Shown: piece after piece, positions 1 to 64,000 of the stretch
How positions within the stretch are numbered: position 1 is the stretch's first letter
Layout: each line of letters starts with the position of its first letter
Assembly (NCBI RefSeq): GCF_014196635.1
Contig: NZ_JACIEB010000004.1
Coordinates: 1 to 64,000, forward strand
Reading direction: 5' to 3'
Length of the DNA: 64,000 bases
Source: Sphingobium fontiphilum
GTDB lineage: Bacteria > Pseudomonadota > Alphaproteobacteria > Sphingomonadales > Sphingomonadaceae
Notes under the pieces: model-generated
Told to the model about the DNA's origin: nothing
What the model saw: only the letters and a program-made list of their open reading frames with translations
Databases searched by the model: none
Position numbers and translations under genes: made by a program

Positions 1-150
1 GTGGGCGTGTGCGACCTGCCGTTCGTGGTGGGCACGCCCGACCAGCAGCGCGCCTCGCTCGAACTGTTCGGCCGCGAAGTGCTGCCCGTGGTGCAAAGCT
101 GGGACATGTCCCGCTTCGCCCAGCCCCTCGAAGCACAAGCCGCCGAATAA
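1..150 (+). CDS. C-terminal end of a probable luciferase-like flavin monooxygenase (partial)
   Basis: Only the last 49 residues are in the window, read from base 1 and ending in TAA at 148-150. The tail contains a short stretch (LFGREVLPVV, about residues 20-29 of the fragment) typical of the C-terminus of bacterial luciferase-like, F420/FMN-dependent monooxygenases, where the last helix carries an 'FxxEVLP'-like motif. No catalytic or flavin-binding region is visible, so the family call rests on that short tail alone. It converges on the SDR that ends at base 230; the 79 bases between them hold no gene and no clear terminator. Confidence 0.45.
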   Translation: MGVCDLPFVVGTPDQQRASLELFGREVLPVVQSWDMSRFAQPLEAQAAE

Positions 151-229
151 CCATCCACAAACACCCAACCCACCAAACACGCCAACGCCGCCGCGCCGCC
201 AGCTGCGCAGCGCCTATGGGGTCAAGCGA

Positions 230-1063
230 TCAGGCGGGCGGCTTGCCACCCGCCGCCATCGCGGTCATCATCGCCTGGAAATCGGCAAGCGACGGCGCGT
301 GGCTGGAATACCCGCCATCGACATGCAGGTTTTGCCCGTTCGTGTAGCGCGATTCGTCCGAAGCAAGGAATACCGCGGCCTTGGCGCAATCTTCCGGCGT
401 GCCGATAAAGGGCGTGAGCATGTGCCGCAGCATGACATCGCGCACCGGCGGCGGCATGTTGTTTTCGGTGGCGCCGGAAACGATCAGGCCGACCATCAGC
501 ACGTTGGCCCGGATGCCGAGTTTGCCATATTGCGCGGCGATATTGTAGGTGAGGTTGTGCACGGCGACCTTTGATGCGCCGTAAGCCGTCTGCGCGATGT
601 CGCCCTGGAGGGCCTTGGTCGATCCCGTGGTGATGATCGATCCGCCACCCTGCCGGATCATGTGCGGAATCGTGTGCTTGGCGCAGAACATCGGGCCTTT
701 GACGTTGACCGCCATGGTGCGGTCCCACAAGTCGCCGTCCATGTTGACGACATCCACATCGCGGGTGATGATTTCCGGCCCGGTCATCGCCGCGTTGTTG
801 TGCAGCACGTCGATCCGGCCATAACTGTCGAGCGTGAACTGCACCATCGCCCCGACTTGCGCTTCGTCGGCGATGTCGGCGGAGAAGGGCTTTGCATCGA
901 ACCCTTCGGCAAGAATTTGCGCGGCGACTTTTTCGGACGAGCGGCTCTGGCTGCCGACGACGACTTTCGCCCCCTGTCGGGCATATTCGGCGGCGCACGC
1001 GGCGCCGATGCCCGACCCTGCGCCGTTGATCAGAATGACTTTGCCTTCGAGACGTCCCACCAT
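230..1063 (-). CDS. SDR family NAD(P)-dependent oxidoreductase
   Basis: A 277-residue classical short-chain dehydrogenase that should interconvert an alcohol and a ketone with NAD(P)H in the cytoplasm. Visible motifs are the cofactor glycine loop GAGSGIG (residues 14-20), NNAA (89-92), Ser148, and the catalytic YGASK with Tyr161 and Lys165. The start at 1063 has a good ribosome site (AAGGGAGA) and places the Rossmann loop at the usual distance from the N-terminus; reading further upstream gives only non-conserved sequence. The C-terminal part continues past the usual VDGG segment with a Ser/His/Pro-containing tail. The same extension occurs in the SDRs at 9644 and 25239, so the three look like paralogues. 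Substrate unknown. Confidence 0.9.
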   Translation of the reverse strand: MVGRLEGKVILINGAGSGIGAACAAEYARQGAKVVVGSQSRSSEKVAAQILAEGFDAKPFSADIADEAQVGAMVQFTLDSYGRIDVLHNNAAMTGPEIITRDVDVVNMDGDLWDRTMAVNVKGPMFCAKHTIPHMIRQGGGSIITTGSTKALQGDIAQTAYGASKVAVHNLTYNIAAQYGKLGIRANVLMVGLIVSGATENNMPPPVRDVMLRHMLTPFIGTPEDCAKAAVFLASDESRYTNGQNLHVDGGYSSHAPSLADFQAMMTAMAAGGKPPA

Positions 1064-1174
1064 GGTTCTCCCTTCGCTCATCGCCTTTTCGCGCATTGCC
1101 GCCTTGCCGTGTCGAATGCGAGGCAAGGGCCACGACGTTGCGGCATTTCGGTGTGAATGGCGCTTCGGACACCT

Positions 1175-1233
1175 GCCTGCCGACAGGCCGGATTGCGGCA
1201 TGGCGGCCGTTCCCGTCATGCCTGACGACAGGT
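1175..1233. promoter_or_regulatory. Pair of candidate operator dyads CCTG-N4-CAGG
   Basis: Two near-identical dyads, GCCTGCCGACAGGC at 1175-1188 and GCCTGACGACAGGT at 1220-1233, sit 45 bases apart between the minus-strand SDR (start 1063) and the plus-strand genes that follow. They are the most regular examples of a motif that recurs upstream of many genes in this window (see findings). The binding protein is not identified; the neighbouring GntR regulator is one candidate. Confidence 0.45.
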
Positions 1234-1291
1234 GCGTGCGCCGGCCTTTGGCTTAGGCCGGGTTCCGGGACAGTGTTGCCACGGGGGCCTT

Positions 1292-1543
1292 GTGAAGATC
1301 TACAGCAAGGATGGCGTCGAGATGATCGACGTGAAATCGATCGAGCGCCGGGATGGCGTTCTGGTGGTCAAGGGCAAGATGATGGGGTCGATGGCCACGA
1401 CCATCCACGTCACCCCGCAAAACCTGTGGGAGGCGTTCTGCCTGCTGCCGTGGAAGGCACGCCTTGCCTTGCCGGTCATGCTGGTCAAGGGCATGGGCAG
1501 GCCGGCGGTTCGCGCAAAGCCCGGAACGCGCGGTCGACCCTGA
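1292..1543 (+). CDS. Small conserved-looking hypothetical protein
   Basis: An 83-residue soluble protein beginning VKIYSKDG from a GTG codon, with a central lysine/glycine-rich segment (VVKGKMMGSM) and a tryptophan-containing hydrophobic second half (about residues 45-65). A longer version starting at 1232 is possible but adds only Gly/Arg/Pro-rich sequence. I cannot assign a function. It lies between the paired operator dyads and the GntR gene and may share the promoter there. A small protein of this kind is plausible in sphingomonad catabolic clusters, but I recall no characterised homologue. Confidence 0.5.
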   Translation: MKIYSKDGVEMIDVKSIERRDGVLVVKGKMMGSMATTIHVTPQNLWEAFCLLPWKARLALPVMLVKGMGRPAVRAKPGTRGRP

Positions 1544-1634
1544 CCGGGCACGGCATGGCCGCATTGCACGGCCGGATTGCCCGGAAATTCGCTTCCATGG
1601 CCATCAGGGCATTCGTTCTGCTGTCTTTCAGCGG

Positions 1635-1664
1635 TTGACAAGAACGGCATCGCTCTTGCTATGG
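1635..1664 (+). promoter_or_regulatory. Possible sigma70-type promoter before the GntR gene
   Basis: TTGACA at 1635-1640 is followed after 18 bases by CTATGG at 1659-1664. The -35 match is perfect and the -10 match is weak. It lies about 95 bases before the likely GntR start. Confidence 0.3.
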
Positions 1665-1758
1665 CGATTGTGCGCTATCAGCCGGGACACACAGCAGCAC
1701 GCTGCCGCGCGCCCGCCTGCCGGGTCGGGACGCCGTGTGGCGGAATGGAGGACAGTCT

Positions 1759-2505
1759 TTGTTGCCAAGGATACCCGATGTTGTCGACAGCGACGACCAG
1801 AGCATCACGCACCGCGCCTATGTGCAACTGCGTGCGGCGCTGATCTCGTGTCGGTTCAAGCCGGGTTCGCGGCTGAAGATTGCCCAGCTCCAGCGCGACT
1901 TCGATATCAGCCAGGCCGCCGCGCGCGAGGGGCTTTCGCGTCTTGCCGCCGAAGGGCTGGTGACGATCGAGCGCAACAGCGGCTTTCGCGCCGTGCCGCT
2001 TTCGGCCGACGGGTATCGGGAACTGGCCGATGCCTGCCTGACCATAGAACTGCCGCTGCTGCGTTCGTCGATAGCGCGGGGTGATTTCGCGTGGGAAGGC
2101 AGCCTGCTGTCGGCCTACCACGTATCCTCACGTGTGCTGGCCCAGGTCGGCGATGATGAAATCAGCATGGACGCCTATGTGCGTCACCGCGAGGAGTTTC
2201 ACCGCATTCTGTTTTCGCGCTGCGACAACCAGTGGCTGTTGCGGGCGTGGTCCCAGCTTTATGCTCAACAGATGCGGTTTCGTCATACCTTCCGCGAACT
2301 GGCCCGCTATGAACGCGGGCTGCACAAGGATTACCGTGCATTTCTTGACGCGGTGATCGAACACAATGTGGAACACGCGATTACCCTTTGGCAGGAAAAT
2401 CACGACAAGGTGGTGGCCTTCATCGAAGCCAATCTTGGCCATGCCGCTGCGGACAAGCCGACGGGACGGCGGTCGTCTGCGCGCAAGGCTGCTTCGGCTC
2501 CCTAA
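1759..2505 (+). CDS. GntR family transcriptional regulator (FCD/FadR subgroup)
   Basis: A 248-residue DNA-binding regulator. The N-terminal winged helix-turn-helix covers roughly residues 12-75, including the typical 'L..RFKPGSRL', then 'REGLSRLAAEGLV'. An all-helical FCD ligand-binding domain follows (about 80-225), with the 'FHRILF' segment seen in this class. The chosen TTG start at 1759 lies 7 bases after a strong GGAGG (1747-1751); a GTG at 1735 is the alternative. FCD regulators usually bind small organic acids or their CoA esters and repress catabolic operons. It is monocistronic here, between two groups of catabolic genes, and could control the dyads at 1175-1233. Confidence 0.88.
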   Translation: MLPRIPDVVDSDDQSITHRAYVQLRAALISCRFKPGSRLKIAQLQRDFDISQAAAREGLSRLAAEGLVTIERNSGFRAVPLSADGYRELADACLTIELPLLRSSIARGDFAWEGSLLSAYHVSSRVLAQVGDDEISMDAYVRHREEFHRILFSRCDNQWLLRAWSQLYAQQMRFRHTFRELARYERGLHKDYRAFLDAVIEHNVEHAITLWQENHDKVVAFIEANLGHAAADKPTGRRSSARKAASAP

Positions 2506-2620
2506 GTCCCTCCACGCGATAGGCCCAATCGCTTCCCGGCGCTGTGATAAGCGGTGCGACGGGCGGGGGCGGTGGTGCGCGCCCCGCGTTACGGTGCCGC
2601 CGCACAAGGAGGAGGCTGCG

Positions 2621-2998
2621 ATGGTAGACTATGCAACGGTGGGAACCAACGATCCGGCCATGGCGGTGGCGTTCTATGACGCCCTGCTTGGCCCGGCGGG
2701 CTATGCGCGGATATTCGATCATCCCAATGGCGGCGGTTTTTACGGCCGTGACGGCATGATCCGTTTCGGGGTGCTCAAGCCTTTCGATGGCAATGCGGCC
2801 TGCTTCGGCAACGGTTCGATGATGGGTTTTGCGCTGACCAGGCGCGAGGATGTCGATGCGTTTCACGCCCGCGCGCTGGAACTTGGCGGGACGTGCGAAG
2901 GGCCGCCGGGACTGCGCGGCCCGGAAGAGATGGGCATGTATTTTACCTATGTCCGTGACCGCGACGGCAACAAGCTGTGCGCATTCAAAATGGGGTGA
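2621..2998 (+). CDS. VOC family (glyoxalase/bleomycin-resistance fold) protein
   Basis: A 125-residue single-domain vicinal-oxygen-chelate protein with a clear AAGGAGGAG ribosome site. It shows the family's opening 'VGTNDPAMAVAFYDALL' and the closing 'YFTYVRDRDGNKLCAFK' near residues 105-122. Members bind a divalent metal and act as isomerases, dioxygenases, epimerases or binding proteins, so the reaction cannot be inferred. A half-copy of the recurrent GATAGG motif lies about 100 bases upstream (2516-2523). It precedes the astD-like pseudogene on the opposite strand. Confidence 0.85.
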   Translation: MVDYATVGTNDPAMAVAFYDALLGPAGYARIFDHPNGGGFYGRDGMIRFGVLKPFDGNAACFGNGSMMGFALTRREDVDAFHARALELGGTCEGPPGLRGPEEMGMYFTYVRDRDGNKLCAFKMG

Positions 2999-3019
2999 GC
3001 GGCACGACGCGTTAATGCG

Positions 3020-3842
3020 TTAAAGGGCGGCGGACTGACGCGGCGCAGGCCCGTCGGTCGCTGCGCAGGCCGACCGCGATGCTGGCGCGGGGCGTTCCAT
3101 TTCGGTCGATGCCAACGGATAGGCGCGATAGTCCGCGGTGCAATAGGCGTTGGGCCGGCGGTTGCCCGAAAGGCCGATGCCGCCAAACGGTGCGCCAGAC
3201 GATGCGCTGTTCGTCGGCCGTTTCCAGTTGACCACGCCTGCGCGAATGTTGGCCCCGAAGCGATTGCATTCCCTCGATCCGCAGCCGATCAGCGATGCCG
3301 AAAGGCCAAACCGGGTGGCGTTGGCTTCGGCAATCGCTTCGTCCAGATCGGGTAACTTGATGACTTGCGGCAGCGGCCCGAACAGTTCGACATCGGGCCG
3401 GTCGGCCACCCCGGTGACGTCGATGATGGCCGGCGGAAGGACCGGCAGGTCATCGCGCAGGCGGACCATGTTCTCGATCGGCCACACGCCCGACGACAGC
3501 AGATGGACGAAACTTTCGGTCAGCCCGTCCGCCGTGCGGTTGTCGATCACCAGCCCCATGAACGGGGGGCTGATCGACCGGTGCGCCGACAACGATGCGG
3601 TCGGGCAGCCGCTTCACGTTGTCGATCACCTCGTCCTAGAACCCGGCCTTGACGATCTGGCGCCGCGCGGCGATGCACCGCTGGCCCGCACTGGTGAACG
3701 CCGATTGCACGATCAGCGCCGCGACATTCGACATGTTGAGCGTACCCCACATGATGAGGGGTTTGTTGTCGCCCATTTCGAGCGCGACCATCTTGCCCGG
3801 ATCGTCGCGCCCGATCGGATGGGCCGGGTCGATCACCACCGG
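3020..3842 (-). pseudogene. Decayed AstD-like aldehyde dehydrogenase, N-terminus lost
   Basis: Reading the minus strand gives the second half of a succinylglutamate-semialdehyde-dehydrogenase-like ALDH. It includes 'VALEMGDNKPL', 'SAGQRCIAARR' with the catalytic Cys, and a C-terminal part with 'GPLPQVIKLPD', 'ATRFGLSASLIG' and 'APFGGIGLSGN'. The gene is broken three ways: the first ~240 codons are missing, there is an in-frame TAG at 3636-3638, and the frame changes at a run of six G at 3564-3569. At 3841-3843 the sequence joins directly to the beginning of an unrelated SDR. It is not expected to make an enzyme. Confidence 0.82.
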
Positions 3843-3924
3843 TGACCAGCGCCACCTTGCCAGTCAGATCGAACAGGTTTTCCGCCAACCCACGTCTCTT
3901 TCCCACGGGTGTTTCGTTGCGCAT
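3841..3924 (-). pseudogene. N-terminal stub of an SDR fused to the AstD remnant
   Basis: About 27 codons from an ATG at 3924 encode an SDR beginning, including 'LFDLTGKVALVTGG'. The reading runs straight into AstD-type sequence in a different frame immediately after the VTGG loop. The same LFDLTGK start is seen in the SDR remnant near 45.2 kb. This looks like a recombination scar rather than a functional fusion. Confidence 0.6.
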
Positions 3925-4018
3925 TCGCGGGCCTGATCGTGAACCTGCCAGCGCCGCGGGGACAGCCGTGGCGACCATCGGGGGGGGCGCCAGTGCTATC
4001 GCTGTGCGGCCATGCGGG

Positions 4019-4471
4019 TCATTCCGCGCCTTTGCCCCACAGCAGGCGGTCGGCATATTTCGTGTCGAGATATTCCCAGTATTCCGCTACCCGGCCTGCT
4101 TCGCATCGGTAGAAGAAGTTGTAGAAGTTGCGGTAATGGGCGTTGGCCCGAACCGTCATCGCGTCGAGGATGAAGCGGCACGCCACATGATCCCCTTCGG
4201 CGATGATCGACTGGATTTCGATGGTCACGGTGCCGCGCCGGTACAGCACATCGTGAAAACAACTGCGGATTTCCTCGACGATCGCATCGCGGCTGGCAAT
4301 GGCCTGTGCGCCATGCTGGCCGTCATCGACCATGTAGGATGGCGCAACGTAATGTTGCACCACGTTTTCAGCGAGGCATTCGCGGATGCCATCAAGGTCG
4401 AACCCGGCGACCGCTTGCAGGTATTTGCGCACGACTGCCTTGTTCGCGGCCAGCGTTTCGCGGGTGCTCAT
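4019..4471 (-). CDS. NTF2/SnoaL-fold protein
   Basis: A 150-residue small alpha+beta protein of the nuclear-transport-factor-2-like superfamily. It opens with a helical region (NKAVVRKYLQAVAG), followed by 'IRECLAENVVQHY' and an aromatic-rich end (NFYNFFYRCEAGRVAEYWEYLD, about residues 118-139). Such proteins act as isomerases, hydrolases, dehydratases or lyases on polyketide- or steroid-like ligands. The ATG at 4471 follows AGGGAGG. It lies 10 bases after the stop of the SDR at 4482-5243 on the same strand, so the two probably form an operon and may act on one substrate. Confidence 0.8.
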   Translation of the reverse strand: MSTRETLAANKAVVRKYLQAVAGFDLDGIRECLAENVVQHYVAPSYMVDDGQHGAQAIASRDAIVEEIRSCFHDVLYRRGTVTIEIQSIIAEGDHVACRFILDAMTVRANAHYRNFYNFFYRCEAGRVAEYWEYLDTKYADRLLWGKGAE

Positions 4472-4481
4472 CGCTGCCTCC

Positions 4482-5243
4482 CTAGCGCCCGGCATCCATC
4501 TTCAGCCCGCCATCGGCGAAATAGCTGTACCCGGTGACATAGCGGGCTTCCGGGCTGACCAGAAAAAGCGCCACCGGAACGATGTCATCGTCAAGATCGC
4601 CCATCCGCGGGATCGGGCTGGGCGCGACTTGCGCCAGCCCCTGGTCCAGCGCGCGCTGGAAGCTTTCGGTGAGCGCAACCGGCATCAGCGCGTTGACGGT
4701 GATGCGCTTGTCGCCCCATTCGCGTGCGGCGGTGCGGGTCAGGCCGCGGATTGCTTCCTTGGCCATGTTGTAGGGCGCCATGCCCATTGTCCCTTCGATC
4801 GCGGCGGCGGACCCGAAATTGAGGATGCGCCCGTCGCGCCCTTCCATCAGCGGGTAGACTGCCTGCATCATGTGCAGCGCGGCCAGCGGCCCGGTGACCA
4901 TCTGGCGATGGAAATCGGCCACTTGCGTACCCAGCACGGTCTTGGCTGCCGATGCCAGTTCGAAGGCATTGTTGCAGGCAATGTCGATCGTGCCGAAGGC
5001 TGCGACGGTGCGGGCGACGGCCTGCCGGATCTCTGCCTCTTCGCCGACATCGCAGCGAATGGCGAGCGCGGTGCCCGCGCCATGCTGCGCGTTCAATTCG
5101 TCAGCCAGCGCTTCGATGGTTGCGGGCGTGAAGGATGTCACGGCAAGTTTTGCGCCTTCGGCGGCAAAGCGTCGCGCCATGGCCCGCCCGATTCCGCGCC
5201 CTGCGCCGGTAATGATCGCCACCTTGCCGTCGAGCCTGCCCAT
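4482..5243 (-). CDS. SDR family oxidoreductase
   Basis: A 253-residue classical SDR. The cofactor loop GAGRGIG is at residues 13-19, 'CNNAFE' replaces the usual NNAG, and the active-site segment is APYNMAK. The start at 5243 is preceded by AAAGGGGAAAGG. The protein ends soon after the family's ADGG motif. It is followed 10 bases later by the NTF2-fold gene and is divergent from the Rieske operon at 5427, sharing a 183-base control region with it. The reaction is alcohol/ketone interconversion; the exact substrate is unknown. Confidence 0.9.
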   Translation of the reverse strand: MGRLDGKVAIITGAGRGIGRAMARRFAAEGAKLAVTSFTPATIEALADELNAQHGAGTALAIRCDVGEEAEIRQAVARTVAAFGTIDIACNNAFELASAAKTVLGTQVADFHRQMVTGPLAALHMMQAVYPLMEGRDGRILNFGSAAAIEGTMGMAPYNMAKEAIRGLTRTAAREWGDKRITVNALMPVALTESFQRALDQGLAQVAPSPIPRMGDLDDDIVPVALFLVSPEARYVTGYSYFADGGLKMDAGR

Positions 5244-5302
5244 GGCCTTTCCCCTTTATTGCCATTGTTCGGCCCATGGTGCGCCGCCTGCGTGGAAAAA
5301 CA

Positions 5303-5380
5303 CCTGCCGACGGTGGGGCTTGCGCGTAAAGGATAGCTTGCCTGCACAATCATGCCTATCGCCGGGGAGGATGCATGAAA
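5303..5380. promoter_or_regulatory. Divergent control region with two operator-like motifs and an ATGCATGAAA box
   Basis: Between the divergent SDR (5243, minus) and Rieske gene (5427, plus) there is CCTGCCGA at 5303-5310, CCTATCGC at 5355-5362, and ATGCATGAAA at 5371-5380. All three motif types recur elsewhere in the window upstream of catabolic genes. No convincing -35/-10 pair was identified. Confidence 0.4.
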
Positions 5381-5426
5381 AGCACAATCCCTTAAACAAT
5401 GCCCTGCACAAGGGAGAAGATCGACG

Positions 5427-6692
5427 GTGACGGAATCGGGCAGGGATCGCGCGGCGATTGACTGGCGCAGCCACCGATCGAACGCATCATCGATGGGTCT
5501 GGACAACGGCACGGCACCGACCGCGCTCTATTCCGACCCGGACGGTTTCGCGCAGGAAGTGGAGCATATCTTCCGGCGGGCGTGGCTGCTGGTCGCGCGC
5601 GTGGACGATGTGCCACAGCCGGGCGATTTCATTCGCCGCGAAGTGCCCACACTCAAGGCTTCGGTGGTCATCACGCGCGGGAAGGACGGGATTGTCCGCG
5701 CCTTCCACAATGCCTGTTCGCATCGCGGCGTGGCGCTGGTCTGCGAAGCGGCGGGCAATGCCCTGACCTTTCGCTGCCCTTATCATGCCTGGGTCTATGG
5801 CATCGACGGCAGCTTGCGCGCGATCCCTTCGGAAGAGGATTTCCCGCATGTCGACAAGGCGGAAAACGGGCTGGCCCCGATCCATCTTGCGGTCTGGAAC
5901 GGCTTTGTTTTTCTGAACTTTGCCGCAGAACCGGAGTGTGATTTCGCCACCTTCATGGCCGGAATGGACACAATGTACGACGGGATGGATTTTACCGCCT
6001 ATCCGGCCACGATCCACTACCGCGAAAATGTTGCGGCCAACTGGAAGCTGCTGATCAACGCCTTCAACGAAGGCTATCATATCCCGTTTCTGCACATCAA
6101 GACGCTGGTCCCGCAACTGCTGACCGAAGACAATCCATTCCTGCAATACCACGACATCCGCCGGTTCGGCCCGCACAGTTCCAGCACGTTGCAGCGCAAC
6201 TACGGGTGGGCGCCGCAAGGTGCGGTCCAGCAGTTCGCCATGCGGCATCTCTTGCCGACATCGGTGCCCGATCTCGATGCGCTGGCGGCGGGGAAGGCGG
6301 GATTGACCGCGCATCCGGGCGTCAATGCCGTGGGGATCGACAATTTCGGCACCGAAGTCATCACCATCTTCCCCAACGTGATCCTGCAACCGCTGGCCAA
6401 CGGCTATCTGCTGTTCACGCATTGGCCGGCGGCGGCTGACCGGCAGATCATCGACGTACGGGTATGTTCGCCCGCCCACCCCGGCTCCCTGCGGGAAGAG
6501 TTTGCCGCCGCCAACATGCTGGCCGCCACCCGCGATGTCCTGACCGAAGATATCGCCATGAGCCAGGTGCAGCAGCGCGGTCTGGACAGCGGGGCGCATG
6601 CCGAGGTTGTGTTCGGCGAGAACGAGGCGCACCTGCGGTTCTTTGCCGGAGCGGTGCGGGATTTCATGCATGAAAACCCCGGCCGGTCCTGA
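5427..6692 (+). CDS. Rieske non-heme iron oxygenase, alpha subunit (alpha-only type)
   Basis: A 421-residue oxygenase that should hydroxylate or demethylate an organic substrate using O2 and electrons from a ferredoxin or reductase partner. The Rieske [2Fe-2S] ligands are Cys97-His99 and Cys117-His120. The mononuclear iron region contains 'NEGYHIPFLH', supplying two histidines; the acidic residue normally bridging the two iron centres is Glu, as in CntA-type enzymes, rather than Asp. The GTG start at 5427 follows AGGGAGAAG. No beta subunit gene is adjacent. It leads a plus-strand operon with aldehyde dehydrogenase, P450, SDR and VOC genes. A TTTCATGCATGAAA palindrome lies inside its last codons (6662-6675). 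Confidence 0.9.
   Translation: MTESGRDRAAIDWRSHRSNASSMGLDNGTAPTALYSDPDGFAQEVEHIFRRAWLLVARVDDVPQPGDFIRREVPTLKASVVITRGKDGIVRAFHNACSHRGVALVCEAAGNALTFRCPYHAWVYGIDGSLRAIPSEEDFPHVDKAENGLAPIHLAVWNGFVFLNFAAEPECDFATFMAGMDTMYDGMDFTAYPATIHYRENVAANWKLLINAFNEGYHIPFLHIKTLVPQLLTEDNPFLQYHDIRRFGPHSSSTLQRNYGWAPQGAVQQFAMRHLLPTSVPDLDALAAGKAGLTAHPGVNAVGIDNFGTEVITIFPNVILQPLANGYLLFTHWPAAADRQIIDVRVCSPAHPGSLREEFAAANMLAATRDVLTEDIAMSQVQQRGLDSGAHAEVVFGENEAHLRFFAGAVRDFMHENPGRS
6662..6675. promoter_or_regulatory. 14-bp perfect palindrome TTTCATGCATGAAA
   Basis: The palindrome lies within the last codons of the Rieske gene and 113 bases before the aldehyde dehydrogenase start. It is identical to the one at 17663-17676 in front of the glcD-like gene. 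Confidence 0.4.
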
Positions 6693-6788
6693 CGGACCGT
6701 CATGCAGTGACGGCAGCAACCGGTTGCGTGGCATCATGCACGGCGTATGATCATCAACAATTCTGATAATAGTTCATGGAGAGGTTGA

Positions 6789-8276
6789 ATGGCGAGTGTG
6801 ATTGAAAAGGCGGACGCCCATCTCAAATACCTGAAGCATGGCGGCAAGCTGTTCATCAACAACCAGTGGGTCGAAGCGAAATCGGGCAAGACGCTGGACG
6901 TGTTCGATCCGGCGACCGGGGCCGTGATCGCCAAGGTCGCCGCGGCCGACAAGGAAGACGTGGACGATGCCGTGCGCGCCGCGCGCACCGCGTTTGACGG
7001 CGGCAAATGGTCGCAGCTTACGCCTTCGGTGCGTGGCCAGTTGCTGTGGAAGATCGCGGAACTGCTGGAGCGCGATTTCGATGCCTTCGTGCACCTCGAA
7101 ACGGTCGACAACGGCAAGCCGCTGGCGTTTTCGCGCGGCGACGTGACGCTGGCGATCGACATGTTCCGCTACATGGCGGGCTGGGCTACGAAGATCCGTG
7201 GCGAAACCACGCCGCTTTCTTTGGGCTTTCCGCACCTGAGCTATACCACCCGCGAACCGGTGGGCGTTGCCGCGCAGATCGTGCCGTGGAACTTCCCCCT
7301 GCTGATGGCGGTGTGGAAGCTGGCTCCGGCGCTGGCCGCCGGGTGTTCGGTTGTGCTCAAGAGCGCCGAACAGACGCCGCTTTCGGCATTCAAGCTGGCC
7401 GAGCTTTTCGAGGAGGCGGAGTTTCCGGCAGGGGCGGTCAACATTCTTTCGGGCTTTGGCGAAACGGCCGGCGCGGCCATGGCAGCGCACCCGGCGGTGG
7501 ACAAGGTGGCCTTCACCGGATCGACCGAAGTGGGCAAGATGATCGTCCGCGCCGCGACCGGCAATCTCAAGAAGGTGACGCTTGAACTGGGCGGCAAATC
7601 CCCTGTCGTGGTCTTGCCCGATGCCGATCTCGATGCCGCCGCGACAGGCGCCGCCGCCGGGATCTTCTATAACCAGGGTCAGGTCTGCACTGCCGGTTCG
7701 CGCCTTTACGTGCACAAGACGGTTTTCGACAAGGTGGTCGGCGCGGTGGCTGACCGGGCCAATGCGATCAAGGTCGGATCGGGGCTGGATGAAAGCAACG
7801 ACATGGGGCCGCTGGTGTCCGAAGAACAGCTCAACCGCGTGATGGGCTTCTTCGATTCCGGCCGCGAGGAAGGCGCACGGGCGCTGGCCGGGGCGGAGCG
7901 ACTGGGCAACCAGGGCTATTTCGTGAAGCCTACGGTTTATGCCGATACCAGCCACACCATGCGGCTGGTGCGCGAGGAAATCTTCGGCCCGGTCATCACC
8001 GCAATGCCATATGATGATGACGATCTGGACCGGATCGCCGCGATTGCCAACGACAGCGATTTCGGTCTTGCCGCGTCGGTCTGGAGCCGGGATATTTCCA
8101 AAGCCCTCAAGCTGGCCGGAAAGATCAAGGCAGGCACGGTCTGGGTCAATTCGCACAACGTCTACGACGCGGCGCTGCCGTTCGGCGGGTTCAAGCAATC
8201 GGGCTGGGGCCGCGAGATGGGCGAATACGCGATCCAGAACTACACCGAAGTCAAAGCCGTCACGGTCAAGCTCTGA
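6789..8276 (+). CDS. NAD(P)-dependent aldehyde dehydrogenase
   Basis: A complete 495-residue ALDH-superfamily enzyme oxidising an aldehyde to a carboxylate. Visible are the cofactor and active-site segments 'FTGSTEVGK', 'LELGGKSPVVV' (general-base Glu) and 'NQGQVCTAGSR' with catalytic Cys300, and a C-terminal 'PFGGFKQSGWGRE'. The overall style is nearest the phenylacetaldehyde/betaine-aldehyde group. GAGAGG precedes the ATG, and a possible -10 (GATAAT, 6764-6769) suggests its own promoter besides read-through from the Rieske gene. It probably oxidises an aldehyde made by the neighbouring oxygenases. Confidence 0.93.
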   Translation: MASVIEKADAHLKYLKHGGKLFINNQWVEAKSGKTLDVFDPATGAVIAKVAAADKEDVDDAVRAARTAFDGGKWSQLTPSVRGQLLWKIAELLERDFDAFVHLETVDNGKPLAFSRGDVTLAIDMFRYMAGWATKIRGETTPLSLGFPHLSYTTREPVGVAAQIVPWNFPLLMAVWKLAPALAAGCSVVLKSAEQTPLSAFKLAELFEEAEFPAGAVNILSGFGETAGAAMAAHPAVDKVAFTGSTEVGKMIVRAATGNLKKVTLELGGKSPVVVLPDADLDAAATGAAAGIFYNQGQVCTAGSRLYVHKTVFDKVVGAVADRANAIKVGSGLDESNDMGPLVSEEQLNRVMGFFDSGREEGARALAGAERLGNQGYFVKPTVYADTSHTMRLVREEIFGPVITAMPYDDDDLDRIAAIANDSDFGLAASVWSRDISKALKLAGKIKAGTVWVNSHNVYDAALPFGGFKQSGWGREMGEYAIQNYTEVKAVTVKL

Positions 8277-8348
8277 CCGCATGGGGCAACGGGCTGCGGC
8301 GTCGCCGGTACGGGCGGCGCCGTATGCCGGTGTCAAAGGCACAATGGC

Positions 8349-9581
8349 GTGACAGACCGCATCCGCTTCGATCCCTACGATCCTGCCGTTCACGCACGCG
8401 GGCCTGACGCCTTTGCCGCGATGGCCAGCCGCTGCCCGGTGTACCACTACAACGGACGCTTCGATTTCTTTGTCGCCAGCGATCCGGCCGACGTGCGCGA
8501 GGGTATCCTCAGGGATCCGGCCACCTGGACCATCGAGGAGGGCAGTTCGCCCAAGCTGTTGCCGCCCGAACAGCGCACCGCGCTGATGGACGACACCGCC
8601 TATCACAACAAGGTGCGCTTCGTGATGCAGCGCGGCTTTTCCCCACGCGAACTGGCACGGCTGCACGAAACGGTGCAGCGGCTTGCCGATGAACTGATCG
8701 ACGCGATGCTGGCCGACCCGCAAGGCCGGGGCGATCTGTTTGAACGGTTTGTCATGCCGCTGCCCGCCCGCCTGATGTGCGTGATGCTTGGCGTGCCCGA
8801 AGCCGATCACATGCTCTACAAGGAATGGGCCGATGCCTATTTTTACGACATCCTGAACGATGCCGGAACCGGTATGTCGGTGGATAGCCTCGCGCAGGTA
8901 TCGACGCCGGTCTTTGCGGAACTGGCGCGCCGCCGTGCGCTGCTCGCTGACAGAGGGCTGGAACCGGACCTTGCGCTGTTGGGCGCGGAACTGCCCCACG
9001 ATTTCCTGTCGCGCTTCATGTGCGACAGGATCGATGGCCGGTATCTGCGCGATGACGAGATTCTCAGCGTCATGCTGGGCATCATCGTGGGCGGCAACGA
9101 AACCACGATGAACCTGATTGGCAACCTGCTGAGCCGCTTGCTGGGTGATCGCGCGCTGTGGGAACAGGTCCGCGCCGACCGCAAACTGGTGGACGCAGCG
9201 ATCGAGGAAAGCCTGCGCATCGACCCGCCGGTGATCGGGCTTTTCCGGGCGGCGCGCCATGATACGACGCTCGGCGGGGTTGCCGTTCCGGCCCACGCCA
9301 AGGTGTTCTACAATATCGCTGCGGCCAACCGTGATCCGGCCATCTTCACCGAACCCGATACCTTCCGGCTTGACCGGCCGCGCGCGCAGATGCGCCATCA
9401 CGTCGCTTTCGCGGGCGGCAACCACTCCTGCATCGGGGAACCGCTGGTGCGGATGGAGGTCCGCGCGGTGCTCAACCGGCTGCTCGACCGCATGCCCGAC
9501 CTCGATCTCGATGGCGAACCGCGCCGCGCGGCGGGTTTCAACGTCTGTGGATGGAACTACCTGCCGATGCGCTGGCGCTGA
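8349..9581 (+). CDS. Cytochrome P450
   Basis: A 410-residue soluble bacterial P450. The heme-binding loop is 'FAGGNHSCIG' with the cysteine ligand and the Phe seven residues before it. The I-helix oxygen-activation motif is GGNETT, and the K-helix ExxR is seen in 'EESLR'. It starts at GTG (8349), 72 bases after the aldehyde dehydrogenase, and an SDR follows. It needs a ferredoxin partner, for which the only candidate in the window is at 39079-39396. It is only distantly similar to the two CYP101-like P450s at 26224 and 54177. Substrate unknown. Confidence 0.92.
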   Translation: MTDRIRFDPYDPAVHARGPDAFAAMASRCPVYHYNGRFDFFVASDPADVREGILRDPATWTIEEGSSPKLLPPEQRTALMDDTAYHNKVRFVMQRGFSPRELARLHETVQRLADELIDAMLADPQGRGDLFERFVMPLPARLMCVMLGVPEADHMLYKEWADAYFYDILNDAGTGMSVDSLAQVSTPVFAELARRRALLADRGLEPDLALLGAELPHDFLSRFMCDRIDGRYLRDDEILSVMLGIIVGGNETTMNLIGNLLSRLLGDRALWEQVRADRKLVDAAIEESLRIDPPVIGLFRAARHDTTLGGVAVPAHAKVFYNIAAANRDPAIFTEPDTFRLDRPRAQMRHHVAFAGGNHSCIGEPLVRMEVRAVLNRLLDRMPDLDLDGEPRRAAGFNVCGWNYLPMRWR

Positions 9582-9643
9582 GGCGCGGCGATGCGATGGG
9601 CGCAACAATCAGCCGGCCCGCCGGGCCGAAACGGGAGAATGGC

Positions 9644-10444
9644 GTGCGCGGATTGAATGGAAAGATCGCTGTCGTGACAGGCGGGGCAGGGCGGATCGGC
9701 CGCGCGGTCGTGGCCCGGCTCGTGGAAGAAGGCGTGCACACGGTCGTGGCCGACATCAACCTGGCCGAAGCACAGGACGTTGCCGCCGCCCATGGCGCCA
9801 TGGCCCACGCCATCGCCTTTGATGCGGCGGACGAACAATCGGTGCGGGCGCTGATCGATGCGACGGTGGACCGCTTCGGCGGGCTGGACATCCTGCACAA
9901 CAATGCCGCCTTCGTGAATCTGGGCGAGATGGGCGTGGATACCACCGCGCTCGAAACCCCGCTGGACTTGTGGGACATGACCATGAACGTCAACGTGCGC
10001 AGCTATTTCGTGGCGTGTGCGCATGCGCTGCCGCACATGATCGCGCGCGGCGGCGGGGCGATCATCAACACCAGTTCCGGGTCCGGGCACCGTGGCGACG
10101 ATGTGCGGATTGCCTATGGCACATCGAAAGGCGCGGTTTCCGCGCTGACGCTGTACATCGCCGCGCAGCACGGCAAGCAGGGCGTGCGCTGCAACGCCAT
10201 TGCGCCGGGCATGATAGCGGATGACCGCCTGCGTGCGATGGTGCCCAGACTGGTCGCCCTGAACGAGCGTCACAACCTGGTGCCGCGCGTTGGCGTGCCT
10301 GACGATATCGCTTCGCTGGTCGCCTTTCTGGCGTCGGATGAATCCGCATATATCACCGGGCAGGTCATCACTATCGACGGCGGGCAAAGCTCGCACCAGC
10401 CGCAGATGGTCGAAGCCATGGCGCTTGGCAGCGCCTATTCCTGA
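9644..10444 (+). CDS. SDR family NAD(P)-dependent oxidoreductase
   Basis: A 266-residue SDR with the cofactor loop GGAGRIG just after 'KIAVVTG', 'HNNAA', an 'NTSSGSG' serine segment and the catalytic 'YGTSK'. The GTG at 9644 lies 7 bases after GGGAGA and gives the usual N-terminus; an in-frame ATG at 9596 is an alternative that would add 16 residues. The C-terminus carries 'DGGQSSHQPQM', closely matching the ends of the SDRs at 230 and 25239. It follows the P450, so oxidation of the P450's alcohol product is the simplest reading. Confidence 0.9.
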   Translation: MRGLNGKIAVVTGGAGRIGRAVVARLVEEGVHTVVADINLAEAQDVAAAHGAMAHAIAFDAADEQSVRALIDATVDRFGGLDILHNNAAFVNLGEMGVDTTALETPLDLWDMTMNVNVRSYFVACAHALPHMIARGGGAIINTSSGSGHRGDDVRIAYGTSKGAVSALTLYIAAQHGKQGVRCNAIAPGMIADDRLRAMVPRLVALNERHNLVPRVGVPDDIASLVAFLASDESAYITGQVITIDGGQSSHQPQMVEAMALGSAYS

Positions 10445-10480
10445 CCGCGCCCCGCGCTTCACTTTTCCGGGACTTTCACG

Positions 10481-11299
10481 ATGACCAGACCTACCCGTTT
10501 TTGCCGTATTGCTTGGATTGTCGACGACATGGACGCGACAGAGGCCGTGTTCCGTGACCTGTTCGGCCTTGGCATGCGCTTTGGCCCGATCGCGCGCGAC
10601 ATCATCAAGGCGGGGATCGACGAGCACGGCTTTGAACCTATCCAGCTATACGTTCCGGCGGCCGACCTGCCGTTCATGAACGGGCTGCCCTATCCGCTCG
10701 TGGAAGTGGCGCTGGCGGTGGACGATTGCGAGGAAACCTACCGCGTGCTGGCGGCGGACGGAATCCTGCCATCGTTCACCAGTCCGCTGCCGGGGCCGGA
10801 CACGCAGGAGCATCTATACGCCCGCGGCTTTGCCGGGATTCCGGTGATGGCCTGCACCGATGGCGACAACGAATCCATGATGGAGCCGTTTCTCGATCTT
10901 GAACACGCCCCGGCGCCCAAATGCGGCCAGGTGGTGATCGCGGCCGACGATATCGACGCCATGGCGGCCCGGTTCAATCGCTATTTCGGCATGGCATGGG
11001 TGCCGGTCGATGCCGGCGGGCTGGGCGCGCGGGCGCTGGCCGGGCCGCACCGGATCAAGCTGGTCGAACGGCCTTCGCCCTTGGCGCTGGACAACGCGAT
11101 GCACTGCGTGCTGTCGTCGGAAATCATGGTCGCGGATGTGGAAGCATCGCGCGCAAGGCTGGAAGCGGCCGGACATGGCGTTCTGGCCGAACGCGCGTTT
11201 TCCAGCGGCCGCAAGGGTTGGTATTTCGGCAAGGTGCTGGCGGGTATGCCGGTCGGGATCTACGATGCCCGCGACGATGCCGAGGCGCGCGGTCTTTAG
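10481..11299 (+). CDS. Two-domain VOC family protein
   Basis: A 272-residue protein made of two vicinal-oxygen-chelate modules, roughly residues 1-135 and 140-265. It opens 'RIAWIVDDMDATEAVF' and restarts with 'CGQVVIAADDIDAMAARF'. Many extradiol dioxygenases and glyoxalases have this layout, but the His/His/Glu metal triad is not clear, so a binding or isomerase role is equally possible. It is the last gene of the plus-strand operon that begins at 5427; its stop overlaps the stop of the convergent transporter by four bases (11296-11299). Confidence 0.8.
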   Translation: MTRPTRFCRIAWIVDDMDATEAVFRDLFGLGMRFGPIARDIIKAGIDEHGFEPIQLYVPAADLPFMNGLPYPLVEVALAVDDCEETYRVLAADGILPSFTSPLPGPDTQEHLYARGFAGIPVMACTDGDNESMMEPFLDLEHAPAPKCGQVVIAADDIDAMAARFNRYFGMAWVPVDAGGLGARALAGPHRIKLVERPSPLALDNAMHCVLSSEIMVADVEASRARLEAAGHGVLAERAFSSGRKGWYFGKVLAGMPVGIYDARDDAEARGL

Positions 11300-12651
11300 C
11301 CGGCGCTGGCTGGCGCGCTGCCCGCAGCGGCAAGTTCGCGGCGGATCGCATCGTGGCGCGCTGGCGTAAGGCCGAAACGGCTCACCACCAGCGCCGAAGC
11401 GATGTACAGCAGGCCCGGCACGATTCCGTAAAGCACCGCCACGCCATTGAGCGCGAGGGCGCCATTGGCCGTGCTGCCCGCCTTGAAGCCGATCAGGTCC
11501 AGCGCGAAATAGACCACGCCAATCGACATCGCCTGTCCGAACTTGTGCGTCACCGTCAGCAGTGCGAACAGCATGCCGGTGCGGTCCTGCCCGGACGCCA
11601 GGCGGTCTTCGTCCGATACGTCGGCCATCATCGAGCGCGGCAGCATGTCCACCGAACAGGCCATGGTCCCGCCCAGCAGGCCCATGCCGAAGAAATAGAC
11701 GAGGTTGCCGGGCGGCATAGCCATCATCAGCACCATGTAGGCAGCAAAGCCGCAGCACCCCAGCGCCAGCGCGCGGTGGCGCCCAATGCGGTTGGCAATC
11801 AACGACCAGACCGGCGCGGTGATCACGCCGACGATGTAGAACGCCACGAATTGCAACCCGACATAGGCAAACGGCACCTGCTTGAGCATGGTGAAGAAGA
11901 ACAGGAAAACTGCGGCGCTGATTCCCAGACCAAGGCCGACCAGAAGCTGGGTGAGCAGCAGCAGCCGGGTGGATGGGAGCGTGAAGAGGCCAAGATAATC
12001 GCGCAGGCGCGCCGCGTGGCCCTGTGTCGGCGCATCGCCTTCGCGAATGCAAGCGACGCATGCAGCAATCGTTACGGGTACGCTGGCAAGGATGAACCAG
12101 CCCATGGTGCGCACGGTAAAGCTGCTGTCGTTGGCGATCCGGTCGGCAAAGAACACCGGCATCGCCATGACCAGAATCTGGCCGAGCGTGTTGAACACCA
12201 TCCACCAGGCGAACACGCGCGAACGTTGGCGGTAGTCCGACGTGATCGTGGCGCCCATGCCCATCTGCGCCAGCACCACGATCGAATAGCCGATATAGGC
12301 CATGACAAGGCCGAGCGACAGGTACACCGGGCCGACGCCGGGCTGCGCCATGAACAGCATCCACGTGCCTGCCATGACCAGCGGCCCGCCGAGCAGCAGC
12401 CAAGGCCGAAACTGGCCCCAGCGCGTGCGGGTGCGGTCCATCAGGCCGCCGACAAAGGGATCGAACACCAGATCGCCCAGGCGCACGAACGTGAAGATGA
12501 AGCCGACAAGCGCCAGATTCAGCCCTAGCGAGTGGGCATAGAACTCCGGCAGGAAGATGATCATGGGCAGCGTCAGGGCCGACATCGGCAGCGCGGGCGC
12601 CGCCAGCGCGGCAAGCCGGCGGTGCGAGGGATGCTTTTCGTTGCGCGTCAT
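11296..12651 (-). CDS. MFS transporter, GPH (MelB-like) cation symporter family
   Basis: A 451-residue inner-membrane protein with about 12 hydrophobic segments. The family signature after TM2 is present: 'DLVFDPFVGGLMDRTRTRWG' followed by the R-P-W of the glycoside-pentoside-hexuronide:cation symporters. It probably couples solute uptake to H+ or Na+. In sphingomonad degradation clusters such proteins may carry non-sugar substrates, so the solute is unknown. The start at 12651 lies just downstream (minus strand) of CTATCGG- and CCTGTC-type motifs at 12679-12706. Confidence 0.88.
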   Translation of the reverse strand: MTRNEKHPSHRRLAALAAPALPMSALTLPMIIFLPEFYAHSLGLNLALVGFIFTFVRLGDLVFDPFVGGLMDRTRTRWGQFRPWLLLGGPLVMAGTWMLFMAQPGVGPVYLSLGLVMAYIGYSIVVLAQMGMGATITSDYRQRSRVFAWWMVFNTLGQILVMAMPVFFADRIANDSSFTVRTMGWFILASVPVTIAACVACIREGDAPTQGHAARLRDYLGLFTLPSTRLLLLTQLLVGLGLGISAAVFLFFFTMLKQVPFAYVGLQFVAFYIVGVITAPVWSLIANRIGRHRALALGCCGFAAYMVLMMAMPPGNLVYFFGMGLLGGTMACSVDMLPRSMMADVSDEDRLASGQDRTGMLFALLTVTHKFGQAMSIGVVYFALDLIGFKAGSTANGALALNGVAVLYGIVPGLLYIASALVVSRFGLTPARHDAIRRELAAAGSAPASAG

Positions 12652-13010
12652 CGTTCGCGTGTTCCCGAAACGGTAAAAGCCTGTCTGGTCGATGTGTGTC
12701 TATCGGTGCGGTGCGTGGCGGGCGCAACCTGCCGGGCGGCGGGCGGGATCGGGTTTCGCGCGCCGGGCGCCCCGCGCCGGCGCCCGGTCGCGCACTGCCG
12801 CGAAACCACCCCCATTTGACGCAGCGTCAATCAATAACCCGGCAATTACGGCTGTTTATCGTCATTGCGGATAGGGTTGATGCCCGGTTGCCGGGCCGCT
12901 GTGTTGCCAGATGCCAGACGATGACCCTAACATCGCGGACGCAATAAAAACGAATCATAGCCGCACTAATGCATGAAATTGCGTGCCGGGATCTTGGAGA
13001 GGATCATCGA
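12652..13010. promoter_or_regulatory. Divergent intergenic control region (symporter / LuxR-type regulator)
   Basis: These 359 bases hold no gene. They contain an odd perfect palindrome TTGACGC-A-GCGTCAA (12816-12830), a GCCCGG-TTG-CCGGGC hairpin (12882-12896), CTATCGG at 12700-12706, CGGATAGG at 12868-12875, and ATGCATGAAA at 12969-12978, 32 bases before the LuxR-type start. The region from about 12930 to 12975 is distinctly AT-rich for this window, as expected of a promoter. Confidence 0.5.
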
Positions 13011-15701
13011 ATGAGCATCATGCCCACCGTTATCGTGCCGCCGCGCGCGCCGCATGACCAGATCGCCCGGCCCAACCTTGAAGCCAAGATCGACGCCGTC
13101 GACCGCTCGCGCGTGACGACCGTCTTTGCCCCCGCCGGTTTCGGAAAGACGATGGCGGTACTGCAATGGTCGTCGGTGCTCGAAGCGCGCGGACGCCCGG
13201 TGATCTGGCTGGCGGCACGCGCCGGGATCGCCAGCTACGACCTGTTCATCGACGCGCTGCACGCGGCGTGTGCTGCGCAGCAGATGGACTGGCGCGGGCA
13301 TGCGGATGGATGCCGCACGACGGCCGCGGCCGGTTTCGCGGCAATGATCGCGGCCTTGCCGGTCCGCCCGGTGCTGGTCATCGACGATGCGCAGGGCCTT
13401 CCTGCCGAAGTCTTTGCCTTTCTCGATGGTGTTGTTGCCGCCGCCCGCGATGCGTTGACCACGATCATCGTGTCCCGCAGCCTCAACGCCATACCGATCG
13501 CCCGGCTGCGGGCGCAAGGCTACCTGTTCGAGATCGGCTGGGCGGACTTGCGCTTTTCCGTTGAGGAGGCGACCGATCTGGTCGCCCGCGTCGGCGATGT
13601 GCCGTTGAGCGCGCAGGAAATCGCACTGATCGTCGAAGATACGCAAGGCTGGCCTGCGGGGATCACGATGACCCGGCTGTTGCAGGACCGGGAAATGCGC
13701 GGCGGGGAAGCTCCGTTCATTCGCCCGTCCGGCCTGCGCCGCGAGTTTGAGACGTATTTTAGCGAAGAAGTGATGTCGCGCGAACCGGATGAAGTGCGCC
13801 ACTTCCTTGCCAGCACGATCATTCTGGAAGAACTGACGCCCGATGCCTGCGCCGCGCTCACGGGCAACGACGATGCACGGGTTATGCTTGAGCGGGTCGA
13901 GGAAAGCGGCCTTTTTCTGCGCGCCATCGACCTCGATCGCCGCAGCTACCGCTATCACCCTCTGTTCCGCGACATGGTGCTGCGCCGCCTGATCGACCGC
14001 GATCCGGCGCGCGCGACACGGTTGCATTGCCGCGCCGCGCGCCACTTCGCCGCGAATGGCAAGCATCTCGAAGCCGTGGCCCATGCCGAAGCGAGCGGCG
14101 ATGCCGCGTTTCTCGCCGATATCCTCGACCAGTTGGCCGATCTGCTGATCCATGCCGGACATCTTGACCGGATCGACCGCCTGGTGGACGGACTTTCCCC
14201 TGCCGTGTGCGTCGGGCGGCCTCGTCTTGCGCTGGCGATCGCCTGGCGGCGGATCCGCAGCCTTGCATTCGCCTCGGCGGAAACACTGATCGACCTTGCC
14301 CGCGCCGAATGGCAGCGGCGCTGCGGAAGCGATACGAGCGATCCGGCCGAGCTGCGCGCGCTTGAACTGGCCATCGAACACCGCACGTTCATGCTGTTGG
14401 CTGGCCGCGATGACGTGCGCGCCATTGAAAGCCATGCCGCGCCGCTGCTGCGCAAATGCGGTGATGACGAGCCGTTTCTAAGCTGCACCGTGCTGGCGCA
14501 GATCATGGTAGCGCGCCGCGAACTCTTCCATTTCGGCGATAGTCTCAAGTTGCAGGCCGAATCGCGCCGCGCGCTGGCCCGGCCCGGATCGGCGTTTGCG
14601 GCCATTGCGCTCAAGACCACGATTGCTCCCAAGCTTGCTGCGCAGGGCAATTCCGATGCGGCGAGGGTGATGCTGGAAGAAGCCTTGCAGCATGCCTGCG
14701 ACTGCGGCCGGCCCGATGTTGCAGCGCTGCCCGCGCTGGCGCTTGCCGAGGTGCTTTACGATCGCGGCGATTGCGAACGCGCCCGCGCGCTGGTGGACGA
14801 CTATCTGCCGCACGTGCGCGAATGGGGTTTTGCCGACCAGATCGCTGCCGGGCACCTGATCAAGGCGCGGCTTCTGTTCAACGCTGGCGATGTGGCGGGC
14901 GCGGAAAATGCGCTCAAGGAATTGCAGGTGCTGGCCATCGAATGCGGGTTGGACCGCCTTCGGGCGAGCGCTGTGAGCGAACAGGTGCGCATGCTGATTC
15001 GGTCGGGCGAAGCCCGCCAGGCCCGCGAGCTGATGACGGCAAGCGGCCTGATGCCGGCGGAAGATCCGTTCCCCACACTCCACCCTTCGCGCCATCAGGA
15101 AGGCATTGCCATTGCGGTGATCCGCATCGAGATGCAGCGGCACCGCCTGCTGGCGGCACGCAAGATCGCCAAGCGCTGGGCCGAGTTCGCGCGCCGCAGC
15201 GGCGCGGTGCGCTCCGGCGTGACATTCGAACTGCTGATAGCCGAAATCGCCATCCTGAGCGGCGACCGCTCCGAAGCCCGGCGCGCCGTGCGCGAGGCAG
15301 TTACGCTGGCATCGCCGGGCGGGTGGACGCAGATATTTCTCGACGAAGGCGAGGCGATCCAGTCGATCCTGCGCGAAGCCTACGGGCAGGGCCCGCTGGT
15401 CGACAGCGTGCCCGACCGGTTCGGGCGGCGGCTGGTCGCCGCCATGCGGACCGCGATTGCGATCGAACACGGCGATGACGAGACAGGCGGCGAATATGGC
15501 CTGTCAGGTCGCCTGATGAACCGCGAAATCGATATCCTTCGCATGGTCGGCGGCGGCTTGCGCAACCGCGAGATCGGCAACCGGCTCGGCCTGACGGAAG
15601 GCACCGTCAAATGGTACATGCAGCAGATCTACGACAAGCTCGGCGTGCGCCGTCGCCCGCAGGCCGTTACCCGCGCGCGCCAGCTTGGCGTGTTGGTCTG
15701 A
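13011..15701 (+). CDS. Large ATP-binding LuxR (LAL/MalT-type) transcriptional regulator
   Basis: An 896-residue STAND-class activator. The Walker A motif 'APAGFGKT' is at residues 40-47, a Walker B-like 'VLVIDDAQ' near residue 125, and a long alpha-helical TPR-like middle follows. The C-terminal LuxR helix-turn-helix spans about the last 60 residues ('LMNREIDILRMVGGGLRNRE', 'LGLTEGTVKWYMQQIYDKL'). MalT relatives bind ATP and an inducer, oligomerise, and activate catabolic operons. The ATG at 13011 follows GGAGAGG; an earlier ATG at 12969 has no comparable site. The ATGCATGAAA box overlaps that upstream ATG. It is the prime candidate for a pathway-specific activator in the centre of the left half of the window. 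Confidence 0.92.
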   Translation: MSIMPTVIVPPRAPHDQIARPNLEAKIDAVDRSRVTTVFAPAGFGKTMAVLQWSSVLEARGRPVIWLAARAGIASYDLFIDALHAACAAQQMDWRGHADGCRTTAAAGFAAMIAALPVRPVLVIDDAQGLPAEVFAFLDGVVAAARDALTTIIVSRSLNAIPIARLRAQGYLFEIGWADLRFSVEEATDLVARVGDVPLSAQEIALIVEDTQGWPAGITMTRLLQDREMRGGEAPFIRPSGLRREFETYFSEEVMSREPDEVRHFLASTIILEELTPDACAALTGNDDARVMLERVEESGLFLRAIDLDRRSYRYHPLFRDMVLRRLIDRDPARATRLHCRAARHFAANGKHLEAVAHAEASGDAAFLADILDQLADLLIHAGHLDRIDRLVDGLSPAVCVGRPRLALAIAWRRIRSLAFASAETLIDLARAEWQRRCGSDTSDPAELRALELAIEHRTFMLLAGRDDVRAIESHAAPLLRKCGDDEPFLSCTVLAQIMVARRELFHFGDSLKLQAESRRALARPGSAFAAIALKTTIAPKLAAQGNSDAARVMLEEALQHACDCGRPDVAALPALALAEVLYDRGDCERARALVDDYLPHVREWGFADQIAAGHLIKARLLFNAGDVAGAENALKELQVLAIECGLDRLRASAVSEQVRMLIRSGEARQARELMTASGLMPAEDPFPTLHPSRHQEGIAIAVIRIEMQRHRLLAARKIAKRWAEFARRSGAVRSGVTFELLIAEIAILSGDRSEARRAVREAVTLASPGGWTQIFLDEGEAIQSILREAYGQGPLVDSVPDRFGRRLVAAMRTAIAIEHGDDETGGEYGLSGRLMNREIDILRMVGGGLRNREIGNRLGLTEGTVKWYMQQIYDKLGVRRRPQAVTRARQLGVLV

Positions 15702-15702
15702 A

Positions 15703-15721
15703 CCGCCCGACGCCCGGGCGG
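15703..15721 (+). terminator. GC-rich hairpin after the LuxR-type gene
   Basis: CCGCCCG and CGGGCGG form a 7-bp stem with a 5-base loop immediately after the stop codon. There is no clear T-run after it, so termination is uncertain. Confidence 0.3.
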
Positions 15722-15784
15722 CGTTAAAGCCGCCTGCCGCAGGGCGGGATACGCAGCCGGTCTGATATCGCAAGGTGTGCCGGT

Positions 15785-16171
15785 ATGAGCATCTTTACGC
15801 ATATCTGCCTTGGCACCAACGATCTGCCGCGCGCGAGGCGCTTCTACGACGCGGCGCTGGCCCCGCTTGGCATTCGCAACCTTGGCGATTTCGGCGATCA
15901 GGGCATTGCCTACGGGCATGCGCTGGCCGAACTGCTGATCCTGCGCCCGCTTGACGGTGCGCCGGCCAGCGCCGCTAACGGTGGTACGGTCAGCTTCAAG
16001 GCGCCGGGCCGCGATGCCGTGCGCGCGTTCCACCGGGCCGGGTTGGCGTGCGGCGGCAGCGATGCCGGTGCGCCGGGGCCGCGCGGGGCGGTGGAACACG
16101 CCTTTGGCGCGTATTTGCGCGATCCCGATGGCAACAAGATCTGCGCCTATTGCTTCGGCGCCAACGACTGA
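15785..16171 (+). CDS. VOC family protein (paralogue of 38596-38982)
   Basis: A 128-residue single-domain VOC protein beginning 'MSIFTHICLGTNDLPRARRF' and ending 'YLRDPDGNKICAYCFG'. It is closely similar along its whole length to the protein at 38596-38982: the same length, the same 'AELLILRPLDG', 'GGTVSFKAPGR' and 'GSDAGAPGPRGAV' segments, differing mainly by conservative changes. The final DPDGN segment is the metal/substrate region of this fold. Function unknown; duplication suggests a step used in two branches. It lies 83 bases after the LuxR-type regulator and converges on the Rieske gene. Confidence 0.83.
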   Translation: MSIFTHICLGTNDLPRARRFYDAALAPLGIRNLGDFGDQGIAYGHALAELLILRPLDGAPASAANGGTVSFKAPGRDAVRAFHRAGLACGGSDAGAPGPRGAVEHAFGAYLRDPDGNKICAYCFGAND

Positions 16172-16193
16172 TCCCGGCGGCGCCCGGCGGCGG

Positions 16194-17405
16194 TCACTTT
16201 CGGATGTGCGGGCCGAGGATTTGCGGAATCGCCATGCCCGCAGGCAGGTTCTCCGCACCGATTTTGCGGTCGATTTCCTCGTTGTACCAGTACAGGAACT
16301 GTTCCTGCACACTCAGCATCACGTCGCGGATGTCGCCTTCGCGGTAGGATCGCTGGATCGTCGGAAACAGGCCGATGTCTTCGGCCAGAACGGTCTTCTG
16401 ATTCTGCAGCATGGTTTCCCAGAAGGCGCGGTCTTCCTCGTCGTCGCGCTTCCAGCCCATGAACATGTTCGACATGACCATCTTGTTCGGCCCCTTGGGC
16501 CAGAAGGTCTGCCAGTTGAAGCCGACCGGGTCGAGCGCGGTAAAGCTGTTGGGAAAGCACGGCAGCGCGAAGACGTGGTCTTTGAACCGCGTGGTGAAAT
16601 CGTCCGGGGTGGCTTCGTCATGGCCTGCGGAAAAGAACGACTGCCCCCCGCGCTTGCGCGTCACGAAGCGGGCGTGCCCGCCTTCGAACAGCGAAACCGT
16701 GAAGCTCCTGGATTCGAGATAGGGTGACAGCGTCTTCGCGTGGACGGTGTTGACGTGGTAGATTTCGAGGAAGTTGTCGTAGGCCGTCTTCCAGTTGCAG
16801 TCGATCTCCACGTCCAGCACGCGCTTGACCACCATATCGTCGATCGGAAAATCGTCGATCTGGGTGTTGAGCGGGCCAAGGAAATCAGCCAGCGGCGCTG
16901 CCTGCTGATCGAAGTTGATGAAGATGAAGCCATGCCAGGTTTCGCAGCGGATCTGGAACAGCGGCTTTTCGGCCTTGTCCAGACAAGCGAAGTTGTGCGC
17001 TTCGGGCACCGATTTCAGCTCGCCCTCCAACGAAAAGCCCCAGGCGTGATAGGGGCAGATGAACCGCTTGGCCACGCCTGCGGGTTCGGTGATCAGCGCC
17101 GCGCCGCGGTGGCGGCAGGTGTTGCGGAATGCGCGGATCCTATCGTCGTGGCCCCGGCTCAGGATGATGGACTTGTCGAACTGTTCGAACAGTCGGAACG
17201 CGCCCGCCCTGGGCAACTGGCTGGCGTGCCCGACGCACAGCCAAGTCTTGTGGAACACGTGGTCCATCTCCAGCCGGTAGAAATCGGGATCAAAATAGCG
17301 CGCGGCGGGAAGATCGGGGAGCGCGGGGAAGCCTTCTGGGTAGGTCTTGCGCTGGAACTCGCTTTCGACCTCCGCATACATGTCTTCGAGAATCTTCTGA
17401 TCCAT
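16194..17405 (-). CDS. Rieske non-heme iron oxygenase, alpha subunit (alpha-only type)
   Basis: A 403-residue oxygenase. The [2Fe-2S] ligands are Cys97-His99 ('CRHRG') and Cys117-His120 ('CPYHAW'), the same spacing as in the Rieske enzyme at 5427. The catalytic iron segment 'LEIYHVNTVH' gives two His, with Glu again at the position often held by the bridging Asp. There is no neighbouring beta subunit, ferredoxin or reductase. It is divergent from the glcDEF-like operon across a 313-base control region. The reaction is O2-dependent hydroxylation or demethylation of an unknown substrate; its paralogy with the first Rieske gene is distant. Confidence 0.9.
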   Translation of the reverse strand: MDQKILEDMYAEVESEFQRKTYPEGFPALPDLPAARYFDPDFYRLEMDHVFHKTWLCVGHASQLPRAGAFRLFEQFDKSIILSRGHDDRIRAFRNTCRHRGAALITEPAGVAKRFICPYHAWGFSLEGELKSVPEAHNFACLDKAEKPLFQIRCETWHGFIFINFDQQAAPLADFLGPLNTQIDDFPIDDMVVKRVLDVEIDCNWKTAYDNFLEIYHVNTVHAKTLSPYLESRSFTVSLFEGGHARFVTRKRGGQSFFSAGHDEATPDDFTTRFKDHVFALPCFPNSFTALDPVGFNWQTFWPKGPNKMVMSNMFMGWKRDDEEDRAFWETMLQNQKTVLAEDIGLFPTIQRSYREGDIRDVMLSVQEQFLYWYNEEIDRKIGAENLPAGMAIPQILGPHIRK

Positions 17406-17718
17406 CAGGCTTTCCCCAGTGCCTTTTCACGGTGTTTCGTGCGCGCACACGGCCCGGCGCCGCAATGCGTCCGTCACGCCCGTTTCGCTTGTCTATGCGT
17501 TTGCGGGATAGCATACCGTCCTTGCGCTTGCATGCGCCCTCGCTTGACGGACAGTCTGTTAGTGGCCGGGCTGTTAGTGGCCGGGGCGATTTCGGCCTAC
17601 CGTCGGAGGGGCCCAAAATGCGCGCCGGGGCATAGGAAGGCATGATTCCACACGATCCGTAATTTCATGCATGAAAATGGCTTCCCGGCGTCCAGCGGGG
17701 TTCACGAAGGAGAGAGAT
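17406..17718. promoter_or_regulatory. Divergent control region with AT-rich palindrome before glcD
   Basis: This gene-free stretch separates the Rieske gene (minus) from the glcD-like gene (plus). It contains a 15-bp tandem repeat (17556-17585), CCTACCGTCGG near 17597, and the perfect 14-bp palindrome TTTCATGCATGAAA at 17663-17676, 42 bases before the glcD start. No textbook -35/-10 pair stands out. Confidence 0.45.
17556..17585. repeat. Perfect 15-bp tandem repeat
   Basis: CTGTTAGTGGCCGGG occurs twice without a spacer (17556-17570 and 17571-17585), midway between the two divergent genes. It could be a duplicated protein-binding site or a simple slippage product. Confidence 0.85.
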
Positions 17719-19212
17719 GTGTCCATCTTGATGCCCGATCCCGATCAGGCGGTGCTGGCCCGCCGTGCCGGGATCGCCGAAGCCTTGCGCGGGATCGTGC
17801 CCGGCGAAGGCGTGATCGACGATCCCGACGCGTTGCGTCCTTATGAATCCGATGGCCTGACCGCTTACCGCCAGCCGCCGATGCTGGTGGTCCTGCCCGA
17901 AACGGTGGAACAGGTATCGGCCGTATTGCGCTGGTGCCATGCCGAAGGGGTGAAGGTGGTGCCGCGCGGTTCGGGCACGTCGCTTTCTGGCGGGGCGCTG
18001 CCGCTGGCCGATGCGGTGCTGCTGGGCATGGGCAAGTTCAAGCGCGTGCTGGCCATCGACTATGACGATCGCGTGGCGGTGGTTCAGCCGGGCGTGACGA
18101 ACCTGGCGATAACGCAGACGGTGGAAGAGCGCGGGTTCTACTACGCGCCAGACCCGTCGAGCCAGATCGCCTGTTCCATCGGTGGCAACGTGGCGGAAAA
18201 CGCCGGCGGGGTGCACTGCCTCAAATATGGGCTGACGACCAATAACGTGCTGGGCGTGGAACTGGTGCTGATGGATGGCGAGATCGTGCGCCTGGGCGGG
18301 CGGCATCTTGATCCGTGCGGGCTGGATCTGCTGGGCGTGATCGTCGGCTCCGAAGGTTTGCTGGGCGTGGTCACCGAAGTGACCGTGCGCATCCTGCCAA
18401 AACCCGAAAGCGCGCGCGCCGTGCTTGTGGGTTTTCCCGATCCCGAAAGCGCGGGCGCCTGCGTGGCGCAAGTCATCGCCGAAGGGATCATCCCGGCGGG
18501 GATGGAAATGATGGACCGCACCGCGATTCATGCCGCCGAGGCTTTCGTCAACGTGGGCTATCCGCTGGATGTCGGGGCATTGCTGATCGTCGAGGTCGAT
18601 GGCCCCGCGGCGGAGTGCGATTATCTGATCGAGGAAATAGCGCGGATCGCGGGCGCGAACGGCGCCGTCACATCGCGTACATCGACCGACGAGCGCGAAC
18701 GCATGGCGTTCTGGGCCGGGCGCAAAGCGGCTTTCCCGGCGGTCGGCCGCATTTCGCCGGATTATTACTGCATGGACGGCACAATCCCGCGCCGCCGCCT
18801 GCCCGAAGTGCTGCGCCGGATGGAACAGCTTTCAGTCGATTACGGGCTTGGCGTGGCCAATGTGTTTCATGCCGGCGATGGCAACCTGCACCCGCTGATC
18901 CTTTACGATGCGAACAAGCCGGGAGAGCTTGAGCGCGCCGAGGCGTTCGGCAACGACATCCTGCGGCTGTGCGTCGAGGTGGGCGGGGTGCTGACCGGCG
19001 AACACGGCGTGGGCATCGAAAAGCGCGATCTGATGCCGGTCATGTTCAGCGAGACCGATCTGCAACAGCAGCAACGCGTGAAATGCGCGTTCGACCCCAA
19101 GCTGCTGCTCAACCCCGGCAAGGTATTCCCAACCCTGCACCGGTGCGCCGAACTTGGCCGCATGCACGTGCATGCCGGGCAAGTGCCGTTCCCCGAACTG
19201 CCGCGCTTCTGA
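17719..19212 (+). CDS. glcD: GlcD-like FAD-linked 2-hydroxyacid oxidase subunit
   Basis: A 497-residue FAD-binding (PCMH-type) oxidase subunit. The FAD domain shows 'VPRGSGTSLSGGALPL' and 'GGNVAENAGGVHCLKYG', and the C-terminal oxidase domain shows 'NVFHAGDGNLHPLI' and 'TGEHGVGIEKRDLM', all diagnostic of the GlcD/D-lactate-dehydrogenase family. The GTG at 17719 follows AAGGAGAG. It overlaps glcE by one base and starts a tightly packed five-gene operon. The complex oxidises glycolate or another (D)-2-hydroxy acid at the membrane, passing electrons toward quinone. Glycolate is the textbook substrate, but a pathway-derived 2-hydroxy acid is possible in this context. Confidence 0.93.
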   Translation: MSILMPDPDQAVLARRAGIAEALRGIVPGEGVIDDPDALRPYESDGLTAYRQPPMLVVLPETVEQVSAVLRWCHAEGVKVVPRGSGTSLSGGALPLADAVLLGMGKFKRVLAIDYDDRVAVVQPGVTNLAITQTVEERGFYYAPDPSSQIACSIGGNVAENAGGVHCLKYGLTTNNVLGVELVLMDGEIVRLGGRHLDPCGLDLLGVIVGSEGLLGVVTEVTVRILPKPESARAVLVGFPDPESAGACVAQVIAEGIIPAGMEMMDRTAIHAAEAFVNVGYPLDVGALLIVEVDGPAAECDYLIEEIARIAGANGAVTSRTSTDERERMAFWAGRKAAFPAVGRISPDYYCMDGTIPRRRLPEVLRRMEQLSVDYGLGVANVFHAGDGNLHPLILYDANKPGELERAEAFGNDILRLCVEVGGVLTGEHGVGIEKRDLMPVMFSETDLQQQQRVKCAFDPKLLLNPGKVFPTLHRCAELGRMHVHAGQVPFPELPRF

Positions 19213-20396
19213 TGGATATGATTATTCCCGGAAGCGCGCAGGATCTGTGCGATGCAGTTGCCGATGCCCTGCGCGAGGGCGCCCGGCTCGAAATCCGTGG
19301 CGGGGGCAGCAAGGCTGCCTTTGGCGCGCCGCGCGATGCGCGGATCGTTTCCATGGCCGCAATGGCGGGCGTGATCGATTATGACCCTGCCGAACTGGTG
19401 CTGACCGTGCGGGCGGGCACGCCACTGGCCGATGTCGAGGCGCTTGTCGCGGGCGAACAGCAGATGCTGGCTTTCGAACCGTTCGACCACGGGCCACTGT
19501 TCGGCGCGCCCGCCGGAGCCGCGACGATCGGCGGGGTGGTGGCCGCGGGCGTTGCCGGATCGCGGCGTGTCACCGCAGGCGGCGCGCGCGATCACCTGCT
19601 GGGCTTCACCGCCGTTTCGGGCCGGGGAGAAACCTTCGTCGCCGGGGCCAGGGTGGTCAAGAACGTGACCGGCTATGACCTGCCCAAGCTGATGGCCGGA
19701 AGCTGGGGGCGGATCGGGGCAATGACCGAACTCACCCTCAAAGTGCTGCCCCGTCCTCGCATGGCGGTGACGGTGGCCATCGAAGGGCTGGATTGCTGCG
19801 CCGCGCATGCGGCCATGGCCCGCGCGCTGGGCAGCCATGCCGATGTGTCGGCGGCGGCGCATGTGCCGAAAGGCCCGGATCGCGCGCGCGCCATCACACT
19901 GTTCCGGCTGGCGGGCTTTCCACCGTCGGTCGAAGCGCGCGCGGCAGTCTTGCCTGTCCTGCTGGCCGATCATGGCGCACTGCGGCGGCTCGATACAACC
20001 GAAGCGGCGGCGCTGTGGCACACGGCAGGCGCCGCCGCCGGCCTTGCGGGCGCGGTGCTGTGGCGGTTGCACCTGCCGCCAGCGGCTGCGCCCGGTGCGG
20101 TTGCCGCGCTGGAGCCGTTTGGCCCGCGCTGGTCGCTCGACTGGGGTGGCGGCCTTGTGTGGCTGGCGCTGGACGATGAAACGCCCGCAGCGGCAGAGCA
20201 GGTGCGGGCCGCCGCCGCGGCGGCCGAGGGCGAAGCGATGCTGGTCCGCGCGCCTGCGTCCTTGCGCGCCGTGGTTCCGGCACAGCACCCGCGCGCACCG
20301 CTGGTCGCCGCGCTGGAGGAACGGGTGCGCCGTGCGTTCGATCCGGCGGGCGTTTTCGAGATCGGCCGGTTCGAAATTGCGCGGTCCGGAGGGTAG
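19212..20396 (+). CDS. glcE: GlcE-like FAD-binding subunit of the hydroxyacid oxidase
   Basis: A 394-residue partner subunit of GlcD. It contains the FAD-binding half ('EIRGGGSKAAFG', 'GAPAGAATIGGVVAAG', 'RGETFVAGARVVKNVTGYDL') and lacks the long oxidase C-terminus, as GlcE does. Its ATG shares bases with the glcD stop (ATGA at 19210-19214), implying translational coupling. The second half is Ala-rich and poorly conserved, ending with the 'AFDPAGVFEIGR' segment typical of the family. It acts with the flanking glcD and glcF products as one membrane-associated complex. Confidence 0.9.
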   Translation: MDMIIPGSAQDLCDAVADALREGARLEIRGGGSKAAFGAPRDARIVSMAAMAGVIDYDPAELVLTVRAGTPLADVEALVAGEQQMLAFEPFDHGPLFGAPAGAATIGGVVAAGVAGSRRVTAGGARDHLLGFTAVSGRGETFVAGARVVKNVTGYDLPKLMAGSWGRIGAMTELTLKVLPRPRMAVTVAIEGLDCCAAHAAMARALGSHADVSAAAHVPKGPDRARAITLFRLAGFPPSVEARAAVLPVLLADHGALRRLDTTEAAALWHTAGAAAGLAGAVLWRLHLPPAAAPGAVAALEPFGPRWSLDWGGGLVWLALDDETPAAAEQVRAAAAAAEGEAMLVRAPASLRAVVPAQHPRAPLVAALEERVRRAFDPAGVFEIGRFEIARSGG

Positions 20397-20399
20397 CCG

Positions 20400-21716
20400 A
20401 TGCAGACCAACTTCACGCCTGAGGCCCTGGCCGATCCGGCCATGCGGGTATCGGAATCGATCATCCGCAAGTGCGTGCACTGCGGGTTCTGCACCGCGAC
20501 GTGCCCCACCTATGTCCTCCTTGGCGACGAACTCGACAGTCCGCGCGGGCGCATTTACCTGATGAAGGACATGCTGGAAAACCAGCGGGCGCCCACCCCC
20601 GAAATCGTCAAGCATGTCGACCGCTGCCTTTCGTGCCTGGCGTGCATGACGACCTGCCCTTCGGGTGTGAACTACATGCATCTGGCCGATCATGCCCGCG
20701 CCTATATCGAAGACCATTACGCCCGGCCCTGGCCGCAGCGGGCATACCGCGCGCTGCTGGCGCTGATCCTGCCGTACACCGGACGGTTCCGCGTCGCGCT
20801 GCGCCTTGCCCCGCTGGCGCGCCCGTTCCTGCCACTGCTGCGCAAGGTCAGGGGCCTGCACCCGATGGCGGCGATGCTGGAGCTTGCTCCGCCCTCGCTG
20901 GCGCCCTTGCCATCGTCCGCGCCTGCGATGACGGCCGGGCCGGTGCGCAAGGGGCGTGTCGCCATCCTGCAAGGCTGCGCCGAGCCTGCGCTGCGGCCGC
21001 AGTTTCGGGCAGCGGCGGTGCGGCTTATCAATCGCTGCGGCTATGACGTGACCTTTGCGGCGGGCGAAGGCTGTTGCGGGGCGCTGGTCCACCATATGGG
21101 CCGCGAAGAGGCCGCGCTGGAATCCGCCCGCAGCAATGTCGATGCCTGGACGCGCGAAATCGCGGCGGGCGGGCTGGATGCCATCGTCATCACGACGTCG
21201 GGCTGCGGGACCACGATCAGGAATTATGGCTTCATGCTGCGCAACGATCCGGCCTATGCGGCAAAGGCGGAACGCGTTTCGGCGCTGGCGTGCGACGTTA
21301 CCGAGTTCCTCGATGGCATCGACATGCCACCGGCGCGCGGAACAGGCTTGCGCGTGGCCTATCACGCCGCCTGTTCGTTGCAGCATGGGCAAAAGGTGAC
21401 CGCTGCCCCGGCCCGCCTGCTGGCGGAGGCGGGCTTTTCCGTCCAGACTCCGGCCGAAGCCCATCTGTGCTGCGGGTCGGCGGGAACCTACAACATCCTG
21501 CAACCCGAAATCGCGGGCCAGCTTGGCGATCGCAAGGCAGCCAATATCGAACGGCTTGGCGCCGATGTGATCGCCACCGGCAATATCGGCTGTGCCATGC
21601 AGATCGGCCAGCGCACGAAAACCCCCGTGGTCCACACGGTTGAACTGCTGGACTGGGCCACGGGCGGCCCGGTGCCGGACGCCTTGCAACATAGTGCATC
21701 GAAAGGATTGGATTGA
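20400..21716 (+). CDS. glcF: GlcF-like iron-sulfur subunit of the hydroxyacid oxidase
   Basis: A 438-residue protein with two N-terminal [4Fe-4S] ferredoxin motifs, Cys25/28/31/35 and Cys76/79/82/86. Two Cys-rich CCG-type domains follow, visible as 'GEGCCGALVHHMG' and 'AHLCCGSAGTYN'. This architecture transfers electrons from the flavin subunits to quinone. It starts 3 bases after the glcE stop and its own stop overlaps the next start. A complete glcDEF set with conserved clusters argues for a functional oxidase. Confidence 0.93.
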   Translation: MQTNFTPEALADPAMRVSESIIRKCVHCGFCTATCPTYVLLGDELDSPRGRIYLMKDMLENQRAPTPEIVKHVDRCLSCLACMTTCPSGVNYMHLADHARAYIEDHYARPWPQRAYRALLALILPYTGRFRVALRLAPLARPFLPLLRKVRGLHPMAAMLELAPPSLAPLPSSAPAMTAGPVRKGRVAILQGCAEPALRPQFRAAAVRLINRCGYDVTFAAGEGCCGALVHHMGREEAALESARSNVDAWTREIAAGGLDAIVITTSGCGTTIRNYGFMLRNDPAYAAKAERVSALACDVTEFLDGIDMPPARGTGLRVAYHAACSLQHGQKVTAAPARLLAEAGFSVQTPAEAHLCCGSAGTYNILQPEIAGQLGDRKAANIERLGADVIATGNIGCAMQIGQRTKTPVVHTVELLDWATGGPVPDALQHSASKGLD

Positions 21717-22144
21717 TGAACCGCATTACCCTGGAACAGGCCAACGCCGTGATTGCCGGCGCCTTTGCCAAGGCGCGCGAAATGGCGCTCAAACCGCTGG
21801 GCGTCGCGGTTCTCGACGCGGGCGGGCACCTGATTGCCTGGCAGCGGCAGGATGGAGCGTCGACCGGGCGCCTGCAACTTGCCGTGGGCAAGGCATCGGG
21901 GGCGCTGTTCCTTGGCATTTCGTCGCGCAAGATCGGCGATATGGCGGGTGAGCGGCCGACGTTTCTGGCATCGCTTGCGCCGATTGCACCGGGAGGCGTG
22001 GTGCCCGCAGCGGGCGGCGTGATCGTGGTTGACGCCAACGGCCACGCCATCGGCGCGGTCGGCATTTCGGGCGACCTGTCCGACAAGGACGAAGCCTGCA
22101 CGCTGGCAGGCATTGCCGCCGCGGGCCTGACCGCGCAGGCTTGA
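21716..22144 (+). CDS. GlcG/HbpS family protein
   Basis: A 142-residue protein of the DUF336 (GlcG/HbpS) family: 'GVAVLDAGGHLIAWQRQDGA' in the first half and 'GGVIVVDANGHAIGAVGISG' in the second, which form the heme/corrinoid- or adduct-binding sheet of this fold. Its start (ATG at 21716) overlaps the glcF stop. GlcG accompanies glcDEF in many bacteria; HbpS relatives bind heme. Its precise role in the oxidase is not established. Confidence 0.85.
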   Translation: MNRITLEQANAVIAGAFAKAREMALKPLGVAVLDAGGHLIAWQRQDGASTGRLQLAVGKASGALFLGISSRKIGDMAGERPTFLASLAPIAPGGVVPAAGGVIVVDANGHAIGAVGISGDLSDKDEACTLAGIAAAGLTAQA

Positions 22145-22160
22145 GCACGGGAGAAGCACG

Positions 22161-22448
22161 ATGGGATATGTTCGCTACTACGCTCTGACCGCACGCGAGG
22201 GCGAAGGTGCGGTCTTGCGCATCGCCATCGAACAGCTTGCCGCAAAGGTCGCCCCGCTTGCCGGGTGCGAAGCGACCGAGTTGTTCGAAGACGCCGCGCA
22301 AGCGGGGCGTTTCGTCTTCCTCGAACGCTGGACATCGGCCGAGGCGCACCAGGAAGGCGGCAAGGTGCTGGGCAAGGAGGCTTTTGCCCCGCTCAAGGCA
22401 GTGCTTGCCGCACCGCCCGAAGCGGCGGCGCTGATACCCTTGGGTTGA
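22161..22448 (+). CDS. Antibiotic-biosynthesis-monooxygenase-like (ABM) small protein
   Basis: A 95-residue ferredoxin-like-fold protein with the ABM pattern: an N-terminal beta strand (VRYYALTAREG), a central 'ATELFEDAAQAGRFVFLERW', then 'SAEAHQEG' with the usual His. ABM proteins act as cofactor-free quinol monooxygenases or as small dimeric detoxifying proteins. It is 16 bases after the GlcG-like gene with a GGGAGAAG ribosome site, closing the operon. It converges on the zinc alcohol dehydrogenase 43 bases later. Confidence 0.78.
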   Translation: MGYVRYYALTAREGEGAVLRIAIEQLAAKVAPLAGCEATELFEDAAQAGRFVFLERWTSAEAHQEGGKVLGKEAFAPLKAVLAAPPEAAALIPLG

Positions 22449-22491
22449 GCGATGTCGGGCGCAGGCCGGTGTCGCTGACCGGTCCGCCCGA

Positions 22492-23517
22492 TCAATGTGG
22501 CCGGATCAGCACCTTGCACTTGGCATTGCGCCCGCGCAGTTCCTCGAACGCGGCGGGGGCCTGTTCCAGCGCCACCACGTCGCTGATCATCGCGCGCGGT
22601 TCGACGTGCCCCTTGTCAAGCGCGCCTGCGGCGATCTCGAACTCGCGCGTGTCGTACATGTTGGTGTAGCGCAGCGTGATTTCCTTGATCATCGCAGGCA
22701 TTGCGGAAAAGGCGTCCGGGGTCCAGCAGAAGCCCGGCGCGGCGATCATCCCGCGCCGCTTGACCGCCGATACGGCCAGATCGAGCGAGCCGGGAACGCC
22801 CGCGCATTCGAACACGATATCCGCCGCGCTGCCCAGCGCCGCAGCCGTCTGTTCGGCAAGGGTGCGGCCTTCTTCGGGCACGATGAAATCGTCAACGCCA
22901 ATCGCGCGGGCCATGGCTTCGCGCCGCCGCGATGTTGCCGCCATCGCCACGCTTTGCGCGCCCGAAAGCCGTGCCCAATAGGCCGCAGCCAGCCCGATCG
23001 CGCCCGCACCGATCACCAGCACGCGGTCGCCGGTGGAAATGCCCGATGCCCGCGCCGCGCGCAGCGAAACGGCCAGCGGTTCGACTAGCGCGCCATCGTC
23101 GAAGCTCAGCGAACCGGGCAGGCGCACGCACCACGCGGGATTGGTGACCAGATATTCGGCATAGCCGCCGCCCGTGCCGAACGATCCGAACATGCGGAAC
23201 TGCGGGCAGGCCATGGCATCGCCGGTCTTGCAGCCGGTACATTCGCCGCACGTCACGAACGGCAGCACCGCCACGCGATCGCCGATGGCGACGCCCTGCG
23301 CCTGTGCGCCCAGCGCCACCACTTCACCTGCAACCTCGTGGCCGGGAATCTCGCCGTCGGCAAAGGAATAGGCATGCCCTTCGGCCATGTGCAGGTCGGA
23401 CCCGCAGATGCCGCAGCGGTGGACCTTGATGACCGCCTGACCGGGGCCGGGCGTGGGATCGGCCACGGTTTCCATCGCCAGCTTGCGGGTCTCGGTCTTG
23501 AACACGGCAGCGCGCAT
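22492..23517 (-). CDS. Zinc-dependent medium-chain alcohol dehydrogenase
   Basis: A 341-residue MDR enzyme of the threonine/sorbitol/butanediol-dehydrogenase type. It has the catalytic zinc region 'CGICGSDLHMAEG', 'GHEVAGEVV', and the structural zinc cysteines in 'CGECTGCKTGDAMAC'. The NAD-binding Rossmann loop is 'VLVIGAGAIGLAA'. It oxidises a secondary or primary alcohol. The TetR gene lies upstream on the same strand, and two copies of the CCTATC motif (23580-23614) occupy the 86 bases between them, so TetR control is likely. Confidence 0.92.
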   Translation of the reverse strand: MRAAVFKTETRKLAMETVADPTPGPGQAVIKVHRCGICGSDLHMAEGHAYSFADGEIPGHEVAGEVVALGAQAQGVAIGDRVAVLPFVTCGECTGCKTGDAMACPQFRMFGSFGTGGGYAEYLVTNPAWCVRLPGSLSFDDGALVEPLAVSLRAARASGISTGDRVLVIGAGAIGLAAAYWARLSGAQSVAMAATSRRREAMARAIGVDDFIVPEEGRTLAEQTAAALGSAADIVFECAGVPGSLDLAVSAVKRRGMIAAPGFCWTPDAFSAMPAMIKEITLRYTNMYDTREFEIAAGALDKGHVEPRAMISDVVALEQAPAAFEELRGRNAKCKVLIRPH

Positions 23518-23546
23518 GGCAGATCACCTTTGTCGGCAGAAGCACG

Positions 23547-23614
23547 GGCCATGCATGGCCGGCTGCTGCCGTGGGCACCCCTATCCGTGGTCTGGCGATC
23601 TGCCTATCGGCGCA
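23547..23614. promoter_or_regulatory. Operator-like motifs before the zinc alcohol dehydrogenase
   Basis: The gap contains a perfect 14-bp palindrome GGCCATGCATGGCC (23547-23560) and two copies of the recurrent motif, CCTATCCG at 23580-23587 and CCTATCGG at 23603-23610. The second overlaps the end of the TetR gene. Confidence 0.45.
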
Positions 23615-24245
23615 GCGCTCGCATAATGAAATCGAGCGCGAAGGCGCGGGTATCGCCAGGGTTCTGCTGCCAGTTCCGCCCGGAATAGCGTTCCAGCATC
23701 TTGGAGGATGACAGGCAGCCGATGGTGATGATCACGCTCATGAACTCAAGCTTGTCACCGTCGATGTCGGCGTTGAATAGCCCCTGCTCCTGGCCGCGTC
23801 GCACCACGTCGGACAAGTGCTCGGCCAGGGTTTTCTGCAAGCGGCGGATCTCGTTGGCCGAACGCAGTTGCGCCCCGCCATGCAGGCTCTGGTCGAGCGA
23901 GACCATGCCCACCAGCGGGTCTTCGGCATAGATGTCGTAAAGCTCTTCAATGTACCGGCGCACGGCGTCTTCCGGCGCCAGTTCCTCGAACGGAATCTGC
24001 AGCAGGCGCTCGTTTGTGGTCAGCGATATGTCTTTCAACAATTCCCAGTAAAGCTCGTCCTTTCCCTTGAAATAGAAATAGACGATCTGCTTGCTGACAT
24101 GGGCGCGGCGGGCAATATGTTCGACCTTGGTCCCGTCGTAGCCATTTGCGCCGAACTCTTCGCGGGCGGCTTCCAGAATGCGGCGGATTGTTGCTGCGGG
24201 ATCGCGCGCGGTGCGCGGGCGCGGGGCGGTTTGGTCATCGGTCAC
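23604..24245 (-). CDS. TetR family transcriptional regulator
   Basis: A 213-residue repressor. The N-terminal helix-turn-helix spans about residues 20-65: 'ILEAAREEFGANGYDGTKVE' followed by 'HVSKQIVYFYFKGKDELY'. An all-helical ligand domain follows that resembles the RutR-type C-terminus. The start is GTG at 24245. It is upstream of the zinc alcohol dehydrogenase on the same strand and is the closest regulator to two copies of the CCTATCGG motif. It is therefore one of the candidates for binding that motif across the region. Ligand unknown. Confidence 0.9.
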   Translation of the reverse strand: MTDDQTAPRPRTARDPAATIRRILEAAREEFGANGYDGTKVEHIARRAHVSKQIVYFYFKGKDELYWELLKDISLTTNERLLQIPFEELAPEDAVRRYIEELYDIYAEDPLVGMVSLDQSLHGGAQLRSANEIRRLQKTLAEHLSDVVRRGQEQGLFNADIDGDKLEFMSVIITIGCLSSSKMLERYSGRNWQQNPGDTRAFALDFIMRALRR

Positions 24246-24430
24246 CGCGCTAGCCTACCAGCAAGCCGGGCGCTGTGCCAGCGGCCGCATGCGATCCTCC
24301 GTCCGCCAATGCTGCAAACCTAAGGCCCTTCCCCGCCACCGGGCAGGTCACGCGCCGCGCAAGTCCTGGCTGTATGGCGCGCGGGCGACGATCAGGGACC
24401 GATCAGGCACAAAGGGATACACCGCAGGCC

Positions 24431-25225
24431 ATGACTTTCAGACCACCATATCAGCCGCAGCTTTCGGGCGGGTGCAACCTGCGCGATCTTGGCGGCCATC
24501 AAACCGCCACCGGGCAGGAAGTGCGCAAGGGGGTGATCTACCGTTCGGGCGTGCTCGCCTACCTTACGCCATCGGACCATTGCTGCCTTGCCCGTTCGCA
24601 GATCCGCGCCATCGTGGACTTGCGCCGCCCCGACGAGATTGCCGAGGAGCCGACGGACTGGAAGTTCCCGGTGCGCCGCTTTGCCTACCGGCTCGATGCT
24701 GAACGCGAGGCGGCGCAGCGCGGATCGCCATGGATGCAATCGGCCACGCCCGATGAGGCGCGCCGGTTCATGCTGCAATCTTACGAATCCATGCACGAAT
24801 GGCTCGCGCAGCCGTTGCGCGCGATCTTCGATGCGGTGCTGGACGAAGACGTGGCCGTGCTGTTCCACTGTTCGGCGGGCAAGGACCGCACAGGTTTTTG
24901 CGCGGCAATCGTGCTGGGCCTGCTCGGCGTGTCGGAAGAAACGATCCTTGCCGAATATGCCTTCACCGACAAGGCGGTGGACTTCGTCGACTTTGCCGCA
25001 CGCCACCGCGCCGCCCGGCTGGGCCTTGCGGTGCGGCTTGACGCCCCCGAAGGCCCCCGCGCGGACGTGATGCGCGTGCTGACCCGCGCCGACCCGGACT
25101 ATCTGCGCGCGGCGCTTGCCGTCGTCACGGGCCGGTACGGTTCGGTCGAGGGTTATGTCCGGCAGGCGCTCGGCCTTGCCCCGGAGCAGATTGCCGCCAT
25201 ACGCTATCAACTGCTCGACGCTTGA
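24431..25225 (+). CDS. Tyrosine/serine protein phosphatase (DSP/PTP superfamily)
   Basis: A 264-residue phosphatase of the bacterial IphP/MptpB-like group. It begins with the family's 'GGCNLRDLGGHQTATGQEV' and carries the P-loop HCSAGKDRTG, with catalytic Cys147 and Arg153. A conserved 'RSGVLAYLTPSD' precedes it. No signal peptide is visible. Its role beside catabolic genes is unclear; such genes are often passengers and may act on lipids or phosphoproteins. It converges on the SDR at 25239 with only 13 bases between stops. Confidence 0.9.
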   Translation: MTFRPPYQPQLSGGCNLRDLGGHQTATGQEVRKGVIYRSGVLAYLTPSDHCCLARSQIRAIVDLRRPDEIAEEPTDWKFPVRRFAYRLDAEREAAQRGSPWMQSATPDEARRFMLQSYESMHEWLAQPLRAIFDAVLDEDVAVLFHCSAGKDRTGFCAAIVLGLLGVSEETILAEYAFTDKAVDFVDFAARHRAARLGLAVRLDAPEGPRADVMRVLTRADPDYLRAALAVVTGRYGSVEGYVRQALGLAPEQIAAIRYQLLDA

Positions 25226-25238
25226 CCGGGCGCCCCGG

Positions 25239-26054
25239 TCAGAACGTATCGACCGGGGGTAGCTCGGGTGCTTCGATTTCGCGCATGTCGGCCATCTGCG
25301 GCTGGTGGGCAAGATGACCGCCATCGACCGAGTATGCCTGCCCGGTGATATATTGTGATTCATCGGCGGCAAGGAACGCCGCCATCGCCGCGATATCGGC
25401 AGGGATTCCGATGCGCGAGGTCAGCGCCTGGCGCTTGATGCGGGCAACCAGCTCGGGGTATTCGGCCAGACTGTCGTTGATGATCGGGCCGGGCAGGATC
25501 GCGTTGCATCGGATGGCCTGACGCCCGTGCTGCGCAGCGACATATTTAGTCAACCCGATTACCGCCGCCTTGGATGTGCCATAGGCGATACGCACGTTGT
25601 CGCCCGCCAGGCCGGAATCCGACGCAGTGTTGATGATCGACCCGCCGCCGTTGCGGATCATGTGCGGGATGGCGTACTTGCAGCCCAGCATCACGCCGCG
25701 CACGTTCACGTTCATCACCAGATCCCAGATTTCGATCGGGATATCGACTGCTGTGCGGTCCTGCAGGTTCACTTCTTTCGAGGTGGCCGCGGCGTTGTTG
25801 AACAGGATGTCGATCTTGCCGAAGCGGGCAATCGTTTCGGCAATGCCGGCTTCGATGGACGCCGCATCGCCGCAATCGAAATGCAGGCCGATCGACCCGC
25901 CGCCAATCCGTTTTGCCGTGTCGGCGGCGCGGCTTTCCATTACATCGGCCACGACCACGGTCGCGCCTTCGGCCACGAACCGTTCGGCAGTGGCCGATCC
26001 CAGCCCTCCGGCTCCGCCGGTGATCAGGGCAATCTTGCCTTCAAGTCTGCGCAT
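25239..26054 (-). CDS. SDR family NAD(P)-dependent oxidoreductase
   Basis: A 271-residue SDR with GGAGGLG (residues 13-19), 'FNNAAAT', 'NTASDSG' and 'YGTSK'. The final 'DGGHLAHQPQMADM' tail places it with the SDRs at 230 and 9644, and the middle 'GDNVRIAYGTSKAAV' is almost the same as at 9644. Start at 26054. It lies 169 bases downstream (minus strand) of the CYP101-like P450, separated by a CCTATCGC site inside an AAGGTT...AACCTT inverted repeat. Oxidation of the P450 product is plausible. Confidence 0.9.
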   Translation of the reverse strand: MRRLEGKIALITGGAGGLGSATAERFVAEGATVVVADVMESRAADTAKRIGGGSIGLHFDCGDAASIEAGIAETIARFGKIDILFNNAAATSKEVNLQDRTAVDIPIEIWDLVMNVNVRGVMLGCKYAIPHMIRNGGGSIINTASDSGLAGDNVRIAYGTSKAAVIGLTKYVAAQHGRQAIRCNAILPGPIINDSLAEYPELVARIKRQALTSRIGIPADIAAMAAFLAADESQYITGQAYSVDGGHLAHQPQMADMREIEAPELPPVDTF

Positions 26055-26148
26055 TTCACTCTCCCGCTCTGTTTCAGGCGCCGCGCCCGGACGGGAGCGG
26101 CATGGGCCTTTTCGGCATCAGGCGGCAGATTGTCATGTGGCGGGCCGA

Positions 26149-26177
26149 AAGGTTCCTATCGCCCGGAGGGCAACCTT
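26149..26177. promoter_or_regulatory. Operator-like site flanked by AAGGTT / AACCTT
   Basis: CCTATCGCCCGG (26155-26166) lies within an inverted repeat AAGGTT (26149-26154) and AACCTT (26172-26177), about 100 bases upstream of the SDR start at 26054. Confidence 0.4.
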
Positions 26178-26223
26178 CCCGCTGCACGCCATGGCGCAGC
26201 GGAAAGATCGGAACCGTTGCGGA

Positions 26224-27429
26224 TCAGCCCCAGCGCAGCGGAAGTTCGGTCACCTGGATGATGTTGCCGGTGTTCCAAGGCACGCGGAAACCTTCCTCGA
26301 TGCGGAACATCGGGATGACCTTCACGAACTCCTCGATCGCGGTCTGCAATTCGCGCCGGGCCAGGTGCTGGCCCAGGCAGCGGTGGATGCTGTGCCCCAG
26401 CGTGACGTGCATCGGCTTGCGATCGAGGCGCACTTCCTGCGGGTTTTCATAGGTTTCGGGATCGCGACCGGCGAGCGGGGTGGACATCGAGACGACGTCG
26501 CCCGGCAGCAGGGTGTGGCCGTGAAGCTGATGTTCCTTAGTGACGATCCGCTGCGTGGAAACCGCCGCAAACGCGCGGAGCAGTTCCTCCACTGCGACGA
26601 CGTTCTGTTGCGGCGTGTTTTCGCGCATCGTCTGCTGGTCCTGCGGATTTTCAGCAAGATGGCGGAACTGCAGGCTGAGGTTGGCGGTAACCGTGTCCAA
26701 CCCGCCGAGGTAGAGGTTGAAGGCGTGGCCGAACACTTCGCGGTCGTTCCACTTGCGGCCGTCCACTTCCAGCGCCATGCACTTGCTGATCAGATCATCG
26801 CCGGGGTTCTTGCGCCGCTCCGCGATGGTTTCCATCAGCAGTTCCTTGACCGCGCGCACGCTGGCGGCCTGAATGTCGCGGTCGGTTCCGCGCAGGAGCT
26901 GGTTTTCCCATTCGAGAAACTGTGCGAGCCGCTCGACCGGAAGGTCGATCATTTCAAGGAAGATGGTGATCGGAAACAGGATGGCGAAATCCTGCACGAA
27001 CTCGCATTCGCCCTTGTCCTTGAAGCGGGCGATCAGTTCCTGGGCGCGCCCGCGCACCTTTCCATCCAGCTTCATCATCTGGCTGGGCGAATAGATCGGG
27101 TTAAGCGCCGAACGGTAAGCCGAATGGATCGGCGGATCGAGTTCGGTCGGGATGATGTCCCAGTCTTCGCCGATCATCCGCGCAAACCCGGTGTTGCCGC
27201 GCTTGTGATAGTTTTCGGTGTCGGCATAGATCTTGCGCAGGTCTTCCGCGCGCCGCACGACCCAGCCGGGCTGGTTGAACGAGACATTATCGGCGAGGAA
27301 TACCGGCGGTCCGGCATGAATTTCGGGGATGATCGTCTCGTGCGGGTTTTCGTACACGATCTTGCGGTCGAACAGCGCGCAATGGCGCATGTCTCGCGCA
27401 GGGGCGGGGCTGGTCGCTAAGTCGTTCAT
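26224..27429 (-). CDS. Cytochrome P450, CYP101 (P450cam)-like
   Basis: A 401-residue P450 resembling P450cam throughout: 'DWDIIPTELDPP' near residue 90, 'GECEFVQDFAILFPI', the GGLDTV I-helix motif, and 'CLGQHLARRE' after the heme cysteine. CYP101 enzymes hydroxylate terpenoids such as camphor and ionones using a putidaredoxin-like ferredoxin, and one such ferredoxin is encoded at 39079-39396. The heme loop reads LGHSIHRC, with Leu instead of the near-invariant Phe seven residues before Cys. It is divergent from an MFS transporter, with two CCTATC/AATAGG motifs between them. The substrate is likely alicyclic, but this is inference. Confidence 0.92.
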   Translation of the reverse strand: MNDLATSPAPARDMRHCALFDRKIVYENPHETIIPEIHAGPPVFLADNVSFNQPGWVVRRAEDLRKIYADTENYHKRGNTGFARMIGEDWDIIPTELDPPIHSAYRSALNPIYSPSQMMKLDGKVRGRAQELIARFKDKGECEFVQDFAILFPITIFLEMIDLPVERLAQFLEWENQLLRGTDRDIQAASVRAVKELLMETIAERRKNPGDDLISKCMALEVDGRKWNDREVFGHAFNLYLGGLDTVTANLSLQFRHLAENPQDQQTMRENTPQQNVVAVEELLRAFAAVSTQRIVTKEHQLHGHTLLPGDVVSMSTPLAGRDPETYENPQEVRLDRKPMHVTLGHSIHRCLGQHLARRELQTAIEEFVKVIPMFRIEEGFRVPWNTGNIIQVTELPLRWG

Positions 27430-27535
27430 CCGGGCATGCCTTCCATATCATCACAGGTGGCCGAAACTGTCCCCTTGTCATGCGGACCGGCTGCACCTTA
27501 ATCATGGGCCATGGCATGGCGGCGAAGGGCGCAGT

Positions 27536-27570
27536 CCTATCCGAAGGTGGGTTCGCGTTGCGCCAATAGG
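27536..27570. promoter_or_regulatory. Two operator-like motifs between P450 and MFS gene
   Basis: CCTATCCGAAGG at 27536-27547 and the inverted half-site CCAATAGG at 27563-27570 lie in the divergent region between the P450 (start 27429, minus) and the transporter (start 27679, plus). Confidence 0.4.
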
Positions 27571-27678
27571 CCAGACCTGTAGCGCCGAGCGGGCACGGCG
27601 CCCGCAGCGCTGCCCGATCGCGGACCCCATGGGTCTGACCGGATGGCGGCGTGCAGAATAACGCAGAGAGGGGATGGC

Positions 27679-29013
27679 ATGTCAGGCTCGACAGGAGAGG
27701 CGCAGGCTTACGGGTATCGCTGGATCGTGCTGCTGGTCCTTACGCTGGCGCACAGTTGCCATATCATGGACCGCATGGTGGTAAGCATCGTGATGGAGCC
27801 GGTGCGCCACGAGTTCGACCTGAACGACACCCAGCTCGGCCTGATCTCCAGCCTTGGCTACGGCCTGTTCTATGGCGCGGCGGTGCTGCCAATGGGCATG
27901 CTGATCGACCGCACGGTGCGCAAGAACGCACTGGCCTTCATCCTTGCGCTGTGGAGCGGGATGACCGCGGTGTGCGGTCTGGCGACGAGCTGGATCATGC
28001 TTCTGGTGTCGCGCTGCCTTGTGGGCCTTGCCGAATCCGGCGGATCGCCTGCCGGGCTTTCGCTCCTATCGGACTTCTTCCCGCCGCGCGAGCGTTCGAC
28101 GGCAGTCGGCCTTTGGTACCTTTCCTCGGCGATCGGATCGATCGTGACCTTCATCGTCGGCGGGATGGTCGCGGCGGCCTATGGCTGGCGCATGGCCTTC
28201 CTGCTCGCCGGCGTTCCCGGCATGATCATGGCGGTGGTCGTGTTTTTCGTGATCCGTGAACCGGTGCGCGGGGCCAGCGATGGCACGGCGGCCGAACGCG
28301 CCGCGCGCCCGGCGCCCGAAAAGCTTGGCTTTGCCCGGTCGCTGGCGGAAATCGGCGCGCGCCCGGCAGCCGTCCACATCCTGCTGGGGGTGCTGCTCAC
28401 GGCGGCGGCGATCTCGTCCTATTCCACTTGGTCGATCTCGTTCCTTGTCCGCCAGCACAGTCTTTTGCTCTCGCAGGCCGGGTTGACCGTGGGCCTCACT
28501 TCCGGCCTGCTGGGCGCGCTGGGGGGAGCCTTCTTCGGCTGGCTGGCCGATCGCAGCAGCCGCCGCGATCCGCGCGCCAATCCGTGGCGTTCGGGGATGA
28601 TCGCGGCCGGGACGTCGCTTGCCGCCACGTTCCTGGGCATCGCCTCGCTGCTCACCCCGGAGACCGTGGCCGCGTTGACCCTGGTCGCGTGTTATGCGTT
28701 CTTTTTCAACAGCTACAACGGCCCGGCCAACGGCCTTCTGCTGATCGTGGTGCCGCCGCAGGTGCGTGGGTTCACCATCGCCCTGCTGCAACTGGGCGCG
28801 ACGCTGCTTGGCTTTGGCGTTGCCCCGTTCATTGTCGGGCGACTGTCCGATATGATCGGCGGGTCCAACTCGCTCGGCTGGGCGCTGTCGATCATGCTGT
28901 TGTGCCACCCGCTGGCGGCGCTGCACTTCGCGCTGGCGGCGCGCCACGTGAGGCGCACGGGCACGGGCCGCAGCGATGGCTCGCAGGACGGACTGCAAGC
29001 CGCCACCGCCTGA
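27679..29013 (+). CDS. MFS transporter
   Basis: A 444-residue, 12-segment major facilitator. After TM1 it has 'HIMDRMVVSIVMEPVRHEF' and, after TM2, 'GMLIDRTVRKN' (the MFS G-x-x-x-D-R signature); 'RCLVGLAESGGSPAG' marks TM4. The pattern fits the anion:cation symporter / Spinster-like group found in aromatic and terpenoid degradation clusters. The start at 27679 follows AGAGGGG. It is divergent from the CYP101-like P450 and may import that enzyme's substrate. Solute and direction are not determinable. Confidence 0.9.
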   Translation: MSGSTGEAQAYGYRWIVLLVLTLAHSCHIMDRMVVSIVMEPVRHEFDLNDTQLGLISSLGYGLFYGAAVLPMGMLIDRTVRKNALAFILALWSGMTAVCGLATSWIMLLVSRCLVGLAESGGSPAGLSLLSDFFPPRERSTAVGLWYLSSAIGSIVTFIVGGMVAAAYGWRMAFLLAGVPGMIMAVVVFFVIREPVRGASDGTAAERAARPAPEKLGFARSLAEIGARPAAVHILLGVLLTAAAISSYSTWSISFLVRQHSLLLSQAGLTVGLTSGLLGALGGAFFGWLADRSSRRDPRANPWRSGMIAAGTSLAATFLGIASLLTPETVAALTLVACYAFFFNSYNGPANGLLLIVVPPQVRGFTIALLQLGATLLGFGVAPFIVGRLSDMIGGSNSLGWALSIMLLCHPLAALHFALAARHVRRTGTGRSDGSQDGLQAATA

Positions 29014-29138
29014 TCGGGGCGGGCGCGACGGCACGCCACGAATAGTTTTGGCGCGAAAGCGAAGGCTTGTTCAGGTGACGGAATCGCCCTGCGTCGCCTA
29101 TACCTCACGGGCTAATCGCACATAGGGAGTTTATGATA

Positions 29139-29978
29139 ATGGCGCAGGCAATCCGTTCCGTCGGGTTTATCGGGCTGGGCAGCATGGGTGGTTGCCAGGC
29201 GCGCGAACTGGCCAAGCTGGCGCTGCCGCTGACCGTGCATGACAAGTTCCCCGCCGCGATGGAACCGTTCCGCGGCAAGGCCACGCTGGCGCCGACGATC
29301 GCCGATCTTGGCGGTTGCGACGTTGTTGGCATCTGCGTCCAGGACGACAAGCAGGTGACCGAATGCTGCGACGCGCTGATCCCGGCGATGAAGCCCGGTT
29401 CGGTCATCCTCGTCCACAGCACGATCCGCCCTGCCACGGCCAGGGCGCTTGCCGAACGTGCCGCGGCTGTCGGCATCGACCTGATGGACGCAGCCGTGAC
29501 CCGCACGGAAATGGGCAATGACGGCCCGTTCGTATTCTGCATGCTGGGTGGCGACGAGGCGACGATGACGCGGGTGCAGCCGGTGCTTGATGCCTATTCC
29601 ACCAATACCATGCTGGTTGGCCCGCTTGGTTCGGCCATGGGCCTGAAGATCTGCAACAATCTGGTTTCGTGGAGCCAGATCATGCTTGGCCTTGAAGCCA
29701 TGGATCTGGCCGAAGCGGCGGGCGTACCAATCGACAAGCTGATGACCGTGATGCAGCGCAACGGCGTGATGACCCCGCCGATGAACGGCTTCATAGCGTT
29801 TCGCAACAATCCGGGTGATCAGACCCGCCGCGATCTCATGGCGGTGCAGGCCGGGATTGGTGAAAAGGATCTGACGCTGGCCCAAGAACTGGGCGAAGCG
29901 GTGGGCAAGCCTTCCGCCATCGGCGCCAACGTCAAAGCCTATGTGAAACAGTTCATCCTCGATGTCTGCCGCCGCTGA
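29139..29978 (+). CDS. 3-hydroxyisobutyrate-dehydrogenase-family NAD(P)-dependent oxidoreductase
   Basis: A 279-residue beta-hydroxyacid dehydrogenase. It has the N-terminal dinucleotide fold 'VGFIGLGSMG' and the substrate motif 'LMDAAVTRTEMG', where a DAPVSGG-type loop is usual. The helix with the catalytic Lys reads 'GSAMGLKICNNLV' (G-x-x-x-K-x-x-x-N pattern). The ATG at 29139 has ideal spacing from AGGGAG; another ATG at 29133 is too close. It likely oxidises a 3-hydroxy acid or reduces a semialdehyde. A CCTATACC motif lies 40 bases upstream. The PRISE reductase follows. Confidence 0.9.
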   Translation: MAQAIRSVGFIGLGSMGGCQARELAKLALPLTVHDKFPAAMEPFRGKATLAPTIADLGGCDVVGICVQDDKQVTECCDALIPAMKPGSVILVHSTIRPATARALAERAAAVGIDLMDAAVTRTEMGNDGPFVFCMLGGDEATMTRVQPVLDAYSTNTMLVGPLGSAMGLKICNNLVSWSQIMLGLEAMDLAEAAGVPIDKLMTVMQRNGVMTPPMNGFIAFRNNPGDQTRRDLMAVQAGIGEKDLTLAQELGEAVGKPSAIGANVKAYVKQFILDVCRR

Positions 29979-30014
29979 CCCATTTTGCGCCGCGCAGGCG
30001 GCTGCAGCGGCATC

Positions 30015-31106
30015 GTGCCGCGCCGCGTGATCGTGGCCGGCGCGACCGGGGTCACCGGGGCAAGCGCCGTGGCGGCCTTTCTGGCTGCGGGATGGGAGGT
30101 TCACGCCACGGCCCGTCGCAGCCCGGCCCGGCCCGTTGCGGGCGCGCGCTATCACCGCACCGATCTGCTTGATCGGGCAGCGTGCGCTGCGCTGCTGCAT
30201 CAGACCGGGCCGGTCGACGCCGTGGCTTTTTGCGCGATCAACGAAGTGCCCGGCTCGCTGGTCGAAAAGTGGACCGATCCCGGCCAGGTTGAACGCAACC
30301 GCGCGATGCTGGTCCATCTGCTCGATGCCGTGTTGGCGACATCGCCCGCGTTCCGGCATATTGCGGTTGTCCATGGCACAAAGGCCTATGGCGTCCATCT
30401 TCCGGGCGCGCGGCTTTCCTTGCCCCACCGCGAAGACGATCCGCGCTTGGAGCACGAAAACTTCTACTTCGCGCACGAGGATGAACTGGCCCGCCGCGCG
30501 CGCGGGCAGGCCTGGTCGTGGACGATCTTTCGCGCGCCGATCATCCTGGGGGGCGGGATCGGAACGAACCTGAGCAATTTCCTGGCGCTGGGGGTCATCG
30601 CCTCGCTGGCGCGGCTGGCCGGGCGGCCATTCGATTTCCTTGCCGGGCCGGACGAAGGGCTGTTCGAGGTGGTCGACGCCGACCTGCTGGGCCGGGCCAT
30701 GGTCTGGGCGATGGGCGCGGCCAGCGCGCGGGGCGAGATCTTCAACATCGCCAATGGCGACGTGGCCCGGTGGCGCTCGCTCTGGCCCGTCATCGCGCAT
30801 GCCTGCGGGGCGATGCCGGGTGCCGACCGGCCGGGGCAATCGTGCGTTGCGCTGGCCCGTGCGCTTGCGCCCGAATGGGCCGATGCGGTGGCGCGCCATG
30901 GTCTGGCCGCGCCTGCGGACCTTGGCGCGTTCCTGGGGGAATCGTTTGCCCTGCTCGATTTCGCACTGCCTTCGGGCATTGTTAGCGTGATGAGCACGAT
31001 CAAGTTGCGCAAGGCGGGGTTCCACGAATGTGAAGATACGCCGGAGCGGTTGCGCGCGTGGCTGGCGCGCTGGCAGGCCGAAGGGCTGCTCCCGCCCACC
31101 GAATGA
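30015..31106 (+). CDS. PRISE-type NAD(P)H-dependent enone reductase (SDR superfamily)
   Basis: A 363-residue extended SDR resembling plant and bacterial PRISE enzymes (progesterone 5-beta-reductase / iridoid synthase-like). The cofactor loop is 'VAGATGVTG', 'VVHGTKAYG' lies in the middle, and the family hallmark NFYYxxED is seen as 'NFYFAHED'. A Trp-containing 'WSWTIFRAPIILGGG' follows. Such enzymes reduce conjugated enones (1,4-addition) of steroids, terpenoids and small ketones. The GTG at 30015 is used because conserved sequence begins just after it; TTG at 29985 is possible. It sits 36 bases after the previous gene and before a transporter. Confidence 0.82.
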   Translation: MPRRVIVAGATGVTGASAVAAFLAAGWEVHATARRSPARPVAGARYHRTDLLDRAACAALLHQTGPVDAVAFCAINEVPGSLVEKWTDPGQVERNRAMLVHLLDAVLATSPAFRHIAVVHGTKAYGVHLPGARLSLPHREDDPRLEHENFYFAHEDELARRARGQAWSWTIFRAPIILGGGIGTNLSNFLALGVIASLARLAGRPFDFLAGPDEGLFEVVDADLLGRAMVWAMGAASARGEIFNIANGDVARWRSLWPVIAHACGAMPGADRPGQSCVALARALAPEWADAVARHGLAAPADLGAFLGESFALLDFALPSGIVSVMSTIKLRKAGFHECEDTPERLRAWLARWQAEGLLPPTE

Positions 31107-31193
31107 TAGGTAAGCCTTGCCGCATTGCCGGATAAGCGCCACGGTGGTGCCGTGGCAGCGCATGGGGCGGGGCAGGCCGATCTGGAGCATGGC

Positions 31194-32540
31194 ATGAACG
31201 AGGCAACGCCGGGCGTAGCGGCGCCTGCGGCTGGCAGCGAACGCTGGTTCCTGCTGCTGCTGGGTCTGGTCTACATGATGAACTTTGTCGACCGGACGAT
31301 CATCTCGGTGGCTGGCGAAGCGATCCGCCGCGATCTGGGGCTGACCGACCTGCAACTGGGTCTTCTGGGGGGGCTTGCCTTTTCGCTTTTCTACGCCGCG
31401 CTCGGTATCCCGCTCGCGCGGCTGGCGGAACGCCGCAGCCGGGTGGGCATCATCGCTAGCGTTACGGCGATCTGGTCGGTGATGACGGCGCTTTCGGGCG
31501 CGGCCGGAAGCTTCGTGCAACTGCTGTTGTGCCGCATGGGCGTGGGCGTGGGCGAAGCCGGGTTCACGCCCGCGCTGGTGTCGATGATTTCTGACCGCTT
31601 TCCCGAAGAACGCCGCGCCAGCGCCTTTTCGACCATCGCGGTCTGGGTTTCCATCGGCGGCGCGGTATCGGCAACGCTGGGCGGCTGGGTGGTGCAGAAC
31701 TTCGGCTGGCGCGCCGCGTTCGTCGTCATGGGCATACCCGGCATCATGCTGGCGGCGCTGCTCAAGCTGACCATTTCCGAACCGCCGCGCCGCAACGCAG
31801 GCGATGCAGCGACAACCCCCGGCTTTGGCGCGGTGCTGCGGCGGGTCGGCCGGTCGCCCGCCTTTCTCTATCTGACTGCGGCGAGCGGGCTGGTCGGCAT
31901 GGTCAGCTTCGGCCTGAACCTGTTCATGATCCCGCTGCTGGTGCGGCGTTACGGGCTGGATATCGCCCAGGCAGGGCTGATTTTCGCCGTATCGCTCAGC
32001 CTTGCCATGGTCATTGGCAACTATTCGGGCGGCCGCGCGGCCGACTGGCTGGGGCGGCGCGATGTGGGGTGGTTCGGCCGGGCGCCCGCACTGTTGCTGA
32101 TGGTGTCGCTGCCGCTTTATCTGCTGGCCATCATGCAGGATGACTGGCGCTGGTTCCTGGTGCTGATGTTCTTTGCGGCAGGCTCGCTCAACGCCTTTCT
32201 GCCAGCGATCATGACCGTGACGCAGCGGCTGGTCGAACCGCGCATGCGCGCCTCGGCCGCGGCGCTGCACGCCTTCGGGCAGACCGTGGCGGGCCTTGGC
32301 ATCGGATCGGTCGCGCTGGGGTGGCTGAGCGACCGGCTTGCCGTGCAAGCCTATGCCGGGGACTATCGCGCCGCATGCGTGAAAGGCATGGCCGACCCGG
32401 CCTGCGCGATGGCGGCGGCGGAGGGCCTGCAGCACGCAATGATGGCCGCAGGCGCCGTGCTGATCGGCGCGATCATTTGCTATCTGCGCGCGGCACTGGC
32501 CTTGCGGCGCGAAATCCCTTCCAGCCCGGCAATGCCCTGA
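31194..32540 (+). CDS. MFS transporter, Spinster-like
   Basis: A 448-residue, 12-segment transporter. TM1 ends 'MMNFVDRTIISVAGEAI', and 'GIPLARLAERRSRVGII' and 'RMGVGVGEAGFTPAL' follow, typical of the Spinster/aromatic-acid MFS group. The start at 31194 has GGAG at good spacing; an upstream start at 31125 would overlap non-conserved sequence. It is third in a plus-strand run after the 3-hydroxyacid dehydrogenase and PRISE genes. After the stop, GCCCT...AGGGC (32534-32550) can form a small hairpin. Confidence 0.9.
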   Translation: MNEATPGVAAPAAGSERWFLLLLGLVYMMNFVDRTIISVAGEAIRRDLGLTDLQLGLLGGLAFSLFYAALGIPLARLAERRSRVGIIASVTAIWSVMTALSGAAGSFVQLLLCRMGVGVGEAGFTPALVSMISDRFPEERRASAFSTIAVWVSIGGAVSATLGGWVVQNFGWRAAFVVMGIPGIMLAALLKLTISEPPRRNAGDAATTPGFGAVLRRVGRSPAFLYLTAASGLVGMVSFGLNLFMIPLLVRRYGLDIAQAGLIFAVSLSLAMVIGNYSGGRAADWLGRRDVGWFGRAPALLLMVSLPLYLLAIMQDDWRWFLVLMFFAAGSLNAFLPAIMTVTQRLVEPRMRASAAALHAFGQTVAGLGIGSVALGWLSDRLAVQAYAGDYRAACVKGMADPACAMAAAEGLQHAMMAAGAVLIGAIICYLRAALALRREIPSSPAMP

Positions 32541-32564
32541 ACTTAAGGGCAGGTGCGGCGCGCG

Positions 32565-32576
32565 CCTATCCTTGGA
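32565..32576. promoter_or_regulatory. Operator-like motif before the flavin monooxygenase
   Basis: CCTATCCTTGGA lies 59 bases before the ATG at 32636, matching the position of the motif in front of other genes here. Confidence 0.35.
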
Positions 32577-32635
32577 AAGGCCCGTCGCGCACGCATGCCG
32601 CCCATTGTCCGAGGCAATTGCAAGAGGAAAGTCTG

Positions 32636-33814
32636 ATGGCCAGTTCTACCGCTTCCGTATCCATCGACCGGGCCGATCCGCAGGCGCTGCTCGACGCCGC
32701 GCGCGCGCTGGTGCCGCAGGTGATCGCCACGCGCGATGAAGCCAGCCGGCGAGCCGATGTGCTGCCTGAAACGATTGCGGCGATGCAGGCCGCCGGGCTG
32801 CTGCGGGCGTTCCAGCCGGCGCGGTGGGGCGGGATGGAGCTTGATCCCCGCCATGTCTTTGCGTTGCAGAACGTCTTTGCCGAACATTGCCTGTCCACCG
32901 CCTGGGTGTTCGGGGTGCTTTCGGTGCAGTCGTTCATGCTGGGCCGGATGGACCCGTTGGCGCAGGCCGACGTTTGGGGGGACAATCCCGACACGCTGGT
33001 ATCGTCATCGTTCGCGCCGGTCGGCAAGGTGACGCCGGTCGATGGCGGTTACCGGATCAGCGGGCGCTTCACCTTTTCCAGCGGCAGCAGCCACGCCGGA
33101 TGGGCCGTTGTCGGCGGGATGGTGCCGCCCGACGAAGCCCGCCCCGCGCCGCAGATGCGCCTGTTCCTCGTCCCTGCGAGCGATTATCGCATCGACCGGG
33201 TGTGGGATACGTTCGGCCTGCGCGCCACCGGCAGCAACGATGTGGTGATCGACGATGCCTTCGTCCCGGCCTACCGCACCTATGCGCCCGACGCCGGGCT
33301 GCTGCCGCTTCCGGCCACGTCGGGGCTGACCGAACTTTACCGCCTGCCGTGGCTCTATGTGTTTGCCTCGTCGATCTCCAGCCTGGCGATCGGCGCGGCG
33401 CGCGGCGCACTGGCGGCCTTTACCGCGTCCACGCGCGAGCGGCAAGGCGCGTTCGGATCGGGCGCATCGCGCGACAATCCGCGCTTCCTGTCGGTGATCG
33501 GGCGTGCAAAGGTCGAAATCGACATGGTGGAGCGCCAGTTCCACGACAATTACGACCGGCTGGCCACAGCGATTTCACGCGACGAAACGCTGCCTATGGA
33601 CGAAGCCCTGCTCTACCGCGCGCAATTGACCGGCTTCATGCGCCGCCTTGTCCCGCTGGTCGATGAAATGATGCTCCTGCTGGGCGGGCGCGGGATTCAG
33701 CGCGACGGGCCGCTGACTCAGCTGTGGCTGGACATGAACGCGGCGCGCGCCCACGCGGGCAACGATCCCGCCGCCGTGCACGCGCAGATGGCGGGCGAAA
33801 TGCTGAACGCCTGA
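32636..33814 (+). CDS. HsaA-like flavin-dependent monooxygenase (acyl-CoA dehydrogenase fold)
   Basis: A 392-residue protein of the acyl-CoA-dehydrogenase superfamily, group D hydroxylase type. It opens 'ETIAAMQAAGLLRAFQPARW GGMEL'-like, with 'GRFTFSSGSSHAGWAVVGG' in the beta domain and 'LLGGRGIQRDGPL' near the end. This pattern fits HsaA/HpaB-type hydroxylases, which use reduced flavin and O2 to hydroxylate phenols, better than true acyl-CoA dehydrogenases, whose catalytic Glu is not evident. A separate flavin reductase would be needed; none is seen. The start follows AAGAGGAAAG. It may supply a catechol to the extradiol-type enzyme at 51863. Confidence 0.82.
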   Translation: MASSTASVSIDRADPQALLDAARALVPQVIATRDEASRRADVLPETIAAMQAAGLLRAFQPARWGGMELDPRHVFALQNVFAEHCLSTAWVFGVLSVQSFMLGRMDPLAQADVWGDNPDTLVSSSFAPVGKVTPVDGGYRISGRFTFSSGSSHAGWAVVGGMVPPDEARPAPQMRLFLVPASDYRIDRVWDTFGLRATGSNDVVIDDAFVPAYRTYAPDAGLLPLPATSGLTELYRLPWLYVFASSISSLAIGAARGALAAFTASTRERQGAFGSGASRDNPRFLSVIGRAKVEIDMVERQFHDNYDRLATAISRDETLPMDEALLYRAQLTGFMRRLVPLVDEMMLLLGGRGIQRDGPLTQLWLDMNAARAHAGNDPAAVHAQMAGEMLNA

Positions 33815-33935
33815 GCGCGAACCGCACCGCCGCCGATGGGGCGGATAGGTCCAGCCGCCTGTCTGTCGGCCGATGCCCGAAGCATGACGGCCACTGTCTG
33901 GCGATGAACGTCAACCATTGGGGCGTGCTGTGCCC

Positions 33936-34092
33936 ATGACCGTTGCTATTGCCGCCCTGGCCGACCGGCTTGCCATTGGCGGTTATCAGGACAGGCTGCG
34001 GCGGACGCCTGCCCGATTGGCCCTGAGGCGCCTGCTGCCCGGAACAGCGTCGGCGTCCGGCGGCGGGGGGTGTTCTACTTGCCCAGCAGGTT
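33936..34092 (+). pseudogene. Possible N-terminal remnant of an NTF2/SnoaL-fold gene
   Basis: A short frame beginning MTVAIAALADRLAIGGYQ resembles the first helix of SnoaL-like proteins ('xIEALADRLAIxDLLxRY'), but it loses all similarity after about 22 codons and stops at about 34092 inside the end of the neighbouring hydrolase gene. A CGGATAGG motif lies about 90 bases upstream (33842-33849), as for functional genes here. The rest of 33815-34074 shows nothing else. Confidence 0.3.
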
Positions 34093-34836
34093 GAAGATTC
34101 CCATGCCTTCCAGCATCAGGCCATAGCCCAGATCGTCGAGCATGTGCCGCTTGATCCGCTGGACCATCGAAACCCGCGAATAGCGCAGCATGAGATCAGG
34201 CTTCTGCGCCAGATCGCGCGCTACTTCCCATGCGCGAGCAAGCACTTGGTCCTGCGGAACCACTTCGGCGACGAAGCCGAGCGTGAGAGCTTCTTCGGCC
34301 GCAATCTCGTTGCCGGTCAGCAGGAAGTGGCGGGCGCGATTGGGGCCGAGCAGCATCTGCCACCAGACATGGACGCCATCGCCCGGAACGACGCCGCCGG
34401 GGGCATGGGCCTTGTCGGCAAAGCTGGCGGTATTGGCGGCGATGACGATATCGGACAAGGTGGCCAGTTCCGCGTGGACGAAGGCGGGGCCGTTGACGGC
34501 GGCAATGATCGGGATGTCGATTTCAAGCAGGTTGTTCAGCAGGTCGCGCCCCTCCTTGAAGATGCGGTACCAGGTGCCGGTGTTCATCATCGCAGCGCCG
34601 GTGAACGCCACCTTGGCCAGAAACTCCGTACCGGTCCCGGTCAGGATCACGATGCGGTTGCCGCGATCATGGCCGACACGGTAAAAGGCATCGCCAAGTT
34701 GTTCGTGCAGGCAGCCGGGGTCGGCTTCCCACACCGCTTCGGCGCCGTCGGTGTGAATTTGCATCTGCAAGATGCCGTCGTGCCGTTCAAAGCGGATGTT
34801 GCGATAAACGTCTTGGTAGCTGGCCAGATCGTACAT
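34075..34836 (-). CDS. 6-oxocamphor hydrolase-like beta-diketone hydrolase (crotonase fold)
   Basis: A 253-residue crotonase-superfamily protein much closer to Rhodococcus 6-oxocamphor hydrolase (OCH) than to enoyl-CoA hydratases. OCH cleaves bicyclic 1,3-diketones by retro-Claisen C-C hydrolysis without CoA. The OCH catalytic residues as I recall them (His122, His145, Asp154, Glu244) all have counterparts one position earlier: His121 in 'NGPAFVH', His144 in 'KAHAPGG', Asp153 in 'VVPGDGVH' and Glu243 near the C-terminus. 'LLNNLLEIDIPIIAAVNGP' also matches. It stands alone between a remnant and a terminator. With CYP101-like P450s and many dehydrogenases nearby, a role in ring opening of a bicyclic terpenoid is plausible; the substrate is inferred. 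Confidence 0.85.
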   Translation of the reverse strand: MYDLASYQDVYRNIRFERHDGILQMQIHTDGAEAVWEADPGCLHEQLGDAFYRVGHDRGNRIVILTGTGTEFLAKVAFTGAAMMNTGTWYRIFKEGRDLLNNLLEIDIPIIAAVNGPAFVHAELATLSDIVIAANTASFADKAHAPGGVVPGDGVHVWWQMLLGPNRARHFLLTGNEIAAEEALTLGFVAEVVPQDQVLARAWEVARDLAQKPDLMLRYSRVSMVQRIKRHMLDDLGYGLMLEGMGIFNLLGK

Positions 34837-34890
34837 GCGGCGTCTCCGATGGTTGCAACGGGTGCCTCACGGGGTGCGGAAGCACGCCTG

Positions 34891-34917
34891 CCTTATGACA
34901 GGTATCCGGTCGGATAC
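34891..34917. promoter_or_regulatory. Operator-like dyad followed by GTATCCG-GT-CGGATAC inverted repeat
   Basis: CCTTATGACAGG (34891-34902) fits the CCTR-N4-YAGG dyad with one change and directly adjoins a 7-bp-arm inverted repeat at 34902-34917. Both lie 55-80 bases upstream of the OCH-like gene (start 34836, minus). Confidence 0.45.
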
Positions 34918-34955
34918 TTCCCCATGGCGAATGTCCGGCTGGGCACACACGCAAG

Positions 34956-34990
34956 AAGGGCGCCGCCGGAAACCGGTCGGCGCCCTTTTC
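34956..34990. terminator. Strong bidirectional-looking intrinsic terminator
   Basis: GGGCGCCG (34958-34965) pairs with CGGCGCCC (34978-34985), with an additional CCGG pairing inside. TTTT follows on the plus strand and AAGAA precedes. It probably ends transcription of the minus-strand small periplasmic protein gene that stops at 35038, insulating the OCH-like gene. Confidence 0.75.
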
Positions 34991-35037
34991 TGATGCGCTG
35001 ACAGAACCGCTACAGCGGGGCTGGCCGTGCTATCCGC

Positions 35038-35337
35038 TCAGAGGCGGGAGATTTCCTTGCGGGTCAGGGTGCTGACCAGGCCGCGATCACTGGCGCTCAC
35101 GGTTTCGAGCGGCACATAGACCATCTTCATGTCGGCAACGACGGCAACGGTCGAGCCGCGGACGCGTTCGACGCGGCCGATGCGGCGGCCATCGGCCGAC
35201 CACAGAATTTCGCCGCCCTTGATTTCGAGAGCGGCAGCGGTGGTTGCTTGGGGCGCCGCTGCGGTTTCGGCAGTCTGGGCTGCGGCGGGAACTGCTGCAA
35301 GGCCAAGGGCCAGAGCGAGAACGGAATGGATTTTCAT
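35038..35337 (-). CDS. Small secreted/periplasmic protein with a PRC-barrel-like segment
   Basis: A 99-residue protein with an N-terminal signal peptide (MKIHSVLALALGLAAVPAAAQ, cleavage about residue 21) and an Ala/Thr-rich linker. A compact beta-rich domain follows (about 36-85): 'GGEILWSADGRRIGRVERV' and then 'MVYVPLETVSASDRG'. This looks like a PRC-barrel-type fold used by many small sphingomonad envelope proteins. Start at 35337. Its function is unknown and probably unrelated to catabolism. Confidence 0.7.
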   Translation of the reverse strand: MKIHSVLALALGLAAVPAAAQTAETAAAPQATTAAALEIKGGEILWSADGRRIGRVERVRGSTVAVVADMKMVYVPLETVSASDRGLVSTLTRKEISRL

Positions 35338-35408
35338 GTCTGTCACCAATGTTTCGATACGATGGGTGACGGGGTAGCCCGCCGTCACTGCCGAATAATC
35401 ATCGCTCA

Positions 35409-35431
35409 TCGAATTGTCGATAGCGATTCGA
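35409..35431. promoter_or_regulatory. TCGAAT-N11-ATTCGA inverted repeat
   Basis: A 6-bp-arm inverted repeat lies in the AT-rich divergent region between the small periplasmic protein gene (minus) and the TetR gene (plus), about 130 bases before the TetR start. It may be a TetR autoregulatory operator. Confidence 0.35.
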
Positions 35432-35558
35432 AAAATAACTTGATGCCCGGTCGACAAGGCCGCAGTGGGGTGCTTGTGCATCGGCACGAGAATGTTCAAT
35501 CTGCGTCCCGGCGTCGGAAAAGGCGCAAAGGATGGGACGGGGATCGAAAGGGGCGCCC

Positions 35559-36224
35559 ATGATCGCAAATGACGAACCCGCTTCCGGCAGCACGATCGCC
35601 GACGGTGCGGTCGCCACGCAGGTTCATCCCGTAAAGCGGTCGGTCGGCCGTCCCCGCCGGTTGACGCTGGACGCTATCGTCGACGCCGCCTGCACGGTGG
35701 GGATCGAAGCCCTCGAAATGCACACCGTGGCGCAGACGCTGAACACCGGCGTCGCAACGCTCTATGGCTATGTTCGCGGGCGCGATCACCTGCTCGAACT
35801 CGTGGCGGAACGCATGGCGTCGCGGGCGCTGGCGGACAATTACGGCGGCACCTGGCAGGAAGTGCTGCGCGGGCATGCCGCGCTGTGTTTTGCGATGTTC
35901 AATTCCCGCCCGGAAATGATCGGCAACCTGATCGGCGGGGAAAAGACCGATCGCGAATTGGCCTATGCCGCCAATATCCTTGCCATGCTGGAAAAGCGGG
36001 GCCTGACGCGCACGCAGGCGCTGGATATCTATGTCGAAACCAACCAGGCGGTCATCGGCGCGGCGGTGCTGCTGGTGCGGCGCAAGATCCTTGCCAATGC
36101 CGGGGTTGATGAACACGGCAAGGTCATTCCGCTCCCGCCGGGGCTGGGCGACTACCGGCCCACAATCGACCGAATCGTGCGCGATTTCGAAGCGATTCTG
36201 GATGACGACCTGAAACGCTCCTAA
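35559..36224 (+). CDS. TetR family transcriptional regulator
   Basis: A 221-residue repressor. An Arg/Pro-rich lead (VGRPRRLTLDAIVDAACTVG) precedes a helix-turn-helix at about residues 30-75, with 'MHTVAQTLNTGVATLYGYV' in the recognition region. A variable helical ligand-binding domain follows. The ATG at 35559 follows GAAAGG; an earlier start at 35532 lacks a ribosome site. It converges on the PQQ dehydrogenase. Its nearest likely target is the inverted repeat at 35409-35431; wider control of the cluster is possible. Confidence 0.87.
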   Translation: MIANDEPASGSTIADGAVATQVHPVKRSVGRPRRLTLDAIVDAACTVGIEALEMHTVAQTLNTGVATLYGYVRGRDHLLELVAERMASRALADNYGGTWQEVLRGHAALCFAMFNSRPEMIGNLIGGEKTDRELAYAANILAMLEKRGLTRTQALDIYVETNQAVIGAAVLLVRRKILANAGVDEHGKVIPLPPGLGDYRPTIDRIVRDFEAILDDDLKRS

Positions 36225-36263
36225 CCGGTCCTGAACCGCCCTTGCCGTACCTTCGGCCCCGCT

Positions 36264-38489
36264 TCACTGCTCCGGCGCAGGGTTCAGCGCGAAGACATAT
36301 ATCGCATTGCCGTTTGCGGGCTGGTAGATGTTGCCGATCTGGCCGGTCACCACCGACCACGCGCCCAGCGGCCCCGCGGGCACGGCGATGTATTGCGTGC
36401 CCCCCGCCGCATAGCTGATCGGAAAGCCGTGCGCCGGCGCGCCGAGGCGCGCCTGCCACAAGACCTTGCCGTTTGCGCTGTCGAGCGCGCGAACATAGCG
36501 GTCGGCATCACCGACAAAGACCAGCCCGCCCGCCGTGGTCAGCGCCGCCGCGGTGAACGGGACGCGCTGCTGGTAATCCCACATCTGCTTCAGGGTGCGC
36601 ACGTCGTAGGCGGCCAGTTTGCCGAAATTGCCTTTGCTGCCGGGCATTTCGATCTTGCCGCCCGGTTCGATGGCGTTGGCGCCGCCAAGCCCGCCGCCAC
36701 CGATCCTGAACTCCACGTCCGTGCCCTTCATCCCGCCGCACATCTGCAGCAACGGGACGATCAGCGTACCGCGCCGCGAATCATAGGCGCTGGCGGGCCA
36801 ATCGTGCCCACCGAAGGTGGTGGGGCAGGTGCGCACCACATCGCCGACTTCGGCCTTGAGGATGTCGGGCCGGTAGGTCAGCCGCCCGGTCTTGCGGTCG
36901 ATCGCCGCCCAGACGTCCTGATAGACGGTTTCGGCCACGTCAATGTAGGCGCCGTTCCTGCGGTCCAGCTTCCACAGCAGCCCGTCCTTGCCCACCGTCA
37001 GCAGCACCGGCCGTCCGCCGATGTCGACAAGCACGCGTTCGAACACGTTATCGAGATCGAGCGGATCGCCCGGCATATGCTGGAAATGCCACTTGATCCG
37101 CCCCGTGCGCGGATCGAGCGCGAGCGTGGAATTGGTATAGAGCGCCGCATCGCGCGGCGACATGTGGCGGCTGGCCGCGACCCATGGCTTGGCCTGTGCG
37201 GTGCCGATGTAGAAGGTATCGAGCGCCGCGTCGTAGCTGCCGGGAATCCAGCCGTCCCCGCCCGCGCGAAACTCCGGCGCAAGGCCGGCCCAGGTATCGC
37301 CCCCCGGCTGCCCCGGCTGGGCCACCGTTGCCGTGCGCCACAGTTCCTTGCCGGTGGCCGGATCATACCCGGCGACAAAGCACGGCGTCTTCTTGAAGCG
37401 GTCGCACCCGTTGATCCCGCCGACCAGCACGCCGCCCGCGATGATCGGCGAGGCGGTCTGCGTGAACCCTTCGGCCGGATCGGCACGCTGCGTGCGCCAC
37501 AGTTCCTCGCCGCTGCGCGCGTCGATGGCGACCAGCGCCGCATCCTGCGTAGCGATGAACAGGCTGGTGCCCAGGATCGCCATGTTGCGCACCGGGCCAA
37601 GCGCCACCGGCTTGCCATCGCGCGATTCATAGCGGTACTTCCAAATGAAATCGCCCGTCGCCGCATCGAGCGCATGGACCTGTCCGCCGGGCGCAAGCAC
37701 GAACATCACGCCATCATGGACGATCGGGGTCGGCTCGCTTGTCCCGTCCGGCAGGGCCATGACCCAGGCCAGGCGCAGCCTGCCGACATTGCCGGTGTCG
37801 ATCTGGGTCAGCGGGCTTTCGCCATGGCCATCGCGGGTGCGCCGCCAGCTCAGCCAATCGCCCGGCGGTGGGCTGGTGAGCATCGCTTCGGTAACGGGGG
37901 TGAAGGATTGGACCCGGCGGTTGCGCGGGGCGAAGCTCGCCATGAGCTGGGCAAAGGCGCGGTTTTCGGGAGTATCGGCATTGGCCCCCGCGCCGATCAC
38001 CGGGGTCTGTTCGCCAGCGGCAGAGGAGATTGCGGGCGGGCTGCCGTCTGCGGCAATGGCAATCGGCGCGCCTCCCGCCAGCGGACGGGAACCCGCGCCA
38101 TGGCCGTTATGGGCAAGGACGTGCGCGGTCACCGCCACCGCTTCCCGGTCGGTCAGCAGACCGGGGGAGCCGGGCGGCATCATCGCCTTGATATAGGCCG
38201 CCAGATCATCACTGCTGCGGAGGCGCCAGGTGGCAAGGAACGCCGGGCCGGTCAGCGCCGGGCCGTGCGAAGACCCGCGCAAGCTGGTATCGTGACAGGC
38301 CGCGCAGTGCGTGGCGAAAACCGCCTGCCCGCTTTCGGCCTGGGCCGCGGTGAACGATCCGGTGGCCATGCCCGCGGCAGAGACGTCTTGCGCAGTGATC
38401 GCCGATCCCGCGCCCGAAGCAAGCAGGCCTGCTGCCAGTGCCGCGCTGCCCATTGCAGCCAGGCTGCGCCTTGCGTTAACCACCGGCAT
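36264..38489 (-). CDS. Heme c-PQQ quinohemoprotein alcohol dehydrogenase (N-terminal heme)
   Basis: A 741-residue exported enzyme with a signal peptide (residues ~1-32) and a cytochrome c domain with CAACH at 62-66. An eight-bladed PQQ propeller of about 550 residues follows, with repeated W-motifs such as '[11 protein letters not shown]' and '[12 protein letters not shown]'. The heme-first order matches polyvinyl-alcohol dehydrogenase and related proteins rather than the usual quinohemoprotein alcohol dehydrogenases, which carry heme at the C-terminus. It oxidises alcohols in the periplasm and passes electrons to the respiratory chain. The ATG at 38489 follows GGGGGAAC. It is divergent from the VOC gene at 38596. 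Confidence 0.9.
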
Positions 38490-38595
38490 CTGTTCCCCCG
38501 TCTTGCGTTTGGGCAATCACTGCCGCGCCTTGCGCGCATGCGGGCCTGTCGCAAGAGGGGATACGCCCGCCAGCGGTCGGACAAGAGGGGACGCC

Positions 38596-38982
38596 ATGGG
38601 AATCTTCACGCATGTCTGCCTTGGCAGCAACGACATCGACCGCGCGCGCGTGTTTTATGACGCCGCGCTGGCGCCGCTGGGTATCGCCAATCTCGGCAGC
38701 TTTCAGGACCAGGGCATCGGCTATGGCCGCAAGGTGGCCGAACTGCTGATCCTGCGCCCGCTCGACGGCGGGGTGGCCGCAGCGGGCAATGGCGGCACGG
38801 TGAGCTTCAAGGCGCCGGGCCGCGCGGCGGTGCGCGCGTTTCATGCCGCCGGGCTGGCCGCGGGAGGCAGCGATGCAGGCGCACCCGGCCCGCGCGGGGC
38901 GGTAAAGGATGCCTATGGCGCGTATTTACGCGATCCCGATGGCAACAAGATCTGCGCCTATTGTTTCGGCACCAACGAATGA
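38596..38982 (+). CDS. VOC family protein (paralogue of 15785-16171)
   Basis: A 128-residue VOC protein, 'MGIFTHVCLGSNDIDRARVF' to 'YLRDPDGNKICAYCFG'. It matches the protein at 15785 over its full length, including the identical 'AELLILRPLDG', 'GGTVSFKAPGR' and 'GSDAGAPGPRGAV' segments. It is divergent from the heme-PQQ dehydrogenase and converges on the ferredoxin gene. Conservation of both copies suggests selection for function. The biochemical role is not known; metal-dependent isomerase or dioxygenase chemistry is possible. Confidence 0.83.
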   Translation: MGIFTHVCLGSNDIDRARVFYDAALAPLGIANLGSFQDQGIGYGRKVAELLILRPLDGGVAAAGNGGTVSFKAPGRAAVRAFHAAGLAAGGSDAGAPGPRGAVKDAYGAYLRDPDGNKICAYCFGTNE

Positions 38983-39078
38983 ACCGCCGCGGCGCGGGCC
39001 GCAGCGGTTGCATCATCATTCCGCAGGCGGAAAGGCCGGTCCGGCCCCGCCGCCGGCGGCGCGTTTCAGGATTTTCGA

Positions 39079-39396
39079 TCAGTCTTCCGGGGCGATCGTC
39101 ACCCGCATGCCGTCCAGCGCGCTGGTGAAGTTGATCTGGCACGAAAGCCGCGAACTGGCGTTGCGGTGGTCCGAACTGTCGAGCAGGTCGTTTTCGTCGG
39201 CGCTGATTTCGGGCAACTGGCTGGCAAACTTTTCGTCCACGTAAATGTGGCATGTGGCGCACGAACAGCAGCCGCCGCACAGCGCCAGCAGTTCGTCAAC
39301 GCCGGCATCGCGGATGATTTCCATGACCGAAACATTGGTATCGGCGTCGATGCTCTGTTCGGAACCGTCGCGCTTGGTGACAATGAGCGTGGGCAT
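39079..39396 (-). CDS. [2Fe-2S] ferredoxin, adrenodoxin/putidaredoxin type
   Basis: A 105-residue electron carrier. The cluster ligands fit the Cys-X5-Cys-X2-Cys-X36-Cys pattern with Cys40, Cys46, Cys49 and Cys86; Cys43 and Cys44 are extra. 'ATCHIYVDE' and 'RLSCQI' are typical of P450-partner ferredoxins. It probably reduces one or more of the four P450s in the window, above all the two CYP101-like ones. No ferredoxin reductase gene is in the window, so that partner must be elsewhere. A full CCTGCCGATAGG dyad lies upstream (39484-39495). Confidence 0.93.
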
Positions 39397-39483
39397 TGCT
39401 TGAATTACTCCGGAAGTAGTGAAACCTTCGGGCCTGGGATTCCCGGCGGCAGCCTTGGCGGCATCCGGGGCGTGCTGCCCCTG

Positions 39484-39495
39484 CCTGCCGATAGG
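39484..39495. promoter_or_regulatory. Operator-like dyad CCTGCCGATAGG
   Basis: One of the best matches to the recurrent motif, 88 bases upstream of the ferredoxin start (39396, minus) and downstream of the EthD gene. Confidence 0.45.
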
Positions 39496-39521
39496 GGCGC
39501 GGGGCGGTTCGCCGGGTGCGA

Positions 39522-40238
39522 TCAGCCCGCCGCGAGGACGCTGTGAAGCGGCGAAGGCCGGACCGGCCAGCCGCCGGGCGCGCCGGGCGCAACGTAAAGC
39601 TCGCGCTCGGTCACCATCATGGTGATGATCGCGCTGCGGTCGACGAACAGGACTTCGTCTTCGGCGATGGCGCGCATTACCGGCGAATCCTCGCCCACCG
39701 AGGCCAGATCGGCGGGATCGACCCAGTATTCGGGCATGCCATCAAAATCGCACGCCGAACCTTCCGGCTGATCGCTGCGCGTGACGTGATTCTGGTAGTA
39801 GAGCTGGAGAAAGGTGGCCGCATCGTGTTCCACCAGCCCGACCTCGACATGGCGGGTGCGCCAGTGGCGCAGCGCCTGTTCGCGCGAAAGGTCGGCCCGC
39901 CGCTTGAGCGTGACCATGATCTTGTTGGGCAAGGGGCGTCGCCCGCAATCGTGAATCAGCAGATCATCGACATGCATCTGCACCGCATCGCCATGCGCGC
40001 GGACATCGGCGGCAAAGCGATCCGCGTCCGTGGGGCTGGCGAACCACCCCTCGATGATCGCCGCGTAAGGGGGCGCCCCTTCGGTTCCGGTGCGAATGTC
40101 GATCGGCAGTACATCGTTCAGCACCAGCCGTTGCAAACCGGCGATGCCTTGCGCCAGTTTTCCGTTCACGAAGTCGTCCCACCCGCCGGGCGCGGCCACC
40201 GGGCGCAACAGGGAAACCAGCTTTACCGGACGTTCCAT
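39522..40238 (-). CDS. EthD-domain protein
   Basis: A 238-residue protein with two ferredoxin-like (dimeric alpha-beta barrel) modules, about 1-105 and 106-225. The second has the EthD pattern '[20 protein letters not shown]', where a HW pair is common. EthD proteins accompany P450 systems (first described with ethyl-tert-butyl ether degradation) and some are decarboxylases, cyclases or stress proteins. Here it is upstream of the ferredoxin on the same strand, separated by 125 bases, which suits a P450-associated role. Exact function unknown. Confidence 0.8.
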
Positions 40239-40447
40239 CTTCCTCTCCCGCAGGGCGATGTCCGTGCAGCGTTGACGCAGCCCGGTCGCCTGCGATCATG
40301 GACCCCGCCGCATGCCCGTTCCCCCGTCGCCCGGCAGGTCACGCCCGCCCGGTCTTGCACGACGGCCAAAACCTGCACATTTCTGCATCCGCGCCGATCC
40401 GGCGTCGTTTGGGGCCGCAGTGGCCCGGTTCTGCCATGAGGGGTACT

Positions 40448-41041
40448 ATGCACCACGAACCGCTTGACGACGCCGCGCTGGCCCGGCTGTTTACCGAAGC
40501 GCGCACTTACAATAGCTGGTCCGGCCGCGCGGTGGACGAAGCCATGATGCGCAAACTTTATGCACTGGTATCGCAGGGGCCGACCACGGCCAATTCGCAC
40601 CCCGGCCGCTTCGTGTTCATCCGCAGCGCACAGGCGCACGAGCGGCTGCGCCCGCACCTGAGCGAAGGCAATATCGAAAAGACCATGGCCGCACCGTGCT
40701 GCGTCATTGTCGCCTACGACACGCGCTTTTACGAATACATGCCGCAACTGTTTCCGGGCCGCGATTTTTCGGCGACCTTTGCCGGCAAGGATGCTGTCAT
40801 TGCCGATACCGCCACGCGCAGTTCGACGCTGGCGGGCGCCTATCTGATCCTTGCCGCGCGGGCGCTGGGGCTCGATGCCGGGCCGATGTCGGGCTTCAAC
40901 AAGGAAACGCTGGACGCCGATTTCTTTCCCGACGGCCGCTGGAAGTCCAACTTCCTGTGCAACATCGGCTATGGCACGCCGGACAAGCTGTTTCCTCGAA
41001 ACCCGCGCCTTGCCTTCGAACAGGCGTGTATCGACCTGTAA
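40448..41041 (+). CDS. Nitroreductase family protein, malonic-semialdehyde-reductase (RutE)-like
   Basis: A 197-residue flavin-dependent oxidoreductase. It opens 'DDAALARLFTEARTYNSW' and continues 'YALVSQGPTTANSHPGRFVF', close to the RutE/HadB branch, which reduces malonic semialdehyde or related enals and nitro compounds with NAD(P)H and FMN. 'GLDAGPMSGFN' near residue 145 is characteristic. The ATG at 40448 is 4 bases after GAGGGG; an ATG at 40436 lacks such a site. It is divergent from EthD and 121 bases before the FAH-family gene. Physiological substrate unknown. Confidence 0.87.
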   Translation: MHHEPLDDAALARLFTEARTYNSWSGRAVDEAMMRKLYALVSQGPTTANSHPGRFVFIRSAQAHERLRPHLSEGNIEKTMAAPCCVIVAYDTRFYEYMPQLFPGRDFSATFAGKDAVIADTATRSSTLAGAYLILAARALGLDAGPMSGFNKETLDADFFPDGRWKSNFLCNIGYGTPDKLFPRNPRLAFEQACIDL

Positions 41042-41162
41042 AGGCGCGAAACCGCGATGCGGCGCGCAGAACGATAGCGTTTACCCGCCAAAAGAAGGGT
41101 GGCGCGCCGGGGCGCTCTTCATCTAGAGGCCAGCCATACCTGGTTGGACAAGGAGCTTCTTA

Positions 41163-42023
41163 ATGCGGTTCGTTCGATACGATGATGGCGGCACGGCCCG
41201 TCTTGGTCTGGTTCGGGGTGAAGCGATCGTGACGCTCGCGCCGATTGCCGATCGTTACCCCACCATGCTTTCAATCATCGAAGGCGGCGATACAGCGCTT
41301 GCCGCGGCGCGTGGCGTGCTGGATACTGGCGCTGATGCGCTGGCGCTCAAGGATGCCAAGCTGCTGGCCCCGATCGAGCGGCCCAGCAAGTTCATGGCCA
41401 TCGGCATGAACTATGCCAAGCATCTTGAAGAGGCCGACCGGCTCGGCGTGCCGCGCGCCGCCAACCAGGTGTGGTTCAACAAGCAGACCACCTGCATCGC
41501 AGGTCCGTACGACGCGATTGATCCCGGCGTGACTGAAAAGCTCGACTACGAAGTCGAACTGGGCGTCGTGATCGGCAAGTCGGCGAAGAAGGTCGGCCAA
41601 GCTGACGCCAAAGGCTATGTCTTCGGTTATTTCGTGATGAACGACGTTTCCGCGCGCGACTGGCAGTGGCATTCGAACACGATGACAATGGGCAAGTCGT
41701 TCGACACGCACGGCCCGATGGGTCCGTGGATCGTCACCGCCGATGAAGTGCCCGATCCCCATGCGCTGGACTTGCGCTGCTACGTCAACGGCGAACTGCG
41801 TCAGTCGAACAACACTGGCGGCATGATCGCCAACGTGTGGTCGCAGATCTCCTATCTGTCGACCGCCTTCACCCTGCTGCCCGGCGATCTGATCGCCACC
41901 GGTACGCCCGAAGGCGTCGCGGCGGCGATGGAGAACCCCGTGTTCCTCAAGCCCGGCGATGTCGTGCGCTGCGAAATCGACGGTATCGGTGCGATCGAGA
42001 ACAAGGTCATCGCACCCGCCTGA
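41163..42023 (+). CDS. Fumarylacetoacetate hydrolase family protein
   Basis: A 286-residue FAH-fold hydrolase/isomerase. The divalent-metal Glu residues are in 'LDYEVELGVVIG', and the conserved 'GYFVMNDVSARDWQ' and 'GDLIATGTPEGV' are present. Members cleave beta-diketones or acylpyruvates, or act as decarboxylase/hydratase partners in meta-cleavage pathways. AAGGAG precedes the ATG. It ends before a strong terminator (42082-42120). It could act on ring-opened products of the P450/OCH or extradiol steps. Confidence 0.92.
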   Translation: MRFVRYDDGGTARLGLVRGEAIVTLAPIADRYPTMLSIIEGGDTALAAARGVLDTGADALALKDAKLLAPIERPSKFMAIGMNYAKHLEEADRLGVPRAANQVWFNKQTTCIAGPYDAIDPGVTEKLDYEVELGVVIGKSAKKVGQADAKGYVFGYFVMNDVSARDWQWHSNTMTMGKSFDTHGPMGPWIVTADEVPDPHALDLRCYVNGELRQSNNTGGMIANVWSQISYLSTAFTLLPGDLIATGTPEGVAAAMENPVFLKPGDVVRCEIDGIGAIENKVIAPA

Positions 42024-42081
42024 TCGCCCTTGCGCCCCTTGCCGGTCGCGCGCCGGGAAGGGGCGGGGCGCCAGATGCACA

Positions 42082-42120
42082 AAAAATGGCCCCGCATATG
42101 TCGTGTATGCGGGGCCTTTT
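42082..42120. terminator. Bidirectional intrinsic terminator
   Basis: GGCCCCGCATA (42088-42098) pairs perfectly with TATGCGGGGCC (42106-42116) around a 7-base loop. It is flanked by A6 (42081-42086) and T4 (42117-42120), so it can end both the FAH gene (plus) and the SDR gene at 42145 (minus). Confidence 0.9.
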
Positions 42121-42144
42121 CGTGTCCTGTATCCAGGTAGCGGT

Positions 42145-42921
42145 CTATTTGGACTGGCCGGTTCCGCCGCCCGTGGCGGGCATCAGCATGTTGGACATGC
42201 CGCCATCGACCAGCACGTCGATGCCATTGATATGCCCTGCCTGCGGCGAACACAGGAACAGGATTGCGCGCGCCACATCTTCGGCTGTGCCGAGCTTTCC
42301 CAGCGGAATCGACGCTTCGCGCTGGCGGCGGCGGGCTTCGTCGTCATACCCGGCCTTGGTCATCGGGGTATAGGTCGGCCCCGGAGAAACGGTGTTGCAG
42401 CGGATACGGTCGGGCCCCCATTCGATCGAAAGCTGGCGCATCAGCATCAGGAGCGCCGCCTTGCTGGATGAATAGAACCCCAGCGCCGGGGTCGGCTGCG
42501 TGGCCGACATCGACGCGGTGGCGATGAACGCGCCCTGGCTTTCGCGCAGCCAGGGATGCGCCGCCTTGCCGATCAGCCAGGTTGCGCGGGTGTTGATGCC
42601 ATAGATCAGATCGAACTGTTCGGCCGCAAGATCGACCAGCGCGCCGCCCATGATGATCCCGGCGTTGGAAATCACCGCGTCGATCCCGCCCATGTGCGCA
42701 ATCGCGGCATCGACGATCCGCGTGCCGCAATCGAGTTCGGACAGGTCCACGACCACGCTGGCCGCGCGCGGACCGATGGCGTCGGCCACGACGGCAAGGT
42801 TCGCCGCGTCACGGTCGGCCAGCAGCATCTGGTGATCGCCTGCAATGGCCGAACCGTCGACCAGCAGTTCGGCGCAGGCCCTGCCGATGCCGCTGGCTGC
42901 GCCGGTTATTATGAAGCGCAT
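42145..42921 (-). CDS. SDR family oxidoreductase (3-alpha-HSD-like N-terminus)
   Basis: A 258-residue SDR starting directly at the Rossmann strand, 'MRFIITGAASGIG', with the cofactor loop at residues 7-13. 'ISNAGII' replaces the usual NNAG, and the active-site segment is 'YSSSKAAL' after 'ATASMSA'. A short linker and Ser/Gly-rich tail follow the VDGG motif. The missing N-terminal extension resembles bacterial 3-alpha-hydroxysteroid dehydrogenase-type SDRs. It is 12 bases downstream of the ligase gene on the same strand, probably co-transcribed. Confidence 0.88.
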   Translation of the reverse strand: MRFIITGAASGIGRACAELLVDGSAIAGDHQMLLADRDAANLAVVADAIGPRAASVVVDLSELDCGTRIVDAAIAHMGGIDAVISNAGIIMGGALVDLAAEQFDLIYGINTRATWLIGKAAHPWLRESQGAFIATASMSATQPTPALGFYSSSKAALLMLMRQLSIEWGPDRIRCNTVSPGPTYTPMTKAGYDDEARRRQREASIPLGKLGTAEDVARAILFLCSPQAGHINGIDVLVDGGMSNMLMPATGGGTGQSK

Positions 42922-42933
42922 CGCGTAAGTCCC

Positions 42934-44664
42934 TTATTCGGAGAGATCGAGTTCCGCGATCAACTGCTGGCGCAGCTTGAACTTCTGGATCTTGGAAGCC
43001 GACATGGGCCATTCGTCGATTACGCGGATGTGGCGCGGCACCTTGAACGAAGCGATGCGCTTGCCGACGAAGGCGATGAGTTCGGCCTCGAAATCCTGGG
43101 GCGAGACGTCGATCGGGCCTTCGGTTTCGACAAAAGCCGCCGGGATTTCGGCAAGCCGCGCGTCGGGCAGGCCAACGACCTGCGCCAGGCGCACCGAAGG
43201 ATGGGCGGCAAGCACGGCTTCCACTTCGGCGGCGGCAACATTTTCGCCACCCACCTTGAGCATGTCCTTGAAGCGGCCGTGGAACATCAGGTGCCCGGCC
43301 TCGTCGAGCGAACCGATATCGCCCGAATGATACCAGCCTTGCCGGTCCAGCGCCTCGGCCGTCTTGACCGGATCCTTGTGGTACCCGTGGAACAGGTTGT
43401 AGCCACGGATCAGCACTTCGCCGCGTTCGCCCGTGGGCAGGTCGTTGCCATCTGCATCGACGATGCGCACTTCAACGCCCAGAAGCGGCGTGCCGAGCCG
43501 GGTGAAGCCCATTTCGGGGTCCATGTCGTACCCGCCGGTGGTGACGATGCCGCTGGCTTCGGTCATCCCGAAGGTGCCGACCTGGCGCATGCCGGGCGCC
43601 TTTTCCCGATAGGCCTGGCCCACGCTGGCCGGCATGAACGCAAAGCAGGAGTTCTGCAACCGGACCGAGGACATGTCCGTCCTGGTCCAATCGGGGTGCG
43701 CGATCATCGCCTGGTGGAAGGTGACGAAGGGCAGGAACATCATCGTCACCTTTTCCGCCTCGATCTGGCGCAGGCTTTCGCCAGGATCGAAGTGCGGCTG
43801 GCCGATGAACGTCCCCGCGACGTTCACCGCGCCCAGCATGGCGAGCATCGCGGCAATGTGGAACAGCGGCATCGGCGACCACGCCCGCTCGTCAGGCTGG
43901 AAGGCCCAGCGGTTGGCGGTGAGGTTGATCGTTTCGCGCACGATCGCCTCATGGCTGAGCAGGCAGCCCTTGGGGTTGGCCGATGTGCCCGACGTGTAGA
44001 GGATCATCGCCGTGTCGCGCAGGCGCACGCACAGGCGGCGGTGGTGCACGGTGTTGACGGATATGGCAGCCGCTGCGGCGTCGAACGCATCATGGCCAAG
44101 GAAGCCGGGGGCGGTGGTTGCCGCCCCGGCGCCATCGCTGCTGCGCAGCACCACGATGCGGCGCAGCGCGGGCGCATCGGCAAGCGCCAGCGCCGCAGGA
44201 TCGGCCTGCTGCGCCAGATCGGGGAACGCTTCGGCCAGACGGCCAGTGAAGTTGACATGCTGCGTCCGGGTATCGTCGGTGACGATGGCGACGAGATCGG
44301 CGTTGTCGGCCACATAGGCCATTTCGGGCGCCTTGTAGCGCGCGTTCATCAGCACCGAAACCGCGCCGACCATGGCATTGGCGAACAGTGTTTCGACAAA
44401 GGCGATGCCCGATGGCAGCAGCACGCCGACATGATCGCCCGGCCCGACGCCCAGCGCGAGCAGTGCGCGGGCCTTGTGCAGCACGGCTTCGACCAGTTCG
44501 GCGTATGTCTTGCGGCCTTCGGGGAAGACCAGCGCTTCCTTGTCCGGTGCGCGGTCATATGCGCTCAGCAGCAGGTCGCCCAGAGTCGTCGCCACGATCC
44601 GCACGCGCGCCGGATCTTCCGACAGGGTCGTCGAATAGTCCCACCCTGCTTCCTTGTCCGTCAT
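42934..44664 (-). CDS. AMP-dependent acid-CoA ligase
   Basis: A 576-residue acyl-adenylate-forming enzyme that activates a carboxylic acid with ATP and CoA. The phosphate loop is 'LYTSGTSANPKGCLLSH', the hinge/A8 region is 'HGRFKDMLKVGGENV', and a C-terminal catalytic Lys lies in 'SASKIQKFKLR'. ATG codons at 44664, 44676 and 44694 are all possible; the first gives the usual length. It heads a minus-strand pair with the SDR. Two recurrent CCGATAG motifs lie 90-115 bases upstream. It presumably forms the CoA ester of a pathway acid before beta-oxidation. Confidence 0.92.
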   Translation of the reverse strand: MTDKEAGWDYSTTLSEDPARVRIVATTLGDLLLSAYDRAPDKEALVFPEGRKTYAELVEAVLHKARALLALGVGPGDHVGVLLPSGIAFVETLFANAMVGAVSVLMNARYKAPEMAYVADNADLVAIVTDDTRTQHVNFTGRLAEAFPDLAQQADPAALALADAPALRRIVVLRSSDGAGAATTAPGFLGHDAFDAAAAAISVNTVHHRRLCVRLRDTAMILYTSGTSANPKGCLLSHEAIVRETINLTANRWAFQPDERAWSPMPLFHIAAMLAMLGAVNVAGTFIGQPHFDPGESLRQIEAEKVTMMFLPFVTFHQAMIAHPDWTRTDMSSVRLQNSCFAFMPASVGQAYREKAPGMRQVGTFGMTEASGIVTTGGYDMDPEMGFTRLGTPLLGVEVRIVDADGNDLPTGERGEVLIRGYNLFHGYHKDPVKTAEALDRQGWYHSGDIGSLDEAGHLMFHGRFKDMLKVGGENVAAAEVEAVLAAHPSVRLAQVVGLPDARLAEIPAAFVETEGPIDVSPQDFEAELIAFVGKRIASFKVPRHIRVIDEWPMSASKIQKFKLRQQLIAELDLSE

Positions 44665-44753
44665 CCCCAAACCCATCCCGTCACTTGTATCCAATTTTAC
44701 CGGAAAAACCCCCGAACCTTACGACTACGCACCGCCCGTCCTGTGCGGGCCTT

Positions 44754-44779
44754 CCGACCGATAGGGGCCAACCGATAGT
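44754..44779. promoter_or_regulatory. Two operator-like motifs before the CoA ligase
   Basis: CCGACCGATAGG (44754-44765) and CCAACCGATAGT (44768-44779) form a 14-base-spaced direct pair of the recurrent motif, upstream of the ligase on the minus strand. Confidence 0.45.
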
Positions 44780-44808
44780 GGCGCCGCCGTGCCGGCGTGC
44801 TGCGATGG

Positions 44809-45283
44809 TCAGCCGCAGCCAACCACGCCGCCATCGCGCGGGATCTGCGCCAGCAGGGCGGGGTCGACGCTGTCCTCATCGCGCATGTGCGTGGTCATCC
44901 TCGTGGGGAAGAAGCAGGGAATCGCCGCGTTCACGGTCATGTTGGGTTCGGCAAGATCGCCCGCCAGATCGCGCGTCATCATGCGCACGGCAGCCTTGGA
45001 GGCGGCATAGCTGTATGCCCTGAGCCGTTTGATCTTCACGCCTGCCGCGGACCCGATGTTGATGACCCGCGCCGGATCATCGGGGGCGCCGGTCGCCGCC
45101 AGTTCAGGCAGCCGTTCGCGCACCGGGATAAACGGCGTCTGCACGTTCACCGCCGCGAGGCCCGGCCACGCCTTGTCGGGGAAGGCATTGATTTCGCCGC
45201 CCCAGCGCCTGCGCGCCGCCGGAAACCAGCGCGGTCTTGCCCGTCAGGTCGAACAGGCTTGCGGCAAACGATTCCGCCACCAT
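44809..45283 (-). pseudogene. Internally deleted and truncated SDR
   Basis: An SDR beginning (LFDLTGKTALVSGG, then 'AQALGRR') is followed in another frame by the second half of the same kind of enzyme: 'ARVINIGSAAGVKIKRLRA', 'YSYAASKAAVRMM' and 'NMTVNAAIPCFFPTRMT'. About 70 codons in the middle, including the NNAG region, are missing near 45190-45200, and the end stops before the usual VDGG motif. The ATG at 45283 overlaps the stop of the upstream reductase gene, so the two were once translationally coupled. It resembles the intact SDR at 49866. Confidence 0.8.
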
Positions 45284-46296
45284 CAAATCACCACCGAAAT
45301 CTTGCCGAAGGAATGCTTGTCGCGCAGGTGCAGCAGCGCCTCGCGCGCTTCGGTCAGCGGGAAGGTCCGCTCGATCACAGGCTTGATCTTGTGCTTCTCG
45401 GCAAAGGTCAGCATGTCGCGGAAGTCGATGATGTCGCCCACCTGGCTGCCGAGCAGCGTCGCGCTCTTGAGGAAGAGGTCGGTGGCGTTGAACTTGATCT
45501 CATTGCCCGCGGTCGATCCGTAGATCACGATACGGCCGCCGGGATTGATCGCGCGGATATAGTTGGGCAGGCTGGGGCTGGGCGCACCGTCGAGCACGAC
45601 ATCGACGCCGCCGGTCATCTTGCCGACCTTCTTGCGCCATTCGGGATCAGTGAACAGCAACCCGTCCTTCGCGCCCATGGTGCGGGCATTTTCAAGAACT
45701 TCCTCGCTTTCGCCGGTGCACCAGACATCGCAACCGAGCGCCACAGCAAAAGCCAGACCGAACGTCGCCACGCCGCCGCCGATGCCGGAGATCAGCAGCT
45801 TTTCGCCGGGCTTGAGCTGGCCCTTGAACATCAGCGCGCGCCACGAGGTCAGCGCGGTCAGCGGCATCGCGCCGGCTTCTTCCCACGTCATGAAGGCGGG
45901 CTTGGGGGCAAGGTTTTCCACCGGAACGCAGATATATTCCGCGATCGTGCCGGTGAAGGGCATGCCCAGCAGGCCGAAATCGGGCGCCGGGGTATCGCGG
46001 CGCGGACCCCACTGGCGGGCGGGGTAGAGGATGACTTCATCGCCAACGCTGGCGCCGGTCACGCCTTCGCCCAGCATATCGACAACGCCCGCGCCATCGC
46101 AGCCCATCACCGAAGGCACGGTCATGCCCGGATACTGGCCGTGCGCGATGAACAGTTCGCGGTGATTTACCGAAGCGGCCTTGACCGCAACACGAACTTC
46201 ACCGGGACCGGGGGTGGGGACATCGACTTCCCGCACCGCGACAGCTTCTGGGCCATCGGTTGATTCGAGCAGTAGCGCCTTCATTTTCGTCATCAT
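45283..46296 (-). CDS. MDR-family oxidoreductase, quinone-oxidoreductase/crotonyl-reductase-like
   Basis: A 337-residue medium-chain reductase without the zinc cysteines of classical ADHs. It has 'VKAASVNHRELFIAHGQYPG', 'PSVMGCDGAGVVD', and the NADPH loop 'LLISGIGGGVATFGLA' (G-x-G-G-V). 'SWRALMFKGQLKPGEK' is typical of the quinone-oxidoreductase branch. It reduces enones, quinones or similar carbonyls. The ATG at 46296 is chosen because conserved sequence begins 5 residues later. Downstream is the decayed SDR; upstream are a near-perfect operator-like dyad and a decayed GntR-type gene. Confidence 0.9.
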   Translation of the reverse strand: MMTKMKALLLESTDGPEAVAVREVDVPTPGPGEVRVAVKAASVNHRELFIAHGQYPGMTVPSVMGCDGAGVVDMLGEGVTGASVGDEVILYPARQWGPRRDTPAPDFGLLGMPFTGTIAEYICVPVENLAPKPAFMTWEEAGAMPLTALTSWRALMFKGQLKPGEKLLISGIGGGVATFGLAFAVALGCDVWCTGESEEVLENARTMGAKDGLLFTDPEWRKKVGKMTGGVDVVLDGAPSPSLPNYIRAINPGGRIVIYGSTAGNEIKFNATDLFLKSATLLGSQVGDIIDFRDMLTFAEKHKIKPVIERTFPLTEAREALLHLRDKHSFGKISVVI

Positions 46297-46370
46297 GTCG
46301 TATCCCGGTTGAAGGGGCCGCGTGGAACGGCCATTTTTGGTCGCGGTGCGCGGTCTTGGCCCCTGCGGAA

Positions 46371-46390
46371 CCTGTCTACAGATAGGCAGG
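46371..46390. promoter_or_regulatory. Extended operator-like dyad, 8-bp arms
   Basis: CCTGTCTACAGATAGGCAGG is a near-perfect inverted repeat: CCTG-Y-CTA, a 4-base centre, then TAG-R-CAGG, with one mismatched pair. It lies 75-95 bases upstream of the reductase start (46296, minus). Confidence 0.55.
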
Positions 46391-46454
46391 CCCGACAGCA
46401 GCCAGGACCGGGAGCCGGTTGGCACGTCAATCAATCGCTTAACCCGTCTATGAA

Positions 46455-46914
46455 TTGGACCGTGGCAGACCCAGGCTCTCCGCGATGCCGTTGCGCACCA
46501 TTTCGTTGGTGATCGGTCCGATGCGTCACAGGCGGCTGTCGCGCCAATATCGTTGCATGTCGGTTTCCGCCGAATGGCCGCGGCGCTGATGATCGTGGTG
46601 TGAAACGCATGGCTGGCGCGGATTGCGGTCAGCAGGTCCGCTGGATCATGCTCCGACCCCGTGTCCGGCACGCGGCGTAGACGCCGACGTGCGGCCGCAG
46701 GTCGCGCATCTGCGCGCTGTCCAGTGCGGGTATCCAGCGTTCATATCCGAGCCGCCACAGATGGGCCTGCTCATCGAGCAGGTCGCGCGTCGCGGCAAGG
46801 TCGATCGGCGTCAGCCGCTTGTGGCGATGGGCTTCGATCTCGACCACGGATTCGCGGCGGATCAGCGGGGCGCCGGTACGGACAAGCGAAAGCGACATGG
46901 CGGGAACAGGCTCA
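46455..46914 (-). pseudogene. Decayed GntR/FCD-type regulator C-terminal domain
   Basis: The minus strand encodes, in three shifting frames, pieces of one helical ligand-binding domain. They are 'RRESVVEIEAHRHKRLTPID' and 'LLDEQAHLWRLGYERWI' (46670-46900), then 'LLTAIRASHAFHTTIISAA' (around 46570-46640), then 'MQRYWRDSRL' with a stop and 'RIGPITNEMVRNGIAESLGL' (46455-46558). The N-terminal DNA-binding domain is absent. The 'FHTTIISAA' segment fits the FCD motif. It lies directly upstream of the MDR gene, suggesting a lost local repressor. Confidence 0.6.
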
Positions 46915-47159
46915 CAGGAAGAACGGAGTGATGTGCACGGGCACAATTTCTGCCTTACGCCGTCGCAAACAAGATTCTATAGAATATATCTTTGGGCAGT
47001 CTGTGGCCTTTTGCCGCACTGAATGGAGGCGCGGCGCGCGGCGTGGCTGGCCTGCGATAGTCTGGGCGCGGCGCAACTACATGCGGCGCTTGCCCGCGCA
47101 GCGGCGTTTCGGGACGATGGCAGGCAATATTGTGACATCCGTGCAGCAAGGAGAGGCGC

Positions 47160-48428
47160 ATGACCCGTTTTCGCACGCTCGATCATCCAATGATGCCCGC
47201 CATCGCGTGGAATCCCGCTCGTCCGGCAGAATGGATCAACGATCATATCGCGATGAACCGCGCGACCTCGAACGCCTATCTGATCCCCGGCGATGCGGGC
47301 GATGTGGTCATCAACACCGGCACCGCCGTTCAGGGCGAACAGATCCGCAAGAACTTCGAAGCGCTGATCGGGCGGCCGCTGAAGGTCACCACGATCATTT
47401 TTACCCAGAGCCACCCGGACCATACCGGCGGCTGGCAGTATTTTGCCGATGAAGGCGTGGAAACCATCGTCCAGTGCAAGTTCCGCCGCATCTGCGAGGA
47501 GCGCAAGCAGATGGGACCGTTCTTCGGCCGCCGCAACGCCAAGGTGCTGGCCGCGCTGATCCCGCCGGGCGATACCGGGGCCTACTGGTTCGAGGCGCGC
47601 GATCCCGAACCGCTGACGGAGTTTGCCAACGCGCACGATTTCACCGTTTCGGGCCGCCAGTACCAGGCGCTGTCCATCCCTTCGGGCGAAACGCTCGATG
47701 CGCTGGCGGTATGGATGCCGCAGGAGCGGACCCTGTTCTTCGGCAACTGGGCCGGCGCGATCATGGGCGCGTTCCCCAACTTCTACACCGCGCGCGGCGA
47801 TCGTGACCGGTCGGTGGTGTTCTGGCTCGAGGAATGCCGGATGATGATCGACCTGGGCGCCGAGCTGCTGGTTACCGGGCACGACGATCCGATCCGCGGC
47901 GCCGATGCAGTGCGCGCCCATCTGTGCAAGCTGCGCGATGCCGTACAGTACATGCACGACAAGACCGTTGCCGGGATGAACGAAGGCCGCACGCTGCCGG
48001 AACTCATGGCCTCGATCGCCTTGCCGCCCGAACTGGCGCTCAACGACGGGCGCGGCCCGGTGCGGTGGTACGTGCGGGCAACCTGGGAAGAATATGCGGG
48101 CTGGTTCCGCCAGGAACGCACGAGCGAGCTCTACGCCACGCCGCCCAGCGCGGTCTGGCCCGAAGTCGTGGCGCTGGCCGGTGGCGCAGGGGCGCTGGCC
48201 GAACGCGCGCGGGCGCACCTTGCGCAGGGCGATCCCGAAAAGGCACTGCATCTGGTGGAAATGGCGGTTGTCGCCGCGCCGGACGATCGCGACGTGCGCG
48301 AAACAGAACTTGCCGTGTACGAGGCGCTGGCCGACCTTACCGAGGGCCGCGTGTTCGACGAACTGGGCTGGCTCGAAAGCAGCATCATCGCCACCCGCCG
48401 CGCGCTCGACGCCGACACTGGCGCTTAA
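47160..48428 (+). CDS. Metallo-beta-lactamase-fold hydrolase, alkylsulfatase-like
   Basis: A 422-residue MBL-superfamily enzyme with an N-terminal metal-binding domain (residues ~30-260). A C-terminal region follows (~275-415) that resembles the alkylsulfatase dimerisation and TPR-like segments ('YVRATWEEYAGWFRQERTSE'). The metal motif is TQSHPDHTGG: the usual first His of HxHxDH is Gln, while the other His/Asp/His remain. Later ligands include 'VTGHDDPI'. AAGGAGAG precedes the ATG. It heads a plus-strand operon with a sulfotransferase next, hinting at sulfate-ester handling. Activity is inferred only. Confidence 0.85.
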   Translation: MTRFRTLDHPMMPAIAWNPARPAEWINDHIAMNRATSNAYLIPGDAGDVVINTGTAVQGEQIRKNFEALIGRPLKVTTIIFTQSHPDHTGGWQYFADEGVETIVQCKFRRICEERKQMGPFFGRRNAKVLAALIPPGDTGAYWFEARDPEPLTEFANAHDFTVSGRQYQALSIPSGETLDALAVWMPQERTLFFGNWAGAIMGAFPNFYTARGDRDRSVVFWLEECRMMIDLGAELLVTGHDDPIRGADAVRAHLCKLRDAVQYMHDKTVAGMNEGRTLPELMASIALPPELALNDGRGPVRWYVRATWEEYAGWFRQERTSELYATPPSAVWPEVVALAGGAGALAERARAHLAQGDPEKALHLVEMAVVAAPDDRDVRETELAVYEALADLTEGRVFDELGWLESSIIATRRALDADTGA

Positions 48429-48442
48429 GGGAGTGCTCGACC

Positions 48443-49702
48443 ATGTCCGCAACGACCGCCGAAAACATCCGCATCACCGATCTTGCCAACCCGGTCCTGA
48501 CCGAAATGCAGAAAGGCGCGCTGGCCTTTGCCGCGGCCAACCCGACCACCCTGACGCCCGAAGCCGTGCTGGCCGCCGCGCAGGCGCAGACCGGGCTGAG
48601 CGACTTCGGCCCCGGCGATTTCCGCGAACGGTTGGCCGTGTGGATGCGCGCGGGCGACAACGACGCCGAACTGAGCGCGGTCGGCCGCGGTTCGCTGTTC
48701 AGCGAGGCGGTTCGGCTGGCGTCCAACCGCCTCCAGCTTGAAGACACGGTGCGCCGCCACCCCGAAATCCTCGACATCCCGATTGAGCGTCCGCTGATCC
48801 TCGCCGGACTGCCGCGTTCGGGCACGACCTATACCTTGCAACTCATGTCGGCCGATCCGCGCCTGCGCTCGCTGCCGCACTGGGAAGCGGTGCGGCCCAT
48901 CGCCGCGCCGTGGATCAAGGACGGCCACGATAGCAGACACGATCTGTGCGCCGCCGAATGGGCGCAAACCGACGCGATCATGCCCTATATCAAGATGATC
49001 CACGAGTTTTCGCCCGATCACATCTCCGAAGACATCGAACTACAGGGGCTGGATTTCGGCGGTTACTACTTCGAATGGATCGCGCACGTCCCCGAATGGC
49101 GCGATTACCAGTTCGCCTACGACGCCACGCCGATCCTGCGCTATGTGCGCAAGGCGATGCAGGTGCTTTCGTGGCAGAAAGGCCCCAACCGCTGGGTCAG
49201 CAAATGCCCGCAGCACATGGAACAGTTGCCTGCCGTGCGCGGCGCCTTTCCCGACAGCTATGTCGTCATCAACCACCGCGATCCGGTGGCGTCGATCCAG
49301 TCGGCGATCACCGGCATCGCCTATGGCGCGCGGCTTACGCGGACGCGGGTCGACATGCGCGGCATCGCGCAATACTGGATCGACCGCTACGAACGCCTGT
49401 TGCGCGCGTGCGTGCGCGACCGCGATTTGATCGACGCAAGCCAGTCTTACGACCTGTATTTCCACGAACTGATGGCCGATCCGTTCGGCCAGCTTGAACG
49501 CGTATATGCCGGGGCGCAGGTTCCCTTCGACCAGCAGACGCGCGATGCTTTCCAGCAGGCGATCGACCACAACAAACGCGGCAAGCATGGCCAGCTCGTG
49601 TACAACCTGCGCGAGGATTTCGGCATCGAACCGGCCGCGATCCGCGAACGCTTCCAGTTTTATTACGACCGCTTCCCCGATGTGCGAATCGAGGTGAAAT
49701 AG
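48443..49702 (+). CDS. Sulfotransferase family protein
   Basis: A 419-residue cytoplasmic sulfotransferase. The 5'-phosphosulfate-binding loop is GLPRSGTTYT (about residue 120), and the 3'-phosphate-binding region is 'VVINHRDPVASIQS'. A predicted helical lead of about 100 residues precedes them, a layout common in alphaproteobacterial members. It is 14 bases after the MBL gene. The pair may add and remove sulfate on a hydrophobic alcohol. The family is broad and also acts on lipids and peptides, so the acceptor is unknown. Confidence 0.9.
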   Translation: MSATTAENIRITDLANPVLTEMQKGALAFAAANPTTLTPEAVLAAAQAQTGLSDFGPGDFRERLAVWMRAGDNDAELSAVGRGSLFSEAVRLASNRLQLEDTVRRHPEILDIPIERPLILAGLPRSGTTYTLQLMSADPRLRSLPHWEAVRPIAAPWIKDGHDSRHDLCAAEWAQTDAIMPYIKMIHEFSPDHISEDIELQGLDFGGYYFEWIAHVPEWRDYQFAYDATPILRYVRKAMQVLSWQKGPNRWVSKCPQHMEQLPAVRGAFPDSYVVINHRDPVASIQSAITGIAYGARLTRTRVDMRGIAQYWIDRYERLLRACVRDRDLIDASQSYDLYFHELMADPFGQLERVYAGAQVPFDQQTRDAFQQAIDHNKRGKHGQLVYNLREDFGIEPAAIRERFQFYYDRFPDVRIEVK

Positions 49703-49865
49703 GCCGGGCCCCTCCCGCGCGCGCTGTCTGGCGGGCGCGCCCTGCCGTAAGGAAGGTTTGCGCACTGGCGCTGCCGGGCATGGTCCGGTTCCGATGCGCG
49801 CCGCGATTGCCCCGGCGCGCCGCTGGCCCGCATGTGCAGGCCGCGCTGGAACATGTGGAGCGGAA

Positions 49866-50630
49866 ATGAGCGGATTGTTGTCGGTTGAAGATAAGGTCGC
49901 GCTGGTCACCGGAGGCGGCAGCGGCATCGGGCGCATGATCGCGCAGGTGCTCGTGGCCGAAGGGGCAAAGACCTATATCGTGGGCCGCACGCGCGAAACG
50001 CTCGAAGCGACCGCGTTGGAACTGTCTGCCCATGGCACCTGCATTGCCCTGGCGGGCGATCTGTCCAGCGTCGATGGGGCGAAGGCGGTTGCCGCCGCTT
50101 TCGCGGCGCAGGAGCCGAAGCTGGACCTGCTCGTGAACAACGCCGGCACGATGTACGATGCCCCGCTCGACAGCTTTACCGAAGAAGGCTGGGACATGGT
50201 TGTGGATCTCAACCTCAAATCGGTGTTCTTCTTCACGCAGGCACTGCTGCCGCAATTGCGCGCAGCGGCATCGGCGCCGTGCCATGCCGCCGTGGTCAAC
50301 ATCGGCTCCATCGGCGGGCTGCGCATCGGACCGAAGGAAAACTATTCATATCAGGCCGCCAAGGCCGCGCTGCACCACATGTCGGGCGGACTCGCCAAGC
50401 GCCTGGCCGCCGAACACATCACCGTCAACGCCATCGCCCCCGGTTTCTTCCCGTCGGCGCTGACGCCGGTGGACAAGCCGGAAATTGTCGAAATGATGTC
50501 CGGCATGGTTCCGCGCAAGCGCATCGGCACGCCCGATGACATCGGCGGCACCGTGGCCTTCCTTGCCAGTCGGGCCGCCAGCTTCATTACCGGGGCGGTC
50601 ATCCCGCTCGAAGGCGGCATGGCGCTCTGA
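49866..50630 (+). CDS. SDR family oxidoreductase
   Basis: A 254-residue classical SDR: GGGSGIG at residues ~17-23, 'NNAGTM', 'NIGSIGG' and 'YSYQAAK'. The central 'NLKSVFFFTQALLPQLRAAA' and 'HITVNAIAPGFFPS' closely resemble the corresponding parts of the SDR remnant at 44809-45283, so this is its intact relative. The start follows GGAGCGGAA. It is third in the operon from 47160 and 17 bases before the epoxide hydrolase. Confidence 0.9.
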   Translation: MSGLLSVEDKVALVTGGGSGIGRMIAQVLVAEGAKTYIVGRTRETLEATALELSAHGTCIALAGDLSSVDGAKAVAAAFAAQEPKLDLLVNNAGTMYDAPLDSFTEEGWDMVVDLNLKSVFFFTQALLPQLRAAASAPCHAAVVNIGSIGGLRIGPKENYSYQAAKAALHHMSGGLAKRLAAEHITVNAIAPGFFPSALTPVDKPEIVEMMSGMVPRKRIGTPDDIGGTVAFLASRAASFITGAVIPLEGGMAL

Positions 50631-50647
50631 CCGACAGGAAGCCGCAG

Positions 50648-51805
50648 ATGAGCGCCCCCGACATCACGCTGTTCACCGCTGCCATTGACCCGGCCGATAT
50701 CGCCGATCTGCGCACGCGCCTTGGCCGCACCCGCTGGGCCGACTGGCTTCCCGGCAGCGGCTGGGGCTATGGCACCGATGAAAGCTATATCCGGCGGCTG
50801 TGCGCCTACTGGCAGGACGGCTTCGATTTTGACGGATTTGCCGCACGCCTGAATGCCTGGCCGCAATTCCTGACCCAGGTCGATGGGGAGCAGTTGCATT
50901 TCTACCACATCCGCTCTGCGGTGGAAGCCGCACGGCCGCTGGTGCTGGTCCATGGCTGGCCCGGTTCGGTGGTGGAGTTCCTCGACCTTATCGGGCCGCT
51001 GACCGATCCTGTGGCGCATGGCGGCGATCCCGCCGATGCCTTTCATGTCATCGTGCCATCCCTGCCTGGCTATGGCTTTTCCGGCCCGACCCGCCAGCCC
51101 GGCGTTACGGCGCAAAAGGCCGGCGCGATGATCGCCGCGGTGATGGAGGCGCTGGGCTATCCGCGCTATTTCCTGCAAGGCGGGGACTGGGGCTCCATCG
51201 TGACCAGCGCGATGGCCCAGAATTTTCCCGATCGCGTGGCGGCGCTCCATGTCAACATGGCGCCGGGCGGCCCGCCCAACCCCGCCATACCGGTCGAAGG
51301 GCTGGATGCGGACGAAGCCGCCGAATACGCCCGCCTGGGGCAGCACATGGCGATTGACGCAGGCTATGCCTTCATCCAGACGACCCGGCCGCAGACGCTC
51401 GCCGTGGCGATGAACGATTCGCCTGCCGGGCTTGCCGCATGGATCATCGACAAGTTCCATGCCTGGACTGACCATGGCGGCGATCTGGATGCCGTGTTCG
51501 ATTTTGACCACCTGCTCGACAACCTGTCGCTCTACTGGTTCACCGGCACGGCCGCGTCCAGTTTCCGGCTCTATCATGAAACCAATTTCCGCGCGGCCTA
51601 TGCCCATGCGGTGGTTGATGTTCCGACCGGAATAGCCAGATTTGCAGGCGAACCGTTCCGGTGGCCGCGTTCTTTGATCGAGCGTAACTACCGCAACGTG
51701 ACGGACTGGCAGGAATTGCCGCTGGGCGGGCACTTTGCGGCCTTCCAGCGCAAGGACGATTTTTTGCGCGTTGTGCGGGCCTTCTTTGCCCGGCAATCGC
51801 CTTGA
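50648..51805 (+). CDS. Epoxide hydrolase (EHN domain, microsomal-like)
   Basis: A 385-residue alpha/beta hydrolase. The N-terminal EHN region (residues ~5-105) is followed by the oxyanion motif HGWPG near residue 100 and the nucleophile elbow 'GGDWGS', where Asp is the nucleophile. A C-terminal 'LPLGGHFAAFQ' supplies the catalytic His, and a Tyr-containing lid lies between. It opens an epoxide to a vicinal diol. It follows the SDR by 17 bases. An epoxide could be produced by one of the P450s. Confidence 0.92.
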   Translation: MSAPDITLFTAAIDPADIADLRTRLGRTRWADWLPGSGWGYGTDESYIRRLCAYWQDGFDFDGFAARLNAWPQFLTQVDGEQLHFYHIRSAVEAARPLVLVHGWPGSVVEFLDLIGPLTDPVAHGGDPADAFHVIVPSLPGYGFSGPTRQPGVTAQKAGAMIAAVMEALGYPRYFLQGGDWGSIVTSAMAQNFPDRVAALHVNMAPGGPPNPAIPVEGLDADEAAEYARLGQHMAIDAGYAFIQTTRPQTLAVAMNDSPAGLAAWIIDKFHAWTDHGGDLDAVFDFDHLLDNLSLYWFTGTAASSFRLYHETNFRAAYAHAVVDVPTGIARFAGEPFRWPRSLIERNYRNVTDWQELPLGGHFAAFQRKDDFLRVVRAFFARQSP

Positions 51806-51862
51806 CCGTACGACCGTGGATGCCTGCCTGTAATGCAACCTGATGATGAGGGGACTAAGACG

Positions 51863-52804
51863 ATGGCCATATCAGAGTCGGCCGGTGGCCCTGCCATTCA
51901 CTCGCTGGATCATTTCTGCCTGACGGTGCCCGATCTGGATGAAGCGCGCACGTTCTTTACCGAGTTCGGCTTGGATGTGCGCGCCGCGAACGGCACGCTG
52001 GAGCTTTACACCTTCGGCCACCCGCACCGCTGGGCGGTGCTGCGCCCCGGCGGCCGCAAAAAGCTGGAATACATCACGTTCGGCGTGTTCAAGGGCGATC
52101 TGGACCGCTTCCGGGAAAAATTTGCCGCTCTGGGCGTCGAAACCATCGACACGCCGGCCAACGGCGAACCCGGCGGCATCTGGTTCCGCAATCCCGACGG
52201 CCTGCCGATGCAGGTCATCGAAGCGGAAAAATGTTCGCCCGATACCAAGGCCGAGTTCCTCACCCGTTCGGTCGGGCCGGGGGAATGTGCCGCCATTCCG
52301 CGCAGCAAGGCGCCGCGCGTGCGCCCGCGCCGCCTGTCGCACTTCCTGTTGTTCACCAGCGACGTTATGCGCGACATCGCGTTCTACGAGCGGACGCTGG
52401 GGCTGAAGCTGTCGGACCGTTCGGCCGATGCCGTGGCGTTCCTGCACGGGGTCCACGGCAGCGACCACCACCTGCTCGCGCTGGGTGGTTCGACCGGCCC
52501 CGGCATGCACCATTCAAGCTGGGATGTCGGGTCGATCCAGGAAGTGGGCGTTGGCGGCGCGCATATGGCGAGCCTTGGCTATGACAAGGGCTGGGGGGTG
52601 GGCCAGCATGTGCTGGGCGCCAACTACTTCCAGTATGTGCCCGATCCGTGGGGCAGCTATGCCGAATATAGTTGCGACATCGACTTCGTGCCCGCCGGGT
52701 TCGATTGGCCCGCAGCCGACCATCCGCCCGAAGATTCGATGTTCCTGTGGGGTCCGCCGCCGCCGGAAAACTTCATCGCCAATACGGAGCTTCAGGACGC
52801 CTGA
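51863..52804 (+). CDS. Extradiol dioxygenase-like two-domain VOC protein
   Basis: A 313-residue protein with the type I extradiol dioxygenase architecture: an N-terminal VOC module (about 10-120) and a C-terminal catalytic module (about 155-285). Likely iron ligands are the His in 'RLSHFLLFTSDV', a His in 'GMHHSSWDVG', and the Glu in 'YAEYSCDIDF', a His/His/Glu triad. Length and layout match catechol 2,3-dioxygenase and 2,3-dihydroxybiphenyl dioxygenase. The start is 51863, after GAGGGG. The hydrolase follows within the operon, as in meta-cleavage pathways; the diol substrate is unknown. Confidence 0.87.
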   Translation: MAISESAGGPAIHSLDHFCLTVPDLDEARTFFTEFGLDVRAANGTLELYTFGHPHRWAVLRPGGRKKLEYITFGVFKGDLDRFREKFAALGVETIDTPANGEPGGIWFRNPDGLPMQVIEAEKCSPDTKAEFLTRSVGPGECAAIPRSKAPRVRPRRLSHFLLFTSDVMRDIAFYERTLGLKLSDRSADAVAFLHGVHGSDHHLLALGGSTGPGMHHSSWDVGSIQEVGVGGAHMASLGYDKGWGVGQHVLGANYFQYVPDPWGSYAEYSCDIDFVPAGFDWPAADHPPEDSMFLWGPPPPENFIANTELQDA

Positions 52805-52867
52805 AGCGTTGGGCCAGGGCGTGTCCCCGGCCCGTCACTATCCCGACGAGACAAGGAACAGACAACG

Positions 52868-53599
52868 ATGGCAACGCTAGTATTCCTCCACGGCGGCGGC
52901 ATGGGCGGCTGGGTGTGGGACGAGATCGCCACAACCCTGCGCGGCGAAGGCCACAAGGTTTTCACCCCCACCTTCACCGGTTTCGGGGAACGTTCGCACC
53001 TGATCAGCCGCGATGTCACGCATGATGTCCACGTGACCGACATCGTCAACGTTCTGACCTTCGAGGATCTGCGCGACGTCGTGCTCGTGGCGTTCAGCTA
53101 TGGCGGTTCGGTGGCGCCGGGTGTCGTCGCCCGTGCCGGCGATCGCGTCCGCCGCGTTGTCTATTTCGACGGTATCGTGCCGCTGACCGGCAAGGCCGTG
53201 GGCGAAGCCATCGGTTACATGAAGACCGAAGACGCCGCCGGGCTGGACGCGCTGCTCGCGTCGGGCGAAGGCCCGATCGGCACCGGGGTCGATGAAATGC
53301 AGCGCAACGGCGCGAAGGAAAAACCGATGAAAATGTCGGCGGAAAAGCAGGAATGGCTGCTGGCCCATCTCAGCGACATGCCCCTGCGCGGCATGGTCAG
53401 CCCGGTCACCCACGGCGGCGAAGCGATCGACAAGCCAGTGGATTATCTCGGCATCCTTGGCGACGTGATGGACCCGGCGCAGCACGACCGCGCCCGCGCG
53501 CTGGGCTGGAACGTGCAGACCGCCGGGCCGGACATCGACCACGCCTTCATCGTCGGCGCGCCGAATCGCGCGCTCGATTTCCTCCGCCCCTTGCTGTGA
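52868..53599 (+). CDS. Alpha/beta hydrolase
   Basis: A 243-residue hydrolase of the esterase/hydroxynitrile-lyase-like type. The oxyanion stretch 'FLHGGGMGGWVW' is at residues 6-17, and the nucleophile elbow 'VAFSYGGS' has Ser in an A-F-S-Y-G context rather than classic G-x-S-x-G. The catalytic His is in 'DIDHAFIV'. It is last in the operon started at 47160, 63 bases after the extradiol dioxygenase gene, and could be the meta-cleavage-product hydrolase, though the family also includes esterases and decarboxylases. Confidence 0.85.
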   Translation: MATLVFLHGGGMGGWVWDEIATTLRGEGHKVFTPTFTGFGERSHLISRDVTHDVHVTDIVNVLTFEDLRDVVLVAFSYGGSVAPGVVARAGDRVRRVVYFDGIVPLTGKAVGEAIGYMKTEDAAGLDALLASGEGPIGTGVDEMQRNGAKEKPMKMSAEKQEWLLAHLSDMPLRGMVSPVTHGGEAIDKPVDYLGILGDVMDPAQHDRARALGWNVQTAGPDIDHAFIVGAPNRALDFLRPLL

Positions 53600-53648
53600 T
53601 CCGCACTGGGCCGATCCGCGCCGTGCGCGCGTCCGGTCCTGGCCTGCC

Positions 53649-54026
53649 TCAGTCCCGCGCGGCCTTCGCTTCGGCTGCAATGCGCGCCGGGGTGCCGAAT
53701 TCGCGCGACCATTCCATCAAGGCCCAGATCGCCGGTTCCAGGGCGATGGTGGCGTCAGTCATGCCATATTCGACGCGCGGCGGCACCTCGGCAAAGACGG
53801 TGCGGGTAACCAGCCCGTCCGCCTCCAGTTCGCGCAACTGGCGGGTCAGCATGTGCTGCGTTACCCCGTTGATCGTGCGCAGCAATTCCCCGAAGCGGTG
53901 CGGGCGATGATAGAGCAGCCAGAGAATCTCCAGCTTCCACTTGCCGGATATCAGGGTGAGCGCCCGACGCAGTTCGGCATATTCTTCGGGCTTGACGTCC
54001 CTGTTCTTCGCAATAGGCACATCCAT
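53649..54026 (-). CDS. HxlR family transcriptional regulator
   Basis: A 125-residue MarR-like winged-helix regulator. It has 'LTLISGKWKLEILWLLYHRP' in the first helices, 'FGELLRTINGVTQHMLTRQL' as the helix-turn-helix, and 'ADGLVTRTVFAEVPPRVEYG' as the wing. It has no Cys in the N-terminal region, so redox sensing of the YodB type is unlikely. Aldehyde- or quinone-type ligands are typical. It is divergent from the CYP101-like P450 at 54177 and probably controls both genes through the intervening 150 bases. Confidence 0.93.
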   Translation of the reverse strand: MDVPIAKNRDVKPEEYAELRRALTLISGKWKLEILWLLYHRPHRFGELLRTINGVTQHMLTRQLRELEADGLVTRTVFAEVPPRVEYGMTDATIALEPAIWALMEWSREFGTPARIAAEAKAARD

Positions 54027-54028
54027 GA

Positions 54029-54062
54029 TACTAACCTGCCAAAATTGATCCTACTTGTTACG
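54029..54062. promoter_or_regulatory. Candidate HxlR operator and promoter
   Basis: The AT-rich stretch just upstream of the hxlR-type gene has TACTAACC (54029-54036) and TACTTGTTAC (54052-54061), repeated TACT elements like those bound by HxlR proteins. It lies between the divergent regulator and P450 genes. Confidence 0.4.
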
Positions 54063-54176
54063 ATTCATGCTGGCCGATAACTGGCGCAATTGGAAGCCGG
54101 GAACGGGTTTCAGCGCGGCGGCGGCAGCTTCGGACCGCACGCGACCGTTCCGGCACAGCGCGTGGAGAGCCTTGCC

Positions 54177-55391
54177 ATGGATTTTCAATTGCCCGATCCC
54201 GTGATCCCCGATCACGTCCCCGCCGATCTGGTCCGCCCGTTCCCCTACATGTTCGGGACCACGACCGCGGCCGATCCGTTCAATGAATGGGCGCCGGCGG
54301 TGCATCAGGGCCCGCCGATCTTCTATGCCCCCCACGCCTATCCCGGCGCGACCCCGGCATGGATCGTGCGCCGCGTCGAAGACCTGCGCCAAGTCTACAT
54401 GGACACCGATACTTTCTCCAGCAAGGACTTCTCCCCCTATTCCAAGATGATCGGGGATACCTGGACCAACCTGCCGGTGGAAATCGACCCGCCGCACCAC
54501 GGCAAATACCGGGCGTTCATCAACCCGCTGTTCACCCCTTCGGCCATGGCCAAACTGGAAGGGCGTATCCGCAGCTATGCCATAGAATATATCGAAGGTT
54601 TCCGCGAAAGCGGTTCGTGCGAGTTCATGGCCGATTTCGCTTTCGAGTTTCCGATCAAGGTGTTCCTTGAGCTGATGGACTTCCCGCTCAGCAACACGGC
54701 GCAGTTCCTCGAATGGGAAACCGGCCTGCTGCACGAAATGGATATGGCCAAGATGGCGCAGGCGACGCGCAACGTCGTCGGCTTCCTGCGCGAACAGATC
54801 ACCGAACGCCGCCGCAACCCGCGCGACGACATCATCAGCTATGCGCTGGGGGTGGAGATCGAAGGGCGCAAGCTGACAGAGGACGAACTGGTCGGCTTTG
54901 CCTTCAACCTGTTCATCGGCGGGCTGGATACGGTATCGACCAACATGGGGCTGCAGTTCCTGCATCTGGCGCGCAACCCGGAACACCAGACCTACCTCAA
55001 GGAAAACCCGCAGCACATCCAGCACGCCATCGACGAAATGATGCGCGCCTATGCCGCAGTCACCACGTTCCGCACCTGCACCCGCGAGACAGAGCTAGGC
55101 GGCGTGCGGATGATGCCGGGCGACAAGGTGGCGATGTCGACCACGCTGGCCGGGCGCGACCCCGAAGCCTTCCCCGATCCAGGCGCTGTCCGGTTCGATC
55201 GCAACCCCCGCCACGTCTCTTTCGGGTTTGGCCCGCACATGTGCGTCGGCATGCACCTGGCGCGCCGCGAAATGCGCATTGCGATCGAGGAGTTCGTGCA
55301 GCGCATCCCGCAATTCGGCGTCGCGCCGGGGCACCGGATCGAATACCATCTGGGAATGATTCAGCCGGTAACGCTGCCACTGGTCTGGTAG
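54177..55391 (+). CDS. Cytochrome P450, CYP101 (P450cam)-like
   Basis: A 404-residue P450 resembling the one at 26224 and P450cam: 'WTNLPVEIDPPHHGKYR', 'GSCEFMADFAFEFPIKVF', GGLDTV in the I-helix, and the heme loop 'FGFGPHMCVGMHLARREM' with the normal Phe and Cys. The ATG at 54177 follows GGAGAG. It is the first gene of a P450-DUF-SDR operon divergent from HxlR. The ferredoxin at 39079 is the likely electron donor. By family, terpenoid or other alicyclic hydroxylation is expected; this is inference. Confidence 0.93.
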   Translation: MDFQLPDPVIPDHVPADLVRPFPYMFGTTTAADPFNEWAPAVHQGPPIFYAPHAYPGATPAWIVRRVEDLRQVYMDTDTFSSKDFSPYSKMIGDTWTNLPVEIDPPHHGKYRAFINPLFTPSAMAKLEGRIRSYAIEYIEGFRESGSCEFMADFAFEFPIKVFLELMDFPLSNTAQFLEWETGLLHEMDMAKMAQATRNVVGFLREQITERRRNPRDDIISYALGVEIEGRKLTEDELVGFAFNLFIGGLDTVSTNMGLQFLHLARNPEHQTYLKENPQHIQHAIDEMMRAYAAVTTFRTCTRETELGGVRMMPGDKVAMSTTLAGRDPEAFPDPGAVRFDRNPRHVSFGFGPHMCVGMHLARREMRIAIEEFVQRIPQFGVAPGHRIEYHLGMIQPVTLPLVW

Positions 55392-55427
55392 AGCCGAAGG
55401 CCGGCCGGATACGGATAAGGAGAGGAC

Positions 55428-55778
55428 ATGCCACAGTTCGCCTATGTCGTGCACAGCAACCCGGTTCCGGGGCGCGAGGACGAATATAATGACTGGTACA
55501 GCAACCGCCATCTGGCCGACGTTGTCGCCGTGCCCGGCTTCGTATCGGCACAGCGGTTCCGCCTGACCGATGTGGTAGCGGACAACCTGCCTTCGCAGCG
55601 GTACATGGCCATCTACACGATGGACACCGACGAACCCGAAAAGGTGCTGGAACACCTGACGTCGCTGGTGGAAACCGGCGCCATGCACATGAGCGAAGCC
55701 TTCTCGATGGAAGGCATGGCAACGCATCTCTACCAGGCGATCACGCCGCTGGTAGTTGCCACCGGAGAGGACAACTGA
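55428..55778 (+). CDS. Small dimeric alpha-beta barrel protein (EthD/DUF4286-like)
   Basis: A 116-residue single-domain protein with the ferredoxin-like dimeric barrel pattern: 'YVVHSNPVPGREDEYNDWYS', an 'RHLADVVAVPGFVSAQRF' His segment and 'MAIYTMDTDEPEKVLEHL'. Relatives of this kind often accompany P450 or dioxygenase genes. No catalytic residue can be named with certainty. AGGAGAGG precedes the start. It is 36 bases after the P450 and 1 base before the SDR, clearly co-transcribed. Confidence 0.8.
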   Translation: MPQFAYVVHSNPVPGREDEYNDWYSNRHLADVVAVPGFVSAQRFRLTDVVADNLPSQRYMAIYTMDTDEPEKVLEHLTSLVETGAMHMSEAFSMEGMATHLYQAITPLVVATGEDN

Positions 55779-55779
55779 C

Positions 55780-56538
55780 ATGGCCGAAAAAGAGTTCACC
55801 GGCAAAGTCGTACTGGTAACCGGCGCGGCATCGGGGCTGGGCCGCGCCGCGGCACTGCGCTTTGCGGCCGAGGGCGCGCAGGTGTGCCTTGCCGACCTCA
55901 ACGCCGAAGGGCTGGTCGAAACCGCCCGACGGATCACCGCCGCCGGGGGCGAAAGCGCAAGCTGTGCTGGCGACCTGGGCGATCCGGCCCACTGCGCGGA
56001 GGCGGTCGCCACCGCTATCGAAGCGTTCGGGCGGCTCGATGTGCTGTGCAACGTCGCAGGCATCCTGCGCTTCCACGCGCTCGCCAAGGTGACGGCCGAT
56101 GACTGGGCACGCCTGTTCGCGGCCAATGTCAGCGCGCCGTTCTTCATGATGCAGGCGGCCATGCCGCATCTGGTCGAAACGAAAGGTAATGTGGTGAACG
56201 TGGTGTCGACCGCCGCGTTCCTCGGCCAGGCCTACACCGCGCCGTACAGCGCAACCAAGGCGGCCCTGCTGAGCCTGACCAAATCGCTGGCGATGGAATT
56301 CATGCACGCCCCGGTGCGGATCAATGCGCTGGCCCCCGGCGGGATGATGACCGAAATGGTCCAGACGCTGGAGTTTCCGCAGGACGCGGACCAGAGCCTG
56401 ATTGCCCGCTACATCGGGTTGCGCCCCCCGGCGCAACCGGAAGACATTGTCGAGCCGATGCTGTTTCTGGCGTCCGACCGCGCCCGCACGGTCCATGGCG
56501 CCTGCTACACCGCAGACAGCGGTATAACCGCGGGCTGA
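55780..56538 (+). CDS. SDR family oxidoreductase
   Basis: A 252-residue classical SDR with GAASGLG at residues ~14-20, 'CNVAGIL' in the NNAG place, 'VVSTAAF' with the catalytic Ser, and 'YSATKAAL'. It ends soon after 'ADSGITAG'. The start at 55780 overlaps the previous gene's stop region, with GGAGAGG at good spacing inside that gene. As third gene of the P450 operon it probably oxidises the hydroxylated product to a ketone. Confidence 0.92.
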   Translation: MAEKEFTGKVVLVTGAASGLGRAAALRFAAEGAQVCLADLNAEGLVETARRITAAGGESASCAGDLGDPAHCAEAVATAIEAFGRLDVLCNVAGILRFHALAKVTADDWARLFAANVSAPFFMMQAAMPHLVETKGNVVNVVSTAAFLGQAYTAPYSATKAALLSLTKSLAMEFMHAPVRINALAPGGMMTEMVQTLEFPQDADQSLIARYIGLRPPAQPEDIVEPMLFLASDRARTVHGACYTADSGITAG

Positions 56539-56576
56539 CCCCGCCGCCGGCGTCACCGCTGGCCTGAAACCGGATA

Positions 56577-57116
56577 TGGCGCAAGCCCGTGCCTGCTGCT
56601 GCGGCAGCGGACGGGCTTGCGGTGCTGACGATTGCCGATATCCGCACGATCTCGCCGGGCCTGACCTTCTCCTCCGAACGGGGCAAGGACAACACCGCCG
56701 TCACCCTGCGCGGCATCGGCCAGATCCCGACCGGCGAAGTCACGCCGGGCGTCGTCACCCATTTCGCCAATGTTCCGATGGCCTCGTTCGGCGATTTCAC
56801 GCTGCGCAACATCTTCGGCTTCCGCAAGAACCGCAGCGATCAGTCGATCAACACCGCCGCGCTGGGGCCGACGGCGCTGCCCGGAGCGCTGTTCGGCGTG
56901 CCGTTCACCCTGTTCCACGCATCGGCCCTGATCCAGCGCCAGTGCCTGACCGATGAAGTCCAATTCCTTGGCAATTTCGACCGCTTCAACGTCATCGTGG
57001 GCGGGTTCGACATCGGCGTCTTCGCCCGCAACCTGACCAGGCAACGCTACTTTGCCGCGCCCAACATGTTGCTCAAGAGCTTCCCGGTCAATTCGGTCGC
57101 TGTCGGCGATCCGCGC
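56577..57116 (+). pseudogene. Internally deleted TonB-dependent receptor remnant
   Basis: One open frame joins three distant parts of a TonB-dependent outer-membrane receptor. They are a plug segment ('TIADIRTISPGLTFSSERGK' and 'TAVTLRGIGQ'), a mid-barrel segment ('FGDFTLRNIFGFRKNRSDQS'), and a C-terminal barrel segment ('NLTRQRYFAAPNML'). The signal peptide, TonB box, most of the barrel and the final Phe-ended strand are missing. The joints are in frame, so deletions rather than frameshifts removed the rest. It cannot form a receptor. Confidence 0.8.
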
Positions 57117-57126
57117 CCCAAAGCAA

Positions 57127-57172
57127 AGAGGCCGAAACCGGACTTCCCCGGTTTCGACCTCTTTTCGTTTTT
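57127..57172. terminator. Intrinsic terminator, probably bidirectional
   Basis: AGAGG-C-CGAAACCGG (57127-57141) pairs with CCGGTTTCG-A-CCTCT (57148-57162). TTTT-CG-TTTTT follows on the plus strand, and an A/T-rich flank lies on the other side, downstream of the P450 that stops at 57201. Confidence 0.85.
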
Positions 57173-57200
57173 GCAGTTCAGCGAACCGGGTTGCGCGCGA

Positions 57201-58490
57201 TCACACGTCCCACAGCACCGGCACCGCATCGGGGCCGCGCATGTTCAACCCGCGGATCTGCGGGTGCGGGAAGGCCGGGTCGAAGCGCAGGTTCGGCAGA
57301 TCGAGCATCGCGTCGAGCGCCACCTCCATTTCCGCCAGCGCCATGTGCATGCCTATGCACATGTGCGGCCCGAAGCCGAAGCTGAGCAGCGGTCGCATCG
57401 GGCGCTTGAGCCACAGGCGGTCCGGGTCTTCATAGACTTCGGGATCGCGGTTGGCCGAGGCGATGGACAGCAGCACCGCCGTCCCCTTGGCCACGGCATT
57501 GCCGCCGATTTCCATGTCCTTGGCCGCGACCCTGGCCACCGCGCCCGCAGTGGGATCACGGCGCATGGTTTCGATCACCGCCTTGGGCACCAGCGTGCGG
57601 TCGGCACGCACTTCTTCCAGCACGTCGGGGTTTTCGAGAAGCTGCACCATCATGTTGGCGATGCTGCGGGTGGTCGTTTCCCCCGCGGCTAGCAGCAGCA
57701 TGCGGATGAAGGCGGCGATCTGTTCGTCGCTGAAGGTGCGGCCATCGTCGTTGACCTGCATCATGTGGCCAAGGATATCGGCGCGCATGTCGCCACGCTG
57801 GCGATAGGCCTGCACGATCGGCAGGACGGTGTCGTACATGGCCTGGCCCGCGACCATCGACTGCGGAATGGTGATCGCTGCAACGGCCGGATCGGTCTGC
57901 GGCGCGGCCACCACCTGGATCGCCCAGCTTGCCAGGTTCTGCAGCAGATCCTTGTCGTGCGGGAAGCCGAAGTACTGGTACATCGCCCGGATCGGGAAGG
58001 GCAGGGCAAGATCGCGCAGCAGGTCGGCCTTGCCGCGCGGACGCAGTTCTTCGATGAACTCCTGCATCAGCACCGGCTTGATCAGCGTGTCGATCAGCTT
58101 GCGGATTTCAGAGCGGATGAAGGGCCGCTGCAGCAGCGCGCGGATGTGGTCGTGCTCCTCGCCGTCCATCGCGGTCAGCAGCATGTTGTCCACCGCCGCG
58201 CCAAAGCCATCGCCGACGATGTAGGACTGCCAGTTTTCCGGGTCCATCAGGACCGCGTGGATATCCTTGTAGCGCAGCAGCGTAATCGTAGGCCGGCCGG
58301 TCATCATGTAATCGGCCATGCTGGGGATGCTGTGCTGCTTCAGCAGATCGCCGTGCATGACCGGGCAGCGCGCGCGCTGTTCCTCAAACATCGGATAGGG
58401 ATTGGCCGGGGCATTGCCGGAATAGCCGTTGGTCACCAGCGTATAGTCGGAAACCATGCGATCAAGCGGATCGACGGTGATCTGGTCCAT
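57201..58490 (-). CDS. Cytochrome P450
   Basis: A 429-residue P450 of the common soluble bacterial type. The I-helix is 'LLAAGETTTRS', the K-helix is 'ETMRR', and the heme loop 'FGFGPHMCIGMHMALAEM' is complete with Phe and Cys. It is unlike the CYP101-type enzymes, which have GGLDTV. The ATG at 58490 is 10 bases from AGGAG; a GTG at 58502 overlaps that site and is less likely. CCTATCGGTTGA lies 75 bases upstream. It stands alone between decayed genes. Substrate unknown. Confidence 0.92.
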   Translation of the reverse strand: MDQITVDPLDRMVSDYTLVTNGYSGNAPANPYPMFEEQRARCPVMHGDLLKQHSIPSMADYMMTGRPTITLLRYKDIHAVLMDPENWQSYIVGDGFGAAVDNMLLTAMDGEEHDHIRALLQRPFIRSEIRKLIDTLIKPVLMQEFIEELRPRGKADLLRDLALPFPIRAMYQYFGFPHDKDLLQNLASWAIQVVAAPQTDPAVAAITIPQSMVAGQAMYDTVLPIVQAYRQRGDMRADILGHMMQVNDDGRTFSDEQIAAFIRMLLLAAGETTTRSIANMMVQLLENPDVLEEVRADRTLVPKAVIETMRRDPTAGAVARVAAKDMEIGGNAVAKGTAVLLSIASANRDPEVYEDPDRLWLKRPMRPLLSFGFGPHMCIGMHMALAEMEVALDAMLDLPNLRFDPAFPHPQIRGLNMRGPDAVPVLWDV

Positions 58491-58565
58491 TGTAGTCGCC
58501 ACTCCTCAGGGCTCGCCGCAGGGCGATTAACGGTCGGCATGTGCGGTTTGCCCGCCGAGCTTGCA

Positions 58566-58577
58566 CCTATCGGTTGA
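58566..58577. promoter_or_regulatory. Operator-like motif before the P450
   Basis: CCTATCGGTTGA has the core CCTATCGG of the recurrent motif and lies 75 bases upstream of the P450 start on the minus strand. Confidence 0.4.
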
Positions 58578-58594
58578 AAGGAACAAGTCCGGCG

Positions 58595-58915
58595 GGCAAA
58601 GGGTCGGAGGAAAATTGCAAAGTTGGGCATGCCCAGCATGACCTGGTCGATCATGATCGACCGGCGGGCGATCTTGAACCCGTCCGCCGTCACGCGCGGC
58701 CGGTCGTTGCGTTGGGCCGAAAGCTGCTTGTAATCCTTGGCTTCGGCGCGGTTGCGCATCAGAAAAGGGATAGCTCGACACTTCATATTCGTCGGGCAGG
58801 TCCGTCTCCCGCACCGAAACGTTGGTCACGAACCGGCGCACATCGTCGCCCATTCCGTCGGATGATGGTGATCGAGCAGGCGTGCCACGCGGATCAGGAA
58901 GCCGGTAACGGCATT
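58595..58915 (-). pseudogene. Remnant of a ring-hydroxylating dioxygenase beta subunit
   Basis: The last ~90 codons of an aromatic-ring dioxygenase small subunit (NTF2 fold) can be read in two frames. The pieces are 'DDVRRFVTNVSVRETDLPDE' and 'EVSSYPF', then after a shift near 58768 'LMRNRAEAKDYKQLSAQRND' and 'IMIDQVMLGMPNFAIFL'. The N-terminal half and normal stop are gone. No matching alpha subunit is present; the two Rieske genes in the window are of the alpha-only type. The next 222 bases (58916-59137) hold nothing recognisable. Confidence 0.65.
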
Positions 58916-59137
58916 GGGGACGGGCGAACCCTACGACACTTCGGCGCGGCGCTGGCCTGCGCGCTGGCGCATGGCCAAGGGGAGCCAGCCCGCCGAACAG
59001 ATAGCCCGCGGGCGCGTCGCGCTGCGGCCAGCGGGTTTCTGCCGCGCTGACCGCAATATGGCCGGACCGGCCCTTGCGTGATCGTGTCGAAATGCCGGCG
59101 CCAAGCATGGGCTTATCGCAGCGGCGGGGGTGGAGCG

Positions 59138-59398
59138 TTACCCGCCCAGGATGTAGAACACCCCCAGCAACGCCGCGCCAAGCACAACGAGCCATGCACC
59201 GAACAAAGCCCGCAACACCAGCGGGGCGCTGCGGATTTCCATGAACTCGCTGCCCACGATCCACGCTTTGAGCAGCCCGATGACGATGACTATCGCCCCT
59301 GCCGCCTTCGACCCGAACAATGACGATTCGAACGAAAGCACACTGACAACGACCAGCACCAGCCAGAAAACGGTCAGCCGTTTGGATATCCAGGTCAT
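59138..59398 (-). CDS. Small membrane protein, cytochrome c oxidase subunit IV/NorF-like
   Basis: An 86-residue protein with three hydrophobic segments (about residues 8-25, 32-52, 62-84) in the pattern of prokaryotic COX4/NorF proteins. Its ATG at 59398 overlaps the stop of the subunit III-like gene (ATGA). Such proteins help assemble heme-copper oxidases or nitric oxide reductases. No catalytic subunit I is in the window, so its partner is unknown. Confidence 0.75.
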   Translation of the reverse strand: MTWISKRLTVFWLVLVVVSVLSFESSLFGSKAAGAIVIVIGLLKAWIVGSEFMEIRSAPLVLRALFGAWLVVLGAALLGVFYILGG

Positions 59399-59997
59399 AC
59401 CGCTGCTCCATGCCGCAACAGGTAAAGCAGGGCGAACAGCATCACCCACAAGAGGTCAACGAGGTGCCAGAACACCGCGCTGCCTTCCAGCACCGCGAAA
59501 GGTCCGGTCCACGCCCCGCTGCTGTCGCACTGCCATGCCAGCCAGGTCAGCACGCCAAGCCCGATCAGGACGTGGAGCAGGTGAATCCCGGTGTACATGA
59601 AGTAGAAGGTGAAGAAGCTGCTGCTGTTGAGCGTATCGCCATGGCCGATATGCCCACCCCACTCCACCACCTTGACGCCGACGAAAGCCGTCCCCAGCGC
59701 AAGCGCCGCAAGGATCAGCCGCCGCGCCCGCGGCGAGCCGCGCCGCGCCGCGTTCACCGCGTGCGCGATGAACCACGAACTTGTCAGCAGCAGGATCGTG
59801 TTCGCCAGCCCCAGACCACGGCTCAGCTTTTGCTGTGACAGACCCATTGCGTCGGGATCTCCGACAAGGCTGACCGCATAAGTCACGAACAGCACCCCGA
59901 AGACCAGCAGATCGCCGAAAATGAGAACCCAAAGGCCAGGCTCTCCGGGGACATGCCCCCGGAGAGCCGTTTCGTTTCCGTCCGTCGCAGGGTTCAC
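59395..59997 (-). CDS. Heme-copper oxidase subunit III family protein, NorE-like
   Basis: A 200-residue, five-segment membrane protein: 'GLWVLIFGDLLVFGVLFVTY' at residues ~20-40, 'KVVEWGGHIGHGDTLNSSSF', 'TFYFMYTGIHLLHVLIGL' and 'AVFWHLVDLLWVMLFALLYL' at the end, the standard COX3/NorE hallmarks. The GTG start overlaps the stop of the preceding membrane-protein gene (GTGA) and its own stop overlaps the next start. The three genes are therefore translationally coupled. It probably supports an oxidase encoded elsewhere. Confidence 0.87.
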   Translation of the reverse strand: MNPATDGNETALRGHVPGEPGLWVLIFGDLLVFGVLFVTYAVSLVGDPDAMGLSQQKLSRGLGLANTILLLTSSWFIAHAVNAARRGSPRARRLILAALALGTAFVGVKVVEWGGHIGHGDTLNSSSFFTFYFMYTGIHLLHVLIGLGVLTWLAWQCDSSGAWTGPFAVLEGSAVFWHLVDLLWVMLFALLYLLRHGAAV

Positions 59998-60695
59998 TGC
60001 TGATCGTCCGCCAGTGCATTGCGCTTGATTGCCGCCAGCAGGGTGAACTGCGTCGCCGTGATCCACACGCCAAAGACGATGGCGGGAATCCAGAAGGCAG
60101 CGATGCCGTTCCACGCGAACGGCCCGATCTTGAACAGGCCGACCACCGCGCCGGGGGCGCTCAGAATGCCAACCCAGATGTTGAGATACCCGTACCAGCG
60201 GGGGAGGATGGGCCGCGCGCGACGGTCCTGCAGGATCACCGCGCCGGTGGCGAGATATTGCGTCGTGCCGGGAATGGCCGGGATAACGAGCAGGAACATG
60301 CCGAGATCGCTCCACGTCCGCACCATCTCAAGCGATGCGTCGGGACGGAATGCCGCCATGGTGAACGCCAGCCCGCACAGGAATACGGTAAACTGGCCGA
60401 ACGTGAAGACCAGCGCCGTTACCGTCGTCCAGATCGGCACTTCGCCCTCGATCTTCTTCAGGAACAGCACGATGACGGTGATGAATGGCCAGACGATCGA
60501 CGCCGCCGTCATCAGCAGGATGCCTCCGACCAGAAAACCGGTACGGTTTTCCTGCACATGCGCCGCAACCTCTTCCACGCCCAGCATCGGGCTGTAGGGC
60601 GGGAAGATGTGCATCAACGGCCACATCGCGATGAAGAACAACGTACCCATCAAGGGTCCGGCAAAAACGCCCAGTCTCAGTGCACCCTGTTTCAT
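59994..60695 (-). CDS. Hypothetical polytopic membrane protein
   Basis: A 233-residue protein with about six hydrophobic segments. The first ('LGVFAGPLMGTLFFIAMWPL') and the second ('FLVGGILLMTAASIVWPFIT') are separated by an acidic loop with 'VEEVAAHVQENRTG'. The start at 60695 follows GGGAGGTGG. No Cys or His cluster suggests a cofactor. Coupled to NorE- and NorF-like genes, it may be part of an electron-transfer or uptake cassette. I do not recognise the family with confidence. Confidence 0.72.
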   Translation of the reverse strand: MKQGALRLGVFAGPLMGTLFFIAMWPLMHIFPPYSPMLGVEEVAAHVQENRTGFLVGGILLMTAASIVWPFITVIVLFLKKIEGEVPIWTTVTALVFTFGQFTVFLCGLAFTMAAFRPDASLEMVRTWSDLGMFLLVIPAIPGTTQYLATGAVILQDRRARPILPRWYGYLNIWVGILSAPGAVVGLFKIGPFAWNGIAAFWIPAIVFGVWITATQFTLLAAIKRNALADDQQ

Positions 60696-60854
60696 TATCC
60701 ACCTCCCACATTGCGGATGTTCGGCAGGGTGTGCCCGAACAGCGATGTGCACAAACATATCTGAAGACAGGGCCAGGCGGTTAATACCGCCTAAGCGTTT
60801 AGTCCCGACATGTGATGGTGCGGTTGGACGCCATCCCAGCGGAGGGAGTTATGG

Positions 60855-61416
60855 GCGAGGTTCTCCACGTTCAATCGCATGCGATTGAACGCCAAGACCA
60901 CGCAAGCCATTGTCAGCCAGGCCAGCCTCCCCGATTTCCGCCCAGCGCAGGAACCGATCACGGTCGGCGATAGGCACGCCCAGCAGTTCAGCGAAGATCT
61001 GAGCCGGGAGCGGACGCGTGAACATCTTCTGGGGGAGAAAGGTTCGGCTCCCGCTCGCGACGATTGCATCGATCAGGTCATCGGCCACCTGCTGAATCCG
61101 CGCTGCGCGTTCGTTCACGCGCGCCGCCGAGAAGGCCTTGCCGATCAGCTTGCGATGCAGGGTATGACGCGGTGGATCAACGAAGCTGAGCACCTGCTCC
61201 TCTTCCGGTTCGGCGCCTCGCGGAATGACGCCTGGACTGTTCAGGAAAAGCTGATGGTTGCGCGAAACCTCGCGTACCAGAAGATAGGTGGACGCCTGAT
61301 AACATTTCAAAGTCGTCCTTTTCCCTGAAGTGCGCGACCGGACTTTGCGCGCGATCCTGCGCCATTTTTGCCCAGAGCGCAGGATCGCTGTCGATGAATG
61401 CACTTTTGGCCGGCAT
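60855..61416 (-). pseudogene. Truncated, frameshifted cytochrome P450
   Basis: An intact start with a good ribosome site (GGAGAGGG, ATG at 61416) leads into a P450 N-terminus ('DPALWAKMAQDRAQSPVAHF'). The frame shifts near 61288 and continues as 'YLLVREVSRNHQLFLNSPGV', 'LSFVDPPRHTLHRKLIGKAF' and 'PLPAQIFAELLGVPIADRDR'. Homology stops near 60900, before the I-helix, ExxR and heme cysteine. The unrelated last ~20 codons mark a deletion or insertion boundary. It lies 71 bases after the ALDH gene, its former operon partner. Confidence 0.8.
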
Positions 61417-61487
61417 GTTTCCCTCTCCTATACGAAGCCCGGGTCGTCGTTGCGCCGCAGGTCGTTATGGTCGGGAGAACTGTGCGA

Positions 61488-62954
61488 TCAGGTCGATGGC
61501 ATGGCGATCCCGACGGTTTTGACCCGCAGGAATTCCGCCAGTCCCTCCTTGCCGCCCTCGCGCCCGTAACCGCTGACGCCCAGCCCGCCAAAGGGACGCT
61601 GCGGCTGGATATTCTGCGATCCGTTGACGAGGACCACGCCGCTACGCAATTCTTCCGACAGGCGCAGCGCACGCCCCAGATCACGCGTCTGGATATAAGC
61701 GGACAAGCCGTAATCGGTGCTGTTGGCGATGCGGATCGCCTCCGCCTCGTCCTTGAAGCGCGTGATGGCGAGCACCGGCCCGAACACCTCTTCCTGTGCG
61801 AGGTGGGAGTCAGGGTCAACATCGGTAAACACGGTGGGCTCGACGAAATAGCCCGATGCCAGCGCCCCGCCGATGCGATTGCCCCCGGCGACCAGCTTGC
61901 CCGCACCGTCGGACTTCGCCCGATCGATCGTGGCGAGGATGCGATGCAGCGCTGCTTCGTTCACCACCGGGCCGGACGTCGTTTCCGGAGCGAAGGGATC
62001 GCCGACCTTGATCTGCGCGACGCGCGCCAGGGTGCGTTCGACCACTTCGTCGTAAATGTCCTGATGCACCAGCATGCGGGTCGGAAAAGCGCAGCCCTGG
62101 CCGCTCATCATGCCGATCGACCCGTCCACGCCAAAGGCGCAGGCCGGATCGAGATCGGCGTCGGGAAAGATGAGATTGGCCGACTTGCCGCCCAGTTCCA
62201 GCACGGCGGGCTTGATCTGCTCAGCGCAGGCCGCAAGAATCTTGCGCGCCGTCACTGGCCCGCCGGTAAAGCTCACCTTCTCGACCAGCTTGTGGCGCAC
62301 CAGCGCCTCGCCGGCGGCGACCGAGCCGGGCACCATGTTGATGACGCCTGCGGGGATGCCCGCTTCGGCTGCAAGTTGCATGAACAATTCGCCCGAATAG
62401 GGCGTCATTTCCGACGGCTTCACCACCACGGTGTTGCCCGCCGCGATCGCCGGAGCGACTTTCATGCCCAGCGAGATCAGCGGACCGTTCCATGTGATGA
62501 TGAGACCGATGACGCCATAGGGTTCCGCCAGCGTGTAGCCCAGCTCGCCGCGCCCCATGACGGTCCCGTTGACCTGGCCCTCGATCCGGTCCGCCCAGCC
62601 GGCATAATATTCGATCCAGTTGGCGGCTATCGAAGCGCCGAAAATCGCGAACAGCGCGGGCGTGCCATTGTCGAGCGCGCCCAGCCGGCCAAACTCTTGC
62701 GCGTTGGCGCGAACCAGATCGGCAAGGCGGCGCAGCATACGCGCCCGTTCCTGCGGGTCGGACCGCCGCCATGTCGTGAAGGCAGTGGCGGCCGCCGCGA
62801 CGGCCTCGTCTGTTTCTTCCGCGCCCGCGAGCGGCACCGTGCCGGTGGTGGATGCATCGGCAGGATAGATATGGTGATGCGTTCCGCCCGAGCCGGTGGT
62901 GCGCTTCTCGTCGCCGATATGCAGGTGGACGGTAGGGACCGAGCGATCGTTCAT
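61488..62954 (-). CDS. NAD(P)-dependent aldehyde dehydrogenase
   Basis: A 488-residue ALDH: 'WNGPLISLGMKVAPAIAAGN', 'SFTGGPVTARKIL', 'LELGGKSANLIFPDADLD', and the active site 'SGQGCAFPTR' with the catalytic Cys in a G-Q-G-C context. The C-terminal 'GGLGVSGYGREGGKEGL' is typical. The ATG at 62954 follows GAGAG. It is not closely similar to the ALDH at 6789. It lies between the membrane PQQ dehydrogenase and the broken P450 on one strand, suggesting an alcohol-aldehyde-acid oxidation operon. Confidence 0.92.
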   Translation of the reverse strand: MNDRSVPTVHLHIGDEKRTTGSGGTHHHIYPADASTTGTVPLAGAEETDEAVAAAATAFTTWRRSDPQERARMLRRLADLVRANAQEFGRLGALDNGTPALFAIFGASIAANWIEYYAGWADRIEGQVNGTVMGRGELGYTLAEPYGVIGLIITWNGPLISLGMKVAPAIAAGNTVVVKPSEMTPYSGELFMQLAAEAGIPAGVINMVPGSVAAGEALVRHKLVEKVSFTGGPVTARKILAACAEQIKPAVLELGGKSANLIFPDADLDPACAFGVDGSIGMMSGQGCAFPTRMLVHQDIYDEVVERTLARVAQIKVGDPFAPETTSGPVVNEAALHRILATIDRAKSDGAGKLVAGGNRIGGALASGYFVEPTVFTDVDPDSHLAQEEVFGPVLAITRFKDEAEAIRIANSTDYGLSAYIQTRDLGRALRLSEELRSGVVLVNGSQNIQPQRPFGGLGVSGYGREGGKEGLAEFLRVKTVGIAMPST

Positions 62955-63001
62955 CGAATTAACTCTCATTGCAGCACGCACGGCAGGCGTCGGTGGATGG
63001 A

Positions 63002-64000
63002 TCAGCGCTTCTCCTTGGGAAGCGCATAGGCATAGATGGCGTCGCCAGGCTTCGTGCCGAGGAAGGCGTGTCCGCCCGACGCCGTCACGACGAACTGACG
63101 CCCGCTCGCTTGCGACATATAGGTGATGGGGGTTGCCTGACCCGCCTGGGGCAAGCGACCGCGCCACAGAACCTTGCCTGTCGCGGTGTCGATGGCGCGC
63201 AGATATTTGTCCTGTGTCGCCGCGATGAAGATCAGGCCGCCCCGGGTGACGACCGATCCGCCCAGATTGGGCGTGCCGATCCTGAAAGGCAGCAAGGACG
63301 GCAGACCGAGCGGGCCGCTGTCGCGCGCGGTGCCCAGCGGATGCGACCACAGCAGCTTGCCGCTGTTAAGGTCGACGGCGCTGAGCCGTCCCCATGGCGG
63401 CGCCTGGCAGGGCGCGAACAGGGGAGACAGGAAGGGCAGGGAACGGACGGCAAAGGGCGTTCCCATCTGCGGCTGGATCATCTGTCCTTCAGGCTTGGGG
63501 GGGGCGCCCATGCCCATGGGTCGGACGCCCAGCCTGTCGGCCTCCTCGCGTTTCACCAATTGCACATAATTGCCGACATAATTGGTGTTGACGATCATCA
63601 GCCGCCGGTCGCGATCGATCGAAACCCCGCCCCAGTTCATGCCGCCCAGGAAACCGGGATAGGCGATGGTGGGCGAAAATCCCGGCGGAGTGAGCGTGCC
63701 TTCATAGCGCGCCTCGCGGAATTTTATGCGGCACCAGAGCTGGTCGAGGGGGGTGACGCCCCACATGTCCCGTTCCTCGACAGTCAGGCCGCGGAAAGAT
63801 GGCATGGCATCCGAAAAAGGTTGGGTCGGCGAGGCCCGTTCACCCGGCGCCATGCCCCCTTGCGGCACGGGATGTTCGGTCACAGGCTTGATCGGTCGGC
63901 CGGTTTCACGGTCGAGCACGAACAGTTCGCCCCGCTTTGTGGGCTGGATCAGCGCAGGACGCATGCCCTGCGCGGTGGGCAGGTCGATCAGCGTCGGCTG
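63002..64000 (-). CDS. Membrane-bound PQQ-dependent dehydrogenase, glucose/quinate family (partial)
   Basis: The C-terminal 332 residues of a GCD/QuiA-type quinoprotein; the gene continues past the window edge, so the membrane anchor is not seen. The propeller shows 'KRGELFVLDRETGRPIKPV', 'VPQGGMAPGERASPTQPF' and 'GGVSIDRDRRLMIVN', and near the end 'GGSVVTRGGLIFIAATQDKY'. These are hallmarks of the membrane glucose/quinate/shikimate dehydrogenases. It oxidises a polyol or alcohol on the periplasmic side and reduces ubiquinone. It is upstream of, and probably co-transcribed with, the ALDH gene. Confidence 0.9.
   Translation of the reverse strand, partial: QPTLIDLPTAQGMRPALIQPTKRGELFVLDRETGRPIKPVTEHPVPQGGMAPGERASPTQPFSDAMPSFRGLTVEERDMWGVTPLDQLWCRIKFREARYEGTLTPPGFSPTIAYPGFLGGMNWGGVSIDRDRRLMIVNTNYVGNYVQLVKREEADRLGVRPMGMGAPPKPEGQMIQPQMGTPFAVRSLPFLSPLFAPCQAPPWGRLSAVDLNSGKLLWSHPLGTARDSGPLGLPSLLPFRIGTPNLGGSVVTRGGLIFIAATQDKYLRAIDTATGKVLWRGRLPQAGQATPITYMSQASGRQFVVTASGGHAFLGTKPGDAIYAYALPKEKR

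Follow-up and report, generated by a model that had tools for sequence, protein, structure and literature searches.

The window, a 64,000-nucleotide stretch of a Sphingobium fontiphilum contig, carries on its minus strand an open reading frame that runs from an ATG at position 34836 to position 34075 and whose predicted product resembles the 6-oxocamphor hydrolase (OCH) of Rhodococcus (Table 1). A GGAG ribosome-binding-like motif lies just 5' of the start codon, and farther upstream, beyond a terminator-like inverted repeat, is a short ORF whose start resembles a signal peptide. A terminator-like site was located at 34964-34982 on the plus strand, the count of such sites being no higher than in shuffled sequences, and no sigma-70 consensus site was found in the intergenic stretch. 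With a Shine-Dalgarno-like motif of its own, a terminator-like repeat upstream and a convergent neighbor, the OCH-like gene looks monocistronic and outside any P450 or SDR operon. The nearest P450 gene is 6.6 kb away; none of the seven other crotonase matches of the genome is within 10 kb of a P450 gene.

Table 1. Features around the OCH-like gene, with positions in the window
Feature	Coordinates	Strand	Basis or remark
CYP101-like P450, best match CYP101D1, GGLDTV I-helix	26224..27429	minus	not operonic with the OCH-like gene
Acyl-CoA dehydrogenase-fold protein, convergent neighbor of the OCH-like gene	32630..33814	plus	real start near 32630
OCH/ABDH-type beta-diketone hydrolase (predicted), 253 aa	34075..34836	minus	ORF, phmmer, model, tree, residue table
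Intergenic stretch 5' of the OCH-like gene, with inverted repeat GGGCGCCG...CGGCGCCC followed by likely promoter region and GGAG motif	34837..35037	minus	sequence reading
TetR-like regulator by sequence appearance (no Pfam match), points away from the OCH-like gene	35532..36224	plus	
PQQ-dependent dehydrogenase with cytochrome c domain	36264..38516	minus	Pfam PF01011 and cytochrome c
Putidaredoxin-type [2Fe-2S] ferredoxin	39079..39396	minus	best match 3lxf, E 1e-40
P450cam-like P450, GGLDTV I-helix	54090..55391	plus	

An earlier, sequence-only reading of this DNA had listed two P450cam-like enzymes, a putidaredoxin-type ferredoxin and seven intact SDRs in the window, and all of these were recovered. 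The ferredoxin, whose best match 3lxf we take to be Arx of Novosphingobium aromaticivorans, is 65-68% identical to the ferredoxin that accompanies OCH-like genes in Sphingobium and Rhizorhabdus and possibly serves as electron donor to the P450s, while the PQQ-dependent dehydrogenase could possibly carry out an alcohol-to-ketone step. Two Rieske oxygenases, an acyl-CoA synthetase and an FAH-family protein are also encoded in the window. Beyond the two CYP101-like enzymes, the four P450s of the window include two of non-CYP101 type (8349-9581, plus strand; 57201-58502, minus strand) that the earlier reading did not mention. An eighth SDR locus (44809-45150, minus strand) encodes only a C-terminal fragment of 113 aa that matches the last half of PF00106 alone and is likely a decayed gene.

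In a phmmer search of solved structures, the protein encoded by the OCH-like gene (hereafter the window protein) matched OCH best (1o8u; E 5.8e-67, 228.8 bits, about 45-47% identity) and the Anabaena enzyme ABDH second (2j5g; E 1.4e-65), and the CoA-type crotonases followed from E 1.6e-26. Among the NCBIfam matches listed, hydratase models included, none reached its cut-off on the window protein, which fits the labeling of OCH/ABDH clade members in public records as generic enoyl-CoA hydratase/isomerase. The structure prediction and superposition on OCH that the earlier reading had proposed gave a concordant picture: a model predicted from the family alignment (mean pLDDT 95.7, pTM 0.93) superposed on OCH with bound campholinic acid (1szo) with a Z score of 39.2 and 1.2 Å over 248 residues, on ABDH with a Z score of 37.6 and on CoA-type crotonases with Z scores of 31.8 or less, and the top ranks in Foldseek and VIA were all OCH/ABDH entries, with a clear gap to the others. 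Phylogenetic analysis placed the window protein within a clade of 96 rows that bear His at position 121 (window protein numbering), include OCH and ABDH, and stand apart from the CoA-type crotonases (support 100/99, stem length 1.03); paralogues of 28-33% identity fall outside it. Both the search values and the tree thus uphold the assignment to OCH-like enzymes rather than to enoyl-CoA hydratases.

The sequence-only reading had also aligned a catalytic tetrad, His121, His144, Asp153 and Glu243, with OCH residues each one position further along, and our alignment to OCH (H122, H145, D154, E244) confirms this; in addition, H44 and W36 pair with OCH H45 and W40. In OCH, His45, His122, His145, Asp154 and Glu244 are reportedly catalytic, and Trp40 is said to contact the product carbonyl. 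Among 58 aligned clade members H44, H121, E123, H144 and D153 are invariant and E243 is nearly so, W36 being the exception. Anabaena ABDH (alr4455; 2j5g/2j5s), for which D153, H144, E243 and H43 have been listed as catalytic (PMC3584854), shares the clade and the catalytic residues of the window protein but has Phe at the Trp36 position. Three of the four tetrad residues are not in themselves hallmarks of OCH, however, since H144, D153 and often E243 also occur in EchA15-type proteins and in several 28-33% paralogues whose residue 121 is Gly or Ala (PMC3584854; paralogue rows L047_17285, L047_19133 and L076_8584), so that, by these alignments, His121 is the diagnostic residue and the other three are not. 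The EchA15-type mycobacterial crotonases (3q1t, 3qk8, 7m3w), one of which, 3q1t, has been proposed as a beta-diketone hydrolase by SALSA (PMC3584854), combine H144/D153/E243-type residues with the lack of a His at 121, at 28-30% identity to the window protein and a Z score of about 31.

Aligning the window protein with other crotonases encoded in its genome showed that Glu123 and His144 occupy the positions of the first and second catalytic glutamates of enoyl-CoA hydratases (rat Glu144 and Glu164), so that the first of the pair is kept and the second replaced, and that His121 sits at the oxyanion-hole glycine position of the hydratases, a pattern identical to that of OCH. The replacement of the second glutamate by His144 and of the oxyanion-hole glycine by His121 makes ordinary hydratase chemistry unlikely for the window protein. 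The invariant Glu123 is a point against the hydrolase reading, though OCH has it too.

Rhodococcus OCH (1o8u/1szo) resembles the window protein in fold, in all catalytic residues and in Trp40, but the two differ in loop 73-84 (FLAKVAFTGAAMMNTGTW in the window protein versus FCNEIDFTSFNLGTPHDW in OCH) and by a three-residue insertion before H44 (window protein numbering). In the loop, which adjoins the oxyanion hole, K75 and A77 stand in place of OCH Glu76 and Asp78, and A81 in place of OCH Phe82, substitutions that likewise count against the hydrolase reading. Because the region of residues 71-90, the least confident part of the model apart from the C-terminus, differs in this way, the substrate of the window protein likely differs from that of OCH. 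Ala at position 77 also occurs in Binatota members and hence is not unique to the window protein; as the active site of these members is otherwise complete, we rejected the idea that the loss of the conserved Asp is disabling. Tandem pairs of OCH-clade genes in two Porticoccaceae/Pseudomonadales MAGs (L025 and L036) each comprise one member with and one without Asp at this position. In two genomes of the same genus, OCH-clade members (L020:1369-2235 and L021:1369-2235) may be altered in activity, as Gln replaces the catalytic Glu243 and the Trp36 position is occupied by Tyr.

Despite this resemblance, the window protein is, judged by the sequence phylogeny, neither an orthologue nor a sister of OCH. 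A topology uniting the two as one clade was rejected (AU p 5e-60): OCH groups with proteins of Rhodococcus sp. 008 and Aeromicrobium, and the window protein pairs with a protein of a Sphingomonadales MAG (L022, 61% identity) in a sphingomonad-rich subclade (support 96/92). A spread scan with one genome per species yielded 151 relatives, the best 80 of which come from Sphingomonadales, Gammaproteobacteria, Binatota, Chloroflexota, Cyanobacteria, Actinomycetota and others, and the OCH/ABDH clade as a whole spans at least six phyla, a spread over which only two members with solved structures turned up. Among the related genomes searched, 12 of 128 good ones, all in the genus of the window, carry an OCH-like gene, none with more than 53% identity, and this sparse occurrence marks it as an accessory gene. 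The window gene is thus a further member of a widespread beta-diketone hydrolase family that goes under a generic label. A literature search found no reports of activity among clade members other than OCH and ABDH.

Taken together, sequence, tree, fold and catalytic residues argue that the window gene, whose product falls in the OCH/ABDH clade within the crotonase superfamily, probably encodes a CoA-independent retro-Claisen beta-diketone hydrolase. If the enzyme works as OCH does, the His144-Asp153 dyad, together with Glu243 and His44, would activate a water molecule for attack on one of the carbonyls of a cyclic 1,3-diketone, and retro-Claisen C-C cleavage, during which Trp36 and His121 would stabilize the other carbonyl or the enolate, would release a ring-opened keto acid. 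The diketone itself would be made by P450 or other oxidation and subsequent alcohol dehydrogenation. Should this activity hold, many annotations would have to be corrected, and the clade would offer new enzymes for desymmetrizing cyclic diketones.

In the cell, the enzyme probably acts on a cyclic beta-diketone. The two solved clade members are both named beta-diketone hydrolases, and their crystals hold the cleavage products of bicyclic diketones (campholinic acid in OCH and the 3-oxocyclohexyl acetate product in ABDH). That the enzyme instead hydrolyzes acyclic or monocyclic beta-diketones, such as might derive from plant waxes, polyketides or xenobiotics, in a role unrelated to the nearby P450 genes, is possible but in our view doubtful: the OCH-like gene looks like a single transcription unit, family members from Cyanobacteria, Chloroflexota and Binatota mostly lack a P450 neighborhood, and others adjoin molybdenum oxidoreductase genes, but these crystal ligands, and the frequent location of the window protein's own subclade beside P450s, speak against it.

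The sequence-only reading had favored a sphingomonad route for camphor or other bicyclic terpenoids, in which a P450cam-like P450, the ferredoxin and an SDR would make the diketone and the OCH-like enzyme would open the ring by hydrolyzing a C-C bond rather than by Baeyer-Villiger oxidation. Within 25 kb of the gene there are indeed SDRs, CYP101-like P450s and a ferredoxin of the putidaredoxin type; the Rhodococcus sp. 008 protein that is sister to OCH is encoded near a P450, a ferredoxin and an SDR; and the absence of a Baeyer-Villiger monooxygenase, noted earlier for the window, extends to the whole genome, in which no FMO/BVMO-type (PF00743) protein was matched at E 0.001 (there are 18 P450 matches, some being pieces of one gene). 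Against this stand the lack of orthology between the window protein and OCH, the location of the gene outside any operon with P450, ferredoxin or SDR genes, and the lack of such neighbors on the contig of its closest relative, L022. Moreover, Trp occupies the Tyr96/Tyr98 position of CYP101A1 and CYP101D1 in both CYP101-like enzymes encoded in the window. This tyrosine binds the camphor carbonyl, CYP101B1 and CYP101C1, which lack it, prefer ionones, and the substrates of the CYP101 family span ionone, flavonoid and others (PMC9655578). With this substitution, the main argument from sequence in favor of camphor falls away, although another substrate is not thereby proven. We therefore consider the terpenoid route unlikely, as is 6-oxocamphor itself as the substrate of the window enzyme; what stands of the original proposal is an OCH-type retro-Claisen enzyme and, more generally, the notion that C-C hydrolysis follows oxidation by P450s, which is plausible given the close relatives that sit in P450/GMC/SDR clusters.

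Least probable, in our view, is action on a CoA thioester, whether to hydrolyze the ring of a beta-oxo cyclic acyl-CoA or in an ordinary hydratase/isomerase reaction, as in most crotonases, since PF00378 membership, the acyl-CoA dehydrogenase and acyl-CoA synthetase genes nearby and the retained Glu123 (aligned with hydratase Glu144) are outweighed by a sequence, fold and tree position far closer to two CoA-independent enzymes and by the histidines in place of the second hydratase glutamate and the oxyanion-hole glycine.

The gene neighborhoods of relatives bear on the retro-Claisen hydrolase assignment in a broader way. A compact cluster of a P450 (P450a), a GMC oxidoreductase, an OCH-like protein and an EstA/beta-lactamase-type serine hydrolase, with a ferredoxin, an SDR and a second P450, recurs in Rhizorhabdus (L053, 5179-10735), four Sphingobium (L072, L073, L081, L085), two Pseudomonas (L047, L052), a Caulobacterales MAG (L077, in whose cluster no ferredoxin was found), and plasmid pl1 of Paraburkholderia sprentiae (L113:7117-11975); it thus spans alpha-, beta- and gammaproteobacteria, and some copies add MaoC and a CoA-ester lyase. 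In a further member of the genus (L119), GMC, P450a and OCH-like genes lie in a row. Elsewhere in the clade, molybdenum oxidoreductases adjoin the gene in Novosphingobium pentaromativorans and Pseudonocardia, and in many cyanobacteria an SDR follows it, the ABDH orthologues often having one directly downstream rather than P450s. What these settings share is an oxidation step that might yield a diketone; this speaks for the enzyme class, not for one substrate.

In the sphingomonad clusters, the OCH-like genes belong to the subclade of the window gene, and the broad gene types P450, ferredoxin and SDR are common to both settings, but the window itself does not hold the cluster, a possibility we rejected because GMC and EstA matches are absent and the likeness of its P450s to those of the clusters is only about 32-34%. 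More tentatively, OCH-type hydrolases might catalyze ring opening in a widespread and as yet undescribed oxidative pathway common to sphingomonads, Pseudomonas and Paraburkholderia, in which P450 hydroxylation and GMC, SDR or PQQ dehydrogenation would yield a cyclic beta-diketone that is opened by C-C hydrolysis, not Baeyer-Villiger oxidation, and of which the window would be a dispersed version. A literature search, mostly without subscription papers, found no paper on the window gene or on the P450-GMC-OCH-EstA cluster, which is new here and apparently undescribed. We regard the cluster as a wider and more interesting lead than the window gene and as a concrete, testable candidate for a ring-opening pathway free of Baeyer-Villiger chemistry. 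On another contig of the same genome (L108:3520-15469; G000 contig C5, about 189-201 kb), at a locus without an OCH-like gene, a P450_57-like gene, an SDR, a CYP101-like P450 and a GMC oxidoreductase lie close together; this CYP101-like P450 is 50% identical to the window P450 at 26224, and the GMC oxidoreductase is 46% identical to that of the clusters.
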